DNA from: Akkermansiaceae bacterium
GTDB lineage: Bacteria; Verrucomicrobiota; Verrucomicrobiia; Verrucomicrobiales; Akkermansiaceae
DNA: 55,014 nt
Direction: 5' to 3'
NCBI GenBank assembly: GCA_025354565.1
Contig: JANXMQ010000112.1
Span: 1 to 55,014 of the forward strand
Position numbers and translations under genes: made by a program
Part shown: positions 1 through 55,014 of the stretch, one piece after another
How the letters are laid out: every line of letters starts with the position of its first letter
Position numbering within the stretch: the first letter of the stretch is position 1
Notes under the pieces: generated by a model
What the model was told of the DNA's origin: nothing
What the model saw: the letters and a program-made list of their open reading frames with translations, nothing else
Databases searched by the model: none

Positions 1-2
1 TC

Positions 3-1943
3 GGCAGCTTCACTTATCACTTCGACGGCATCGGACGCCGCACCGAAAACAGCGAGAACACCGGCAGCGTCCTCAACCAAACCCTCGCTTGGACCAACAC
101 CCAATTCAAAACCCTCAAAGTAGCCGCCCATCCCTCTGCCCGCGTCTGGATCAACGGCACCGAGATCCAGAACTTCACCGGCAACTATAGTTATACGATC
201 CCATCCCCCGGCACCTCCGGCGGTTGGATCCCATGGCACACCCTCGCCGTATTAGAAGGCCAAGGCGACGCCGGAGCCAACGCCGATGCCAAAGCCGAAC
301 AAAGCGGCGCAGTGTGGGTTCCGCCTGTTAGCGAAGCCTTCATCTACGACGCCGCCGGAAACCGGGAATCCAGTGCTCTTTGGGACTATGGCTGGAACGC
401 CAAAAACGAACTGGCCCGCGCCCGCACCAAAAACTATAACTCCGCCCCCCAAGGCTACGACATCACCAACGCCTACGATGCGGAAGGCAGGAGATTCAGT
501 AAAAAGGTCAACCGCTATCAGAACGGCGGCATCGTCGAACAGAAAGTCATCACCTTCCTCCACAACGGCAACGACATCATCTACGAACGCCAGCAACTCC
601 CCAGTGGCCTCACCTTATTAGAACGCAAGTACGTCTGGGGACCAGACCTCGCCGGAGGTGCGGGCGGACTCCTCCTCATCCGCGAAACCAAGGGCAACAG
701 CACGATAGACCTCTATCCGCTCTACGACGGCACCGGCCACGTCATCGCCCTAGCAGATTCTAACGGCACCCTCCAAGCCGAGTATGCTTACGGCCCGTTC
801 GGAGAAACCATCTACGCCCGAGGCCCGAAAGCCTCAAGCTGCCCCTTCCGCTACGCTACCAAATACTATGATGAAGAAACGGGATTATATAACTTCGGAA
901 AACGCTTCCTAGAACCGATCACAGGCCAATGGCTCTCACGCGAACCGCTGGGCGAAAGCGAGAGTTTGAACCTGTATTCATACTGCCACAACGATCCTAT
1001 CAACAAGGTCGACGTGCTCGGACTGTTCGAACACCAATGGCAGGTCGATGACCTGCGGGTTTCGCTGATGTTGAGCCAACTGGCAAAAGACCCGAGCCGA
1101 CTCCCAACGGCACTGACTCCGGAAATGGCGGAGGTGTTTAAGTATATGCCGAATGCCGAACAGTTCGGCTTGTTCAAGCCTTACGGGCAGGAGGACTACG
1201 AGCGCGCCCGGATTCATCTGGACAATCTTGGCCAACCCATGATGAAGCCGCTGACTTGGGAAGAAGGTCAGGTAGCGAACCAACCGAGATTTGAGCAAGG
1301 GCAACTTCCGATGTCGGAGCTTCGCACGCTTTCCTTGGGTGGCCCGCCGGGACTTGCCGAGATAAATGCCGAGTTCCTTTTGCCAACCGGTTTGGGAAGC
1401 TGGGCATTGGGAGGAATGAAAGCGATGCTGCCCATATTAGCAGTGGGAGCGAAGACCGAGGGGGTATTTCTAACTGCCTCAAATAGTGCGGTGGAGCAGC
1501 GAGTCCTCGCAAATATTACGGAAAGCCAACAAGCTCGTCTATCAAGTGGATTTGCCCAAGTCTCTCGGCGATGGACGGCGACCGACTTCTATGAAGGTGC
1601 GGGATGGTCATCAGGAAGGATTCAAAATCATTTGAGCGGCATCGACTTTTCAAATCCTGTTAGATCAGTAACGCTCCAGTCAGGCACGGATTACGTGCAG
1701 TACGTCGCAGGTGATGTTGGGAATTATTTTGCCCCAGTAGGCACTCCTGCGACGCGTCTAGGAATTAATCCGGCAGGTCGTGTTCCCACGCTCTTCACGC
1801 CAACAAGGCCAACTCCTGCCCTTCAATCGACGGCAGCCAAGATATTTGATATTTGGACAGAGCCTGGAAATCCGTTTCAGGCTACAGGCGGTGGCATGCA
1901 GTTCTTCATTCCCAATCCAAACTCGATGATCCCGCTTAGATGA
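3..1943 (+). CDS. Rhs-repeat polymorphic toxin, 3' part (5' end outside window)
   Basis: The frame is open from the first bases of the window to the stop at 1941-1943, so this is the C-terminal ~646 residues of a longer protein. YD-type repeats are visible (FDGIGRRT, then FIYDAAGNRES), followed by a canonical Rhs core: AYGPFGE, the YDEETGLYNFGKR block, the WLSREPLGE block, NLYSYCHNDP and finally DVLGL at about 1010-1023. Rhs proteins form a shell around a C-terminal toxin cut off after the core. Everything after DVLGL (about 305 residues) is the variable tip. Its end contains a VGNYFAPVGTPA segment and a GGGMQFF segment, which I associate from memory with polymorphic toxin type 46 / NAD-degrading toxins; that match is tentative. 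The following gene overlaps by 4 nt and resembles Tsi6, the immunity protein of the NAD(P) glycohydrolase Tse6, which supports the same activity. Confidence 0.9.
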   Translation, partial: GSFTYHFDGIGRRTENSENTGSVLNQTLAWTNTQFKTLKVAAHPSARVWINGTEIQNFTGNYSYTIPSPGTSGGWIPWHTLAVLEGQGDAGANADAKAEQSGAVWVPPVSEAFIYDAAGNRESSALWDYGWNAKNELARARTKNYNSAPQGYDITNAYDAEGRRFSKKVNRYQNGGIVEQKVITFLHNGNDIIYERQQLPSGLTLLERKYVWGPDLAGGAGGLLLIRETKGNSTIDLYPLYDGTGHVIALADSNGTLQAEYAYGPFGETIYARGPKASSCPFRYATKYYDEETGLYNFGKRFLEPITGQWLSREPLGESESLNLYSYCHNDPINKVDVLGLFEHQWQVDDLRVSLMLSQLAKDPSRLPTALTPEMAEVFKYMPNAEQFGLFKPYGQEDYERARIHLDNLGQPMMKPLTWEEGQVANQPRFEQGQLPMSELRTLSLGGPPGLAEINAEFLLPTGLGSWALGGMKAMLPILAVGAKTEGVFLTASNSAVEQRVLANITESQQARLSSGFAQVSRRWTATDFYEGAGWSSGRIQNHLSGIDFSNPVRSVTLQSGTDYVQYVAGDVGNYFAPVGTPATRLGINPAGRVPTLFTPTRPTPALQSTAAKIFDIWTEPGNPFQATGGGMQFFIPNPNSMIPLR

Positions 1944-2206
1944 GTAACAATCTAACACTAGTTGAGGATGGCATTGAAAGGTGCGGGAAGCTCAAGACGC
2001 GCTTCCCCAACTTGCCAGTGTTAGATTCCATTGCCCATCAACTCCAGTATTTGAAATCAGTTTTGCTAGGTGTGGAAAGTGATCGAAGCAGGCTAAATGA
2101 AATTATCATTGGGGTGCAGACGGCGCGCGGAATTGAATCTCTCGATATGCAGAGCGCAGAAGTATTCTACCGGATTAGTGATTTGGCAAAAAGCATGAAG
2201 CGGTGA
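1940..2206 (+). CDS. Tsi6-like immunity protein for the Rhs toxin
   Basis: This 88-residue protein starts in an ATGA overlap with the Rhs stop codon, the coupling expected of a toxin-immunity pair. It has no signal peptide or membrane segment, as expected for a cytoplasmic inhibitor. The central stretch reads QLQYLKSVLLG, then SDRSRLNEIIIG. From memory this lines up with Tsi6 of Pseudomonas aeruginosa (QLQYIRSVLL, then LDRSALHRLTLG). Tsi6 neutralises Tse6, an NAD(P) glycohydrolase delivered by type VI secretion. I infer that this protein binds and blocks the C-terminal tip of the upstream Rhs protein. The family assignment rests on a short motif recalled by eye and needs a profile search. The role as immunity protein is well supported by position alone. 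Confidence 0.75.
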   Translation: MSNNLTLVEDGIERCGKLKTRFPNLPVLDSIAHQLQYLKSVLLGVESDRSRLNEIIIGVQTARGIESLDMQSAEVFYRISDLAKSMKR

Positions 2207-2689
2207 TCAATAGTGGCAACCAACCGCAATGAACGTGCCACCCGGTTCGCTTTGTTCACATTTCCACTTCGCCACTCAACGGGAAAAGACCGCCTACATT
2301 CAACACCCCAACGCCTTGTTGCCCTCGTTCCACTCACGCCATGCGGGGTGCATCTTCTACTGCCGCAGATGATTTTATGATTTACTGCAAATGCAGCATG
2401 GCATTCACCTCCGAGCGCTGTCCCGGTCAACCGAGGAAAGCTCTGTTTTAGACCAAGGCGGACTTTCGACAAGAATTCGGTAAGGAATGCGACACGCTCC
2501 TGCGATGTCGGTTCCATCTGAAACTCACCTTTTCTGTCGTGTCAAACGGGGTTTCTGTTCCATTTCGTGCAGGTTGATGGAATGGGAGAAAACAGGTGGC
2601 GTTGCCTTGCCGTTGTATTGCAGACGGAGGGAACAGTTGCCTCGCAGAACTCGAGCGGTGGCTGGAGGATGAAATCGTAACCCATTGAA
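2207..2689. other. Gene-free stretch after the toxin-immunity pair
   Basis: No frame here has a convincing protein, and I see no tRNA-like fold. Gaps after Rhs tips often hold decayed displaced tips and immunity genes, but I recognise no such fragment here. Confidence 0.4.
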
Positions 2690-2975
2690 AGTTAGGTGGA
2701 TTCAACAAACGGAACGGTCCTTTTCGCAAATGGATCGGTATTTGATGCAAAAGGATTGGTCCTTATGGCGGAGGGAACGGTTTCTCAGGCAAACGGATCG
2801 GTTTTTTTGCGGGTGGAGCGGTTCGTTTGGCTGACGGATCGGAGGATTCGCAAAACGAAACGGTAGGTTGAGCTGGCGGAACGGTTCGCGAGTCGAAAAG
2901 ACCGGTGAACGAAAAAACGGACCGGTCCGCAGAGTTGGCGAACCGATCCGTTACAGAAGGCAAGTATGAGCAGGT
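2690..2975. repeat. Degenerate short direct repeats (GGAACGGT / GGATCGGT family)
   Basis: A core of the form GGA(A/T/G)CGGT recurs about every 18-35 bases, for example near 2706, 2730, 2772, 2796, 2817, 2838 and 2878, with AACGGACCGGTCCG and GAACCGATCCG near the end. Read on the plus strand, pieces in two frames give a repeated A-x-G-(T/S)-V pattern (NGTVLFANGSVFD, then AEGTVSQANGSVFL, then GAVRLADGS). A frame break lies near 2810-2820 and a stop near 2868. This looks like the decayed remnant of a gene for a short-repeat, possibly beta-solenoid-like, protein. A purely non-coding repeat is the alternative. Confidence 0.5.
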
Positions 2976-3143
2976 AGTTCACTTACGGATGGGACGGGAG
3001 GCGGCGGAGTGCTGCCGGGACCGCAAGCCCTGAGTCGCGGCTACTTCACATCCGAATCATACAAGCTCCCTAAATCTGCTTTTCAAAATCGAGCAGATTT
3101 TTTCCATCGACTTCGTTCTTCGTTTCCGCTTACGGAAGGGATC

Positions 3144-3560
3144 ATGCAAGAACATGCGGCATCCCCGGAAGCGATGGAAGAACTGGGCCGGGCGACTGCA
3201 GCGATGGCTCAGTGCGGCAGCGTGATCGCCCTGGTCGGCGGTTTGGGCGCGGGGAAAACCCACTGGACCAAGGGCTTCGTTGCGGGCATCGGCTCACCTG
3301 CCGCCGTCACCAGCCCGACCTTCGGTCTTGTGCATGAATACTCGGGTGGTCGTTTCCCGGTAATTCACTTGGATTTCTATCGGCTAGAGACTGCCGCAGA
3401 ATTGGTCGCACTGGGCTGGGATGAGTATCTGGACCAAGACGGCATCGTCATCGCCGAATGGGCGGATCGCTTTCCCGAGCTGTTGCCACCGGAAACGCTT
3501 TGGCTGCGCTTTACGGTCGAGTCCGACGGCAGCCGGAGCGTGCGCGAGGGCAAGCAATGA
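3144..3560 (+). CDS. tsaE: tRNA threonylcarbamoyladenosine biosynthesis ATPase TsaE
   Basis: TsaE is the ATPase partner of TsaB-TsaD in making the t6A modification of ANN-decoding tRNAs. The 138-residue product has the Walker A loop GGLGAGKT (about residues 32-39) followed by the TSPTFGLVHEY segment and the HLDFYRL block typical of the family. Near the end, IAEWADRFPELLP matches the conserved EW motif. An upstream in-frame start at 3009 would add 45 residues unlike any TsaE. The ATG at 3144 has GGAAGGG just ahead of it and gives the usual family length, so I chose it. The gene is alone on the plus strand between a repeat region and genes of the opposite strand. Confidence 0.93.
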   Translation: MQEHAASPEAMEELGRATAAMAQCGSVIALVGGLGAGKTHWTKGFVAGIGSPAAVTSPTFGLVHEYSGGRFPVIHLDFYRLETAAELVALGWDEYLDQDGIVIAEWADRFPELLPPETLWLRFTVESDGSRSVREGKQ

Positions 3561-3567
3561 TTGGGTT

Positions 3568-3711
3568 TTAAAGTGCGGATGCCGCACCTACCAAGCCACT
3601 GGCGGATTGCACCGTATTGCTGACCGTCCGGCCTAGCAAATCGGCGACGCCGCAGGAGTTGAGGGCACAGGCGATGGCGGCAAGCACGCCCAATCGGATC
3701 ATTCGTTTCAT
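3568..3711 (-). CDS. Small lipoprotein (47 aa)
   Basis: A 47-codon frame starts at ATG 3711 with MKRMIRLGVLAAIACALNSC. This is a charged start, a short hydrophobic stretch and a lipobox LNSC with the cysteine at residue 20. The mature part is only about 28 residues and is rich in small residues (VSNTVQSASGLVGAASAL). The pattern resembles entericidin-like and other tiny outer-membrane lipoproteins. It is convergent with tsaE, with stops 8 nt apart. There is no strong Shine-Dalgarno. The lipobox in a correctly sized frame is the main evidence. I infer membrane anchoring only; no function can be assigned. Confidence 0.55.
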   Translation of the reverse strand: MKRMIRLGVLAAIACALNSCGVADLLGRTVSNTVQSASGLVGAASAL

Positions 3712-3757
3712 CGCGTGAAATCATGCCCACCGGCGAGGCGGAGTCAAGCCACCGGAT

Positions 3758-4792
3758 TCAGGCTGGGCGGCGGGATTCAAAAAACAAGGTGAGTTCGTGG
3801 CGATTGTAGGTCAGATGGGTGCTCGCTAACAGTCCGAGGCCCGCCACGGCGGCGGTCGTGACAGCGTCCTGATAGAGTTGTTGCATTTCAGGAAAAGTCG
3901 TCGCACCGGTGGTTTTCAGGGTGAAAATGACGAGTCCGCCGGGTTTGAGATTTTTCGCCAGCCGGATGATCTGCCGGAGTGATTCGCGCGGGTCGCCATT
4001 CATGTCGGAGAGAATCGCGTCATAAGTCATGTTCGCGTTCGGCTTGAAGGCCGCCACGTCCATCAGGGCGAACGCGAGATCACGCCGACCGTCGAGCTGT
4101 GGGTCAAGCGGAGCGCGGTCGATGGCGGTGACTTTGCAGCCCTTTGCTAACAGCTCTGAAGTCATGCCGCCGGGGCTGGCTCCGAGCTCCAACCAGTGAC
4201 TGCCGGTTGGCAACGGCGGACGGTGGAGCGGCAGGTAATGGAGGGCCTCGGCGATTTTAGCGCCTGCGCGGCTGATGGTGTCGGGTGAGTTCTGGCCGAT
4301 GAATTTCGTGCCGCCAGGGTACCAGCCGTTAGACATGCGCGGGCTTTGCATCCCGCCGTAAACGCCTTCTTTTCCGACCAGACAGAACAACGTGGGCCTG
4401 TTGACATCCTGGGCCTCCACATCCTTGGCTGCGGCGATTTCCGGGGGGAAAAGCTGGAGTGTCCGGCCTCGGAGATTGGAGGCAAGGGCCTTGTAGTAGC
4501 GGTTTGGCGCACTTGGCTCGAGCTGGCCGATGAAGATCGCCTGTGGGGCACGGTGGGCAAATTTGCGCAACATCGCCTGCGCCGCCTTCTCGATAAAACC
4601 GTCCATTTTCTCAGGATTGCACGGCCACGCGTGTTCGACGGGTAGATTCCAGCGGAGAAACATGGACGCCGCGGAGCGGTGGATTGCCGCCGGGTTACGC
4701 GTCTGGATCAGGTAATACTCGCTGCCTAATTTTTTAAAAAATTCGCCGCCAAGACATTTAATGATGTCCCCGGAAAATTCCGCGAAGACCAC
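3758..4792 (-). CDS. RlmM-like 23S rRNA ribose methyltransferase
   Basis: The C-terminal half is an FtsJ-type Rossmann methyltransferase. LGASPGGMTSELL (about residues 203-215) is the SAM-binding loop, ILSDMNGDP carries the catalytic aspartate, and IFTLKTTG the catalytic lysine, giving part of the K-D-K-E tetrad of 2'-O-ribose methyltransferases. The first 190 residues resemble the THUMP-like N-terminal region of RlmM, which methylates C2498 of 23S rRNA. The start is GTG at 4790-4792, because the frame upstream reaches a stop without any ATG. No good ribosome-binding site is visible. The gene stands alone, with 130 bases to its upstream neighbour. The family call is solid; the exact target base is inferred from RlmM. 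Confidence 0.82.
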   Translation of the reverse strand: MVFAEFSGDIIKCLGGEFFKKLGSEYYLIQTRNPAAIHRSAASMFLRWNLPVEHAWPCNPEKMDGFIEKAAQAMLRKFAHRAPQAIFIGQLEPSAPNRYYKALASNLRGRTLQLFPPEIAAAKDVEAQDVNRPTLFCLVGKEGVYGGMQSPRMSNGWYPGGTKFIGQNSPDTISRAGAKIAEALHYLPLHRPPLPTGSHWLELGASPGGMTSELLAKGCKVTAIDRAPLDPQLDGRRDLAFALMDVAAFKPNANMTYDAILSDMNGDPRESLRQIIRLAKNLKPGGLVIFTLKTTGATTFPEMQQLYQDAVTTAAVAGLGLLASTHLTYNRHELTLFFESRRPA

Positions 4793-4922
4793 GGAAATAC
4801 GAATCAGCCACTTGGTTGGCGGCGGGTCATCAAGTGGCGGAGAGTCTAAAATATGCGGTTGCAGGGAGCAGAATTATCCAGACTGTGAAGTAGGCGCAAC
4901 TCCTGACTTTTATTAGGACGCC

Positions 4923-5399
4923 TCACACCGCAGTCCGCAGAATCCCGCTTTCTGCCATTCCTTCTGCCTCAATAAAGCCGGGGGGAATTTGATCGATGTT
5001 GAGTTCCAGCCAAGCTTCCGCCGCCTCGCGGCTTTGGAAAATCCGGGTGCGTTCGGTGGTCCGAGACCAATAGCCGAGCATCCGAATGATGCCATAAGTC
5101 GTTGTGTTAGCTGTCACAAAGGCCAGCCAACCCCGGGTGCGATGGCTCTCATGACGGAGCACCAAGGCGAAGCGCAGAACCTCGTTGGCTGTTAGCTCCA
5201 GTTCCGCCTGGCTGAAGTCGATCAGCCCATGAAAATCCGCCGACCAGCATGGATCGGAGGTCATCGCCGTAATGATTGACTTCAAATCAGCCAAGCCGGT
5301 CCGCCCTTGATACTCCTCGATCCGCATCCGGCGACCCGAGTCGATCTGGTAGTGGCCTACCGTAGCCGAAGATGGATAATCAGTGGTTAAAAGTTTCAT
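4923..5399 (-). CDS. STAS/SEC14-like (SpoIIAA-like) domain protein
   Basis: The 158-residue soluble protein begins HYQIDSGRRMRIEEYQG and continues through a DP-C-W-S-ADFHGLIDFSQAEL segment. It ends with an AFVTANTTTYGIIRML segment and REAAEAWLEL. This order (strand, central D-F-S, YG.xRM, then A-x-x-WL) is what I recall for small SpoIIAA-like STAS proteins. These are found widely in bacteria and mostly have no known role. It is preceded by 230 AT-rich bases that probably hold its promoter, and it is not close enough to its neighbours to be a clear operon member. The fold is a moderate-confidence guess; function is unknown. Confidence 0.55.
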   Translation of the reverse strand: MKLLTTDYPSSATVGHYQIDSGRRMRIEEYQGRTGLADLKSIITAMTSDPCWSADFHGLIDFSQAELELTANEVLRFALVLRHESHRTRGWLAFVTANTTTYGIIRMLGYWSRTTERTRIFQSREAAEAWLELNIDQIPPGFIEAEGMAESGILRTAV

Positions 5400-5631
5400 A
5401 GGGTTCCTTACTATCGGACCCTTCGAGATAGTATTCGTTCAAAAAATTCAGCATTACTCACAGAAAAATAACGGATTTCAGCAAATCTATCAGCCCCCAC
5501 AAAAATACGGATTTCTTAATGATTTTTGCTACAGCCCTTTTAATATTTGACTAACATCCTAATGGATCTGCATGATTTAGGATCACACGCAGTCACGATT
5601 TCCGTATAAAATATTTCTGCGAGCGTCCGGT

Positions 5632-6090
5632 TCAACGGCTGAGATCTTCCTGGTACATCAGCTTGAACCCGCTCTGATGGAGAATCGCGACCGCGAATTC
5701 GTAGTCCTCGACGTGCATCGCCAGCATCGACTGCCCCTCGGGACTCGGCATGAGGGCGTAAGCAAAGTCGATGTTCGTTTCCGCGATCATCAGCGAGTCG
5801 AGACACTGGAGCAGCCCCGGACCCGATTCCCGCATCGCGATCACGACCAGTTCGCAAGAGGTGTAGGGAATCCCTTTTTCCATGAACAAATGCTCGGTAC
5901 TATCAGGATCTGAAACCACCAGGCGGGCCACCGTCGCATCCCGCGAATCCTGAACGCTCAGGCCAATGACCTCGATGGCCAACGAGCGCAGCAGCTTCAC
6001 CATCGCCGCTAACGCCCCCACCCGGTTAGGTAGCATGACAGAAAATTGACGGACCGGCTCGGCGTGGTCGATGAGGGTATCGGACTCCAT
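5632..6090 (-). CDS. ACT-domain regulatory protein
   Basis: The 152 residues hold two ACT-like halves. QFSVMLPNRVGALAAMVKLL (about 15-34) is the classic start of an ACT domain, with the N-R-V-G-A-L turn that binds amino acids. A second copy begins near residue 80 with CELVVIAMRESG and includes a long helix. Similar stand-alone double-ACT proteins act as amino-acid sensors or as the small subunit of biosynthetic enzymes. No catalytic domain is present. It follows the ankyrin lipoprotein gene by 15 nt on the same strand, with trmO further upstream, so the three may share a transcript without an obvious common pathway. Confidence 0.72.
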   Translation of the reverse strand: MESDTLIDHAEPVRQFSVMLPNRVGALAAMVKLLRSLAIEVIGLSVQDSRDATVARLVVSDPDSTEHLFMEKGIPYTSCELVVIAMRESGPGLLQCLDSLMIAETNIDFAYALMPSPEGQSMLAMHVEDYEFAVAILHQSGFKLMYQEDLSR

Positions 6091-6105
6091 GGCGGCGAAG
6101 CTATC

Positions 6106-7608
6106 CTAACCGCGTGGTCCGCGCAAGGGGATCGTCTGGACCGTGCCACTGGCCACCTCCTGGATCACCAATTGATTCGGGCGGACCTCGGAAATTAGAT
6201 ATTCCGTGCCATCCGCCGCTTTGAAATGCTGGCCGGGCGCAGCGACGTAACGCTTACCGGTGGCGGCATCCTCCACCAGTGCGACTGGATCATGCGCGCT
6301 CGAAGGGACGCCAGCAATCCATTCCCGCGACTTGCCCGAGGCATCATCGCGCACCTCGACCACGGAAATTTCCATCAACTTGCCTAGGCTAACCTTGCTG
6401 TCCTCCATCCGCCTTCGCACCCGGACAACCGTTAGTTTCGAACCGGGAATGGTATCCCCCGCCCGGACTTTTACCTCTCGCGGTGATGGTCCAGCGATGC
6501 TAACAGTCGCCGTGTCGCCCTGGACCGTGGTGACATGGACCGGCACTTCCTTTTCCCGATAGTCCCGCATCACCAAGGGTGGCATGGCAAATGGCGCGGC
6601 GTTGCCAGAATCCAGGCGATTTCCGCTGTCGTTCTTGGCCACCTCGTTTTTACCCGCTTCGTTTTTATCCACCGCAGCCACCCGGTTCACGACTGGACTG
6701 CTGAGAGTTTCCCCATCGAGCGGGCGAGATGTCTCATGTTTCGGCACCGCCACCGCAGCTTTGGCCACGGCCGTATCAACGACATGATCCATCGACTTGG
6801 CAATTTCCGCCGGGGAATCCAGCGCCAGATCTGAAGGCTGTGGCTCGCGGGAAATCAACGCCGCAATCTCGGGATGACCTGACGCAGTCGCGATGTCTGC
6901 CGCCGTCTGCCCTTCCGGGTCCGTGGTGAAACGGCTTGCTCCGATGTCGATCAAAAGCTTCACCGCCTCCGTATGCCCGTTTTGTGCGGCGATCATCAAG
7001 GGCGTGCGACCGTCTTCCATGCGGGCATAAACGGATGCGCCATAGTTGGTCAGGGAGTCGATCACATCCGCCCGCCCAACCAGTGCTGCCAAGAGTAATG
7101 CGGGGTCTAAATCCTCACGGACATAAGCAGCAAGTTCGCCCACCGCACCGGGCTTGCCTTCCCGCACGGCGAGCATCAGCGGCTTGAACCCATCACTGTC
7201 CTTCACCCGTGGGTCCGCGCCCTGACGCAGGAGCCAGCGCACCATATCCGCCCGGTCTGCCAGCACTGCCGCCATCAAGGGCGTGCGCCCGGCTGTGTTG
7301 CGCAGATCAACACCCAAGCCGCGTTTGAGTAAATAGTCAACAGATCCCTGTGCCCCAGACGCCGCCGCTGCGTGGAGTGCGGAATCACCTTCCGTGTTCA
7401 GGGTATCGACATGAAATCCGCCTGATACGAACTTTTTCAATGCCGTCACATCATTCTCACGGCTGGCGCGAAACCAATCCTCTGGCGTGAGCTTGTAGCC
7501 AGCCTCTCCCAGATCGGACTTCACCGCCTCGACAGGCCGCTTCTTGCAAGCCGGCAGCACCACGAACGAAATCGCCATCATCGCTATATACCTCGAAAGC
7601 CTATTCAT
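6106..7608 (-). CDS. Ankyrin-repeat lipoprotein
   Basis: The 500-residue protein has a lipoprotein signal: FVVLPAC ends at Cys21, followed by a charged linker. From about residue 40 to 255 it carries ankyrin repeats, for example GDSALHAAAASGAQGSVDYL, GRTPLMAAVLADRADMVRWL and GRTPLMIAAQNGHTEAVKLL. A low-complexity Ala/Asp/Asn linker follows to about residue 345. The C-terminal 150 residues form several short beta-rich modules (PREVKVRAGDTIPGSKLTVV and similar). Ankyrin repeats bind proteins, so I infer a periplasmic or outer-membrane adaptor. It lies 24 nt after trmO and 15 nt before the ACT gene, probably in one transcript. Confidence 0.8.
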   Translation of the reverse strand: MNRLSRYIAMMAISFVVLPACKKRPVEAVKSDLGEAGYKLTPEDWFRASRENDVTALKKFVSGGFHVDTLNTEGDSALHAAAASGAQGSVDYLLKRGLGVDLRNTAGRTPLMAAVLADRADMVRWLLRQGADPRVKDSDGFKPLMLAVREGKPGAVGELAAYVREDLDPALLLAALVGRADVIDSLTNYGASVYARMEDGRTPLMIAAQNGHTEAVKLLIDIGASRFTTDPEGQTAADIATASGHPEIAALISREPQPSDLALDSPAEIAKSMDHVVDTAVAKAAVAVPKHETSRPLDGETLSSPVVNRVAAVDKNEAGKNEVAKNDSGNRLDSGNAAPFAMPPLVMRDYREKEVPVHVTTVQGDTATVSIAGPSPREVKVRAGDTIPGSKLTVVRVRRRMEDSKVSLGKLMEISVVEVRDDASGKSREWIAGVPSSAHDPVALVEDAATGKRYVAAPGQHFKAADGTEYLISEVRPNQLVIQEVASGTVQTIPLRGPRG

Positions 7609-7632
7609 GGAGAGATGAATACTTTGGTTTTC

Positions 7633-8352
7633 CTAAGCATTCAATCCCGAACCTTCATCGGGCTCGATTCCACCAATTCGGCAAAGTCCCTCACCGATCG
7701 AGAACCGCACATTGCACCCGCAAAGTGAGGCCCCGAAAATCCGCGTTGGATCGTCGGCGCGCGTCGCCGGACGGGGATCGAGCGAAAGCACCTCCAAAAT
7801 CACCGCTCGCGCCCGTGTCGGCAAGCGGGCGAAATCATCGACAGCAACCGGCTCCACCACCACCGACAAGCGCTCGATGATGTCACCCGCGTAGCCTGCC
7901 GCCGCCTCTGGCAGGGCCTCGGCGTAGGGTAAATACGGCTTCACATCATACACCGGCGTGCCATCTAGCAAATCCAACCCGCCCAGCAACAACACCGGCG
8001 AATCCGGCGCACCCGTATCGACCCCCTCCAATCTAACCAACGAAAGGCCGAGTCCGTTAGGCCGGAAAGTCGCACGACTGGCGAAGACCCCGATGCGTTG
8101 GTTTCCCCCCAAACGCGGCGGGCGGACAGTGGGTTTCCAGCCCTGGGCGACGCTTTCATGAAAGCCGAAAATCAGCCACAAATGTGAAAACCCCTCGATC
8201 CCACGGACGGCCTCTCGGCTGCGGTATTCAGGACGAAACACCAGTCTGCCCCACGCGCTCGGACACAGCCCCGGCTGCCGCGGCACTGCGAATTTTCCGC
8301 CGAAACACGAACGCACGTTGGCGATTGGATCAAGAATCATCTGCCGTTCCAT
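7633..8352 (-). CDS. trmO: tRNA (adenine(37)-N6)-methyltransferase TrmO
   Basis: TrmO methylates N6 of t6A37 in tRNAs reading ACY codons. The 239-residue product shows the UPF0066 signatures: FPR-like start FAVPRQPG (about 22-29), LVFRPEY, GIEGFSHLWLIFGFH, then the RIGVFASRATFRPNGLGLS block and DLLDGTPVYDVKPYLPYAE. The C-terminal 80 residues match the small accessory domain of E. coli TrmO. TsaE, needed to make the t6A substrate, is encoded 4 kb away. ATG at 8352 was used; a second ATG four codons later is equally possible. No strong ribosome-binding site is seen. Confidence 0.92.
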   Translation of the reverse strand: MERQMILDPIANVRSCFGGKFAVPRQPGLCPSAWGRLVFRPEYRSREAVRGIEGFSHLWLIFGFHESVAQGWKPTVRPPRLGGNQRIGVFASRATFRPNGLGLSLVRLEGVDTGAPDSPVLLLGGLDLLDGTPVYDVKPYLPYAEALPEAAAGYAGDIIERLSVVVEPVAVDDFARLPTRARAVILEVLSLDPRPATRADDPTRIFGASLCGCNVRFSIGEGLCRIGGIEPDEGSGLNA

Positions 8353-8711
8353 TGAACGCTGTCATCGCGGATAAGCAAGCGTCGGCTCAAGGGCTCCATC
8401 TGAAATTACAGAGGCCCTAACCCCATAAATCCTCAGACCCTCAAGGTTGGGTCATGTCGGTCGCGGGCATAACGGCACCGATCAGATAACGCGGTGGATG
8501 GAAACGACACGACTGCGCACTCAGAAGACTACCGCCCGGTGCGGGGAGCACTGGCTTTGCAACTTTGTTACCCAGCCCCCTATCGGCCCCATCGTCACGC
8601 CTCAACAGGCCGCACGGCTCGCCAATATCGGCTTGACACGATGGGAGTTACACGCAGCCTGAATCCGCTCTTGAGTCCCACGCGCATCTACGGAATAGAG
8701 CCATTTTCCAC
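8353..8711. other. Intergenic region before the glycan island
   Basis: These 359 bases separate divergent trmO and the large glycosyltransferase gene. No frame looks coding. A TTGACA lies near 8634 but lacks a matching -10 box at the normal distance. Promoters for both sides must lie here, yet I cannot place them. Confidence 0.4.
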
Positions 8712-11612
8712 ATGAACCACGATCTTGATTCCAGCGATTCGCGCGGTAGCGGACCTTCCGGCCGTGCCAGCGAACTTGGGATCCACCGCCTCGGACGCGT
8801 CGGGGACTGCTTTTATTTCCAAGGCTGGCAAACGCACGCCATGGGTGTGCCGCCGACCCGAAGATATGTCTTTGCTGGACTTGAAGAACCGATCAATCCC
8901 CGGTTCACGATCACGCTTGGAAACCAGGCCGATGCCACCGGCCACGACGGCGCGTCACCGGTCCGCACGGATTTCCTCGACCTGCTTTGGGTCAAGGATG
9001 TCAGCGTCAGTAATCCGTTGAATGTCGGCGTCATGGCGAATGCCGCGGATGAAAAACCCTCCGGCGTTGGCGTGCATGAGATCTCGAAAAATGACTTTGA
9101 CGCGTTTCGAGACGCGCTGGAAGCGACCAAGGTGGGTGAGATTTGGATCCATCCGATGGTCCTCCATATCGCGCGGCAGCAAAATACGGAGCAGACGCTT
9201 CATTTCCTGATGAAAGCGGCCAGTCAGGTCGGCTGGAACGCAGGAAATTTCTCATTGGCGGTGCTGCTGGCGGAAACCGCAGGCGGAGATCAAGTTCCGC
9301 TTTTTCTTCAGGTCTGCAACGAATGCATGTCATGCCTGAATCCCGCCCGACTGCCGACTGCCCTGAAGGAGAACTACATCAATGCGGCGGCAGAAGTTGA
9401 GGTTTCGGCCGAGAACCGGAAACAAGCGCTCGACGTCTCCACCCAACTACTGCGGATCGATCCCCGGGCAGCCTGCCGGTATGCGCAACGGGTGATTGCA
9501 ACCTTGAAATTTGATCGCAACGAGCTAGCCGATTATCTCCGACCGTTCTTCCCCTCGCTCTCCCAGTGGTGGATAATGCATGTGATCCAGAACACCGGAC
9601 TGGGCCAGGAGCAGGTTGCGGACGCATTGAACGTCGCGGGAACCGCAGCCGCTACACAGAACCAGTGGGATCTTGCGATGCTGGCTTACCACGCGGCTTT
9701 GATGATCGATCCAGAGGCGCCTGGCGCGGCATGGAACATGGGCTGTCTCTGTCTCAAGGATGGCGACATGCGCGGGGCGGAAACATTCTTCAAGCGCCTC
9801 AGCCGCCACTATGCCAATCAATCGCTTTCTTGTCGCTGGCCCAGAATCCAAGGCCAGCCTTGGCCGACCGCTCCGATGACGAGCATCGGCTTTGAACTGC
9901 CGCCAGCCGCCACTGCCTGGCCGCGGATCTCGGTGGTGACTCCATCATACAATCAGGGCCAGTTCATTGAGGAAACCATTCTTTCTGTGTTGAACCAAGG
10001 GTATCCGAATCTCCAATACATTATAGTAGATGGCTCGTCCGATGACGGAACCAGAGAGGTGCTCGAACGCTATCGGAGCCGCATCGACCATCTCATCATC
10101 GAGTCGGACCACGGCCAGTCAGAAGCCATCAATAAGGGTCTGCGCCTCGCGGACGGTGAATTAATCACTTGGCTCAACAGCGATGACATGCAGGCACCCG
10201 GGGCGCTGCACCGCGCCGCGCTGGCATGGCTCGAAAATCGGGCGGATGTAATCGCCGGCATCTGTCTGGAACACGCGGAACACCAATTCCGCACGATCAA
10301 CAAGCCAGCTTCGGACAATGAAGGGTTCAACCCGCCGCAACTGGCTCGCATTTTCAAATATTGGCTGAAGGGCTATTATTTCCTGCAGCCGGAGGTGTTT
10401 TTCAGCAGGCAAATCTTGCTCAAGGCCGGACTCCTGGATGAGACACTGTATTACTCCATGGATTACGATCTTTGGATGCGATTTTCCAAGGCTGGCGCGG
10501 TTCTTGAGGTCGTGGACTGGCCGTTCGCTTTTTTCCGCAAACATGAGTCACAGAAAACGGACAACTTAATCGAATCCGTGAACGAGCAAGCCGTGGTGCG
10601 CGGCCGTCACTATGAACTGCGGCCGGACGATGAACGGCTCAGCCGGATCCGGCGCTCACTGGCGGCTCTGAACCGCAATGCAAACCCATCGGTCTGCGTT
10701 CTAATCCACCCCGCAGGCGAAACGTATTCTGCGGTCATCCGGGATGAACTCGATCTATTTCATGACGAGAAATTTGCCTGCCGCATGAGTCATGATGTGA
10801 ATTCACCCGCTGTCGCCGATGCGGATCTGGTCATCCTAGTAGTGGAACCGGCCGACGAAAGGGAAGTCATTAAATCCCTGCGGGCAGCCAAACCGGAAAG
10901 GCTGATTGTCGGCTGGTTCTGGAACAACCACCGCCAGTTGTTCGACAATTATGCAATCGCTGAATTGGTGGACGTGACACTGATTGGGCATGGGACCATT
11001 GGCGAGTATTTGAAAAATGATCGCTCCGTCCATGGTGGTTACCTCCCGCGTTGCGTCACACGGTGGCAGCGGCAGGAGGTGGCGGCATGGTTTGAGGAGT
11101 TTGGTTGCGGCCCAAGAACTTCCACACTCGACGTAGGATTCGCAGCAGATCCATTGGAACACCTTCGATGTCTGCGCGAGCTGATGCAGGGGTTTCCAGA
11201 TCAGCCTTCACCAGATCTTCCGTTAGATAATGAAGGGGCTGCCCCCCCCTCGGCAGAGAAGGAGATCTTCGCTGGGTGCTGCAGCCACCAATTCTCGCTG
11301 GTGCTGCCACAGCAGGACAATCTTCTCGAGGCCGTGTTCCATTCGCTGCTTGCTGGCCAGATCCCATGGGTCGCCGGGGAATCCGAGGAATTGGATCTTG
11401 CGATTCCAAAAGATTTGCAGGACTCCCTGCCGATCATCCGATTCTCCATGCAGGATCCTGCGGATTTCAAAAAAGCATACGCGAATGCTGCTGGGCGCAT
11501 TGCCATGGAGGGGCTGGAAGGTCCCAGACGGAGACATCTCCATGTCTTGGAAAATCACATGGTTTCCTCAAGAATCCGCAGGATTATGGCGCTGGCCCGC
11601 CTGCTCGAATGA
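8712..11612 (+). CDS. Multidomain glycosyltransferase (TPR + GT2 + C-terminal GT-like domain)
   Basis: The 966-residue protein has three parts. Residues 1-400 are helical with TPR-like units near 315-365 (DLAMLAYHAALMIDPEAPGAAWNMG). A family 2 glycosyltransferase domain runs from about 405 to 620: RISVVTPSYNQGQFIEETI, then IIVDGSSDDGT, then LITWLNSDDM, whose NSDD supplies the metal-binding aspartates. From about 660 a second nucleotide-sugar-like fold begins (CVLIHPAGETYSAV) and includes ERLIVGWFWNN. GT2 enzymes transfer a sugar from a nucleotide donor to a growing glycan at the cytoplasmic membrane face. It is the first plus-strand gene of a co-oriented island of glycosyltransferase and sulfotransferase genes, so I infer surface polysaccharide synthesis. 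Confidence 0.85.
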   Translation: MNHDLDSSDSRGSGPSGRASELGIHRLGRVGDCFYFQGWQTHAMGVPPTRRYVFAGLEEPINPRFTITLGNQADATGHDGASPVRTDFLDLLWVKDVSVSNPLNVGVMANAADEKPSGVGVHEISKNDFDAFRDALEATKVGEIWIHPMVLHIARQQNTEQTLHFLMKAASQVGWNAGNFSLAVLLAETAGGDQVPLFLQVCNECMSCLNPARLPTALKENYINAAAEVEVSAENRKQALDVSTQLLRIDPRAACRYAQRVIATLKFDRNELADYLRPFFPSLSQWWIMHVIQNTGLGQEQVADALNVAGTAAATQNQWDLAMLAYHAALMIDPEAPGAAWNMGCLCLKDGDMRGAETFFKRLSRHYANQSLSCRWPRIQGQPWPTAPMTSIGFELPPAATAWPRISVVTPSYNQGQFIEETILSVLNQGYPNLQYIIVDGSSDDGTREVLERYRSRIDHLIIESDHGQSEAINKGLRLADGELITWLNSDDMQAPGALHRAALAWLENRADVIAGICLEHAEHQFRTINKPASDNEGFNPPQLARIFKYWLKGYYFLQPEVFFSRQILLKAGLLDETLYYSMDYDLWMRFSKAGAVLEVVDWPFAFFRKHESQKTDNLIESVNEQAVVRGRHYELRPDDERLSRIRRSLAALNRNANPSVCVLIHPAGETYSAVIRDELDLFHDEKFACRMSHDVNSPAVADADLVILVVEPADEREVIKSLRAAKPERLIVGWFWNNHRQLFDNYAIAELVDVTLIGHGTIGEYLKNDRSVHGGYLPRCVTRWQRQEVAAWFEEFGCGPRTSTLDVGFAADPLEHLRCLRELMQGFPDQPSPDLPLDNEGAAPPSAEKEIFAGCCSHQFSLVLPQQDNLLEAVFHSLLAGQIPWVAGESEELDLAIPKDLQDSLPIIRFSMQDPADFKKAYANAAGRIAMEGLEGPRRRHLHVLENHMVSSRIRRIMALARLLE

Positions 11613-11677
11613 CATCACCGAAGCTAACTAGAAATTGATAGGAAATTTAGCGAACCCGCATCCATCCCCACCCACGA

Positions 11678-13702
11678 ATGAACATCGTCATTATTGTTGG
11701 ACATCCCGCCTCCGGCTTTGAGGAGGTTGAGTCCCGGTTACAGCAATGCGGCATGAAAGCCGCGTTGCCGTCCCGCCGCGAAGGGGTGCTGCCCAAGGAC
11801 ATCAGCAGCGCACTATGCATTGCGCACCAAGCACCGGCACCAGATTCCGTGACCAGCGAGTCCGGTTTCCGGCAAATCGAAGCCGGCATGGTCTGGCATG
11901 GCATGGCGCTCGACCTGCTGCTCGGAAATCTGGAGCAGGAACTGTGGGGTTGGTCGGACACCCGTTGCATTTTCCTCCTTGATTACTGGCGGATGCTCGA
12001 TCCCAAAATCACCTTTGTCCTCGTCTATGACGAACCCCAGCGTGCCATTGCGGAAGCCGCATTGCGCGAATCTGACGAACTGGATGAAAAGAAGGTCCGA
12101 CAGCTACTGGAGAACTGGGCGGCCTACAATGGTGCGATGCTGGGGTTCTTCCTTCGTAATCCCGAGCGATGTCTCCTAGTCCATGCCCAACAGGTTCATC
12201 GCGCACTTGAAGACCATCTCGCGCAACTCCGCTCGCGGCTCAAAGCTCCGCCAGAAGTGGCCAGCGCCGCGCTGCGGGATCGCGGAACTGCGGCTGTAGA
12301 ACCCGCAGCTTCTTCGGGTATCAAATTGATGGCGGCTCCCTTGACCAAGGCCTTGCATGACGCTCTGACGCTCATCAATGAGGAACCTTCCAAAGCGCTC
12401 GATGCCTTTCATTCAGACCCGGCGCAACGTTTCATCATCCAAGGCTTACTCAGCGAATATCCAGAGTGTCTCCAGCTTTATGAAGAACTGCAATCGGCGG
12501 CTAACCTGCCGTTGAACGCGGCAGACGCAGATGCCGACGAGCACGGCCTGGCATGGAAAGCGCTGGTCGCACAACGGCAATTCGTCGCTCAAATTCTTGG
12601 GGAACTCCACCGCAGATATCAAAGCTTGGAGGAACTGACAAGAAACACCAGTCTTGAGCATCATCTCCTTCAGGAACAATTCCTTGAAATGCGCGGGGAA
12701 TTGGAAAGTTCGGTCATTCAAAATCTTGAGCAGACCGCCATTCTGCAAAATTTCCAGCATACCGAACGTGAAGCCGCAGAGTACCGGATGAAAATCCACG
12801 AGCTGCAGGCGCAAACCGAACAGAGCGCTGGGGAACTTGCAATCACCCAATGCCTACTCAAGCAGATCCAGGTTGATCTGGAAACGACCCATGCGGAAAA
12901 CCTGGACCTCCGCCAGAGCGGCGAAAGCCAGAGGGTTGAACACAAGGTGGCCGTGCGTGAAGCCGCAGAGCACCTGATGAAGCTCCAAGAGCTTCAGGCA
13001 CAAAACGAGCAGAGCGCTGGGGATCTTGCGATCACCCAAGGTCTGCTCAAGCAGATTCAGGTTGAACTTGAAACCAGCCATGCGGAAACCCTGAGCCTGC
13101 ACCAAAGCGGCGAAAGCCACAGGGTCGAACACAAGGTGGCCGTGGACGCCATCCTGCAAAATCTCCAGCATGCCGAACGTCTCGCCGAGGAGCGCCTGAT
13201 GAGTCTCCACGAACTGCAGGTGCAAACCGAGCAGCGCACTGGGGAACAGGCGATCACCCAAGGCCTGCTAAGGCAAATCCAGAATGAGCTGGAAACCAGC
13301 CATGCGGAAAGCCTAAGCCTACAGCAAAGCTGCGCACGCCAAGTGGCCGAACACAAAGGGGCAGTGGACGCCGTGTTGCAAAAACTAGCGCAAGTCGAGC
13401 AGGATTTGGAAACCTGTCGCACGGCCGCAGGACAGAGGGAAACCGGACACCAGCGTGCCATGGAAGAATTACAGGGAAAACTGGTGCACCTCGAAAATGA
13501 AAAAGAGCAACTCGACAATGCTGTCTCCACCGCACAGATCAACGCCCAATCCGCCGAACGGGTCAAGCAACAGCTATCCTACCGGCTTGGATCAACCATT
13601 GTGGCACAGTCGCGAAGCTTTGGCGGCTGGCTGGGCATGCCTTTCGCCATCATGCATGTCTTCAGGGATTTCAACAAATGTCGGCGTGGGGAAAAAAACT
13701 GA
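11678..13702 (+). CDS. Sulfotransferase-like domain fused to a repetitive coiled coil
   Basis: Residues 1-185 look like a degenerate P-loop sulfotransferase. IVGHPASGFEEVE sits where G-x-x-R-S-G-T-S is usual, and FVLVYDEPQRAI replaces the usual VLVYRDPLEVA. The key serine/threonine and arginine positions are altered, so catalysis is doubtful. From about residue 300 to 640 the protein is a long Gln/Glu/His-rich coiled coil. Within it, three near-copies of a 63-75 residue unit (EAAE-x-RMK-x-HELQAQTEQSAGELAITQ and relatives) are encoded at about 12770-13380. The last 30 residues contain a short hydrophobic stretch (GWLGMPFAIMHVF) that could touch the membrane. The gene lies 65 bases after the glycosyltransferase. 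I infer a scaffold or chain-length role. Confidence 0.65.
   Translation: MNIVIIVGHPASGFEEVESRLQQCGMKAALPSRREGVLPKDISSALCIAHQAPAPDSVTSESGFRQIEAGMVWHGMALDLLLGNLEQELWGWSDTRCIFLLDYWRMLDPKITFVLVYDEPQRAIAEAALRESDELDEKKVRQLLENWAAYNGAMLGFFLRNPERCLLVHAQQVHRALEDHLAQLRSRLKAPPEVASAALRDRGTAAVEPAASSGIKLMAAPLTKALHDALTLINEEPSKALDAFHSDPAQRFIIQGLLSEYPECLQLYEELQSAANLPLNAADADADEHGLAWKALVAQRQFVAQILGELHRRYQSLEELTRNTSLEHHLLQEQFLEMRGELESSVIQNLEQTAILQNFQHTEREAAEYRMKIHELQAQTEQSAGELAITQCLLKQIQVDLETTHAENLDLRQSGESQRVEHKVAVREAAEHLMKLQELQAQNEQSAGDLAITQGLLKQIQVELETSHAETLSLHQSGESHRVEHKVAVDAILQNLQHAERLAEERLMSLHELQVQTEQRTGEQAITQGLLRQIQNELETSHAESLSLQQSCARQVAEHKGAVDAVLQKLAQVEQDLETCRTAAGQRETGHQRAMEELQGKLVHLENEKEQLDNAVSTAQINAQSAERVKQQLSYRLGSTIVAQSRSFGGWLGMPFAIMHVFRDFNKCRRGEKN
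12770..13380 (+). repeat. Intragenic coiled-coil repeats, three near-copies
   Basis: Units beginning near 12770, 12959 and 13184 share most bases through the ELQAQTEQSAGELAITQ coding stretch and the following LETSHAE part. Spacing is about 189 and 225 bp, always a multiple of three. The similarity at the DNA level, not only the protein level, suggests recent internal duplication. Confidence 0.75.
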
Positions 13703-13759
13703 CCGCACGTCCATGACCAACCCTAACACGGCTTCACGCTTCTGATCGCACAATCTACC

Positions 13760-15424
13760 ATGCAAGACTCGGCAAACACGATCTCCTGGCTGGACCATTT
13801 GGCCTTGTTGATGCCACCCACCGGACATGTCCTAGTGGGGGCTGGCGTAGGCACCGGAAGCTGGGTGTCTTATCTTCAGTCGCACGGCTGTCGCCAAGTA
13901 ACCCTGATCGAGGCGGACCCAGGTAAATTCCGTCATTTACAGCGCGTAACCTCGAGTCAGGCGGATTGGCGACTCTGTGACCAGGTGATCGCTCCTAAGG
14001 CCGGGACTGTGGCTTTTTACCACGCCTCCGCAGCCGGCGAGAGCGGCCTCATGGAACCCGAAACCCTGCGCTACCTGTGGCCGAACATCAGGACAGCTCA
14101 GGTGGAAAGCCGCGAAGCCATCACGCTGGCAGACTTGCTGGGCAAAGCGCCCAAGCCCGTCAATTGGCTCTGGGTGGACTGCCTGCCCGCCCTGCCAATC
14201 CTAACAGGTAGCGAACCCGCACTTGACGCCATCGACGTCATCATCGCTCGCGTCATCCTCAGTGAGGAGAAACCGGCAGAACATTCCGCCGCGCTCGCCC
14301 CCCTTGAATCCTATCTCGAAAAATGCGGCTTCCGCCAGATGGGGGTGGAGCCCGGCCGCCACCCTCTGGTTGGGCATGCCCTTTTCGTCAGGGATTTGAA
14401 ATCGGAGACTCGTAAGCTGTGCCAAGAGCTGTCCGAGTCCGCGAGACGGCATGAACATGATACAGTCGCCGGGGCGGAACTCACCGCACAGGCATCCGTG
14501 CAGGCCGAGTTGCAGCAGGCCGAGTTGCACCGGGTTCGTCAAGAACTGCAGGAAGTCCGTAGCGAACTCACCAAATCCAACCAAGCCGCCGCCGCCGCGC
14601 AAGAGGAGACCGATGCCCAGATGGCTGGACAACTAGCCGCTGTAGAGCAGGCAAGGAATCAGATTCAAGAGTCCCAGGCTCATCTGCAGCAGGTTCGCGA
14701 AGAGCTGCAACAGGTTCGTGGCGAACTCACCAAATCCAACCAAGTTGCCGCCTCCGCGCAAAAGCAAAGCGCCGCCGTCGAGGCCAGTCTAGCAGAACAT
14801 CGCACCGCTGCGGCGGAGCTGGCAAGAAATCAGATTCAAGAGTCCCAAGCTCGTCTGCAGCAGGCCCGCGAAGAACTGCAAGAAGTCCGAGGCGAACTCA
14901 CCAAATCCAACCAAGCTGCCGCCTCCGCGCAAAAGCAAACCGCCGCCGTCGAGGCCAGTCTAGCAGAACAACGCACTGCGGCGGAGCTGGCAAGGAACCA
15001 GTTCAATGACTCTCAGTCTCGGTTGCAGCAGGTTCGTCAAGAACTGCAGGAGGTCCGTGTCGAACTCAACAAAGTCAACCAAACCACCGCCGCCGCGCAG
15101 AAGCAGGCAGGCTCGGCCGATGCCCTCCTTGCGGAACAACGCGCCGCCGCTGAGCTGGCGAGGAATCAGACCAAACTGGCACAAGCCGAGCTACAGCAGG
15201 CCCGTAGTGAGCTTGCCAAAATCAACGAAGTCAACGAAGTCAACGCAGATGCCGTAAAAGCCGCTGCTCGCCTAAATAGCGAATCACTGCAACAATATGC
15301 AAACCAGCAGGAATCTGAATCCGTCCTCCTTGCCCGCCAGAAAATTTTGGATGAAGAACTGACAAAAGCCAAAGCCCAGATCGACCTCATCAAGGAACTC
15401 CTCATTAAGGACCTAGGACAATGA
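13760..15424 (+). CDS. FkbM-like methyltransferase domain fused to a repetitive coiled coil
   Basis: Residues 1-215 resemble an FkbM-type SAM methyltransferase: GHVLVGAGVGTGSWVSYL (glycine-rich SAM loop), TLIEADPGKF with the acidic end of the second strand, then TVAFYHASAAGESGL, and NWLWVDCLPAL. Residues 220-554 form a Gln/Ala/Glu-rich coiled coil with five copies of a 49-57 residue unit (QEVRGELTKSNQAAASAQKQ and relatives). FkbM enzymes methylate sugar hydroxyls in capsules and lipopolysaccharide. The build, enzyme-like head plus long repetitive tail, is the same as in the preceding gene. The stop codon is joined to the next start in an ATGA overlap, which implies coupled translation. Confidence 0.7.
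   Translation: MQDSANTISWLDHLALLMPPTGHVLVGAGVGTGSWVSYLQSHGCRQVTLIEADPGKFRHLQRVTSSQADWRLCDQVIAPKAGTVAFYHASAAGESGLMEPETLRYLWPNIRTAQVESREAITLADLLGKAPKPVNWLWVDCLPALPILTGSEPALDAIDVIIARVILSEEKPAEHSAALAPLESYLEKCGFRQMGVEPGRHPLVGHALFVRDLKSETRKLCQELSESARRHEHDTVAGAELTAQASVQAELQQAELHRVRQELQEVRSELTKSNQAAAAAQEETDAQMAGQLAAVEQARNQIQESQAHLQQVREELQQVRGELTKSNQVAASAQKQSAAVEASLAEHRTAAAELARNQIQESQARLQQAREELQEVRGELTKSNQAAASAQKQTAAVEASLAEQRTAAELARNQFNDSQSRLQQVRQELQEVRVELNKVNQTTAAAQKQAGSADALLAEQRAAAELARNQTKLAQAELQQARSELAKINEVNEVNADAVKAAARLNSESLQQYANQQESESVLLARQKILDEELTKAKAQIDLIKELLIKDLGQ
14510..15240 (+). repeat. Intragenic coiled-coil repeats, five near-copies
   Basis: The GCGAACTCACCAAATCCAAC block recurs at 14562, 14721 and 14892, with diverged copies near 15060 and 15207. 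Periods are 159, 171, 168 and 147 bp, all multiples of three. The middle copies are nearly identical at the DNA level. Confidence 0.8.
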
Positions 15425-16911
15425 CACGACAACCCAATCCCTCGCGTCAGCCAGCTAAGAAAAGGCCAAAAAAATCACCCGCCAGGCCTAAGAAAACTCG
15501 GGAAATGGATTCGTCCACCGACGTTTCCAACCCTATCCCTGATGAAGCCGATCTTCTCGAACGTGCCTCTGCATTATGGCTTCATGGCGATTGGGAAAAC
15601 CTAATCCAAATCGATTTGGATGGAGCTAGGCAAACTACCACAAAAGCCAGGCTCGCCCTCCTACGGGCTTCGGCCCACCTGCAATCCGGTGATTCTGCCA
15701 GCGCCGGCAAACTCGTCCGCCTCGCCCTAGAATACGGCTGTGGTAGAAACCAAGCGGCCCGGATTCTCGTCTCCGGCGTTTACAACAGCATCGCGTGCGC
15801 CGCAGCCCTGGCCGATCAAGCCGACAAAGGACTTCAGCATTTCGAGAGCGCAATCGCCGTTGGCCTACCCGGAGCCGATGTCCGGATGCTGGCCGACACG
15901 AGAAGCCGCCACCAACTCAGCGAACTCGGCCTGCCGCCCAATGGCGAGGGACGTCTGCAACGAACCCGGGCACTCACCGTTCTGGAGAAAATCGGATCTT
16001 CTCCGCTCCGGTCCGCTACTCCGGCAACGACTGCCATCAATCCCGATACTCTCTCTTTCTATCAAAACCTTCAAGGCTTGGCGGGCAAACCACCTCCGCC
16101 CTTTCTGCTGATCGATTCCAAATCCATGCCGCGTTCCGGCCTGCATTACCTCAAAGACACCCTCGCCCGGCTGTTAGGTGACCACTTTTCATTCTGCGAG
16201 TGGTATCGCGAGGTCGGTTGTTGCAAGCAGCGCCCTTGCGCACTCACCGGTTACGCCACCCACGCTCAACAGTCGGGAAAGTGCCGTATCCGTCTGATCA
16301 AATCGCATGACTTCAAGCACGACGACCCATATCTTGAGACCAGCCCCCACTTGCAACGTCTGATCCTGATCCGCGATCCTTTGTTCACACTGACTTCATG
16401 GTTTGAACTTGAGCAACTGGGAAAATATGCCAAAACTCTCGCCCAACATGGAATTGATATGCCTAAAATATGGCTTTCGCACGAGAAAGAGGTGCTTGAA
16501 TCCGCCTACAAGATACTCGACCGCTGCTTCGAACCTCCTAGCATCGACGACTTAGCCTCGTGGCTCGTGGACAAGTCGGGATATATCCTCGCTTTTTTCG
16601 ACCGCTGGGTGAAGCCGGCCATTCAAAAACCGGATCCTTACACTCATCTGGTGTCCTATGATAGAATCGATCAATTCGTTGTCCAGCTCACCAATCCCTA
16701 CAGAAAGGCTATTTCGAAAAGTGCTTGCAAGGCAATCGATGCGTTCGCCGCAAGCAAGAATAGCAACTTCAGTAAGCGGACCAATCCGTTCGCGGCGAAG
16801 ACTGCCAGCGTTGCCACTTATCTGGAAAAATATTCATTCATGTTCCTTGAAGCAGCCGATCATTTGAAATCACGTTACCCGTCTGGAATCCCGGAATTAT
16901 TGAAATCATGA
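15421..16911 (+). CDS. Sulfotransferase with N-terminal TPR-like region
   Basis: The first 30 residues are very basic (RQPAKKRPKKSPARPKK). Residues 45-150 look like helical TPR-type repeats. The catalytic part begins near 225: IDSKSMPRSGLHYLKDTL has the sulfotransferase P-loop, and LQRLILIRDPLFTLTSW (about 310-326) has the R-D-P block that binds the 3'-phosphate of PAPS. IRLIKSHDF between them resembles the usual K-T-H segment. Such enzymes transfer sulfate from PAPS to a hydroxyl on a sugar or protein. It overlaps both neighbours by 4 nt and therefore belongs to the same operon. The acceptor is unknown. Confidence 0.75.
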   Translation: MTRQPNPSRQPAKKRPKKSPARPKKTREMDSSTDVSNPIPDEADLLERASALWLHGDWENLIQIDLDGARQTTTKARLALLRASAHLQSGDSASAGKLVRLALEYGCGRNQAARILVSGVYNSIACAAALADQADKGLQHFESAIAVGLPGADVRMLADTRSRHQLSELGLPPNGEGRLQRTRALTVLEKIGSSPLRSATPATTAINPDTLSFYQNLQGLAGKPPPPFLLIDSKSMPRSGLHYLKDTLARLLGDHFSFCEWYREVGCCKQRPCALTGYATHAQQSGKCRIRLIKSHDFKHDDPYLETSPHLQRLILIRDPLFTLTSWFELEQLGKYAKTLAQHGIDMPKIWLSHEKEVLESAYKILDRCFEPPSIDDLASWLVDKSGYILAFFDRWVKPAIQKPDPYTHLVSYDRIDQFVVQLTNPYRKAISKSACKAIDAFAASKNSNFSKRTNPFAAKTASVATYLEKYSFMFLEAADHLKSRYPSGIPELLKS

Positions 16912-17990
16912 AAATAAATGCAATTGTGATCCCCTTGATTCGTGGGGAGTTGTGTCATCTCAAGACTTGGATGCGCTACTGCCCCGCATCTGGCGAAAAC
17001 GGCAGAACCGTTTACCTATCCATTGATATGGCTTGGGCCGAGTCCGAAAAGTCCGACATATCCGACACTTACTCTCGTTGTGCGCTCCACGAGGAAGGCT
17101 GGAAGCTTGAATTCATCGAATGCCGGATGACCGCCGAGGAATCGTTCTATCAAAAGGATCCCAGCGTCTCCGTTGATCTCGAAAAACACCCCTATGGCCA
17201 AAAATCAGGCCCGAACTTGCAATTCTTCCGCACCATACGTGCTCTTGAGCACGTACGTGCCGAAATAGGAGCCGTCTTGCAGATGGAAGTTGACGCGTTC
17301 CCCGTCGGACAGAACTGGCTATCTAAACTCAACAGCTCGCTGGCCAAAGCGCCTGAAGACCTGTTAGTTGCCGGTCCTCGTTACTCAGGGAAATCGTATT
17401 TGCAGGAGCAAATCAAAGAGCATCTCAACGGAAACAGTGTGTATTTCATTGGATGCAGTGATTTTTGCAAATTCCTCGATTGCTGGGAGGAGCTTTTGCT
17501 CAAGGCATTGAAGGTCGCTCCATTCATGGCATATGATGTCGTGATCCCATGGTATTTTAATTACAAGCCGATCCACAAGGGCGTTCTCGCTCTCACCAGC
17601 GAGAACGCCGAATTCGCATCAGAATGTTTTAAAACCCGAACGCTGGATCTGACTGAAATGCTGATCAATTACGGCGGATACACCGAGAATACGAGTGAGT
17701 TTAGGCTGGAAATCTCCGCATTCATCAGGGATTTCCCGCAAGCGCTTATCGTCCATGGAAAGTGTTTCAACGATAGTATCTACGCCCTGCGTGCAGCAAA
17801 GAAACACCCTGCAAGAACTCATCCTGTAAACATACTTACGGATCTTATGCTCGCGGGTGACTATGAGAATTCGGTGCTGCTGGGGATGAATGACTACGCG
17901 GTTATGCGCCTTGCCACCCGGCGGGTGGGCCAACTTACACCGCAGCAGATTTGTTTAATCAAAAGGGAATGGACCAATGAGTGTAAATAA
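16908..17990 (+). CDS. GT-A-like protein of the glycan island
   Basis: I do not recognise a named family in this 360-residue soluble protein. It has no signal peptide or membrane segment. A stretch at about residues 105-140 (QFFRTIRALEHVRAEIG, then LQMEVDAFPVGQNWL) resembles the donor-binding core of GT-A glycosyltransferases, in which an acidic motif such as EVD holds the metal. MAYDVVIPWYF may be the acceptor side. It starts in an ATGA overlap with the sulfotransferase and runs 14 nt into the next gene, so it is translated with them. Codon use is more AT-rich than in the division genes. I infer a glycosyltransferase, weakly. Confidence 0.5.
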   Translation: MKINAIVIPLIRGELCHLKTWMRYCPASGENGRTVYLSIDMAWAESEKSDISDTYSRCALHEEGWKLEFIECRMTAEESFYQKDPSVSVDLEKHPYGQKSGPNLQFFRTIRALEHVRAEIGAVLQMEVDAFPVGQNWLSKLNSSLAKAPEDLLVAGPRYSGKSYLQEQIKEHLNGNSVYFIGCSDFCKFLDCWEELLLKALKVAPFMAYDVVIPWYFNYKPIHKGVLALTSENAEFASECFKTRTLDLTEMLINYGGYTENTSEFRLEISAFIRDFPQALIVHGKCFNDSIYALRAAKKHPARTHPVNILTDLMLAGDYENSVLLGMNDYAVMRLATRRVGQLTPQQICLIKREWTNECK

Positions 17991-18792
17991 CAGTGTGTGT
18001 GTGCCCGTCATTCGGGAAGCGATGAATGAAGCCAGACGAGTTCCGACACGGCAGCCGGTTTTTGCGTTTGGAATGCACAAGGGCGGCTCGACCATGCTGG
18101 CGGATTTCTTCAATATTTACGCTAAACTTCTAAATCTCAGCGCTATATCAATCAGCGACACACTTTTTTACAAGGGCATCGGCGACGAGGCCTATCGCAA
18201 TGACGACAGAATCTGCGATCTTTTGGATGATAAATTTGTGTATTATGGATTCAGGTATATACCGGACTTCATGCTTGCAAACAAAGCCCGCTACCTCAAC
18301 AGAAAAGCGATCATGCTGGTCAGGGATCCTCGCGACTGCGTGGTTTCCGCCTATTACAGTTTTCTAAAATCACATCGGGTCGTATCCGAATCTGGCACAG
18401 ACGCGGCACTTTCCATTCAAAAGGAAAGAGACGAACACGCGCAATCATCAATCGATGATTATGCATTGTCCGAAACGATCCGCTTTGTTGAGGAGATGTG
18501 CGACTACGCCTATTTCATGCACGAAAACGCCAGGTTGTTCCGGTATGAAGACATCATATTCAACAAAAGGACGTTTTTCACCGAGGTTATAAACCACCTA
18601 GGCTTGCCTTTGGTAGAATCCGCATTCGAACAGGCTCTTAAACGGGTGGACGTGCTGCCTGACAAGGAGCAGGCCGACAAGCATATCCGCAGCGTCAAAC
18701 CCGGCAACCACTTGGAAAAGCTCTCGAAAGAAACTGTATCGGAGCTGAACCGCAAATTCTCCGATGTTCTCTCCCTGTTTGGCTATGCATAG
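17977..18792 (+). CDS. PAPS-dependent sulfotransferase
   Basis: The 271-residue product is a compact sulfotransferase. FAFGMHKGGSTMLADFF (about 29-45) is the PAPS 5'-phosphosulfate loop. IMLVRDPRDCVVSAYYSF (about 111-128) is the 3'-phosphate loop with the R-D-P-R-D signature. RLFRYEDIIF follows as in family members. Its last 40 residues (KHIRSVKPGNHLEKL, ending LFGYA) are closely paralleled in the sulfotransferase at 20692-21510, so the two are paralogues. The start lies inside the previous gene (14-nt overlap). The acceptor is probably a surface glycan, by context. Confidence 0.85.
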   Translation: MSVNNSVCVPVIREAMNEARRVPTRQPVFAFGMHKGGSTMLADFFNIYAKLLNLSAISISDTLFYKGIGDEAYRNDDRICDLLDDKFVYYGFRYIPDFMLANKARYLNRKAIMLVRDPRDCVVSAYYSFLKSHRVVSESGTDAALSIQKERDEHAQSSIDDYALSETIRFVEEMCDYAYFMHENARLFRYEDIIFNKRTFFTEVINHLGLPLVESAFEQALKRVDVLPDKEQADKHIRSVKPGNHLEKLSKETVSELNRKFSDVLSLFGYA

Positions 18793-18845
18793 CCCGCTCT
18801 CCACCGGGAATACCGACCGGCCGTAACGGCAGATTAACCGCCGCA

Positions 18846-19886
18846 ATGAAGTGTTACCTCCACATCGGTCCCGAGAAGTCCGCGACAACCACTCTTCAGG
18901 AGTTTTTCCACCTCAACAGGACTCGGTTACTTGAAAAAGGTTACCTTTTCACAGGCAGCGCCGGTGAAAAAAATAACCACAAATTGGCGGTCGCGGCGTA
19001 TGACCCGGGCCGACGGGACGAATTCTGGGCTTACGAGGGATTGGAAACCGCCGTCGATCTATTGAAATTCCAACGGCAGATCATGCGGAGCCTGAGTGAA
19101 GAGATCCGTGCGGCGGCGGTGGATAAGAGCGGTCTGAAAGTGATTTTTTCATCGGAGCACCTCCAGTCGCGACTCACGGAAATGAGCGAGTTATACCGGT
19201 TGAAACAGAATCTCGTGGACATCGGGATTAGCAGCTTTTCCATCATCATGTATCTGCGCAATCCTGCGGATATCGCGAACTCGCTATATTCCACGGCCGT
19301 CAGATGTGGCGGTGTCGCGATGGCTCCGCCTCCTCCAGATGATCCCTATTTCTCGAATGTCTGCGATCACCGACGCACCTTGGAAAGGTTCGGCACGGTT
19401 TTCGGCCATGACAGCCTGATCCCGAGGATTTTCGATCCCTCCCGTTTCATGCATGGCTCGATCATCGACGATTTCCTCGACGTCATCGGAGTTCCTCCCT
19501 CGGATTCATATCAAGTTCCCGCGAACGCGAACGAGAGCCTGTCCGCCTACGGCCTGCGCATCCTGAGGAGCCTCAACGTCCTGCTGCCAAAGATCAACGA
19601 CGGTCGGCATAATCCCATGCGGGGGGACCTCGACTCGTTTTTCGAAAAACACTTCAAGGACGGCAAATACCACATGTCGGCTGCTTTGTATGACGCCTAT
19701 GATGATCATTATTCCGAATCCAATGAATGGGTGCGAAGGATGTTCTTTCCGGAGATAGACAGGTTGTTTCCTGAGAAGACCTATCCCGGCGGCAGCGGCC
19801 AAGACATGTCTGAGGAGGAATCCGAAAAAATTGCAGCTTTGATCGCAGACATCTGGATGGCCGGGAATGGCGACGCGGCTCATTGA
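18846..19886 (+). CDS. Sulfotransferase-family protein
   Basis: The 346-residue protein opens with CYLHIGPEKSATTTLQEFF, a variant P-loop with K-S-A-T-T-T in place of R-S-G-T-T. This pattern is common in sulfotransferase-like proteins of exopolysaccharide clusters. IIMYLRNPADIANSLYS (about 133-149) is the second nucleotide-binding element, with R-N-P for R-D-P. VIFSSEHLQ fits the strand before it. It is 53 nt after the preceding sulfotransferase and shares little sequence with it outside these motifs. I infer sulfate transfer to a sugar of the same surface polymer. Confidence 0.78.
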   Translation: MKCYLHIGPEKSATTTLQEFFHLNRTRLLEKGYLFTGSAGEKNNHKLAVAAYDPGRRDEFWAYEGLETAVDLLKFQRQIMRSLSEEIRAAAVDKSGLKVIFSSEHLQSRLTEMSELYRLKQNLVDIGISSFSIIMYLRNPADIANSLYSTAVRCGGVAMAPPPPDDPYFSNVCDHRRTLERFGTVFGHDSLIPRIFDPSRFMHGSIIDDFLDVIGVPPSDSYQVPANANESLSAYGLRILRSLNVLLPKINDGRHNPMRGDLDSFFEKHFKDGKYHMSAALYDAYDDHYSESNEWVRRMFFPEIDRLFPEKTYPGGSGQDMSEEESEKIAALIADIWMAGNGDAAH

Positions 19887-20213
19887 TGCGGCAGTTGTTT
19901 CCGAAATCCCCCCTCGACGACGGGCGCACCTCCTATGGACACACCTTGGTTCTCAAATATTACGGACTCCGCCCAGCGGGCACTCAAAAAAACCGTCGCC
20001 GACTTCAGCCAAAAGGATTCTGTAGAACAAGTTTGACACGCGGTTTTCCATCCCGCATTTTTTGGCCGACAAAACTTGCGTGATAAAAATGCACTCAAAA
20101 TCAAGAATGCGTGAAACACCTCGTCTCTCCAAAATTTCCGGAACGATTAGTACACACAACAGAATCATGCCAATCATAATCAGAAGCAATAACAAATAAC
20201 ACCAATTAATATC
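19887..20213. other. AT-rich gap with short possible remnants
   Basis: A 33-codon frame (19935-20036) and a 30-codon frame (about 20108-20200) lie here on the plus strand. Neither has a ribosome-binding site or a recognisable product, and both may be leftovers of lost genes. Base composition is more AT-rich than the flanks. Confidence 0.4.
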
Positions 20214-20486
20214 ATGAGTGACGGTCCTAATGACAAACTGACTGCTGAGAAACTGGCTAAAAAACAAGCTAGGATAGATGCTAGGAAAGAAGCGACTAAA
20301 GAAGCGACTAAAGTAGCTCGAAAAGCAGCAAGGAAAGAATCAAATAAAGTAGCTAGAAAAGAAGAAAATAAAGTAGCTATGAAAGTCGCCAGAAAAGAGG
20401 TCAGAATAGCTACAAAAGCGAATCTAGCGGGCGAAGAAAAAGCAGCAAGGATCGCGGCTAGGAAAGCCAAGAAGGAAGCTCCCTAA
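20214..20486 (+). CDS. Small Lys/Ala/Arg-rich basic protein
   Basis: The 90-residue product is almost entirely Lys, Ala, Arg, Glu and Val in short repeats (KEATKEATKVARKAARKE, then KVARKEENKVAMKVARKE). It is predicted to form one highly charged helix with a strong net positive charge. Such tails occur in H1-like DNA-binding proteins and can also bind anionic polymers. No folded domain, signal peptide or ribosome-binding site is visible. Its place between sulfotransferase genes raises the possibility of binding a sulfated glycan, which is speculation. The opposite strand gives a hydrophobic shadow of the same repeats. Whether it is expressed is uncertain. Confidence 0.4.
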   Translation: MSDGPNDKLTAEKLAKKQARIDARKEATKEATKVARKAARKESNKVARKEENKVAMKVARKEVRIATKANLAGEEKAARIAARKAKKEAP

Positions 20487-20691
20487 ACGACTGGGAATAA
20501 AAAAGACCGGTGAAGGCAATGCCGGTTAACGGACGAAGCCGCTTGAAAAGAATCGCAAGTTCGGGGCGAGTCGAAGACAACTGCCAAAATGATTTTTGAC
20601 AAAACAGCCCGGAAAGCCTACGTTTCACGTCAAGTGGATTCAGTATTACAAACTCCCTATTCCGTCAAAAGCAAACTCCTATAGTTATACT

Positions 20692-21510
20692 ATGGCTAAT
20701 ACTTCTATACAATTCGATGTTAACGGCGTCTCGCTCGAGCTGCGCTTACCCGAAAAGACCAATGATACCCTGGCCAGCGCGTTTCTGGTCGGCCTGCCCA
20801 AGGCGGGCAGCACCTTGCTCAACCGGATCATGCGACGGCTGTGCATCAGGGCCGGGCTCAGCCCGTTCTCGCTTAACAACGAAATGCGAAACATGGGGGT
20901 GTCCGCCAATACGTATCCGGCCAATATCGCCGAGCTCTACGATCCCACTGGCTATCTCTATATGGGCTTCCGCGGCCTGTCCGTGTACCACACATTACCC
21001 GCCTTTGCCAGTGGCCACATTGTGTATCTGATCCGCGATCCACGCGACATGGTGGTATCGGCGTATTTCTCCGAAGGCTTCAGTCACCGCCCGCCCGGCA
21101 CCACGGTCGGTAGCGGCATGGCCGATGAATTCGAAGCTCGACGGCAAGAGGTCGTTCAGACCCCGATCGACGCCTATGTACTCAACACCGCCCGTGCAGT
21201 ACTTCGTAATTTCGAACTCACACGTACACAGCTTGCTACGCTCGATCACCGGATGTGGCGCTACGAGGACGTTATCTTCGAGAAGCAGCGTTGGGTCCGC
21301 GAGATGGTCGATTATTTGGGACTGAAAATCCGGGACGCCGTCATCACCCGCGTGGTCCAAAATAACGACGTAACACCCACGACTGAGAATAAGGACAAAC
21401 ATATTCGACGCGTCACTCCCGGCGATCACAAGGACAAGCTGAAGCCTGAGACGATCGAACAACTCGATTTTCTGTTTGCCGAGGTGCTGTCGGCCTACGG
21501 CTACGCCTAA
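20692..21510 (+). CDS. PAPS-dependent sulfotransferase (paralogue of 17977-18792)
   Basis: From ATG 20692 the product has 272 residues. AFLVGLPKAGSTLLNRIM (about 28-45) is the P-loop and VYLIRDPRDMVVSAYFSE (about 109-126) the 3'-phosphate loop. MWRYEDVIFEKQRWV and KDKHIRRVTPGDHKDKL near the end match the other short sulfotransferase in this island almost block for block. An in-frame TTG at 20596 would add 32 residues without family resemblance, so I prefer the ATG. No clear ribosome-binding site is seen. It closes the glycan island and is convergent with ftsW. GC content is higher than in the sister gene, which suggests separate histories. Confidence 0.85.
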   Translation: MANTSIQFDVNGVSLELRLPEKTNDTLASAFLVGLPKAGSTLLNRIMRRLCIRAGLSPFSLNNEMRNMGVSANTYPANIAELYDPTGYLYMGFRGLSVYHTLPAFASGHIVYLIRDPRDMVVSAYFSEGFSHRPPGTTVGSGMADEFEARRQEVVQTPIDAYVLNTARAVLRNFELTRTQLATLDHRMWRYEDVIFEKQRWVREMVDYLGLKIRDAVITRVVQNNDVTPTTENKDKHIRRVTPGDHKDKLKPETIEQLDFLFAEVLSAYGYA

Positions 21511-21615
21511 GTTTCCAAGACACGTCAATTTGATGGACTTGTCATTTGCCGAGATTGCTCTTGGGCAGGATGGGTCGTCGGAGGGCGAGTTTGCTTTCGC
21601 GCGGGCAACTTTCGA

Positions 21616-21660
21616 TGTGATCAATGGCCTCAGGCATTGAGGAGTCCGTCATTGATCACA
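21616..21660. terminator. Long inverted repeat between convergent genes
   Basis: TGTGATCAATG (21616-21626) and its exact complement (21650-21660) form an 11-bp stem. Nested inside is a second stem, CCTCA/TGAGG. The right arm overlaps the ftsW stop codon. The position between two convergent genes suggests a bidirectional terminator, although there is no clear T-run. Confidence 0.45.
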
Positions 21661-22801
21661 ATCTCACGGCCAGCCGGGTTTGTTTCGTCAACGGAAACTC
21701 TTCAATACACCGTGCATGGGAACGGCGGTGGATGCCCACCAACATGCCTACCGCCGCCAGGCTGAAAACCAGACTGGTGCCGCCGTAGCTCACGAATGGC
21801 AGCGGCAGACCATCGTTCGGCAGCATTGCGGTGGTCACGGCGATGTTTTGGATGGCCGGGACCACGATCACGCAGGTCAGACCAAGCGCGATACAGCGAT
21901 TGAAAACATTGTTCGCCTGGAGCGCGATGCCACAACCGCCGACTGCGATCAGCACATAACAGATAACCACGCCCAAGGTGAACGGCAGACCCAGTTCCTC
22001 GCCGACGACCGGGAAGATAAAGTCGATGTGGGCGAAGGTCAGCGTGCCAAATTTTTCCACGCCATTACCCAGGCCTACGCCCCACGGGCCACCATTGCCG
22101 AGCGCGAGCAAGGACCGCCATTGCTGCATGCCCTTGCCAAGCTGGTTGATCGGATTTTCCAAATCCAGCCAAGCATCGATCCGGCTGCGACGGACGACAT
22201 CGTGCATCACATACCAGACCGTTCCGCTCGCACCTAACAGCGCAGTCGGCACGATATAGATTAGCCGAGTGCCAATGCAAAACATCAGCGCGCCTACCAT
22301 CACCGCGAGCGACAGTGCAGTGCCCACGTCCGTCTCCACGGCGATGAGCAACATCGGAATTCCAGCGATGGCTCCGGGCATCACGAAGCCGCGCCAGAAA
22401 GTTTTCACCTCAGTCTGCCAACGAGCGAACCAAGCGGAGAGCGCGAGTACGATAACAATCTTCGCGGCTTCAGACGGCTGGAATCCTCCCATCAACGGCA
22501 TTTTGATCCAGCGTTTCGAGCCATATTGCGGGTCCGCGATGCCCGGCACGAAACACAACAATAACATAACACAGGCGACTAACAGGAACCATGGAGCAAG
22601 TTTCCGTAACCACTCCATCGGAAATCGTGAGGCCACTCCCGCCGCTACCAGTCCGACCCCCACCATGATCGCTTGGCGCGTCATGAAATGATAGGGACCG
22701 AAGCCTTTCACCCAAGCTCCCGTGCTGGTTAGCATAATCAGACCGAGCGCGACCAGAGCCGCAACCGCAGTGCATAGGATGATGGAACAGTGGCGGGTCA
22801 T
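21656..22801 (-). CDS. ftsW: Peptidoglycan glycosyltransferase FtsW
   Basis: FtsW is the SEDS-family polymerase that extends septal glycan strands from lipid II, working with the FtsI transpeptidase. The 381-residue protein has about ten membrane segments. SKRWIKMPLMGGFQPSEAAKI matches the conserved loop before the active site, and ETDVGTA, FVSYGGTSL and the GLGNG stretch are all SEDS signatures. The aspartate expected to be catalytic is in the loop near WLDLENP. It is the last gene of the minus-strand cluster here, 13 nt after the LysM gene. The usual followers murG, murC and ftsQ are absent from the downstream side. Confidence 0.93.
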   Translation of the reverse strand: MTRHCSIILCTAVAALVALGLIMLTSTGAWVKGFGPYHFMTRQAIMVGVGLVAAGVASRFPMEWLRKLAPWFLLVACVMLLLCFVPGIADPQYGSKRWIKMPLMGGFQPSEAAKIVIVLALSAWFARWQTEVKTFWRGFVMPGAIAGIPMLLIAVETDVGTALSLAVMVGALMFCIGTRLIYIVPTALLGASGTVWYVMHDVVRRSRIDAWLDLENPINQLGKGMQQWRSLLALGNGGPWGVGLGNGVEKFGTLTFAHIDFIFPVVGEELGLPFTLGVVICYVLIAVGGCGIALQANNVFNRCIALGLTCVIVVPAIQNIAVTTAMLPNDGLPLPFVSYGGTSLVFSLAAVGMLVGIHRRSHARCIEEFPLTKQTRLAVRL

Positions 22802-22814
22802 TGGAGTGAGGAAA

Positions 22815-23729
22815 TCAGTGGGGAATCGTCAGGCTCATGCCGGTTTTGAGTTTGCTTGCATCGGTGATGCCGTTGGCCTTCATAAGCGCTTCCTGGCTGA
22901 CTTTGTAACGGTTGGCAACCCGCCAGATGCTATCGCCATTTTGCGTGACGTAGGACTTGCCGGAAGAACTGGCAGCGGCTTTCGGCGGAGTGTTGACCGC
23001 TTTCACAGGGGAACTGATGGTTTTCGCCGTTGCATTGGCCGATTTGGTTAGGTTTCCGGTAGTTTTCAATGGGGCGACGGTCGCCTTTGGAGCATGGGAA
23101 GGTTCGGTAGCATGGGCGATGTTAGGATGAACCACCCGGGCGCGGGGGGCCTCACTTTCATCGACCGGCACGGCTTCCACCAAGCTGCCCGCAGTGTCAG
23201 ACGGCGCGAGTTCCCGGATCGCTGTGACTTCGGGTGACTCGACGGCGACGATGCGCTTCGGCGGAATTTTCAGCAACAGACCCGGCACAATATCGACATG
23301 CTTGTTGATGAGGCGGAGGTCCGTTTCCTGAACCCCCGTTGCCACGGCAATGCGGCTGTAGTTATCACCCTGCCTGACAATGTAGGGTTTTTCACCCGTC
23401 TCCATCCGTGGCAGATCCAAGCGGGCAGGAACGCTCGCCACAGTAGCCGCTGTGGCATCCGGCTTTCCGGACTTTGCCGTTTTAGATTGATCCGGTGTGC
23501 GCCCGTCGAGGAATTTCTGGTGTACGAAAATCAGGCCAATCGCCACGATATGGATCAGGAAAATGATCGTTAGAGCGCGGGAGATTTTCGAGCTCCCGTC
23601 CTCCATTTCCATCTCTGGATTCGCGGTCGCGGCGACGCGTTGTTTGCGGTTGCCAGTGACGGCGAATAGACGTTTAAAAATCCCTTTCTGCACGGGACGG
23701 CGTTTGACGGGTAGGGTGTGGAGTTTCAT
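22815..23729 (-). CDS. Membrane-anchored double-LysM protein of the dcw cluster
   Basis: From ATG 23729 the product has 304 residues. A basic cytoplasmic tail is followed by one membrane segment (TIIFLIHIVAIGLIFVH). LysM domain 1 (about residues 115-160: KPYIVRQGDNYSRIAVATGV) and LysM domain 2 at the C-terminus (KSYVTQNGDSIWRVANRYKV) are joined by an Ala/Thr/Pro-rich linker. LysM domains bind the GlcNAc of peptidoglycan, so I infer a cell-wall-binding bitopic protein that may link FtsW activity to existing wall. A longer in-frame start at 23876 would lie inside murD; the ATG 7 nt after the murD stop fits the operon better. Confidence 0.82.
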   Translation of the reverse strand: MKLHTLPVKRRPVQKGIFKRLFAVTGNRKQRVAATANPEMEMEDGSSKISRALTIIFLIHIVAIGLIFVHQKFLDGRTPDQSKTAKSGKPDATAATVASVPARLDLPRMETGEKPYIVRQGDNYSRIAVATGVQETDLRLINKHVDIVPGLLLKIPPKRIVAVESPEVTAIRELAPSDTAGSLVEAVPVDESEAPRARVVHPNIAHATEPSHAPKATVAPLKTTGNLTKSANATAKTISSPVKAVNTPPKAAASSSGKSYVTQNGDSIWRVANRYKVSQEALMKANGITDASKLKTGMSLTIPH

Positions 23730-23736
23730 GGCAATT

Positions 23737-25047
23737 TTATCGGAGTTGATGGACGAGATCTCTGAAAGTATTTCCGCGCTGTTCGTAGCCGGAGAATTGA
23801 TCGAAGGAAGAGGTTCCGGGTGAGAGCAGGACCGTGGACCCGCGCGGTGCGAGGCTGCGCGCAGTGACGACGGCATCCGCTAGAGTCGAAACGGCCTCAG
23901 AGCTAACAGCCGTGGAAAACAGCGCGGCGAGGGGTCGAGCGATTTGGCCGAAGGTAACTACTGCGAGGGCTTTTTTTACGAGAAGTGGAATCACCGGAGC
24001 ATAGTCCAAGCCCTTTTCCTTGCCACCCGCAATGAGCACCACCGGGCGGGTTTGCGAACGCAGGGCGCTTTCTAACGCATGGAGATTCGTCGCCTTTGAA
24101 TCATTCAAATATTCCACGCCATCCAATGTGCGGATGAGTTCGCAGCGGTGCGGCGGCGGGGCATAACCCTGGAGTGCTTCACGCATGATCGGGGCGGAAA
24201 TTCCGAGCGCTTGGCAAGCCGCCAGTGCGGCCATCGTATTCTCCGCGTTGTGTAAACCGCGCAGGCTGGTATCACGATCCATTTCGAGCCAAGTGCTGCC
24301 ACCGTGTTCGATAGTCTGGCCCTCGGAATGCCAGTCCGCCGTGCAGTCGGTTGTGGAAAATGTCACCACCTTCGCCGCCAATGCAGGGAGATTCTCTCCG
24401 GTCCTAACAACCACCGTGTCCTCTGCCGTCTGATTTTCAAAAATCCGTAACTTGGCGGCGCGATAGGCTTCCACCGTCGGATAACGGTCCATGTGATCCG
24501 GTGCGAAATTGAGCCAGATTGCGACTACCGGATGCAGCGTGCGGATGGTTTCTAACTGGAATGAACTCAACTCCAACGCGACCACTGGCGGCGGATTTTC
24601 CTGTAGCAGGACTTCCGCAAAGGGCGTGCCGTAATTGCCACAGGCCGTGCCACCGAGAGCTGCATGCGCTAAGATCCGGGCGACCAACTCGGTGGTCGTC
24701 GTCTTGCCGTTCGTGCCGGTAATACCGATAATTTTCCCTTGATAGAAGCGAGTCGCCAATTCCACCTCACCGATCACCTCACCCGTGTGGGTGGCAAATG
24801 CCGCGACGTAAGGGCCGTAGGCATCGATGCCCGGACTCACCACCAGCAAATCCGAAACCAGTTCGCGGCCCTCTGCCGCGGTCGCCTGCGGATGGATTTC
24901 CACGCTCTCCGGCATGCCATCGAAGACCTCCGCGTCGGCACCATCCCAAGCGGAAACCGTGGCCCCTTCACGCAAGGCCAAAGCTGCCGCCGCGCGGCCA
25001 CTGCGGCCCGCGCCAAGGATGGCGACATGTTTTCCTGCGAGTTGCAT
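23737..25047 (-). CDS. murD: UDP-N-acetylmuramoylalanine--D-glutamate ligase MurD
   Basis: MurD adds D-Glu to UDP-MurNAc-L-Ala in the cytoplasm. The 436-residue protein has the N-terminal Rossmann part (VAILGAGRSGRAAA), the ATP loop GITGTNGKTTTTEL (about residues 108-121), the ALELSSFQLE block, NFAPDHMDR, and the C-terminal LNDSKATNLHALESAL and LIAGGKEKGLDY motifs that are diagnostic for MurD within the Mur ligases. It sits 7 nt after mraY and 7 nt before the LysM gene. Confidence 0.96.
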   Translation of the reverse strand: MQLAGKHVAILGAGRSGRAAAALALREGATVSAWDGADAEVFDGMPESVEIHPQATAAEGRELVSDLLVVSPGIDAYGPYVAAFATHTGEVIGEVELATRFYQGKIIGITGTNGKTTTTELVARILAHAALGGTACGNYGTPFAEVLLQENPPPVVALELSSFQLETIRTLHPVVAIWLNFAPDHMDRYPTVEAYRAAKLRIFENQTAEDTVVVRTGENLPALAAKVVTFSTTDCTADWHSEGQTIEHGGSTWLEMDRDTSLRGLHNAENTMAALAACQALGISAPIMREALQGYAPPPHRCELIRTLDGVEYLNDSKATNLHALESALRSQTRPVVLIAGGKEKGLDYAPVIPLLVKKALAVVTFGQIARPLAALFSTAVSSEAVSTLADAVVTARSLAPRGSTVLLSPGTSSFDQFSGYEQRGNTFRDLVHQLR

Positions 25048-25054
25048 GGTTCAG

Positions 25055-26263
25055 TTAGGCGATTTTAAGGAGTGCGAGGCCGAAGAGGGCCAGCATGATG
25101 GAAATGATCCAGAAGCGGATGATGACCTGATTCTCATGCCAACCTAACAGCTCGAAATGATGATGAATTGGCGACATTTTAAAAATCCGCTTTTTGCGCA
25201 TTTTGAAGCTGCCGACTTGAAGGATGACTGACATCGCCTCCATGACGAAAACTCCGCCGATGATGATGAGCAGAAGTTCCTGTTTCACACAAACCGCCGC
25301 CGTGCCGAGCGCGCCACCGATCGCGAGCGAGCCGGTGTCGCCCATGAACACCTTAGCAGGATGGCAGTTGAACCACAGGAAACCAAAACTCGCGCCGACA
25401 AGCGCCATGAGGAAAACCGCCAGTTCGCCGATGTAGCGGTTATGGGGAATCACCAGATACTCCGTCGCCATGTAAAAGTGGCCGGCCAGATAGGCGATAA
25501 AGGCGTAGGACAGCGCGACGCTGATCGTGGTGCCGGTTGCGAGGCCGTCAAGACCGTCGGTTAGATTAACTGCATTTGAGCAACCGACGATGACGAGGGC
25601 GAAAAACGGGATGATCATCCAGCCGAGATCAATGATTGATTCCTTCGGTGCGCTGGCCAGAGGGAAGCAGATCTCGCCGATACCGATGGGATTTTGTCCG
25701 AGCCGGTAACCTGCCAGACCATCCGCGATCTGCTGGGGAGTGGCTCCGAAACCGGAGATTTCCTTTTTGAAATAGAGAAAACTCGCTGCGACCAACCCGA
25801 TGACCAATTGCCAGCCGAGCTTCTTCCGACTGCTGATGCCATCGGACTTTTTTTCCTTCACTTTCTTATAGTCGTCGCAAAATCCTAACAATCCGCAAGC
25901 CGCCATGGTGCAAGCGCAGACGGCGATAAAGGGATTCAGCGGACGGGCGAAAACCAGCGTTGAAACCAGCACCGAGCCGATGATGAGCACACCACCCATC
26001 GTTGGCGTGCCGATTTTTCCGCCATGCAATTCTGCCAGTTTATGCACTTCCGCAGCAGTGCGGATCGGCTGTCCGACCTTGAGCGAAATCAACTGGCGGA
26101 TCACGCGTGGGCCAAAAATCACCGAGAGGATGAAGGACAGCAACCCCGCGCTGGCCGCCCGGAATGTGATGTATTGGAACAGATTGAGAAAGTGGCAAGT
26201 CTTCGCCCAATCGGCTCCATGCTCGAAGGCGTTCGACCAGTAATCGTAAAGTGCGGGAAGCAT
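25055..26263 (-). CDS. mraY: Phospho-N-acetylmuramoyl-pentapeptide transferase MraY
   Basis: MraY joins UDP-MurNAc-pentapeptide to undecaprenyl phosphate, giving lipid I. The 402-residue protein has about ten membrane segments and the family blocks KIGTPTMGGVL, LLGFCDDYKKV (with the D-D pair), NAVNLTDGLDGLATG and the PIHHHFELLGW triple-histidine loop. It ends in a hydrophobic helix, as in other MraY proteins. The start ATG shares one base with the murF stop codon (TAATG), which indicates coupled translation. The N-terminal 30 residues (YDYWSNAFEHGADWAK) are slightly longer than in E. coli. Confidence 0.96.
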   Translation of the reverse strand: MLPALYDYWSNAFEHGADWAKTCHFLNLFQYITFRAASAGLLSFILSVIFGPRVIRQLISLKVGQPIRTAAEVHKLAELHGGKIGTPTMGGVLIIGSVLVSTLVFARPLNPFIAVCACTMAACGLLGFCDDYKKVKEKKSDGISSRKKLGWQLVIGLVAASFLYFKKEISGFGATPQQIADGLAGYRLGQNPIGIGEICFPLASAPKESIIDLGWMIIPFFALVIVGCSNAVNLTDGLDGLATGTTISVALSYAFIAYLAGHFYMATEYLVIPHNRYIGELAVFLMALVGASFGFLWFNCHPAKVFMGDTGSLAIGGALGTAAVCVKQELLLIIIGGVFVMEAMSVILQVGSFKMRKKRIFKMSPIHHHFELLGWHENQVIIRFWIISIMLALFGLALLKIA

Positions 26264-27627
26264 TAGTTTCGAGGAAATGCGGCGTGCATCACACGCTCGA
26301 TGGTTGCGGTGCGGCTGCCCTTGAAGAGCACAACATCACCTGGTTTTACCTCGCGTGTTAGCCATTTGGCCGCTTGGTCGAGATCGGGAAAATGCGGCGC
26401 GTTTTGCGCACCCTCGGCGATGCCCTCGGCACCTTCACCTACCGCGACGACTGTTAGATGACGCTCGGCGGCAAGAGCACCGGTCCGCAGATGGGCGGCC
26501 GGAGCGTGGGTGCCGAGCTCGCCCATACGCCCGAGCACAATGATGCGCCGTGCACCATTGCTAACAGGCGTATCGGCTAAAGTTTCAATCGCAGCCGCCA
26601 TCGATTCGGGATTAGCATTGTATGTATCATCGATCACTGTTGTGCCTTGATACTGGTAGCGTCCGAGCCGTCCGCCAGTTAGGATGGCGGTGGAAAGTCC
26701 CGCTGCAATTTCCGCTGTGGAGAGTCCGAGTTTCCAGCCGACCCCGGCGGCTAACAGGGCATTCGTCACCATGTGACGTCCCGGTACGGACAGCGAGACT
26801 TCGGCGGATTCCGCGCCTTCGATGACGAGGTTGAAGGAGGTGCCAGCAGTCTCAAACCTGATGTTTTCCGCCCTTACCAGACCGCGCCCGTTACCGACGG
26901 CAACCATCGCTGCGCGCGTCCGCTGGCGCAGGTAATCTTGGAATTCACAGGTGGCGGGCAGGAACAGAATTCCATCCGCCGGGAGTGCGCGGGCGAGCAT
27001 GCCTTTTTCCTCGGCGATAGCCTCACGGGTTTTCAGAAACTCGATGTGCGCGGTGCCGATGTTAGTAATGACACCATACTTGGGCCGGGCTATTTCGCAC
27101 AGTGGTGCAATCTCGCCGGAGTGGTTCATCCCCATTTCCCAGACGGCGGCGCTATGTTCGGGAGTCGTCGCTAGCACAGTAAGCGGCACTCCGATGTGGT
27201 TGTTCAAATTTCCACGGGTGGCGGAAACATTGAAATGTCGTGACAGGATCGCGGCGGTAAAATCCTTGGTGCTGGTCTTGCCGTTAGAGCCAGTGATGGC
27301 GACCACCGGAATGTCCAGTTGTTTCCGCCACCAGCAGGCAAGGCGTTGCAGTGCTAACAGCGTATCCGCGACGACGATAACGGCGGTGCTGGCGGGAACC
27401 TCGCCCGTCCACTCACGCACGACAGCGACAGTGGCACCTGCTGCAAGCGCCTGCGGGGCGAAGGTGTCGCCATTGAAATTTTCCCCGCTGAGCGCGAAAA
27501 ACACCGCGCCTAAGGTCAGGCTGCGGGTGTCCGTCGAGACGCCGCCGGTGATCAACACATCGCCCCGTCCGGCGGCAAGTGGCACGCCGAGGATGTCCGC
27601 AAGTTGTTGGGCGGTTAGAGGTTTCAT
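26263..27627 (-). CDS. murF: UDP-MurNAc-tripeptide--D-Ala-D-Ala ligase MurF
   Basis: MurF adds the D-Ala-D-Ala dipeptide, the last cytoplasmic step of the stem peptide. The 454-residue protein shows GVSTDTRSLTLGAVFFALSG at the N-terminus, the ATP loop VAITGSNGKTSTKDF (about residues 108-122), TRGNLNNHIGVPLTVL, WEMGMNHSGEI and ITNIGTAHIEF, then DDTYNANPESM in the C-terminal part. These separate MurF from the other Mur ligases. It overlaps murE by 4 nt and mraY by 1 nt. Confidence 0.96.
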   Translation of the reverse strand: MKPLTAQQLADILGVPLAAGRGDVLITGGVSTDTRSLTLGAVFFALSGENFNGDTFAPQALAAGATVAVVREWTGEVPASTAVIVVADTLLALQRLACWWRKQLDIPVVAITGSNGKTSTKDFTAAILSRHFNVSATRGNLNNHIGVPLTVLATTPEHSAAVWEMGMNHSGEIAPLCEIARPKYGVITNIGTAHIEFLKTREAIAEEKGMLARALPADGILFLPATCEFQDYLRQRTRAAMVAVGNGRGLVRAENIRFETAGTSFNLVIEGAESAEVSLSVPGRHMVTNALLAAGVGWKLGLSTAEIAAGLSTAILTGGRLGRYQYQGTTVIDDTYNANPESMAAAIETLADTPVSNGARRIIVLGRMGELGTHAPAAHLRTGALAAERHLTVVAVGEGAEGIAEGAQNAPHFPDLDQAAKWLTREVKPGDVVLFKGSRTATIERVMHAAFPRN

Positions 27628-29123
27628 GACATTTCTGAAATTGCCAGAGCGTGGTCGCGCAGCGCCTTGCTCGCGTGCTTGCGGTCGTCAAAGTCGATGG
27701 TGTGATCGGAAAATTGTTGGGTTGACTCATGACCCTTGCCGGCGATGAGAATAATGTCGCCGGCGTGCGAGTTCCGCACCGCGAAGTTGATCGCCTCGTC
27801 GCGGTCCGAGATGCTGCGGAAGGTCTTGCCCATAAGGCCAGCCTCAATCTCGCGGATGATAGTTAGAGGATCCTCCGAACGCGGATTGTCTGAGGTGACG
27901 ACGCAGGCATCGCTATACCGGGCGGCGGCGACAGCCATCAGCGGCCGCTTGCCCTTGTCACGATCACCGCCGCAACCGAAGACGGTGATGAGATGGCGCG
28001 GGTTGAGTTCCCGAAGCGTGCGGCAGGCGTTTTCCATGGCGTCCGGGGTGTGTGCGTAATCGACGAAAACCGTTGCCCCGCCGGCATTGCCGACGTTTTC
28101 CATCCGCCCTGGAACCTGCGGTGCATTGGCTACCGCAGCCACCGCATCACGCGGGCGGATGCCGCAGGCGCTGGCGGCGGCGATGGCAGCTAACAGGTTG
28201 TAAACATTAAAACGACCGATCAGAGGCGCTCGGACGAGATAGGTTTTTCCCTTCGCAGCGAGTTCGAAAGACATTCCCCGTGCGGTCTGGAGGAAATTGT
28301 TAGCGCGGAAATCACAGTGAACGCCGAAGCCGAAACGGAGCACCGGCATTTTCCCATCCAACGCGGCGGCAAGCTCTGCGCCACGGGCGTCGTCGGTGTT
28401 AATGACAGCCACTGGATTTTTACCATGCGGATTTGCGGCCAGCTCATGGAACCAATCCGCCTTCGCTTTGAAATAGGCATCGAGCGTGCCGTGATAGTCG
28501 AGGTGGTCTTGTGTTAGATTGGTGAACACGCAGGCGTCAAAGCCGATCGAGGAAATCCGCTTCTGATGGATGCCATGAGAGGAAACCTCTAGCGCCACGC
28601 CCCGGCAACCGTTATCTTTCATGCGGCCGAGCAGCGCTGATAGTTCGATGGAACCGGGCGTGGTGTGTTTGGCGGACTCCACGGTTTCACCGTCATCAAC
28701 AAGGATCGTGCCGAGCAAACCGGCGCGGTGCCATGCCGTTTTCATCAGATGATGGAGCAAGAAAGCAGTGGTCGTTTTGCCGTTCGTGCCGGTGACGCCA
28801 GCCATCACCAGGTCTTTCCAAGGATGCCCGGCCATGGTCGAGGCTAGGGCGGAAACGGCCGCGCGGCTATCAGGAACGTGCAGCCAGGTTGCAGAGCCAT
28901 GATAGTCGGCAGGCTGCGCGGATTCTGCCAGAATTGCGGCGGCACCAGCAGTTAGAGCGTCATTAATGAAACGATGGCCATCGATCATCGTACCCCGGAT
29001 CGCGGCAAACATCATGCCCGGAGCCACCTCGCGCGAAGACGCGGTGATGCCATGCACTTCCGTATCCAACGATCCGGCGATCGTGACTCTTGATAGACAG
29101 GATGCAAGGTCGCGGAGAATCAT
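27624..29123 (-). CDS. murE: UDP-MurNAc-L-Ala-D-Glu--diaminopimelate ligase MurE
   Basis: MurE adds the third residue of the stem peptide. The 499-residue protein has the ATP loop GVTGTNGKTTTAFLL (about residues 110-124), HTTPGSIEL, ALEVSSHGIHQ, FTNLTQDHLDYHGT, and the C-terminal SDNPRSEDP. The D-N-P-R motif is the known marker for meso-diaminopimelate specificity, as opposed to lysine, so the peptidoglycan is predicted to be the DAP type. The start overlaps ftsI by 4 nt and the stop overlaps murF by 4 nt. Confidence 0.96.
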   Translation of the reverse strand: MILRDLASCLSRVTIAGSLDTEVHGITASSREVAPGMMFAAIRGTMIDGHRFINDALTAGAAAILAESAQPADYHGSATWLHVPDSRAAVSALASTMAGHPWKDLVMAGVTGTNGKTTTAFLLHHLMKTAWHRAGLLGTILVDDGETVESAKHTTPGSIELSALLGRMKDNGCRGVALEVSSHGIHQKRISSIGFDACVFTNLTQDHLDYHGTLDAYFKAKADWFHELAANPHGKNPVAVINTDDARGAELAAALDGKMPVLRFGFGVHCDFRANNFLQTARGMSFELAAKGKTYLVRAPLIGRFNVYNLLAAIAAASACGIRPRDAVAAVANAPQVPGRMENVGNAGGATVFVDYAHTPDAMENACRTLRELNPRHLITVFGCGGDRDKGKRPLMAVAAARYSDACVVTSDNPRSEDPLTIIREIEAGLMGKTFRSISDRDEAINFAVRNSHAGDIILIAGKGHESTQQFSDHTIDFDDRKHASKALRDHALAISEMS

Positions 29124-31036
29124 CGGGTGGTGGCGGCAAGCGGTGGGACGATGGGTTCGGTGGGTTGCAAATTCATGTGCGCGGCGACGCGGGTGGCGAT
29201 CTTGCTGAAGACCGGCGCGGCGATCAGTCCGCCTTGATGTTTGATGGTCGGAATGCGCGGGTCATCGATCACCACCACGCAGACAAAGGCCGGATCTTCG
29301 GCGGGCATCATACCGGCGAACGAGGTGATCATTTTATCGGTGTAATAACCGCCTCGTGGATTGTGCTTCTGGACGGTGCCGGTTTTCCCTGCCACTAGAA
29401 AACCCGCTACAGCAGCGCGGGTGGCGGTGCCGGCCTTGACGACTTTTTCCAAGGCCGTGCGCATGAGTGATGCGGTCTTCGGCTTGATCACCTCGTTCAC
29501 GATTTCTGGGGGATAATCTTCGACGACGGTGCCATCATTCGCAATGAGTGATTTGACGATATGGGGTTTCCTGAGTTTGCCGTCACTGGCGATGGCCGAG
29601 TAGGCGCAAGCCAGTTGCAACGGCGTCACGTTGGATGCATAACCATAACAAGCGCGTGAAAAATCCACTTCATTGCCTGTGTTGCGGGCGGTTCCCGAGC
29701 TTTCACCACTCAATAAAATTCCGGTTTTTCGGCCAAAACCATAACTGTGGAGATAATCATAGAATCGTTTCGCTCCCAACTGCCGACCAATACTATAGGT
29801 GCCATTGTTATTCGATTTCTGAAGTACGCCCTCAAAGCTCAGAATGCCTGCCGGATGATCATCTTTTACCACATAGCCCTTGCCCTGATAGAAACCATTG
29901 TGACAGAAAATCGAAGTTTGGGGGGTGACTAAACCTTCATTGAGCGCGCCGGAAGTCGCAACGATCTTGATTGTTGAGCCGGGTTCATAAATCGCCTGGA
30001 TCGCATAGTTGTAGCCATTTTCAGCGAGGTCCTGCTTGAGGTTCAGATCAAACTGGGGTCGGCTTGCCATGGCGAGAATTTCACCCGTTTTCGGATCCAT
30101 TAGTATAACCGCGCCACGGGCGGACTGAAATTCCGCCAGCCCCTTGTCCAGCTCTTCCTCGACGATCGACTGAATGCCCATGTCGATCGTGAGTTTGACG
30201 TTCAAGCCCGCGCGCGGCGGCTTCAGACTCGCTGAATTCCCAGGCACCACAAGTCCCCTCGCATCGCGGAAATGCTCGCGCGAGCCATCACGTCCTGCTA
30301 GAAATGCCTCCATCGACGACTCCACTCCGAACAGCCCGAGCACCTGTGTGTGTGGCTTGCCTTCGTCGTCCTTTTTCTCCACCTCACCGGTGAAGCCGAT
30401 CAGGTGGGTTGCCTGATTCGGTGCCGTGTACCAGCGTTTGATAGAGTTCTCGAATTCAAAGCCGCCGACCCAATGACTTTCGACGGCATCGCGCAAATTA
30501 TCCGCCACATCTTCCGGCAGATCCTTGGCAATCGCGAGCCACTCGCCCTTGCTGTGTTCGATTTTTTCGCGGAGTTCCTCGCGGCGCATGCCAAGCGGAC
30601 GGGCGAGAATGCTGATCGCATAGGCAAGGTGTTTTTGCACGATCGCGTCCGCAGTCTCCCGCGCTAGGATTTCTCCCCGCAGCCCGTTGATGCGGCGACG
30701 CTGTTGAACAGGATCGAGCAAATTCCAACCGGGTTCCGCGCTGGCTTCCTGATAGGCGAGTCCGAAGCTGGCGAGCTTGGGATCATTGAGGTGTTTTTTG
30801 TCCAGAAAAACGGTGGCGACAGGAATACTTTTCGCGAGCGGCTCTTCATGACGATCCACTATCTCGCCGCGGCTGGCGGAGAGTTTTTCGGTACGGTGAT
30901 AGGCCTTCCGTGAGTTTTCCGCATAGCGCTGGCGATCCACTAACTGAATTTGCACTAATCTCCCTGAGAGCACGCTCAGTCCGGTCACGAGGACCAAACA
31001 CAAGATGATGCAACGGGTTTGAAAGGTGGATTTCAC
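29120..31036 (-). CDS. ftsI: Septal peptidoglycan transpeptidase FtsI (PBP3-type)
   Basis: This class B penicillin-binding protein cross-links septal peptidoglycan in the periplasm. The 638-residue protein has one membrane anchor (residues 8-28), then the R-G-x-I-x-D motif (SRGEIVDR, about 55-62). In the transpeptidase domain the catalytic S-x-x-K is STIK (354-357), S-x-N is SNN (408-410), and K-T-G is KTG (551-553). It overlaps murE and sits 3 nt after the FtsL-like gene. There is no C-terminal PASTA domain. Confidence 0.95.
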   Translation of the reverse strand: MKSTFQTRCIILCLVLVTGLSVLSGRLVQIQLVDRQRYAENSRKAYHRTEKLSASRGEIVDRHEEPLAKSIPVATVFLDKKHLNDPKLASFGLAYQEASAEPGWNLLDPVQQRRRINGLRGEILARETADAIVQKHLAYAISILARPLGMRREELREKIEHSKGEWLAIAKDLPEDVADNLRDAVESHWVGGFEFENSIKRWYTAPNQATHLIGFTGEVEKKDDEGKPHTQVLGLFGVESSMEAFLAGRDGSREHFRDARGLVVPGNSASLKPPRAGLNVKLTIDMGIQSIVEEELDKGLAEFQSARGAVILMDPKTGEILAMASRPQFDLNLKQDLAENGYNYAIQAIYEPGSTIKIVATSGALNEGLVTPQTSIFCHNGFYQGKGYVVKDDHPAGILSFEGVLQKSNNNGTYSIGRQLGAKRFYDYLHSYGFGRKTGILLSGESSGTARNTGNEVDFSRACYGYASNVTPLQLACAYSAIASDGKLRKPHIVKSLIANDGTVVEDYPPEIVNEVIKPKTASLMRTALEKVVKAGTATRAAVAGFLVAGKTGTVQKHNPRGGYYTDKMITSFAGMMPAEDPAFVCVVVIDDPRIPTIKHQGGLIAAPVFSKIATRVAAHMNLQPTEPIVPPLAATTR

Positions 31037-31039
31037 AGA

Positions 31040-31381
31040 CTATGGAGTGGTGGACGCGACGGTGTGGTTGGCGGTTGGGGCGGCTTCGATATCTTCGACT
31101 ACGCCGATGGGAATCGGACGCAGGGCTGAACCGTTGGATTCAATTTGTTTACGAATGACAAAGCGGTTTAGCAGTTCATCCATCCGCATCTCACTGATCC
31201 GGATGTCGAGTCGCTCCTGCTCGACATGGCGGTCGATGGCATCAATTTCCCGGCTGATTTGAACTTGGCGATTTTTATAATAAGCGTGGGCGACACCACC
31301 GGTCGCCGCGATCACCGCAGCGAGAATGAGTGAGACAAACACCCATGCGGGCGTGCGGGATTCGTTGCGGCGGTGGTTCAT
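31040..31381 (-). CDS. ftsL: FtsL-like bitopic division protein
   Basis: The 113-residue protein has a short basic cytoplasmic tail, one membrane helix (VFVSLILAAVIAATGGVAHA, about 14-33), and a coiled-coil segment (ISREIDAIDRHVEQERLDIRISEMRMDELL). FtsL is poorly conserved in sequence and is named here from topology and from its fixed place between rsmH and ftsI. It would scaffold FtsB/FtsQ-type partners at the division site. A disordered Pro/Thr-rich tail after residue 80 is unusual. The start overlaps the rsmH stop by 4 nt. Confidence 0.75.
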   Translation of the reverse strand: MNHRRNESRTPAWVFVSLILAAVIAATGGVAHAYYKNRQVQISREIDAIDRHVEQERLDIRISEMRMDELLNRFVIRKQIESNGSALRPIPIGVVEDIEAAPTANHTVASTTP

Positions 31382-32343
31382 GGCTTGGGGTCCAAAAGCT
31401 GGGCAACCCGCAGTTTTGCACTGCGGGCTCGCGGGTTCAGGGAGATTTCCTCGGCGGTGGGCACGATGGCTTTACGGGCCAGCAGGCGGAATTGGTAGTC
31501 CGGATTCGGCCTAGGTTCCGGCCATCCTGGATCGTCGAGATATTCGGTGGAACGATGTTTGAGAAAATGTTTTACGATCCGATCTTCGAGGCTGTGGAAT
31601 GTAATGATTAACAAACGCCCCCCCGGTTTGAGTACGGCGGGCGCAGATGCTAGAGCGGCGGATAGCGATTCGAGCTCCTCGTTCACCGCCATGCGAATCG
31701 CCTGGAAGGTTTTGGTCGCGGGGTGAGTCCGGCCATGACGACCGATGGTGTGCTCGATGCAGTTTGCGAGATCATGGGTGGTGGAAAACGGCTTGATGGC
31801 ACGTTGCTTGACGATGGCTCCGGCGATCCGGCGGGCCTTGGATTCCTCACCGTATTCAAACAGAATCCTAACAATTTCCGCTTCCGGCCAACGATTCACG
31901 ATGTCCGCCGCCGTGCGTGGGCTAGATGGTCCCATCCGCATATCTAACGGCCCCTCGCGCATGAAGGAAAATCCCCGCACGGCGGAGTCAAGCTGGCGGG
32001 AAGAAACCCCGAGATCCATCAGCAGGCCATCGGCCAGTTCCCCCCTTTGGATCCCGGGGATTTCCGGGAGGCGTGAGAAGTTTCCCTCCCACGTGGAAAA
32101 GCGTTCGCCGAATGCGGCAAGTCGGGCACGAGCATAGGCCAGCGCTTCTGGATCACGGTCCACACCCAACACCGTGGCCCCGGCTTTCAGGAAAATCTCA
32201 CTATGCCCGCCACCGCCGAGCGTGCCATCAATGATGAATTTTCCCACAGCGGGAGACATCCAGTTGGCGATTTCCGCTGGGAAAACCGGAAGGTGATAGT
32301 CAGCGGGCGCTGCGGGTGCTGAGAAAAAAACAGGAGTCCGCAC
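31378..32343 (-). CDS. rsmH: 16S rRNA (cytosine(1402)-N4)-methyltransferase RsmH
   Basis: RsmH methylates C1402 of 16S rRNA in the decoding centre. The family blocks are HLPVFPAEIANWM, then IDGTLGGGGHSEIFL (SAM loop), LGVDRDPEAL, DGLLMDLGVSSRQLD, GFSFMREGPLDMRMG and LLIITFHSLEDRIVKHF. The same frame stays open for another 128 codons to an ATG at 32725-32727. That extension is made of the 105-bp repeats described separately and matches no known RsmH. I chose the GTG at 32341-32343, which leaves a normal 321-residue enzyme. An ftsL overlap of 4 nt lies at the other end. If translation starts at 32727 instead, the protein would carry a novel 128-residue repeat head. Confidence 0.92.
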   Translation of the reverse strand: MRTPVFFSAPAAPADYHLPVFPAEIANWMSPAVGKFIIDGTLGGGGHSEIFLKAGATVLGVDRDPEALAYARARLAAFGERFSTWEGNFSRLPEIPGIQRGELADGLLMDLGVSSRQLDSAVRGFSFMREGPLDMRMGPSSPRTAADIVNRWPEAEIVRILFEYGEESKARRIAGAIVKQRAIKPFSTTHDLANCIEHTIGRHGRTHPATKTFQAIRMAVNEELESLSAALASAPAVLKPGGRLLIITFHSLEDRIVKHFLKHRSTEYLDDPGWPEPRPNPDYQFRLLARKAIVPTAEEISLNPRARSAKLRVAQLLDPKP

Positions 32344-32635
32344 CGACAACCAGCCAGGAGCGATGCGGACATCCGTTAGGTTCGACAAAGCGGTGTGCTG
32401 TCCCGAGCGCACCGTTTCGTCTGAAGGGAAAATTTGCGATGGCCGCACTGACAACCAGCCAGGAGCAGTGCGGACCATCGTTCCAAATAGCGCGAGAAGC
32501 TCTGTCCCGAGAGACTTCATGCGCCCAGCCAGGAAAATCACCGGACGCCGCACCGACAACCAGCCAGGAGCGGTGCGGACATCCGTTAGGTTCGACAAGG
32601 CGGCGGACTGTCCCGAGCGCGCCGCTTCATCTGAA
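32336..32635. repeat. Three 105-bp tandem repeats, each with two covarying hairpins
   Basis: The 15-base loop ACAACCAGCCAGGAG occurs at 32346, 32451 and 32556, exactly 105 bp apart. Each copy is flanked by complementary arms. The arms are CCGCACCG/CGATGCGG, CCGCACTG/CAGTGCGG and CCGCACCG/CGGTGCGG. The pair next to the central part changes on both sides between copies. About 38 bases later each copy has a second hairpin whose 8-base loop TGTCCCGA (32399, 32503, 32609) is constant while its stem differs: CGGTG/CACCG, GAAG/CTTC and CGGCG/CGCCG. Conserved loops with compensating stems show selection for structure in DNA or RNA. The array lies between mraZ and rsmH and is read in the antisense orientation by the operon. 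Confidence 0.85.
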
Positions 32636-32642
32636 AAGAGTC

Positions 32643-32712
32643 CCAATCCTGACACGCGGGCGAGAGCGACCGGAGCCGCTGTATTGCGGACCGCCTCGAG
32701 TGTCAGAATTGG
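32643..32712. repeat. 13-bp inverted repeat flanking a GC-rich core
   Basis: CCAATCCTGACAC (32643-32655) and GTGTCAGAATTGG (32700-32712) pair at 12 of 13 positions. The 44-base interior can fold again (CCGC/GCGG around TGTATT). It directly borders the 105-bp repeat array and may be part of the same element or an older terminal repeat. Confidence 0.6.
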
Positions 32713-32766
32713 ATGGGTGAACAACATTGCTGCTGTGGGTGTGTGGTGGGTGAGAGTTTGGGAAAG

Positions 32767-33222
32767 TTAGAAGATGCCGAGATAATCCTTCTCGACTGGG
32801 CGTGATTCGATGCCGAGAACCACATCAAAATTCGCGCTGCTCCAGACCTCGAAGTAGTTACCGCGTCCGGCGAGGACGACATCGGATTCGGCCGTGATCC
32901 CGGACTTTTCGCTCAGGTCCTTCGGGATGAGCAGCTTGCCTTGGTCGTTCAAGGTCACCTCTTTGCAGAGCATCGCCAACTTGCCAAGCATCTGGCTTTT
33001 TTCCGCCGGGGTATGGTTCTCGCTGCCTTTGATCAGCGCCACTTTTTCGTCATAGGCCTCCTCGCTGAGCACCTTGACGACCGGCAAATCGTATGAATGT
33101 GAGAATTGAAGGAACAGCGGCGCGTTCGCTTCTGGACGCCAACCCGTCGGGATGGAAACCCGATACTTCGGATCCATCTTGTAGGGAGTAAATCCCCTAT
33201 AACGTTGTTCGGTGGTGCTCAC
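32767..33222 (-). CDS. mraZ: Transcriptional regulator MraZ
   Basis: MraZ is the AbrB-like repressor that opens the division and cell-wall cluster and controls it by binding repeats in its own promoter. The product has two swapped-hairpin halves. The first begins RGFTPYKMDPKYRVSIPTGW, and the second contains EVTLNDQGKLLIPKDLSEKSGI; both carry the D-x-x-x-R/K-x-x-I-P core. I chose GTG at 33220-33222 (151 residues). A TTG start further up would overlap the putative binding boxes. It is followed by the hairpin array and rsmH on the same strand. Confidence 0.92.
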   Translation of the reverse strand: MSTTEQRYRGFTPYKMDPKYRVSIPTGWRPEANAPLFLQFSHSYDLPVVKVLSEEAYDEKVALIKGSENHTPAEKSQMLGKLAMLCKEVTLNDQGKLLIPKDLSEKSGITAESDVVLAGRGNYFEVWSSANFDVVLGIESRPVEKDYLGIF

Positions 33223-33252
33223 GGCTGGAACTGACCTTCGTGTCAGTGCCCA

Positions 33253-33272
33253 AAAGTACACCAAAGTACACT
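33253..33272. promoter_or_regulatory. Putative MraZ operator: two tandem 10-bp boxes
   Basis: AAAGTACACC (33253-33262) is followed directly by AAAGTACACT (33263-33272). A 10-bp period with an AAAGT(G/A)-type box fits published MraZ boxes of other bacteria as I recall them. The boxes end 31 bases upstream of the chosen mraZ start, as expected for autoregulation. Confidence 0.65.
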
Positions 33273-33592
33273 ATGCCCGCAAGATTTATTTGATATTTTT
33301 TGAATATTTATGTAAAACGCTAATAATCAATGTTTTGTTTCGTGTTGAAAAAATAAATTCTGCCGAGATTTGAGTGCAGCTTCCGAAAAAATTGGCTGAA
33401 TTCCTACCAAAATCCGTCAAATTTTTGGGGGGGATCCCGATAATTTCAAAAATTTGGGGTTCGGTGTATCCAGAAACCGATTTTATATCAAAAGTGTTCA
33501 GCCGATTCCGATTGAGGGGCTTTTCAGCAATTTTAAAGCCAAACCGTAATCCAGCTTGTCATTACTAAGGATTCCTCAAAGGATTAGGACCA
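33273..33592. promoter_or_regulatory. AT-rich divergent intergenic region upstream of mraZ
   Basis: This 320-base stretch is far more AT-rich than its surroundings and separates mraZ (minus) from the TPM-domain gene (plus). On the minus strand TTTACA (33311-33316) could be a -35 element for the dcw cluster, with an AT-rich -10 region about 17 bases on. The exact promoter is uncertain. No coding frame or RNA gene was recognised. Confidence 0.4.
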
Positions 33593-34351
33593 ATGAACGT
33601 CTTGAAACTCGGTTTGTCAATCTGGATTTGCTTGCTCACTTGGGTCGTGCCAAGCCGGGGGCAGTCGTTGCCAGACGCTAGGACCCATCGCGTACTAGAC
33701 CCGCCCGCTGGTGGCATCATCGACAGCGGCGGTTTTTTCGCGCGGGATCCCATCGCGCTCAAGCGGATTTCCGAGTCCATACTTAAATTGAAACGAGACT
33801 GCGGCTACCAAATCTACCTCGTGGTCGAGCCCGTGCTGATCACCACCACCGCCCCCGAACGTGCGGCACAACTGCGTCAGGCATGGCTGCCTGACGGCAA
33901 CGGTCTGGTGGTGGTCTTCGAGTCGGACAGCCGCAATGTCGGCATCGGCCGCGAAATGGCAGGAATCCCGGCTCAACAGGATAGCGCCGCCCGCATTCCG
34001 ACGCATGAAACGGATGCCATGCTCACGCGGACCCTGGAGGCGACGGACTCCAAGCTGGCTCCGGAACCCTATTTGGAAGCGCTTATGGGCAACCTGACCC
34101 GCGAGTTCGAGCGGTATTTCAAACTCCGTGGCACCCCACCACCAGCGGAGCGGACGATGAAAATCGGCCTGCTGGTCGTCGGCACGCTCTCCTTGTTAGG
34201 ACTAGTCGGCATCGGCTTGGGCAGCATCATTCGGCATACCAGCATGTCCGGGGTCCGCAGTTTCCGCTTCCCTCTGGTGGACCGACCCGAGCGTCTCGGT
34301 GCGATCTGCGGTGCCAGCGTCACTGCCCGCCGCTTCGCGCCAAAGGGCTGA
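33593..34351 (+). CDS. Secreted TPM-domain protein with C-terminal membrane anchor
   Basis: The 252-residue protein has a signal peptide (LGLSIWICLLTWVVPSRGQS) and a TPM-like domain at about residues 50-180. That domain contains KRDCGYQIYLVVEP, ERAAQLRQAWLPDGNGLVVVFESDSRNVGIG. A membrane segment follows (IGLLVVGTLSLLGLVGIGLGSII, about 193-215), with a short basic cytoplasmic tail. TPM domains occur in photosystem-repair and other envelope proteins with uncertain phosphatase activity. It stands 73 nt before uppP in the same direction and may share a transcript. No specific role can be given. Confidence 0.65.
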   Translation: MNVLKLGLSIWICLLTWVVPSRGQSLPDARTHRVLDPPAGGIIDSGGFFARDPIALKRISESILKLKRDCGYQIYLVVEPVLITTTAPERAAQLRQAWLPDGNGLVVVFESDSRNVGIGREMAGIPAQQDSAARIPTHETDAMLTRTLEATDSKLAPEPYLEALMGNLTREFERYFKLRGTPPPAERTMKIGLLVVGTLSLLGLVGIGLGSIIRHTSMSGVRSFRFPLVDRPERLGAICGASVTARRFAPKG

Positions 34352-34423
34352 ACTCGCCGCTATTGCCTGTCGCTATTGCCTTGCGCAAAGTCCGCCCGTT
34401 CCCCAACTTCGCGGAAATTCACC

Positions 34424-35308
34424 ATGCATCCTTGGCAAGCATTCATCCTAGGCGTGATCGAAGGGATCACCGAGTATCTTCCTATCAGTTCCACCGGTCA
34501 TTTGATCGTCGCCCAACGCATCATGGGCATTGGTGTCGGCGGCCCGGAAGCCAAGGCGGCGGCGGATGCCTTCGCGGTGTGCATCCAAGGCGGTGCGATT
34601 CTCGCGGTGCTCGGGCTCTATTGGAAACGGGTGCTTCAAATGATCCAGGGTGTGCTGGGTAAAAACCCCGAAGGCCTGAAACTTGCCATCAACATCATCG
34701 CCGGATTCATGCCCGCCGCAGTCATCGGCGTGATTCTCAGCCACAAGATCAAGGAGCACCTGTTTGGCATGTGGCCGGTAATCATCGCTTGGATCATCGG
34801 TGGCGTTGGCATTCTAACCGTCGCATGGTGGAACCGGAAAAAATCCTCACGAAACGGCGGTTCCGAGCTTGGTGAATTGACCCTGAAGATGGCCCTCATC
34901 ATCGGCCTGTTGCAATGCGTGGCGATGTGCCCCGGCACCAGCCGCAGCCTCATGACCATCTGCGGCGGATTACTCGTCGGCCTGTCGATCCGCGCGGCGG
35001 TGGAATACTCATTTCTGCTGGGCGTGCTCACACTCACCGCCGCCACGGTCAAGGAGTCGGTGGAAAAAGTGAAAGACCTCGATCCAGCTTACAACCATCT
35101 CTTCGGCGGCACCAAGCTGATGATCCACGCATACGGGAGCATGCCGCTGTTCATTGGCATCATCGCCGCTGCAATATCCGCCGCGCTGGCGGTGAAATGG
35201 CTGGTTGCCTATTTGCAAAGCCACGGGCTATCCGTGTTCGGCTGGTATCGCATCGCGCTCGGTCTGACCATCGCCGGGTTGATCGTCGGTGGGGTTATCA
35301 CCGCGTAA
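34424..35308 (+). CDS. uppP: Undecaprenyl-diphosphatase UppP (BacA)
   Basis: UppP removes a phosphate from undecaprenyl diphosphate and so recycles the lipid carrier used by MraY and by polysaccharide export. The 294-residue protein has about eight membrane segments. Both signature motifs are present: EGITEYLPISSTGHLIV (about residues 14-30) and MCPGTSRSLMTICGG (about 167-181), with the essential Glu, His and Arg. An upstream in-frame start at 34376 would add 16 residues before the conserved MHPWQAFILGVIEG; I chose the ATG at 34424. Confidence 0.94.
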   Translation: MHPWQAFILGVIEGITEYLPISSTGHLIVAQRIMGIGVGGPEAKAAADAFAVCIQGGAILAVLGLYWKRVLQMIQGVLGKNPEGLKLAINIIAGFMPAAVIGVILSHKIKEHLFGMWPVIIAWIIGGVGILTVAWWNRKKSSRNGGSELGELTLKMALIIGLLQCVAMCPGTSRSLMTICGGLLVGLSIRAAVEYSFLLGVLTLTAATVKESVEKVKDLDPAYNHLFGGTKLMIHAYGSMPLFIGIIAAAISAALAVKWLVAYLQSHGLSVFGWYRIALGLTIAGLIVGGVITA

Positions 35309-35316
35309 GGCATTTT

Positions 35317-36135
35317 CTAGCAGAGCCTAACCATATCCTTGATGAACTGGCCCCAGAGGAATAGCAGGCCGCGTGTTGAGTATTGAAAATGGCCGTCGCC
35401 AGTGAGTTGGATGAGTCCGGCGGCTAGATTGTGAGCCACCTGCCGCCGCATTTCCTGCTCGATGGAAGCCTCGATCTCCTCCGGGTCCGGCATCTGCAAA
35501 CGATCAGCCGCAAGATCCAGCCGACCGAGGTATTTCCGGTGATCCTTGAGAATCTGATGGAAGCAACTCCGCTCGCAGGGGACATGGTTCCATTTCACAT
35601 TGGGCGGGCATTGCAGTGTTGGCGCGAAGGGAAAATTCGTCGTCCGCCAGATGCCGCCGTCCGCATCATGCGAGGTGATAGAGATGAAAGCGAAGGCCAC
35701 ATCACTCTGCTCACAAAGACAGACCGCCGCCACCGCGCGCTCTTCCGGATGCCAGAAGAGGCGGAAAAATTGTTGCATCCCGGCCCATTCCCAACCGCAG
35801 TCGGAAACGTGCTCGAAACCCGCTTCCTCCATCGCTGACGCCGCTTCAGTCGCGTTTGGGAAAAACGACGGATTCGGGATCATCCGGTGGTGCAGCCGGT
35901 TTTCTAGCGGCAGACGCATCCGCCGAATCCGCGATAAAAGCTCGATCCACGGCAGGAAAAACCACAGCGCCACGCCCACGAGGCCGCCCACCAATTTTCC
36001 GCTCAGGAAATAGAACATGCAGAAACTCGCCCCGAGAAACGTCAGGGCTCCCAGCTTGCGCAGGCAGTTCGTGCGGGCCGAACGCAATGCCACCGCGAGA
36101 ACGAGCAGGCCGACGACAATAAGAGTTTCACGCAT
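35317..36135 (-). CDS. Membrane protein of unknown function
   Basis: From ATG 36135 the product has 272 residues. Two or three hydrophobic segments fill the first 70 (TLIVVGLLVLAVAL, LGALTFLGASFCMFYFL, LVGGLVGVALWFFLPWI). The remaining 200 residues are soluble and cytoplasmic or periplasmic. They contain several Cys and His residues (CERSCFHQILKDHRK) and a terminal hydrophobic patch. I do not recognise the family. It is convergent with uppP (8 nt between stops). A longer frame start at 36204 exists but begins with a non-hydrophobic Arg/Cys-rich stretch, so I prefer the internal ATG. Confidence 0.6.
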   Translation of the reverse strand: MRETLIVVGLLVLAVALRSARTNCLRKLGALTFLGASFCMFYFLSGKLVGGLVGVALWFFLPWIELLSRIRRMRLPLENRLHHRMIPNPSFFPNATEAASAMEEAGFEHVSDCGWEWAGMQQFFRLFWHPEERAVAAVCLCEQSDVAFAFISITSHDADGGIWRTTNFPFAPTLQCPPNVKWNHVPCERSCFHQILKDHRKYLGRLDLAADRLQMPDPEEIEASIEQEMRRQVAHNLAAGLIQLTGDGHFQYSTRGLLFLWGQFIKDMVRLC

Positions 36136-36241
36136 GGGAATCAGGTGGGGGGATTTGCCGCAACGGCACTGGATACGAGTTCCACGGATGGTGAGTCCAC
36201 GCAAGGTCTTGTTTTCACCACTTGACGGTTAAAATCAGCCT

Positions 36242-37105
36242 TCACCCCCAGGCGAGGCCCAAAAGTTCCCGCAATCTCGCCGGGTCCGTCGCCGATGTCT
36301 TCGCCACAAAGCCCCGTGCATGCGCGAAATGCACGTCCACGCAGTCCGCAATCCGCGTAAAATCCAGCCCCGGATGATCGTTGTGCCGCGACATCCCGAA
36401 GCCCGCGCCCCGGCGATCTGGGTAAACTTGCCCCACGATCTCCCGCGCATCCGCCCGCGACTCGATGAACCGCGCCAGCCCCGACGATGGATCGTCCCCG
36501 AGTCCCGCAGTCGTTGGCAAGTATAACACCTTGAAGACTCCGCGAGGCGCTGCGATTTCCCAAATCTCCGCCACCGCCGCGAGGTGATCCAGCCGCTCGC
36601 GCAGGTTTTTTAAATAATCCAGCAAATCACTGCCGATCCACCGCATGACCTCCCACAGCGGCTCCCCTGGCCGCAGCTCAGTCACCCCAGCGAAGCGGCG
36701 CAACAGCGTCGTATCGATTGGTGAGTTCAGCTTGAACAAGGTTTCCCGCGTCACTCCCAGCCAGCGCGCCGTCTCCACGGGCCCGCGCGTGTCGAACCAC
36801 TCGGCCGGCTCCAGCCAATCGCAAAACGCCCGCGCATCTTCGTAAACTCCAAGCTCCTGTAACACCAGACTCAACGAACAGGTCGGCGGATGATCCTTCG
36901 GAAACTGATGATGGTCGAAATTTCCCCGCTCCGGCGAGTGCTCATGCCCCACATCCACCACCGCCGTGGAAACATCCACCAAATCCTGCGGTGTCGGCTC
37001 CCGGCGCACGATCGGCACCCGGTTTTGAGCTAACAACAAGCAGCAGGCAAGGAACTCGTCTTTATGCGAGCCGCCGGGATGGGTCAGAATTTGGGAAAAT
37101 GTCAT
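36242..37105 (-). CDS. MYG1/UPF0160-family metal-dependent hydrolase
   Basis: The N-terminus has LTHPGGSHKDEFLACCLLL, the H-x-G-x-x-H-x-D-E metal site of this family, then STAVVDVGHEHSPERGNFDHHQFP with the D-H-H motif shared with DHH phosphoesterases. SLSLVLQELGVYED fits the next block. The C-terminal half (VFKVLYLPTT, then GQVYPDRRGAGFGMSRHNDHPGLDF) matches the MYG1 substrate domain. Eukaryotic MYG1 is a 3'-5' exoribonuclease; bacterial members are untested. Glycine replaces Phe at the usual T-H-x-G-x-F-H position. It is read 66 nt downstream of the GT4 gene on the same strand. Confidence 0.8.
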   Translation of the reverse strand: MTFSQILTHPGGSHKDEFLACCLLLAQNRVPIVRREPTPQDLVDVSTAVVDVGHEHSPERGNFDHHQFPKDHPPTCSLSLVLQELGVYEDARAFCDWLEPAEWFDTRGPVETARWLGVTRETLFKLNSPIDTTLLRRFAGVTELRPGEPLWEVMRWIGSDLLDYLKNLRERLDHLAAVAEIWEIAAPRGVFKVLYLPTTAGLGDDPSSGLARFIESRADAREIVGQVYPDRRGAGFGMSRHNDHPGLDFTRIADCVDVHFAHARGFVAKTSATDPARLRELLGLAWG

Positions 37106-37170
37106 CAGTGGTAGTTAGTTGGGCCGTACCATAGACTGCAAATGCCACATGGGAAGCGCATAGGAAAATT

Positions 37171-38358
37171 TCACCCGACCTCCAGTTCCTTCAACCGTTT
37201 CGCTAGATTCACATAGTCGTCATCGCCAGTGAATTCGCCGCGCGGATGCTCGGCGCAGCGGTGCTTGACCACCGCCCAATCCGTCACCGTCAGCGCCTCA
37301 AAAAACGCCGCCAGGCTCTCTTCCAACGGCTCCGCGAAGGTCCACCCCAGCGCGTGCTCCTCGATCCAACGACCGGTTTCCGTCACCGCCGCCCCGAGCA
37401 CCGGCACGCCGAAACAGCCGCCCTCGTAGATCCGGTTAGGTAGCAACCACGCCGAGTTGCCGTTGGGATCAGTCTGGTCGAAGGCCCAGTTGAAATCAAT
37501 CCCTGCATACAGTTCTGCCAGCTCGTCCGGATAGAAATACGAACCACCGTAAACGAAATTCGGCAGATCCCCGAGCAAGTCGTCGAACTCATCCGCGAGC
37601 GTGCCTGCCGGATAGCCGCGCAGCACGAAGCGCACCCGCTCACCCAGACGCAAGGCCAGTGCGTGCATCATTTCCAAACTCCGGCGGCAGCGCAAAGCAC
37701 CGAAGCCGCCGATCACCCAGGGCTGGCCATGCGCCACCGGCACCTCGCTTGCAGCCTCGGCCAGAGGCAGGCGGCGGGAGGGATAGACTTTGTTTTCCAA
37801 TAAAAATATCTCACCCGTGAAATTCTGCACTGGTAGAAAATACTCGCGCACGAAGCCCGGCGAGGTCGTGACTAACAAGGCGACCCGTTCTAACACCACC
37901 CGCTCGATGGCGCGGAAAATTTTTGCCACCAGTCCCTTGCCCGTCATCACCGGCTGGATGTCCGCCAGTTCCAGCACCAGCGGCACCCGCCGTCCCGCGA
38001 AGAATCGGCCTAACAGAGCAAGCAGCGCATTGTCCGTGTTCACCGCATAGATCACCCCGCAATTCCCAAGCCGATCCCGGTTCGCCCACAAGACCCCGAT
38101 GGCTTTCACAAACGCCCATAAGCGCCGGAAGTAGCGGCGATTGTACGTCGTCCCGAGATGGATATTCTGCCAACCCGGCGGCAACTCTGGCTTTTCCCGC
38201 ACCCGGTGAAACGTGAAACCCACGACTTTCCACCGTTGATCCTGCAAGGCCGCGATCCGTTTCACCACCCGCGCATCCCCACGCTCGTGCGCGAAAAATG
38301 CGAGGGGACTGTGGGGCGGAGCGGACACCCCGCCAGCATGGGAAGCCGCCACCTGCAT
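37171..38358 (-). CDS. GT4-type glycosyltransferase
   Basis: The 395-residue protein has a GT-B build. The N-terminal domain includes HERGDARVVKRIAAL and YAVNTDNALLALLGR. The C-terminal domain has VIGGFGALRCRRSLEMM, VRFVLRGYPAG, and NRIYEGGCFGVPVLGAAVTETGRWIEE, where the E-G-x-x-x-G-V-P-V pattern binds the nucleotide-sugar phosphate. I infer transfer of a sugar to a lipid-linked or surface acceptor. It starts 34 nt after the DUF2063 gene of the RiPP locus and could be co-transcribed with it, but nothing links a glycosyltransferase to that pathway in known systems. Confidence 0.75.
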   Translation of the reverse strand: MQVAASHAGGVSAPPHSPLAFFAHERGDARVVKRIAALQDQRWKVVGFTFHRVREKPELPPGWQNIHLGTTYNRRYFRRLWAFVKAIGVLWANRDRLGNCGVIYAVNTDNALLALLGRFFAGRRVPLVLELADIQPVMTGKGLVAKIFRAIERVVLERVALLVTTSPGFVREYFLPVQNFTGEIFLLENKVYPSRRLPLAEAASEVPVAHGQPWVIGGFGALRCRRSLEMMHALALRLGERVRFVLRGYPAGTLADEFDDLLGDLPNFVYGGSYFYPDELAELYAGIDFNWAFDQTDPNGNSAWLLPNRIYEGGCFGVPVLGAAVTETGRWIEEHALGWTFAEPLEESLAAFFEALTVTDWAVVKHRCAEHPRGEFTGDDDYVNLAKRLKELEVG

Positions 38359-38392
38359 TTCAAGTGTTCCCTGCGATCAAAGCGTGTTGGCA

Positions 38393-39298
38393 TCAATCCT
38401 CCATCGCCCGTGCCTGGGAACCCATTTTATCGACGCGGCTCCAATCGATGTCGCCACCACTGCGTTGGCTGACGACCGGGAAATTTTCAGTTTCCGCCGT
38501 GGGCGCGAGAGCGATCCAACGGCGGTTCTGCCAGTTCGCGAACCACCCCGCCACTTCCTCGGGTGAGGGTTCACGGGCAGTGGGTTCGGCGAAAAGCGCG
38601 GCGAGCGAACTACCTTGGCGAAGGCGGGATAACAGAACGAATTCGATCGGGTCGATCCGGCATTGCGCGGAATTGCCCGACTCGTTTCTCCAGACAGCGA
38701 GATGGGTCAGAGCTTCTGCCTCGGGCATGAACTTATCCCAATCCATGCAAAGATCGGCGGGGACCGGCAGTTCTAGCAGCACAACATGGGGTTGCAGTCC
38801 GAGTTCAACGCTGGCCAATTGCTCGGGCGGGACGGCTTCCCACTCGGCGGCCTCAAAAATTTCCATGTGGGCGTATTCTAACCGGGCAAGCGCGGCGAAC
38901 CAGCGGCGTCTGGTGGCGTCGATTTCCTCCCACTCCGCCGTGAAATCCGCCAAACGCCGACCCAAGTGGCGGAGCGTGAAACTGGCCGAAGGACAGGCGC
39001 AAACATAGGCCTCCATCAGCGCCCAGAAAGTCCCCTCCCCCGCGATTTTCCGCAGCGTGGGAAAGTCCTCGGCGATCGAGTCCAGCAGCCGAAACCAATA
39101 CTGCCGGTGATAGAGTTCGAGTTGCTCAGCGGGCAGCAGATTCGACCCCGCCTTCATCAATGACTCGGCCTTCGCGAGAAACTCCGGCGAATGACCCTCA
39201 ACCGAGGGCGCGAGGTCGGTGCTGTTGCGACTCCTGCCGCGCAGGGGCATTTGCAGGGCGGCGAAAAATTCGCGCTGAGTTTGTTCAAGCGGCCGCAT
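38393..39298 (-). CDS. BufC-like DUF2063 partner protein of the MNIO enzyme
   Basis: From ATG 39298 the product has 301 residues. It begins RPLEQTQREFFAALQMPL, the typical opening of DUF2063 (HvfC/BufC) proteins, and continues with LYHRQYWFRLLDSIAEDFPTLRKIAGEGTFWALMEAYVCACPSASFTLRHLGRRLADFTAEW, which is the conserved core. In bufferin and HvfA systems this protein binds the precursor leader and presents it to the DUF692 enzyme. The start lies 14 nt inside bufB, an overlap that predicts equal synthesis of the two. The order precursor, enzyme, partner is the same as in known bufferin operons. Confidence 0.85.
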   Translation of the reverse strand: MRPLEQTQREFFAALQMPLRGRSRNSTDLAPSVEGHSPEFLAKAESLMKAGSNLLPAEQLELYHRQYWFRLLDSIAEDFPTLRKIAGEGTFWALMEAYVCACPSASFTLRHLGRRLADFTAEWEEIDATRRRWFAALARLEYAHMEIFEAAEWEAVPPEQLASVELGLQPHVVLLELPVPADLCMDWDKFMPEAEALTHLAVWRNESGNSAQCRIDPIEFVLLSRLRQGSSLAALFAEPTAREPSPEEVAGWFANWQNRRWIALAPTAETENFPVVSQRSGGDIDWSRVDKMGSQARAMED

Positions 39299-40148
39299 CG
39301 GTCCCCTTCTTCGCAAGCGCGGACTCGCGCCAGGTTTCGGATTTCCGGGCTTCAGTCCAAACCTCGTCAAACGATGGAATTCGTCCGTCCCATTCTAACA
39401 AAGTCGCCACCGGCCCGCAGCGCTCGATGGCGCGTTCATAAAGTTTCCACACCGGATCGACAACTGGATGATCGTGAGTGTCCACGATGAACCGCTCGTA
39501 ACGCGAATGGCCAGCGATGTGGATCTGCGCGACCCGCTCGGGCGGCACGAAGTTCACATAATCCAGCGGCTCGAAGACATTGTTGATCGAGGAAACGTAA
39601 ATGTTGTTCACGTCCAACAGGATGCCGACATCCGCCAGTTCGCAGACTTCTGCTAGAAATTCCCACTCGGTCATCTCGCTGTCGTTGAACTCGCCGTAGC
39701 TGCTAACATTTTCCATGGCCAGCGGGACTTCGAGGAAATCCTGAACCATGCGGAGATTGGCCGCCGTTTTTCTAGCAGCCTCAAAGGTGAAAGGGATGGG
39801 CAGGAGGTCGTGGCTCATGCTGCCGTCGATGCTGCCCCAGCAGAGGTGATCGGAAATCCACGGGGTTTTGGTCCGTTTCACCAAGCGTTTCAGGCGCTTG
39901 AGGTGATCCCGGTCGATGCCATCGCAATTACCCGGATAGAGACCCACGCCATGTTGGACGACGCGGTATTGCTCCAGGATCATGTCGAGCACCTCGAGCG
40001 GACGCCCGCCCTCGACCATGTAGTTTTCTGAAATAATTTCAAACCAATCGACCGTCGGTTTTTCCGACAGGATATGGCGGTAATGCGGGGAGCGGAGGCC
40101 GATCCCGGTTGCCAATTCCACGCCGCCCGTGAATCGCGAGGCACTCAT
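39285..40148 (-). CDS. BufB-like DUF692 multinuclear iron oxidative enzyme (MNIO)
   Basis: MNIO enzymes are TIM-barrel proteins with two or three irons that oxidise cysteines in peptides, forming thiooxazole or oxazolone groups. The 287-residue protein contains the family blocks GIGLRSPHYRHIL, DWFEIISENYM, ISDHLCWGS with a candidate iron-ligand histidine, AMENVSSYG with Glu and Asn, GILLDVNNIYVSS with Asp, QIHIAGHSRYE and VDTHDHPVVDPVW. All ligand positions I can recall appear intact. A precursor gene lies just upstream and the BufC-like partner overlaps the end. Confidence 0.92.
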   Translation of the reverse strand: MSASRFTGGVELATGIGLRSPHYRHILSEKPTVDWFEIISENYMVEGGRPLEVLDMILEQYRVVQHGVGLYPGNCDGIDRDHLKRLKRLVKRTKTPWISDHLCWGSIDGSMSHDLLPIPFTFEAARKTAANLRMVQDFLEVPLAMENVSSYGEFNDSEMTEWEFLAEVCELADVGILLDVNNIYVSSINNVFEPLDYVNFVPPERVAQIHIAGHSRYERFIVDTHDHPVVDPVWKLYERAIERCGPVATLLEWDGRIPSFDEVWTEARKSETWRESALAKKGTDAAA

Positions 40149-40171
40149 TGCAGTTAGTGGTTAGGAAAGAG

Positions 40172-40208
40172 AGAAGCCCCGCGGAACGGAATGTTCCGCG
40201 GGGCTTCT
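40172..40208 (-). terminator. Perfect 16-bp hairpin between precursor and MNIO genes
   Basis: AGAAGCCCCGCGGAAC (40172-40187) and its exact complement (40193-40208) leave a five-base loop. On the transcribed strand no long T-run follows, so it may act as a partial terminator or as a 3' stabiliser. Either would leave the precursor mRNA more abundant than the enzyme mRNA. Confidence 0.8.
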
Positions 40209-40216
40209 TGGAAAAA

Positions 40217-40531
40217 TCAGAGGATGGTGCCTTCCTTCTTCTCTTCCTTCTTTTCCTTGCCTTTGCAGCCGTCTTTGCCCTTGCAGCCGTCTTTGCCGGA
40301 GCACTTGCTCTTGTCCTTGTCAGCTTCGTTGGAGACCGAGAAAGTGCCTTCTTTCTTCTCTTCTTCCTTTTTCTTTTCCTTGCCTTTGCAGCCTTCCTTG
40401 CCCTTGCAGGCATCTTTTTCCTTTTCCTCGGAAACCGGGGATCCCATCAGTTGGGAAGCGTAGGAAACGGTGGTTCCGGCAGCGAATACTCCGGCGAGGG
40501 CAGCGGCCACGAGGGCGTTGGTGGTTTTCAT
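40217..40531 (-). CDS. Bufferin-like RiPP precursor with Cys-Lys-Gly-Lys repeats
   Basis: From ATG 40531 the product has 104 residues. A signal peptide (ALVAAALAGVFAAGTTVSYAS, cleavage probably near residue 26) precedes a very charged mature part. Five cysteines occur in repeated C-(K/S)-G-K contexts: DACKGKEGCKGK at about residues 42-53, then KCSGKDGCKGKDGCKGK at about 75-91, separated by Lys/Glu runs. Precursors of MNIO systems are secreted peptides with regularly spaced cysteines (for example E-G-K-C-G in HvfA). Here the spacing is similar but the motif is C-K-G-K-(E/D)-G. I infer that MNIO modifies these cysteines and that the product binds a metal such as copper. Confidence 0.82.
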   Translation of the reverse strand: MKTTNALVAAALAGVFAAGTTVSYASQLMGSPVSEEKEKDACKGKEGCKGKEKKKEEEKKEGTFSVSNEADKDKSKCSGKDGCKGKDGCKGKEKKEEKKEGTIL

Positions 40532-40688
40532 AATTTTCGGTATTTGGTTGTTGTTGGTTGGACAAAGCCGCTTGTAAACCACGGCTTTGTATGGAATGAG
40601 ACTCGCACTTCTTGAAATTATTCCAATGAATTTTTGTAGGAAGATTTAAAGCGGGGTTTTTGGCGAAAAAAGTGGCCTGAGGTGAGGA

Positions 40689-40945
40689 TTGTTGGACCAA
40701 CAACCGCCAAGATCAGCCACCGCTGAATTCAAAGCCCAAGCCGTCGAGCGACTCGCGACAGGCTGGCCCGTCTCCCAGATCGCCGAAGAACTCTGCATCA
40801 ACAGCAATCTCCTCTACAGTTGGAGACACAGCTCGCAGGGATCTCAGGTCGGGAGCGCATGGCCGCGAGCTGCAGGTGAGAGGACCGAAGCGGACGATCT
40901 GATATCCCTGCGACGCGAAAACGCCCGCCTCAAAAATGGAGAACT
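40689..40945 (+). pseudogene. IS3-type transposase OrfA remnant
   Basis: The first 80 codons read SATAEFKAQAVERLATGWPVSQIAEELCINSNLLYSWR, which is the helix-turn-helix N-terminus of IS3-family OrfA proteins. LISLRRENARLKN is the usual leucine-zipper start. The frame then leaves the family and no OrfB follows. Only a TTG start is available and there are no clear terminal inverted repeats. It is a truncated insertion-sequence relic lying 158 bases from the RiPP precursor start. Confidence 0.7.
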
Positions 40946-40987
40946 AATTCACAGTGACAGGCAAATTGGGGTAATTGAATGGTTACG

Positions 40988-41524
40988 CTATTTTCCTAAG
41001 CAAAAAACATCCAGGAAAAACCAAGCGATCATCACCGCCCCGACCACCAGCTTAATCCCCATCCCCGCGACCGTGCCGACTACCGAACCCACGCCGGAAA
41101 TCGCCGCTGGTCGTGCGTGCTTGCGGGCGAAGGCGATTTCAAACACGAAGGCTCCGATCAGTGGTCCTAACAGCAGGCCGAAGGGTAGGAAAAACAGCCC
41201 CACCACCGTCCCTGTTAGCGCACCGAAGGCTCCCCAGCGCGTGCCACCGAACCATTTCGATCCCGCCGCCCCGCTCACCATTTCGCAGGTTTGAGAAATC
41301 GCCATCAGCAGCACCAGCACCACAAACGACCACCAGTGCAGGCCGGATGCCTCGCCGAGCATCAAGCGGTGGGCGATTGCCGCGATGAGAATGATCAAAT
41401 GCCCCGGCAAGATCGGCAGCACACAGCCCACCGCTCCCGCCAGCAATAGACAGCCGGTGATCAACCAAGCCACCCCGGTTCCCACGCCCTGCCACACCAC
41501 GCTCGATTGCATCGCCTCCAACAT
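40988..41524 (-). CDS. DUF456-domain membrane protein
   Basis: The 178-residue protein is almost entirely membrane segments: VAWLITGCLLLAGAVGCVLPILPGHLIILIAAIAH (with the conserved L-P-I-L-P-G-H turn), WWSFVVLVLLMAISQ, then glycine-zipper helices with GSKWFGGTRWGAFGALTGTVVGLFFLPFGLLLGPLIGAF, and MGIKLVVGAVMIAWFFLDVF. This is the standard DUF456 pattern. Function is unknown. The same frame runs upstream to 42340 antiparallel to nothing real, inside the flavoprotein gene on the same strand; I took the ATG at 41524 that gives the family length. Confidence 0.85.
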   Translation of the reverse strand: MLEAMQSSVVWQGVGTGVAWLITGCLLLAGAVGCVLPILPGHLIILIAAIAHRLMLGEASGLHWWSFVVLVLLMAISQTCEMVSGAAGSKWFGGTRWGAFGALTGTVVGLFFLPFGLLLGPLIGAFVFEIAFARKHARPAAISGVGSVVGTVAGMGIKLVVGAVMIAWFFLDVFCLGK

Positions 41525-41649
41525 GCCGCGCTTTCTACACGCGCTTCGGGGAAATCGCAACCCCGGACGACTTCTGCGCCAAGACCGAGGCATCAAAAAA
41601 CTAACATCCACCTCGATCCATTGTGTTAAAAATGGCCGCATCACATTTG

Positions 41650-42909
41650 TCATTTTTCTATCAAGGCCAACCACGCCACCGCCGACTGTGCCGCGCGGGT
41701 GCCGGTGGCGAAGCAGCCTTGCATGAGGTAGCCGCCGGTGGGGGCTTCCCAGTCGAGCATTTCTCCGGCGAGGAAGATGCCGGGGAGTTTTTCTAACATG
41801 AGAGTGGTGTCGGTCTCGCTCCAACAGACACCGCCAGCGGAGGAGATGGCTTCGTCGAGCGGGCGGGGTTGGGTGAGCGGGATGAGGCAATGTTTCGCTG
41901 CGCGGGCAAGGGTGTCGGCATCGGGGAAAACTTGTTGGGCGAGGATGGCGTGCACGGGGGCGCTGAGTTTCCAGGCGCTGCGGGCTGCGGTTAGAAAATC
42001 GCGGCGGACGGATTGCAGTTTGGCGACGAGTTGGGCGTGGGTGAAGGTGGGCTTGAAGTCGATGGCGATGGCGGGCTCTGGCATGGCACGGAGGGCGGCA
42101 CCGAGTTGATAGATCGCGCCGCCTTCGAGGCCGTAGCGGGTGACCATCAGCTCGCCGATAGCGGTCACGTCGCCTGCGCGGACGTGGAGATTTTTCAAGG
42201 GTTTGCCCTCGGCAGCGGCGAGAATTTCTGGCGACCACGCGTGTTCCCAGCCGCAGTTGGCGGGGGCGAGCGGATTCAGCGCGATCCCGAGTTTTTCGAA
42301 AATCGAAGTCCAGCCGCCGTCGGAGCCGGTTCTGGCCCATGAGCCGCCGCCGAGCGCTAAGATCACTGCATCGGCCGAGGCGGTGGTGCCGTTAGAGAAA
42401 TCGAGTTGATAGGGCGAGCCGGGCGTCAGGGCGGACCAGCGGTGGTTCATCTCGAAGCGGACGCCGAGGCCACGCAGGCGCTCGAGCCAGCGGCGGAGCA
42501 GGGGCGCGGCTTTGAGGGCGGTGGGGTAAATCCGGCCACTGCTGGCTTGGAAGGTTTCGATCCCAAGACCGGCGGCCCAAGTGCGGAGGGCGGCGGAATC
42601 GAACGCGCCGATGAGATTTTCCCAAATCTCCGCAGGCTGGTTAGGCCCGGAGTAGCGGGTGACGAAGCGGTCCAGTGGCTCGCCATGGGTGAGGTTGAGT
42701 CCGCCCTTGCCCGCGATGAGAAATTTTCGCCCGACCGACGGCTTGGCATCGTAGAGCGTGACCTGGAGTCCGGCGCTGGCGGCGACCTCCGCCGCACGAA
42801 GTCCGGCCGGGCCGCCACCGATGACGGCAAGTTGGGTGTGAGTGGACAAGATTTCCAGAGGGTGGCGGTTGGCGAGATGAGAAGCAAGTGCAGGAGATGA
42901 TCTGGACAT
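41650..42909 (-). CDS. BaiN/HI0933-like flavoprotein (FAD oxidoreductase)
   Basis: The protein has an N-terminal FAD loop (LAVIGGGPAGLRAAEVAASAG), VGRKFLIAGKGGLNLTHGEP, a block unique to this family, LALGGGSWARTGSDGGW, and the C-terminal AGGVCWSETD and IFLAGEMLDWEAPTGGYLMQGCFATG, which closes the FAD site. Relatives are uncharacterised or reduce bile-acid and aromatic substrates. I chose ATG 42909; an earlier ATG at 42927 is possible, and a further frame extension to 42978 would overlap aroB. The gene is divergent from aroB with only 27 bases between the starts. Confidence 0.85.
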   Translation of the reverse strand: MSRSSPALASHLANRHPLEILSTHTQLAVIGGGPAGLRAAEVAASAGLQVTLYDAKPSVGRKFLIAGKGGLNLTHGEPLDRFVTRYSGPNQPAEIWENLIGAFDSAALRTWAAGLGIETFQASSGRIYPTALKAAPLLRRWLERLRGLGVRFEMNHRWSALTPGSPYQLDFSNGTTASADAVILALGGGSWARTGSDGGWTSIFEKLGIALNPLAPANCGWEHAWSPEILAAAEGKPLKNLHVRAGDVTAIGELMVTRYGLEGGAIYQLGAALRAMPEPAIAIDFKPTFTHAQLVAKLQSVRRDFLTAARSAWKLSAPVHAILAQQVFPDADTLARAAKHCLIPLTQPRPLDEAISSAGGVCWSETDTTLMLEKLPGIFLAGEMLDWEAPTGGYLMQGCFATGTRAAQSAVAWLALIEK

Positions 42910-42936
42910 GCGCGGCGCTTGTTTCATGCTGCCGCC

Positions 42937-44025
42937 ATGCCTTCCGTCCATGTCGATCTTGCAGAGCGCTCCTACCATGTGTTAGTCGAACCGGGCCAAC
43001 TCTTCGCAGTGGGTGATTTGCTGATAGCGTCCGGGATTTCGGGCTTGCGGGCGGCGATTGTTAGCGATGAGACGGTGGCGGGATTTCATTCCGACACGTT
43101 GTTGGCATCGCTCGAAGCGGCGGGTTTCCGGCCCACGCTGCACACGGTGGCGGCGGGCGAGGCGTCGAAATCCATGGGCCAGGCCGAGGCGATTTGCCGG
43201 GAAATGATCCGCGCCGGACATGATCGAAAATCACTGGTCGTGGCGCTCGGCGGGGGCGTGGTGGGTGATCTGGCGGGTTTCGTGGCCGCGATTTTCTATC
43301 GTGGGATTCCCTTTGTGCAGATTCCGACAACGATCGTGGCACAGGTGGATTCCTCGGTGGGTGGCAAGACCGGGGTGAATGTGGGCGAGGGGAAAAATTT
43401 GTTAGGCGCGTTCCATCAGCCGCGACTCGTGATCGTGGACCCCGAAACCCTGCGGACGCTGCCGGACCGGGAGTTTCACGAGGGCTTCGCCGAGGCAATC
43501 AAGCACTCCGCCATCCGCGATGCTGAAATGCTGGACGAATTAGCCGCACTCGATCCCGCGAGCCGCGAGGTGCCGGCGGAGTTGATCGCCCGCAACATCG
43601 CCATCAAGGCCCGCGTGGTGGAGGCCGACGAACACGAGACGCGAGATGTCCGCGCACTGCTGAATTTCGGCCACACCATCGGCCACGGCATCGAGGCGGC
43701 GGTGCCTTATGGTGAGCTGTTGCATGGCGAGGCGATCGCGCTGGGCATGCGCGCCGCCTTGTTTCTATCAGAACGTCACGCCGGATTACCGCCGGCTGCC
43801 AGTGCGAAGGTGCTTGGGGTTTTGGAAAAATTTCAACTACCGCTCATCCTAACACCTAACATCACGACCGAAAAGGTGCTGGAGAAACTCGCGCGGGATA
43901 AAAAATTCTCTGCCGGGGCGATTCGCTTCGTCGTGTTAGAATCGCTCGGCAATGCGAAGGTCATCAACACCGTGACCACGGATGATCTGCGGGACGCGAT
44001 CGAATATTTAAGAAAGTCTCTCTAA
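42937..44025 (+). CDS. aroB: 3-dehydroquinate synthase AroB
   Basis: AroB makes dehydroquinate from DAHP in the shikimate pathway, using NAD and a metal. The 362-residue product has ALGGGVVGDLAGFVAAIFYRG (NAD loop), IPTTIVAQVDSSVGGKTGVN, GKNLLGAFHQP, EGFAEAIKHSAI, and the metal ligands in NFGHTIGHGIE and LHGEAIALGM. ATG 42937 gives the usual start (PSVHVDLAERSYHVLV); an ATG six codons earlier is possible. The end overlaps the convergent gene by 4 bases. Confidence 0.95.
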   Translation: MPSVHVDLAERSYHVLVEPGQLFAVGDLLIASGISGLRAAIVSDETVAGFHSDTLLASLEAAGFRPTLHTVAAGEASKSMGQAEAICREMIRAGHDRKSLVVALGGGVVGDLAGFVAAIFYRGIPFVQIPTTIVAQVDSSVGGKTGVNVGEGKNLLGAFHQPRLVIVDPETLRTLPDREFHEGFAEAIKHSAIRDAEMLDELAALDPASREVPAELIARNIAIKARVVEADEHETRDVRALLNFGHTIGHGIEAAVPYGELLHGEAIALGMRAALFLSERHAGLPPAASAKVLGVLEKFQLPLILTPNITTEKVLEKLARDKKFSAGAIRFVVLESLGNAKVINTVTTDDLRDAIEYLRKSL

Positions 44026-44342
44026 CTTTGGATGGTGTCGAGAGGACTCTGAACTGGTTTTGCCTCGGAAATCACTGCGGAATCATATTTTGAAATGATT
44101 GATGCGATGACCGGATTGTATTTTGCGCTGGCAATCATGTTCTGTCCCAGCCGGATGCCCGCAATTGCCAGGCCAATTAAAATCCATGTCACGTCGTCTT
44201 TGTAGAGGCCGAGAGCAGCAAGGGCCGCCACCGATACCAGATAGCACAGTCCCCGCACATCGGTATTTCGCCCACCTCGCTGGTGTTGCAGGCGATAGGA
44301 TGCAATGAAAAACTCTTCAAGCGGGCTAAAGGACGGGCGCAT
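44022..44342 (-). CDS. Small membrane protein of unknown function
   Basis: The 106-residue protein has a basic N-terminal third (SYRLQHQRGGRNTDVR), two closely spaced membrane helices (GLCYLVSVAALAALGLY and VTWILIGLAIAGIRLG), and a soluble tail. I recognise no family. Its stop region overlaps the end of convergent aroB. It lies 44 nt downstream of nothing on its own strand except xseA, whose stop is at 44387 on the far side, so it is probably transcribed after xseA reads through or from its own promoter. Confidence 0.55.
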   Translation of the reverse strand: MRPSFSPLEEFFIASYRLQHQRGGRNTDVRGLCYLVSVAALAALGLYKDDVTWILIGLAIAGIRLGQNMIASAKYNPVIASIISKYDSAVISEAKPVQSPLDTIQS

Positions 44343-44386
44343 GGTTGGAAATTTTTACCTGATTCAAGCGGGTGATCGAGCCACGG

Positions 44387-45763
44387 TCATGAGGCAGTTA
44401 TTTTTTCGACGATACTCAGCGTTTCTCCATCTGCAAACTTCGTCCGCATGAGCTCGCCGGGCTTCAAGGTGTTAGCCGAGGTGAGGATCTTGCCGTTTGC
44501 TGCAAGGGCGATGGAAAATCCGCGTTGAAATGCGGACACTGGCCCCAGCGTGCGAAGCAGCCCGCGCAGGCGGTCGAGTCGCTCGGTGCGCTTGTTCAGA
44601 ATATCCTTGGCGGCTCGATCAAGGCGCTGGCGCAAGCTGGCCGTGGCGTCCAACCGCCGCTCCAATTCCCGTGCCGGATGGCTCGCCTTATGTCGGGAGC
44701 GGGCGTCATTGAGCCGCGATGCGAAGGCGTCGAGCGATGCCCGGGTGGCCTGTGAAAGCTGACCGCGAGCGGTGTCCAACCGCATGACCGACTCGCGCAG
44801 GAGCTTTTCCCCATCGCGTTGCAGGGCACCCCGCCGGAGCGAGTCCACTGCCAGTCGGGCTCGTGTTAGGCGCTCGGTGACCACCCGCGACATCCGTCGG
44901 CGGATCTGCGAGATCCGGGCTAACAACTCCGCGCCATCGGCCACTGCCAGCTCGGCGGCGGCGCTCGGTGTGGGTGCCCGCAGATCGGCGACGAAGTCCG
45001 CGATGGTGAAGTCGATCTCATGGCCGACGGCAGAAATAATCGGAATCGGACACGCGGCGATGGCGCGAGCGACGATCTCCTCGTTGAAATTCCACAAATC
45101 CTCAATCGAGCCGCCGCCGCGACCGACGATCAGGACATCACAGTGCGGGTAGCCGAAATCTTCCGGGCGGCCCATTTTCTTGATGGCTTGGGCGATTTCC
45201 AACTCCGCGCCCCGGCCCTGCACCCGCACCGGAAATAGCACTGGCTGGACCCAAGGTGCACGACGTGTTAGAACATTGAGAATATCCTGTAACGCCGCCC
45301 CGCTGGCGGAAGTGATGATGCCGATGACTTGAGGAAATGGCGGGATCGGTTTTTTCCGTGCGGCATCGAACAAGCCCTCGGCGTTGAGCTTTTGTTTCAG
45401 CGCTTCGTACCTCGCCTGCAAGTCACCCGCCCCCGCGCGCTCGGCTTTTTGGACGATGATCTGAAGCTGACCCCTCGCCTCGTAAACGCTGGCCTCGGCG
45501 AAAACCCGGACTTTCGCGCCATCCTCCAGCGCCTCCGAACCCTCGCGTTTGCGCGCACCGAACATGGCGCACGAGATCTGCGCCCCGTCATCCTTCAACG
45601 AAAAATACCAATGCCCGCTGCCCTGTTTCCGCAGGTTAGAAACCTCGCCCTCCACCCAGGTCTCGCCGATCTGGACTTCTAACAAATTTTTCATCCGTCG
45701 CAGCAACTGCGTGACCGACAGCGCTTTTACCTCGGGTGTCTGGGGTTTCGAAAACAAATCCAC
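44387..45763 (-). CDS. xseA: Exodeoxyribonuclease VII large subunit XseA
   Basis: XseA is the catalytic subunit of ExoVII, which degrades single-stranded DNA in mismatch and crosslink repair. The N-terminal OB-fold is clear (ALSVTQLLRRMKNLLE, then ETWVEGEVSNLR, GHWYFSLKDDGAQISCAMF). The catalytic part follows with IGIITSASGAALQDIL, DVLIVGRGGGSIEDLWNFNEE and ISAVGHEIDFTIADFVADLRAPTPSAAAEL. A long coiled coil then leads to QRGFSIALAANGKIL. An ATG at 45910 would add 49 poorly conserved residues. I prefer GTG 45763, which gives a typical length of 458. No xseB is seen beside it. Confidence 0.92.
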   Translation of the reverse strand: MDLFSKPQTPEVKALSVTQLLRRMKNLLEVQIGETWVEGEVSNLRKQGSGHWYFSLKDDGAQISCAMFGARKREGSEALEDGAKVRVFAEASVYEARGQLQIIVQKAERAGAGDLQARYEALKQKLNAEGLFDAARKKPIPPFPQVIGIITSASGAALQDILNVLTRRAPWVQPVLFPVRVQGRGAELEIAQAIKKMGRPEDFGYPHCDVLIVGRGGGSIEDLWNFNEEIVARAIAACPIPIISAVGHEIDFTIADFVADLRAPTPSAAAELAVADGAELLARISQIRRRMSRVVTERLTRARLAVDSLRRGALQRDGEKLLRESVMRLDTARGQLSQATRASLDAFASRLNDARSRHKASHPARELERRLDATASLRQRLDRAAKDILNKRTERLDRLRGLLRTLGPVSAFQRGFSIALAANGKILTSANTLKPGELMRTKFADGETLSIVEKITAS

Positions 45764-46026
45764 GCCGCAAGCTGGCAGGTCGGAAAATAATTTCGAGTTC
45801 GAATATCCAACTTCTGCCGCAGGGGCGAACCCGCTAGGAAGAAGGTGGTTCGCGAATGGAAGTGAATCAACGCGAAGGTCTAATTTATACGATTTATCTC
45901 TCCGAATCATCCACGGCGTCCGACATTAACTAATTTTTCAACTCGAATGAATTGAATTCGCGGCTATTCGCGGTCGCAAAATGGATGGGGGGCGGATTGA
46001 CTCTTCGATTACCTATGGGATTCTTC

Positions 46027-47511
46027 TCATTTTGGAATTTCGTTGACTGTATAATAGGCCTTGGTGTGGAGCAGATGAGAACCGTCTTTGGCGATTATCG
46101 GAGTGAGATCAAAGTCGTGAATGTGACCCTTCACCAGCGAATCCAGATGGATCATCACCGACAACCCATCGGCCGCAGGGACCGCCTTGATCACGTGCGG
46201 TGTCGTCTGGTCCACCTCCGGGCTACCATAGCTGGCGTGGTAAATATGCGTGTAAGTGCCAATGGTGTAGCTATCCAATTTGGCCGCGACCACGGGATCG
46301 ACGGGCTTGGTGAACGTGATGAGGAATCCGTCATTCCTGATATTGATCTCCTTGATCTCGAAGGGCACAATGCCTGTCCAGTCGATGCGCTGGAGCGCGA
46401 AGGGTTCCGTGCCCCGAACCGGCCATTGAGTATTCGTGGTGAAGCCGCCGGCAACAAGTTGCCCCTTCGGTGAAAACTCCACGTTCATGATTCCGCTCGC
46501 GAGACCTTCGCGGAAAGGGTAGCAGGCCCCCTGCCAGACTCCGTTGACCAACTCAGTCGTTGCCCGCATGAGGATGCTTAGCGTGTAGTCGCCGAGGAAA
46601 ATCTGATTTTCGAAAGGGCCGAATTTCCCACCGGTTTGATTGACCCGGAAACCGGAAATCGAGCGTCCCATTTTGATATACGGGAAGCGCACTGCGGGCG
46701 GCACCAGTTCCTTGACGCGTTCCATTTCAGTGGTAAATCGTGAATCGCTGTTAGGCTCCACGGGCGTCTTCATGCCGGGAACATAAGGATACCAGTTGTA
46801 GCTCGCTGGATGTCCGAGAAAGCCGCCTGGTTTGAGATGCTTGAGCGAGCAGCATCCGTTCCAAGGGCCTTGGCTCTCGATGGCAAACATCACCCCTTCT
46901 GCATTTGGTCCCACACCGGCCGGACTGCGCAGCCCGCTGCACACCGGGATCATCTTGCCAGCGGGCGTGACCTTGACCGCCCAGCCTCGGAAGAGGTTAT
47001 GTGAGTCATACGAATTGCTCAAGCCGAGTGCGACCCAGACGTTGCCCTCGGGATCGGGCTTCGAGGCAAAGGCAAACTCGTGATATTCGGCATAGCCCCA
47101 GTTGTTGCTCAGCGTGTCGTAGCGGTCAGCGACACCATCGCCATTAGTATCCGAAATGCGCATGACCTCGCTAAACGAAGTGGTTATCATCGCGCCATCC
47201 TTCCACGCGAGGGAAAAAATCTCATCCTGACCCGTCGCGAACAACTGATACTCGGGCTTCGGCGGCGAGTCGAAAGCGCCCTTGATGAAATAGATATCGC
47301 CGCGTCTGGTGCCAACCGCGAGTCGTCCATCAGGTAGAATTTCGAGCCCGCCCGGTCGCATCGGCACCCCTGGTGGAATTGGAATGTTGACGATGGGGTA
47401 ATACTTCGATTCCTCCGTGCCAGTACCCCACATTTGGCCAAGGTCTTCCGCACGGAGGGCCGGGCTGAGAGTGATGATCGCGATGACCGTGATGATGCGG
47501 TGGCTTACCAT
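46027..47511 (-). CDS. Secreted beta-propeller dehydrogenase-like protein
   Basis: The 494-residue protein has a signal peptide (SHRIITVIAIITLSPALRA) and a propeller-type body. GGLEILPDGRLAVGTRRGDIYFIKG, EIFSLAWKDGAMITTSFSEVMRISDTNGDGVADRYDTLS and NAEGVMFAIESQGPWNG are the blades and calcium-type turns seen in sorbosone/glucose-dehydrogenase-like proteins of Planctomycetes and Verrucomicrobia. The C-terminal 90 residues form a beta-sandwich-like addition. It overlaps the multihaem cytochrome by 7 nt, so I infer that it oxidises a sugar or related substrate in the periplasm and passes electrons to that cytochrome. The substrate is unknown. Confidence 0.75.
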   Translation of the reverse strand: MVSHRIITVIAIITLSPALRAEDLGQMWGTGTEESKYYPIVNIPIPPGVPMRPGGLEILPDGRLAVGTRRGDIYFIKGAFDSPPKPEYQLFATGQDEIFSLAWKDGAMITTSFSEVMRISDTNGDGVADRYDTLSNNWGYAEYHEFAFASKPDPEGNVWVALGLSNSYDSHNLFRGWAVKVTPAGKMIPVCSGLRSPAGVGPNAEGVMFAIESQGPWNGCCSLKHLKPGGFLGHPASYNWYPYVPGMKTPVEPNSDSRFTTEMERVKELVPPAVRFPYIKMGRSISGFRVNQTGGKFGPFENQIFLGDYTLSILMRATTELVNGVWQGACYPFREGLASGIMNVEFSPKGQLVAGGFTTNTQWPVRGTEPFALQRIDWTGIVPFEIKEINIRNDGFLITFTKPVDPVVAAKLDSYTIGTYTHIYHASYGSPEVDQTTPHVIKAVPAADGLSVMIHLDSLVKGHIHDFDLTPIIAKDGSHLLHTKAYYTVNEIPK

Positions 47512-50189
47512 TGGTATTCGAGGGTCAGAGTGGATCGTCCTTTCGGGAGCGTGAGAGGTATCAGGACTTCGGCGGGATCGCCTTGGCGCACGATCCCTTT
47601 ATGGTCACTCGTTAGGCGAAGTTGCAGTTGATCGATGACAAACGTGCGATCCGCCGCCACGCTCACCTTCTTGCCTGAAGCAGCGCGAAAGTAGAACGGC
47701 GACTGCGCTTCTGAGGCCTCGAATCGAAAGCTCCGTTTGAAGTAGGCCTTGCCATCCTTGTCGCGCACATCCTCAAAAAACTCCTCCACCGCGATGCTGC
47801 CGTATTGATAGCGGAACGTCGGCCGCTGCAAGGTATCGAGATAATACCCGCGAAACTCGTATCCCTGATCCTGCGGAAATGTATAGTTGGTTTTTCCCTT
47901 GTAAGGCCAGCTATCCTCAAGCGACTTCAGACGGTGGAACGGAATGCCTGGAGGAAAGGAAACATGATCGGTGCCGCGCGCGTGGAAGGAACCGAGATCC
48001 ACATTCGCAAACTCACCTTTCCACAACTCCCGCAGGGCCATCTCTTCGGAGTCAAACGCCAGATTGAGTCGCTCTGGATAGCCGACGCCGATTCCGCGGA
48101 AGCCCGCAGTGCCCCGGCCCCGACAAATTTCCGCCACGTCTGAAACCCGAAGTTCATTCGACTCGCGTGATAGACCGAACGGCTTCTTGGCTCGTTGGCC
48201 ATCTTCCAAATAGCTCCACAGCGCCTCGATCTGCTGCCCAGTGTCGCCCTTGAGAATGGCCGGGCGCGTGGTCTGTCCACCCGGCCAGTAGCTTGGCATG
48301 ATCACGGTCGGATGAAATCGCGACGGCTGCCGCATGTAGAGGTGGAACCAGTTTTTCTGAATACGCTCCGTTACATGGACGAGGTCGAGCGCGCCCGCGC
48401 TGGATTTCTGTCCGTTGTAATCATGGCAGGCGATGCAACTGAATCCCGTGGCACCAATCATCTCGTATCCCGCATTTTTCGACTCCCGGATGTTCGCAAT
48501 CTTCGGAAAGGACACCGTCTCGAGTTTATCGACCTTACCGAACAACTCGACGAGATGCCCGACATTGGCCTCGCCAAATTGCGGCATCGACGCATCCAGA
48601 TAGACTCGCTGGCGCTTCCCGTGCAACATCACCTCCGCGATCCATCCGGGTGTTAGTTTCGCTCCCACACTCGACAGCGGCGGCGGCAAACGACCCTGAT
48701 CTCCTAAGGAAGGAGCGGTTCCGGTGAATAGCGCATTTCGCTCAGGGGCGATTCTTCCAAGGTCGCTGCGCTCGTGACAGGCAATGCAATTGAAGGTGAC
48801 CAGAGTCTTGTTGACCCGCTGCTGGTCATCAAGCTCGCGCTTCTCCAACTGGGGTAATGCCTTCGCGATCAGAGCTCGTTGTTCAGCACTCAGGTCGAAA
48901 TGTGGCCATGCTCCCGCGGTCTCGCTAAGACATCCGCGAGTGGGATCGAGCTTTGCAAAAGCGGTGGCTGATTTGGAAGAAACACCGAGATCGTCATGGC
49001 ACTTCGCACAGCCGAGTCTCGCGAAGTTTTCACGACCACGCGCTGCTAGACCAGCATCCACCTTGAGCGCTTCGTAGGCGGGAATGGTTTCATTGGAGAC
49101 GGAAAGCAGCGACGAAGGAATCGGCTGCCTCACGAACTGTGGACCTTCCATTTCGCTGGAGAAACTCGGCTGCTGTCCGGTGTGAAAATAGACCAGTTGC
49201 AGCTTTCGCCAACCCACAGCGAGTTCGGCGGATCCTTGGAGCTTCATGATTCCGCGCCGGTCGGATGGCTCTTGCTGGATGACATTCTTGCCATCTAACA
49301 GCAAGGAGCCGCCATTCATTTCGAGATAGAACTTGTAGGTTCCCGCATGGGTGATGTTGAGCCAACCATCGTATCGGATCGCAGTGTGACGATGCAGCTT
49401 CCCGAGACTCTCCAGAGCGAAATCCTTCACCTGACCCGCCTTCTCCGCCTTCACTTCCGCGCTGTCCAGTCCTTCCCAAACCGAGCCGCCATACATCGTG
49501 TAGCCGAGGTTGCCTGGCACCTTGGTGTCGCGCAGTAGATAGTGCGCGATCTGCTGCGTGTCCAGAGCTGGCAAATTCATATCAGGCATCCGGCCACTTG
49601 GCCGGCTTGAGTGTGGTTGACCCAAAAACGCAATCAAACTCTTGAGGCTGTATTTTTTCTCCAGCGCGCCGAGCGGCACGGACGTAGGGAGTAATGTTTC
49701 GCTTCCCTTCGCATCCCGCGGTGAATGGCAAGCCGCACAGCCCCGCGAGTGGAACAGACGCTCGCCTTGCTGGGCTGCCACCGCATCGATCGGTTGCAGG
49801 GCGAAATCGTTCTTCTTCAGCGACAAGAGAAAATGTGTTAGTGAGGTCGCGACTTCAGCCCTCTCCGGAACTTTCAACTGAGCCAGGACATCCGGCATCG
49901 TCGTGCCCGCTTTGGTGCCGTGAGGGTCGCGGATGAAGGCCTCCAGATACGCTGGGTTCACACGGTTCCCGACCTCGGCAAGTCGCGGCGCTTTCTTCGA
50001 ATCACCGGCGATGGAGGCGGTGCTCGTGTGGCACGCCACGCAGTTCATCTCCTCGATTAGGACCCGGCCCTTGAGTTCAGGATCAAGCTGGCTCGATGCG
50101 ACGCCGGGCACGATCACCTCCGCCAAGGCGGAAGAACCTCCAAACAAGATCGCGCACAACAATGCGCAGTTATTCAGCATGGGACTCAT
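47505..50189 (-). CDS. Five-haem c-type cytochrome with PA14-like region
   Basis: From ATG 50189 the product has 894 residues with a signal peptide (CALLCAILFGGSSALA). Five C-x-x-C-H haem sites are present: CVACH (about 50-54), CAACH (about 150), CAKCH (about 400), CIACH (about 465) and CIACH (about 590). Between the second and third sites, residues 240-350 resemble a PA14/GLEYA domain (HAGTYKFYLEMNGGSLLLDGKNV), which usually binds carbohydrate. The end is beta-rich. The start codon overlaps the upstream stop (TAATG), so translation is coupled. Together with the propeller protein it looks like a periplasmic sugar-oxidation module. Confidence 0.85.
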   Translation of the reverse strand: MSPMLNNCALLCAILFGGSSALAEVIVPGVASSQLDPELKGRVLIEEMNCVACHTSTASIAGDSKKAPRLAEVGNRVNPAYLEAFIRDPHGTKAGTTMPDVLAQLKVPERAEVATSLTHFLLSLKKNDFALQPIDAVAAQQGERLFHSRGCAACHSPRDAKGSETLLPTSVPLGALEKKYSLKSLIAFLGQPHSSRPSGRMPDMNLPALDTQQIAHYLLRDTKVPGNLGYTMYGGSVWEGLDSAEVKAEKAGQVKDFALESLGKLHRHTAIRYDGWLNITHAGTYKFYLEMNGGSLLLDGKNVIQQEPSDRRGIMKLQGSAELAVGWRKLQLVYFHTGQQPSFSSEMEGPQFVRQPIPSSLLSVSNETIPAYEALKVDAGLAARGRENFARLGCAKCHDDLGVSSKSATAFAKLDPTRGCLSETAGAWPHFDLSAEQRALIAKALPQLEKRELDDQQRVNKTLVTFNCIACHERSDLGRIAPERNALFTGTAPSLGDQGRLPPPLSSVGAKLTPGWIAEVMLHGKRQRVYLDASMPQFGEANVGHLVELFGKVDKLETVSFPKIANIRESKNAGYEMIGATGFSCIACHDYNGQKSSAGALDLVHVTERIQKNWFHLYMRQPSRFHPTVIMPSYWPGGQTTRPAILKGDTGQQIEALWSYLEDGQRAKKPFGLSRESNELRVSDVAEICRGRGTAGFRGIGVGYPERLNLAFDSEEMALRELWKGEFANVDLGSFHARGTDHVSFPPGIPFHRLKSLEDSWPYKGKTNYTFPQDQGYEFRGYYLDTLQRPTFRYQYGSIAVEEFFEDVRDKDGKAYFKRSFRFEASEAQSPFYFRAASGKKVSVAADRTFVIDQLQLRLTSDHKGIVRQGDPAEVLIPLTLPKGRSTLTLEYQW

Positions 50190-50473
50190 TATTTGGTTTC
50201 TCTCTTGGAGTTCGTCCGTCTGGGCAAGTCGCCCCACGTCTCCGCGATCCGCGTGTGGATTTTCGGGGCCACTTTCTCCAACTCGCCAGCGCCGAACGGG
50301 TAAAAGTCGTACGATCCCAAATTACTCTCGGTCATTTCAGCGAAGAATTCCATTGGATCGGTCTGGCCCCCATGCTCGCGCATGGAGCCAGCGCTGGTCA
50401 ATACGGACTTATACTTTCCATAGCCGAGATTGCTTTCGATCACCACGGCGCGAAGCTTCGACCTCGCGGTCAT
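50189..50473 (-). CDS. Small protein of unknown function upstream of the cytochrome
   Basis: The 94-residue product is soluble, without signal peptide or cysteine pair. It reads LRAVVIESNLGYGKYKSVL, then GGQTDPMEFFAEMTESNLG, and ends in a Lys/Arg-rich tail. I recognise no family. The stop TAA and the cytochrome ATG share bases, so the two are translated together. It may be a broken C-terminal piece of a longer gene, because the start has no ribosome-binding site and lies only 82 bases from the divergent gene. Confidence 0.5.
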   Translation of the reverse strand: MTARSKLRAVVIESNLGYGKYKSVLTSAGSMREHGGQTDPMEFFAEMTESNLGSYDFYPFGAGELEKVAPKIHTRIAETWGDLPRRTNSKRETK

Positions 50474-50555
50474 CCTTCTTTACACGAATCATGGTGCGCA
50501 GCAGTATGAGGGCTCTTTCAGGAGCCTTCCGACAAAAATAAATTCCTAGCAGTTC

Positions 50556-52367
50556 ATGAGATATGCGATTTTTTCAGACGTCCACGCCAACTTGATCGCC
50601 TGGGAGGCTGTCCGGCATGACATGGGTCAACGCGAGGTGGACGTGTTAGTCTGCTTGGGCGACGTGGTGGGTTACGGTCCTCGTCCGATGGAGGTGTTAG
50701 AGGGCGTCCTGGCAGTCACCCCGAACATCCTGATGGGGAATCACGATGCGGCGGCGGTTGGGGCGATGGATTGCTCCATTTTCAACGAGCGGGCCCAGCG
50801 TTCAACCGAATGGACTGCAATGTCGCTCACCGAAGAGGCCCGGACGCTCCTTGCAAATCTCCCGCTGGCCCTGGAATCGGAAGGACTCCTATTCGTACAC
50901 GCCGAGGTCTGCCATCCGGAGCGCTTCGGTTACGTCAATGGTCCGGACGAGGCCCGAGAAAACTTTCTCGCGGGAGAACATCGCATCATCTTCATCGGGC
51001 ACACTCACTATCCCAAGCTGTTCGAGTGGGACGGTGCGGGAGAGGCGCTGGAATACGCCGCCGAGAGCAGGACTCTCGATCCCGCGAAACGCTACATCGT
51101 GAATGTGGGATCAGTGGGCGAGCCCCGCGATGCCAATGACCTGCGAGCCCGTTATGTCATCTACGACACAGACCGCGAAATGGTGGAGTTTCATGCGGTG
51201 GAGTTTAATATTCCCGCCTATCGGGCTGATTTGGAGATGACGAATTTCGGCCTGGAACCCTTTTTCCTACAGGTCTTCGAACAGAGTGCTGTGGACACAC
51301 AGAAGAGTCTGTTCGAGGAGGCACCGTCCGGTCGGATGTTGTTGCCTGAGGGAAAAGTCGCGATCACGGAGCGCTTGCAGTTGAACCCTCAAGTGGTCCA
51401 TACTGCCGTGCAACGAAGATCCGCCACAGCCCGGCCAAGCCTCGCCATCGTGATGCGCAGCAAGGGAAATGGGGTGGCGAAGTCCTTGGTGATTTTCAGT
51501 CTTCTACTGGTAACAGTCGGGATTTCGTGGTGGGTGATCATCCACCAGCGAGGGCTTCACAAGACTGCCGGACTGGAGGAGAAAAAGGCCCCGTTGGTGG
51601 TCGTCGTTGATAAACCGACAGAACCCGAGCCGATCTCGCTGGAGCCGGTCGTTGATACGGCATCGCCCAAAGTTGTTGCGGCGAAGCCCATTGAGACGGT
51701 GCAGAATCCCAAGGTCGAACCGTCGAGTCCCGTAGTCGTTCCTATCAAGCCGGAGGTGGGGAAAAAGGCTGGGTCTGGGTCGGGCTTGAGAATCTCCGTG
51801 GCTGCGGTAGGCGACAAGGTTCCCACGCTGGACAATTCCCATGGGACTCTGGAACTCGCTTACAACTTTGGGTATGGGGGAAATCCGATTTCACAAGACG
51901 GGATCACGTTTCAAAGTGTGACCCACGCCCTTGTTGCTGGCCCGGTCTATGGGACCACCCATGGGATCACCGTGAAGGGCTCCTCGGGCGAGGCTTCGAC
52001 CAAGTTCAACGTCGCTGATCTCGGTGACGATCTGTGGCAAACGATCACCTACACGGAGCATCAAGAAAATCTCCGGCTGGAAGTCACCGGGCTGATGCCG
52101 AAGAAATCCTACCAAATTCAGGTGCTCCTGGGCGAACCGCGGAAAAGTAAAAATACCCGCTATGACAACGGATTAATCACCGTGACGGACAGTTCAGGAG
52201 CCAGCCAGTCAACGCGACTGACTTTTGGCAATGGATCTGGAGTTTATGCGCTACTTAGGATCGAAGTTGCCGCATCGGAATCCCTCCTATTCGACATGCC
52301 CAAGGCAGGGCTGGGGCCGGGGGTGGCGGGGATTGTTATCCATTCCACGCCGTCGTCCGGTCACTAG
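50556..52367 (+). CDS. Metallophosphoesterase fused to a membrane segment and a C-terminal beta domain
   Basis: Residues 1-240 form a YfcE/ApaH-type phosphoesterase. All metal motifs are present: FSDVHAN (D-x-H), CLGDVVGYGP (G-D), LMGNHDAAA (G-N-H-D), LFVHAEVCHP and FIGHTHYP (G-H-x-H), then NVGSVGEPRDANDLRARY. A basic linker leads to one membrane helix (LVIFSLLLVTVGISWWVIIH, about 311-330). A Pro/Val-rich linker follows, then a 190-residue beta-rich domain (LELAYNFGYGGNPIS through LLRIEVAASESLLFD). The enzyme is predicted to lie in the cytoplasm and the C-terminal domain outside. Its substrate is unknown. The gene is divergent from the unknown 94-residue protein. Confidence 0.78.
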   Translation: MRYAIFSDVHANLIAWEAVRHDMGQREVDVLVCLGDVVGYGPRPMEVLEGVLAVTPNILMGNHDAAAVGAMDCSIFNERAQRSTEWTAMSLTEEARTLLANLPLALESEGLLFVHAEVCHPERFGYVNGPDEARENFLAGEHRIIFIGHTHYPKLFEWDGAGEALEYAAESRTLDPAKRYIVNVGSVGEPRDANDLRARYVIYDTDREMVEFHAVEFNIPAYRADLEMTNFGLEPFFLQVFEQSAVDTQKSLFEEAPSGRMLLPEGKVAITERLQLNPQVVHTAVQRRSATARPSLAIVMRSKGNGVAKSLVIFSLLLVTVGISWWVIIHQRGLHKTAGLEEKKAPLVVVVDKPTEPEPISLEPVVDTASPKVVAAKPIETVQNPKVEPSSPVVVPIKPEVGKKAGSGSGLRISVAAVGDKVPTLDNSHGTLELAYNFGYGGNPISQDGITFQSVTHALVAGPVYGTTHGITVKGSSGEASTKFNVADLGDDLWQTITYTEHQENLRLEVTGLMPKKSYQIQVLLGEPRKSKNTRYDNGLITVTDSSGASQSTRLTFGNGSGVYALLRIEVAASESLLFDMPKAGLGPGVAGIVIHSTPSSGH

Positions 52368-52423
52368 GAATGGAGGAATTATGGATTCGGTTCGAAGGCG
52401 ATCATGAATTCGGTGAACGAACC

Positions 52424-53488
52424 TCACCCTCTTGCTGGCCCGATCGTCCCGCCCTCGATGAGTTCGCACTTAGTGTAGATGTTGCGCCGCTCGTCCTTGC
52501 CGTGAGTCACCCCATCGATCCAGCGCATGATGTATCGCAACAGCGGGCGGGAATCCCAATGAACGTGGGTCGCTGGGGGCTGAAGCCATACGAAAGACGG
52601 GTCGGGGTCGGTGCAGACAAGTGAGACGTGCTGCGGTGCCAGAATACCCCGCCTTGCAAGATAAAGCTGGGTGGCGGTGAAAATGGATGCCTCGGCGATA
52701 ATCAAGGCGGTGGGCGGACTAACCCGGTACAACTCGTTGAGGCACTGGTGCAGCCCTTCCCTGGTATCTTCCCAATCCGGCAGGTTGTATGAGCCGACTG
52801 AGATGCCATGGGCCGTCAGTTCGTCGAGGATGGCCCGCTCCAATCGTCCGGGTTGAGGTATCCTCCGTTCCGGGCGGACCAAAGTCACAATCCGGCGATG
52901 CCCCAGTTGCACCAACCGCCGCGTCACGTCCAAAAGAGCCGGTTGGTGATCCGGCCCGACACCGGCTATCTTTACCATCCGCCGACGCCCGAATAGTGCC
53001 AAAGCAGGTTTGGGATGCGACGCAAACCATTGCAGGATTTCCTGTGAACCTGCCACAATCACCCACGCATCCGCCTCGATTCTGCTAACCATTTTGGCCA
53101 CCCGCTGCACGTCCATCCGCAAATCAATCAGACAACGCGGCGCAAACACGACACGATGGCCCTCCTAGATCAGCCGGTGCTGTAACTCGACCACATAGTG
53201 GACGCGCGTATCAGTGGCCTCGTAGAGCAGGATTCCCACACGCAATCCGCCTTCCACCACTTCGGCACCCAGCTCGATCACCCGCTTGCGGCCGGGACCA
53301 TGACCGCGCAGCACTCCCTGCCGTTCCAGTTCCCGCAGCGCCGCCTCCACCGAGTCGCGCGCCAGTCCCAACTCGTTCGCAAGCCGGATCACCCCTGGCA
53401 TCGTCCCCCGCCAACGTCCCCGCACCAGCTCTTGTCTCAACCATGCCGCAAGCTGCACCGCCGTCGAAACCTTTCTCCATTCAGTCAT
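52424..53488 (-). pseudogene. GntR-HTH / LacI-type sugar regulator split by an in-frame TAG
   Basis: From ATG 53488, about 85 residues form a winged helix (QLAAWLRQELVRGRWRGTMPGVIRLANELGLARDSVEAALRELERQGVL). A TAG at 53165-53167 then interrupts the frame directly after LQHRLI. Without any shift the reading continues EGHRVVFAPRCLIDLRMDV, then a periplasmic-binding-protein-like sensor (QLGHRRIVTLVRPERRIPQPGRLERAILDELTAHGI, and PTALIIAEASIFTATQLYLARRGI) to 52424. An intact gene would encode a repressor with a GntR-type head and a LacI-type sensor. It lies upstream of the MBG-repeat protein, whose class such regulators often accompany. Amber read-through or a sequencing error are the alternatives to true inactivation. 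Confidence 0.8.
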
Positions 53489-53800
53489 GCGAGAAGGGTA
53501 TCGTAAAAATCGGGATAGTTGTCGAGAGAAAATGGTTAGCCCCACCTCCCGATAGCTGCGAACTTCTTCGAAACTGTCGCCGGAGATGTGCTATTTTGCC
53601 GACAATACTCATACAATTGCAGGATCTTGCTGCCTGTAGAAATTCCGCTGCGATTGCAGCTTCCAACGTACAAATCTCAGCAACTCCTTAATTCCAAGAT
53701 CATGAAAAACCATATAACGACCCATCGACTCGCCGCCGCGCCGACTGCGGACGTAATCTAGGAACGCCTGCAACCAGCGACAGCAAAGAAAGGAAGAATC
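53489..53800. other. Divergent intergenic region between regulator and surface-protein gene
   Basis: These 312 bases lie between the regulator start and the MBG-protein start. An AAAGGAAG purine run ends about 13 bases before the ATG at 53801 and could serve as its ribosome-binding site. I see no RNA gene. The operator for the neighbouring regulator would be expected here but was not identified. Confidence 0.4.
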
Positions 53801-54878
53801 ATGAATCCACAAAGCCCAAGGCTGAACCTCGCCAAGCAACACAGAACGCCGCTGTTTCTGGCCGCTTTAGTTCTGGCTGGCCTTGTTTTCATCACCAACT
53901 GGGCCAACGCGCAGATCACTGTGCTGGATAAACAGCAAGCTTCGATTGTCAACCAATCGGCAGCTTACACGATGTGGACAGGCTACAATGCCAGTGCGGC
54001 GAGCAAACTCGTTATTGGAGTGAGCACCAGAAACAAGAATAACAACTACCCCGGCTCAATTTCATCGGTTACCTACAATGGCATCACCATGATGCAGGCC
54101 GTCCAATACAGCGTATCTGCCGCCCCAGGAAGCAGAGGTAAAGTGGGCATATTTTATCTTGATAATCCAGGTGCTGCCGGAGATATCGTCGTCAATTGGG
54201 CTGGTGCCACAGGGAGTGGTTGTGTCGCGTCGCTGTTGGCGCTCAACGGCACGGCGACCGGCGTGTCAGTGGCAAGCTCCGCCGGGATTTTGGCAGCCGA
54301 CAACACTGGCTCTGCGAGCGTGACCCTGACCACAACTTCGAACAATTCGCTGGTGTTCGCACAACACTTGATTCAGGCAGCCAGTCCGCTACCTACCGCC
54401 CCTTCGCCACTTACGCCGATATCGAGCAAAGTCGGCTCTGGTTGGAGCGGTGCTGGCGGTTACCGGCTTGTGTCAACAGCCGGCTCAGTTTCCCCGACGT
54501 TCACAACGGCGTCAGCCCAAGATGGAGCAACCGTCGCGGCTGCCTTCGCGCCCGGGGCGGTCACTCCCACAGTGACGGTGACGGTTGGCACCTACACCTA
54601 CAGCGGAAGTCCGCAAGGGCCGAACAGTTATACAACCAACCCTCCGGGCGACGCGGGTGCGCCAACTTGGTCCTATGTGGGTACCGGCGCGACGAGCTAT
54701 GGCCCCAGCCCGACTCCGCCCACACTTGCTGGCACCTACACCGCCACGGTATCACTGGCTGCGGTCGGTGGCAGCTTCAATGCTGCCTCATCCAGCGCCA
54801 CGGCCTTCACGATTAGTCCAGTGACGCCGGGCGTGACAGTCACGGTTGGCTCTTATCTCTACAACGGCAGTCCCCTAG
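53801..54878 (+). pseudogene. MBG-repeat secreted surface protein, interrupted
   Basis: The protein has a long signal peptide (TPLFLAALVLAGLVFITNWANAQ). A beta-rich domain of about 230 residues follows (TVLDKQQASIVNQSAAYTMW and onward), and then MBG-type repeats begin. The first full repeat is TVTVTVGTYTYSGSPQGPNSYTTNPPGDAG, through GTYTATVSLAA. The second starts VTVTVGSYLYNGSP and is cut off where QGPNSYT should follow. After that the frame reads unrelated sequence to a stop at 54964. Proteins of this class are normally far longer and end in an autotransporter or sorting domain. The gene is thus broken at about 54879, probably by an inserted element. The adjacent regulator is also broken. 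Confidence 0.7.
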
Positions 54879-55014
54879 CAGCCTGTCGAGCTTTTGAGAT
54901 TTTGGGCGGATCGCCGATATACAGGCGCCTACAGTTCGGACGCTACCACAGGTTGTGGGTTTGAAATTCTTGATTTCCATAAAGTCAAACGATCGTTTGG
55001 TTTTGCTCCGGCGA
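54879..55014. mobile_element. Possible left end of an inserted element (continues past window)
   Basis: Sequence from about 54879 no longer continues the MBG repeat and has no homology to it. It begins CTAGCAGCCTGTCGAGC and contains CGCCTACAG and TTGTGGGTTTG. I infer the end of an insertion sequence, because the interruption falls in the middle of a repeat. The transposase would lie outside the window, so the family cannot be named. Confidence 0.35.

Follow-up and report, generated by a model that had tools for sequence, protein, structure and literature searches.

What kind of element is a tandem row of hairpins, with fixed loops and changing stems, between mraZ and the methyltransferase core of rsmH? 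The question arises on an Akkermansiaceae contig, in what we call the window, the whole stretch of 55,014 nucleotides analyzed, where the original prediction described three repeats exactly 105 bp apart. This spacing holds for the 15-mer ACAACCAGCCAGGAG, found exactly at 32346, 32451, and 32556, but not for the 8-mer TGTCCCGA, whose copies at 32399, 32503, and 32609 lie 104 and 106 bp apart. The three second stems quoted with them (CGGTG/CACCG, GAAG/CTTC, and CGGCG/CGCCG) are correct in the sequence. The 5.1 Mb assembly holds no further exact copy of the 15-mer. With up to three mismatches just three sites are found in the window, and 18 of 100 shuffles reach three loose matches too; the evidence thus lies in the exact matches and the structure, not in loose similarity. 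Repeat finding in the window returned one family of 103 nt in two copies and another of 56 nt in three.

The strand as first presented has to be reversed, for mraZ, rsmH, and the downstream FtsI-like gene all lie on the minus strand, as does the folded RNA (table 1). On this sense strand each unit comprises hairpin B, with about 12–14 pairs and the loop UCGGGACA, and hairpin A, in which about eight inner pairs, a bulged base, and about six outer pairs enclose the loop CUCCUGGCUGGUUGU. The three units span 32637–32327, ahead of the methyltransferase core. Since a 449-codon frame from the ATG at 32727 crosses them into RsmH, the repeats belong to the rsmH frame and not to an untranslated leader. 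The earlier placement in the leader of rsmH errs on one point, since the array is in frame with RsmH, a frame open across it in 60 of 62 loci. Divergent from mraZ are a protein without a Pfam match (33593–34348, plus strand) and then a BacA (UppP) family protein (34376–35305, plus strand). Positions 1–150 of the window are repeated sequence, near-identical to a stretch on another contig (G000:C192, L009).

Table 1. Features of the rsmH locus, in window coordinates.
Feature	Position	Strand	Basis
rsmH reading frame, 449 codons, predicted start ATG 32727	31378..32727	-	ORF; TIGR00006 RsmH and PF01795 match residues 144-443
RsmH N-terminal extension, residues 1-143, bearing the array; predicted disordered	32299..32727	-	AlphaFold2 pLDDT <50 for residues 1-141; codon positions change almost evenly among relatives
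Unit 1, transcribed before the other two; hairpin B stem 32630-32595, hairpin A stem 32586-32541	32537..32637	-	Alignment row; R1 86.2 bits (training-set member)
Unit 2; hairpin B 32524-32489 (with bulge), hairpin A 32481-32436	32432..32531	-	Alignment row; R1 85.1 bits (training-set member)
Unit 3; hairpin B 32420-32385, hairpin A 32376-32331	32327..32427	-	Alignment row; R1 79.3 bits (training-set member)
Loop B UCGGGACA	32399..32406 (unit 3); others 32503-32510, 32609-32616	-	Sequence; Leu-Gly-Thr codons CTC GGG ACA in 167/178
Loop A CUCCUGGCUGGUUGU	32346..32360 (unit 3); others 32451-32465, 32556-32570	-	Sequence; Gly-Trp-Leu codons GGC 197/199, TTG 198/199
mraZ, gene preceding rsmH; longest frame, start codon uncertain	32767..33264	-	PF02381 MraZ, E 4.3e-9, part tested 32770-33228
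FtsI-like penicillin-binding protein, downstream of rsmH	29120..31036	-	PF00905 and PF03717

The pattern of change among related units provides the main clues on what is selected. Exact matches to GGCTGGTTG yielded 200 units from 61 loci, 194 of them with GGGAC upstream; redundancy and spacing filters left 106, of which 80 were aligned and 26, some with odd loops, were left out. Across the 80 units, 77 from relatives, 77.5% of the cells at 29 pairs are paired, and 27 of these pairs have changed on both sides. Covariation amounts to 0.453, against 0.190 ± 0.008 in shuffled alignments and 0.117–0.196 in slid controls. Because the units are related, disjoint nearest pairs from different genomes were used to count compensated double changes. 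Hairpin A has 24, against a shuffled mean of 2.4 (largest 7 in 500 shuffles), and other tie-breaks in the choice of pairs give 25 and 28. Hairpin B has 22, against a shuffled mean of 4.7 (largest 13); a control slid by −1 column retains 20, as some units are bulged, and the exact register of B is thus softer. RNAalifold alone drew 18 pairs, three of them at hairpin B. It is shown by computation that a unit of about 105 nt makes two hairpins whose loops are fixed and whose stems vary freely but with compensation, and the original view that the folded form is selected is strongly supported.

Wobble pairs provide a clue on the strand that folds. On the sense strand G·U pairs reach 0.61 of expectation in hairpin A and 0.86 in hairpin B, against 0.28 and 0.69 for A·C. 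The weaker depletion of G·U favors the transcript as the folded form, and the strand of the gene is the likelier one to fold; single-stranded DNA of that strand, if it formed the hairpins, would prefer G·T to an equal extent. The region as a whole folds better than shuffles on both strands (z −6.5 for the antisense, −4.3 for the sense strand).

Reading frame and peptide have had different fates. In the array as bounded by its loops, the RsmH frame has three stops over the 8,530 codons of the 62 loci, and the five other frames have 117–197 each. The two loci with stops are L038, from an assembly of 2.3-fold coverage, and L070, with a run of 100 N. Furthermore, the phase of the RsmH core is shared by 207 of 209 A loops. 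Between the last Gly-Trp-Leu (GWL) and that core, 34 of 61 loci have no ATG, GTG, or TTG, so that at least the last unit should be translated there, barring another start codon. Change at the three codon positions is 0.123/0.131/0.171 in the array and 0.081/0.046/0.317 in the RsmH body (16 hand-chosen pairs of close relatives). The unit sets were picked by exact loop words, which biases loop conservation in them, and codons were therefore counted at sites anchored on the peptide. In the Gly-Trp-Leu of loop A, glycine is GGC in 197 of 199 cases and leucine TTG in 198 of 199; in the RsmH body these codons make up 623 of 1470 and 269 of 1963, respectively. The Leu-Gly-Thr of loop B is encoded as CTC GGG ACA in 167 of 178 cases. 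Relative to loop A, loop B is shifted in frame in 15 of 194 units; two of the three window units are such cases, with Ser-Gly-Gln in place of Leu-Gly-Thr. A protein domain in the N-terminal extension was considered and rejected: residues 1–143 match no Pfam or NCBIfam family, and AlphaFold2, with an alignment of 28 sequences, gives residues 1–141 a pLDDT below 50. It is shown by computation that the frame through the array is kept open while the peptide is nearly unconstrained. The original prediction had set conservation of the same bases as protein-coding sequence against a selected fold; such conservation extends to the frame only, not to the peptide, and so the structure is not refuted.

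To which genes and lineages does the array belong? A search of relatives with covariance models, as originally proposed, recovered the array family at rsmH in a single clade. A scan for RsmH kept 80 of 456 relatives. The array is present at 53 loci (L023–L075) of MAGs and isolates named Akkermansiaceae, Luteolibacter, Haloferula, and similar, and none was seen at L076–L102, judged by frame listing for L076–L083 and otherwise by the span of the RsmH match. Several of the bearing MAGs are titled Akkermansia muciniphila or Prosthecobacter debontii (L026, L027, L028, L039, and others), names that look wrong. In the family as a whole, a set that overlaps these loci and is not independent of them (several contigs agree in length, such as L039 and G146:C4), covariance model R1 matched 61 of 195 genomes with 1 to 8 matches each, namely 44 of 44 in the window's own genus and 17 of 18 in the sister genus g7. 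The array-negative g7 genome is 72% complete and has no good RsmH match, and R1 found nothing in the remaining 133 family genomes, from 14 genera. Across the order it matched 39 of 288 genomes (2 of 50 genera) and across the phylum 10 of 337 (2 of 171 genera). In these large searches stricter filters lose weak matches, E-values are rough, and training units match by construction.

The array adjoins RsmH in 58 of the 61 positive genomes: in 56 a loop A lies at most 1,400 nt upstream of the RsmH motif, and in G149 and G186 an R1 match lies upstream of RsmH near a contig end. In G093 one contig closes with the array and another opens with RsmH, which is consistent with adjacency; for G120 and G170 the position of the array is absent from the matches listed. 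Among these matches each genome has the array in one place, except G030 and G149, with two contigs each, near contig ends. Assembly breaks within or beside the array are found in G030 (C11 and C16), G149 (C101 and C284), G186 (C408), and G093 (C8 and C107). Since assemblies break at the array, the unit numbers of draft genomes are likely under-counted. One exact-pattern match in G158 lies away from the array, is without R1 confirmation among the matches listed, and looks like chance.

A third genus, g11, provides a further view of the element. At all nine of its rsmH loci readable upstream there are two hairpins with the loop AAGGGACG, each preceded by a U-rich stretch and UGGCUGGG. These covary as well (0.257, against 0.09–0.13 in slid controls; 17 of 18 hairpins, without the poly-G copy of L165). 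In that copy (L165:2404–2467, minus strand) the left arm of the gene-proximal hairpin is a long G run, perhaps misassembled, perhaps a slippery tract. Within a g11 genome (e.g., L163, L164) both hairpins carry the same stem changes, which suggests gene conversion between copies. Model R2, built from g11, gave 18 matches in 9 of 10 g11 genomes; in the tenth, RsmH is cut at the contig start. R2 does not match the window's own array. Its weak matches (E 1e-4 to 0.007) fall in eight genomes of the own genus and two of g7, all within or overlapping arrays by coordinates, and none of the R2 matches listed lies outside rsmH. These cross-matches offer a second route to one family, probably shared by the R1 arrays and the g11 hairpins, and support it. 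In a tree of RsmH (52 of 55 labeled rows; L147, L150, and L172 lack the search motif and were left out) the own genus, g7, and g11 stand together on one side of a branch with support of 100/100. Genus g12 falls outside, and the four g12 loci read have no element. The tie of the element to rsmH in one clade is thus shown by computation.

We searched for known families and plausible partners. Rfam gave no match in the window at gathering score, the mraW motif (RF01746) included, and at 32200–32800 two hits that fall well short of the cut-off (E 2.8 and 4.4); a limited literature search found no description of the array element. A riboswitch or a leader of the ribosomal-protein type would sit in an untranslated leader, and here the open frame runs through the units. 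CsrA is the classic binder of GGA loops, and a GGA is present in loop B (GGGAC) and absent from loop A. As a binder CsrA was rejected, since its family PF02599 was found in 0 of 19 genomes, with 3 of 14 control genomes positive. Mimicry of 16S rRNA was likewise set aside: the full loops are absent from the 16S rRNA of six relatives, in which GGGAC and GGCUGG do occur as short words. The g11 loop words AAGGGACGGCU and AAGGGACGGCT (L143, L160–L164, and others) hold 11 nt identical to related-genus 16S near 495–513, probably by chance, a weak lead given that RsmH acts on 16S rRNA. A kissing contact between the UGUC of loop A and the GACA of loop B finds no support in the sister genus, where loop A reads UGGC in 20 units (CCATGGCTGGTTGGC) and loop B is still CGGGACA in 20 of 20.

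The readings that compete with an RNA-level control of rsmH can be weighed against these results. The extension might matter as protein, a repeat domain at the RsmH N-terminus with the RNA pattern as its by-product. The open frame and the recurring GWLS and LGT peptides would suit this. However, variation at amino-acid-changing positions comes close to that at third positions, the loops hold to the same codons where synonymous ones would serve, loop B occurs in two reading frames, and the extension is predicted disordered and matches no family; we regard the reading as quite improbable. A DNA-level element acting on transcription, as MraZ binding sites or a cruciform, is a little more doubtful still. 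Although mraZ adjoins rsmH and the units are palindromic as DNA, with both strands folding well, the wobble preference is that of the sense strand, the units are downstream of mraZ and within a coding frame, and their stems vary almost freely, as a duplex DNA site bound by a protein would not. The original prediction had also proposed a mobile REP-like or MITE element. Like selfish palindromic repeats such as REPs, MITEs, or Rickettsia palindromic elements, the units are palindromic, tandem, in frame with their host gene, and variable in number, with 1 to 8 model matches per genome. However, no copy lies outside the array among the matches listed for the 195 family genomes with R1 and R2, a search of the own genome for dispersed repeats gave outside the array just weak matches, at chance level by eye, and the element is near-universal in its clade at one site. 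That a mobile repeat settled in rsmH is thus largely refuted and hardly credible.

Two of the original guesses, a protein-binding RNA array and a transcription attenuator, are still in contention. An attenuator coupled to translation is the first rival to consider, a rather unlikely reading, though one with several observations in its favor. Hairpin A and the U-run after it would form weak intrinsic terminators, which closely spaced ribosomes would prevent, so that poor translation would end the transcript short of the division genes. T-runs of three or more, 12–27 nt past loop A, accompany 93% of the 198 units and 16% of random positions further downstream; for runs of four or more the figures are 54% and 7%. 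The first g11 hairpin is followed by runs such as AATTTTTT, an open frame suits a ribosome-dependent switch, and Rhodobacter is known to have a terminator in the leader of a dcw operon (PMC5089854). The geometry, however, is poor, with a loop A of 15 nt and a U-run that begins about 5 nt past the stem, and in eight of nine genomes the gene-proximal g11 hairpin is followed by ATATCAT without a U-run. A simple terminator scan of four loci called no full hairpin and one short stem in the window's array, a weak test, as the scan accepts loops of 3–8 nt without bulges and is blind to the full hairpins. Attenuation also leaves the fixed loops unexplained.

In this context, we put forward that the units form a cis-acting structured RNA array in the translated 5′ part of rsmH, which may tune RsmH expression, a reading that comparative sequence analysis suggests and to which we give about an even chance. 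Fixed loops on free stems resemble a recognized RNA, and from this we infer a control of RsmH amount. Synthesis of RsmH would take the ribosome through the hairpins, whose fixed loops might be the recognition surface for a partner that stabilizes or relieves them. The array would then set the amount of RsmH, and perhaps also how far transcription reaches into ftsI and beyond; several copies could serve as several docking sites or as a graded brake. A point against this reading is that a ribosome in transit would melt the hairpins, so that regulation by the folded state would work only where ribosomes leave gaps.

As partner, RsmH itself, or ribosomes carrying its methyl mark, would be the most economical candidate. 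In a 2026 preprint, efficient translation of Bacillus subtilis mRNAs whose early codons form stem-loops (cmpA, yukJ) reportedly needs ribosomes modified by MraW (RsmH), and structural data cited there have the mark contacting mRNA and stabilizing the P-site (PMC13317604). With hairpins in a row at its start, rsmH would be well placed for the mark to feed back on its own synthesis. By this analogy the array might be a sensor of RsmH activity, C1402-marked ribosomes passing the rsmH hairpins, or starting before them, differently from unmarked ones. The fixed loops would then be tuned to the ribosome or to RsmH, and the rsmH mRNA would read the methylation of the ribosome pool, closing a feedback loop at the head of the division operon. 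We offer this extension tentatively and consider it unlikely as it stands.

The array is a structured RNA family without an Rfam match, set in tandem within an open frame, in which frame and fold are selected and the peptide hardly. Searches for noncoding RNA restricted to intergenic regions would miss it, and protein searches see a disordered tail. Its graded copy number provides a natural system for the ties among rsmH, its ribosome mark, and the division operon.

How does the array compare with known systems? REP and BIME repeats are pairs of short palindromes with conserved parts, and paired palindromes are found in the array too, which, in contrast, is neither dispersed nor extragenic. 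The mraW motif is, presumably, placed in an untranslated leader. This candidate structured RNA of Actinomycetales (RF01746; PMC2864571) is named for mraW, that is rsmH, the gene bearing the array here, but is a different RNA by Rfam search and belongs to another phylum. Rickettsia palindromic elements are palindromic repeats in frame within genes, inserted in many unrelated genes (PMC10969869); the array is likewise palindromic and in frame inside a gene, but it occupies one gene, in one place per genome among the matches listed. The UpsM leader of the Rhodobacter dcw cluster likewise places control at the RNA level where this operon begins, though UpsM stands before mraZ, has an intrinsic terminator, and is not an in-frame array (PMC5089854). 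The B. subtilis stem-loops share with the array an early-codon structure linked to RsmH activity; they sit in other genes, and the sections on them make no mention of tandem units or of rsmH's own mRNA (PMC13317604).
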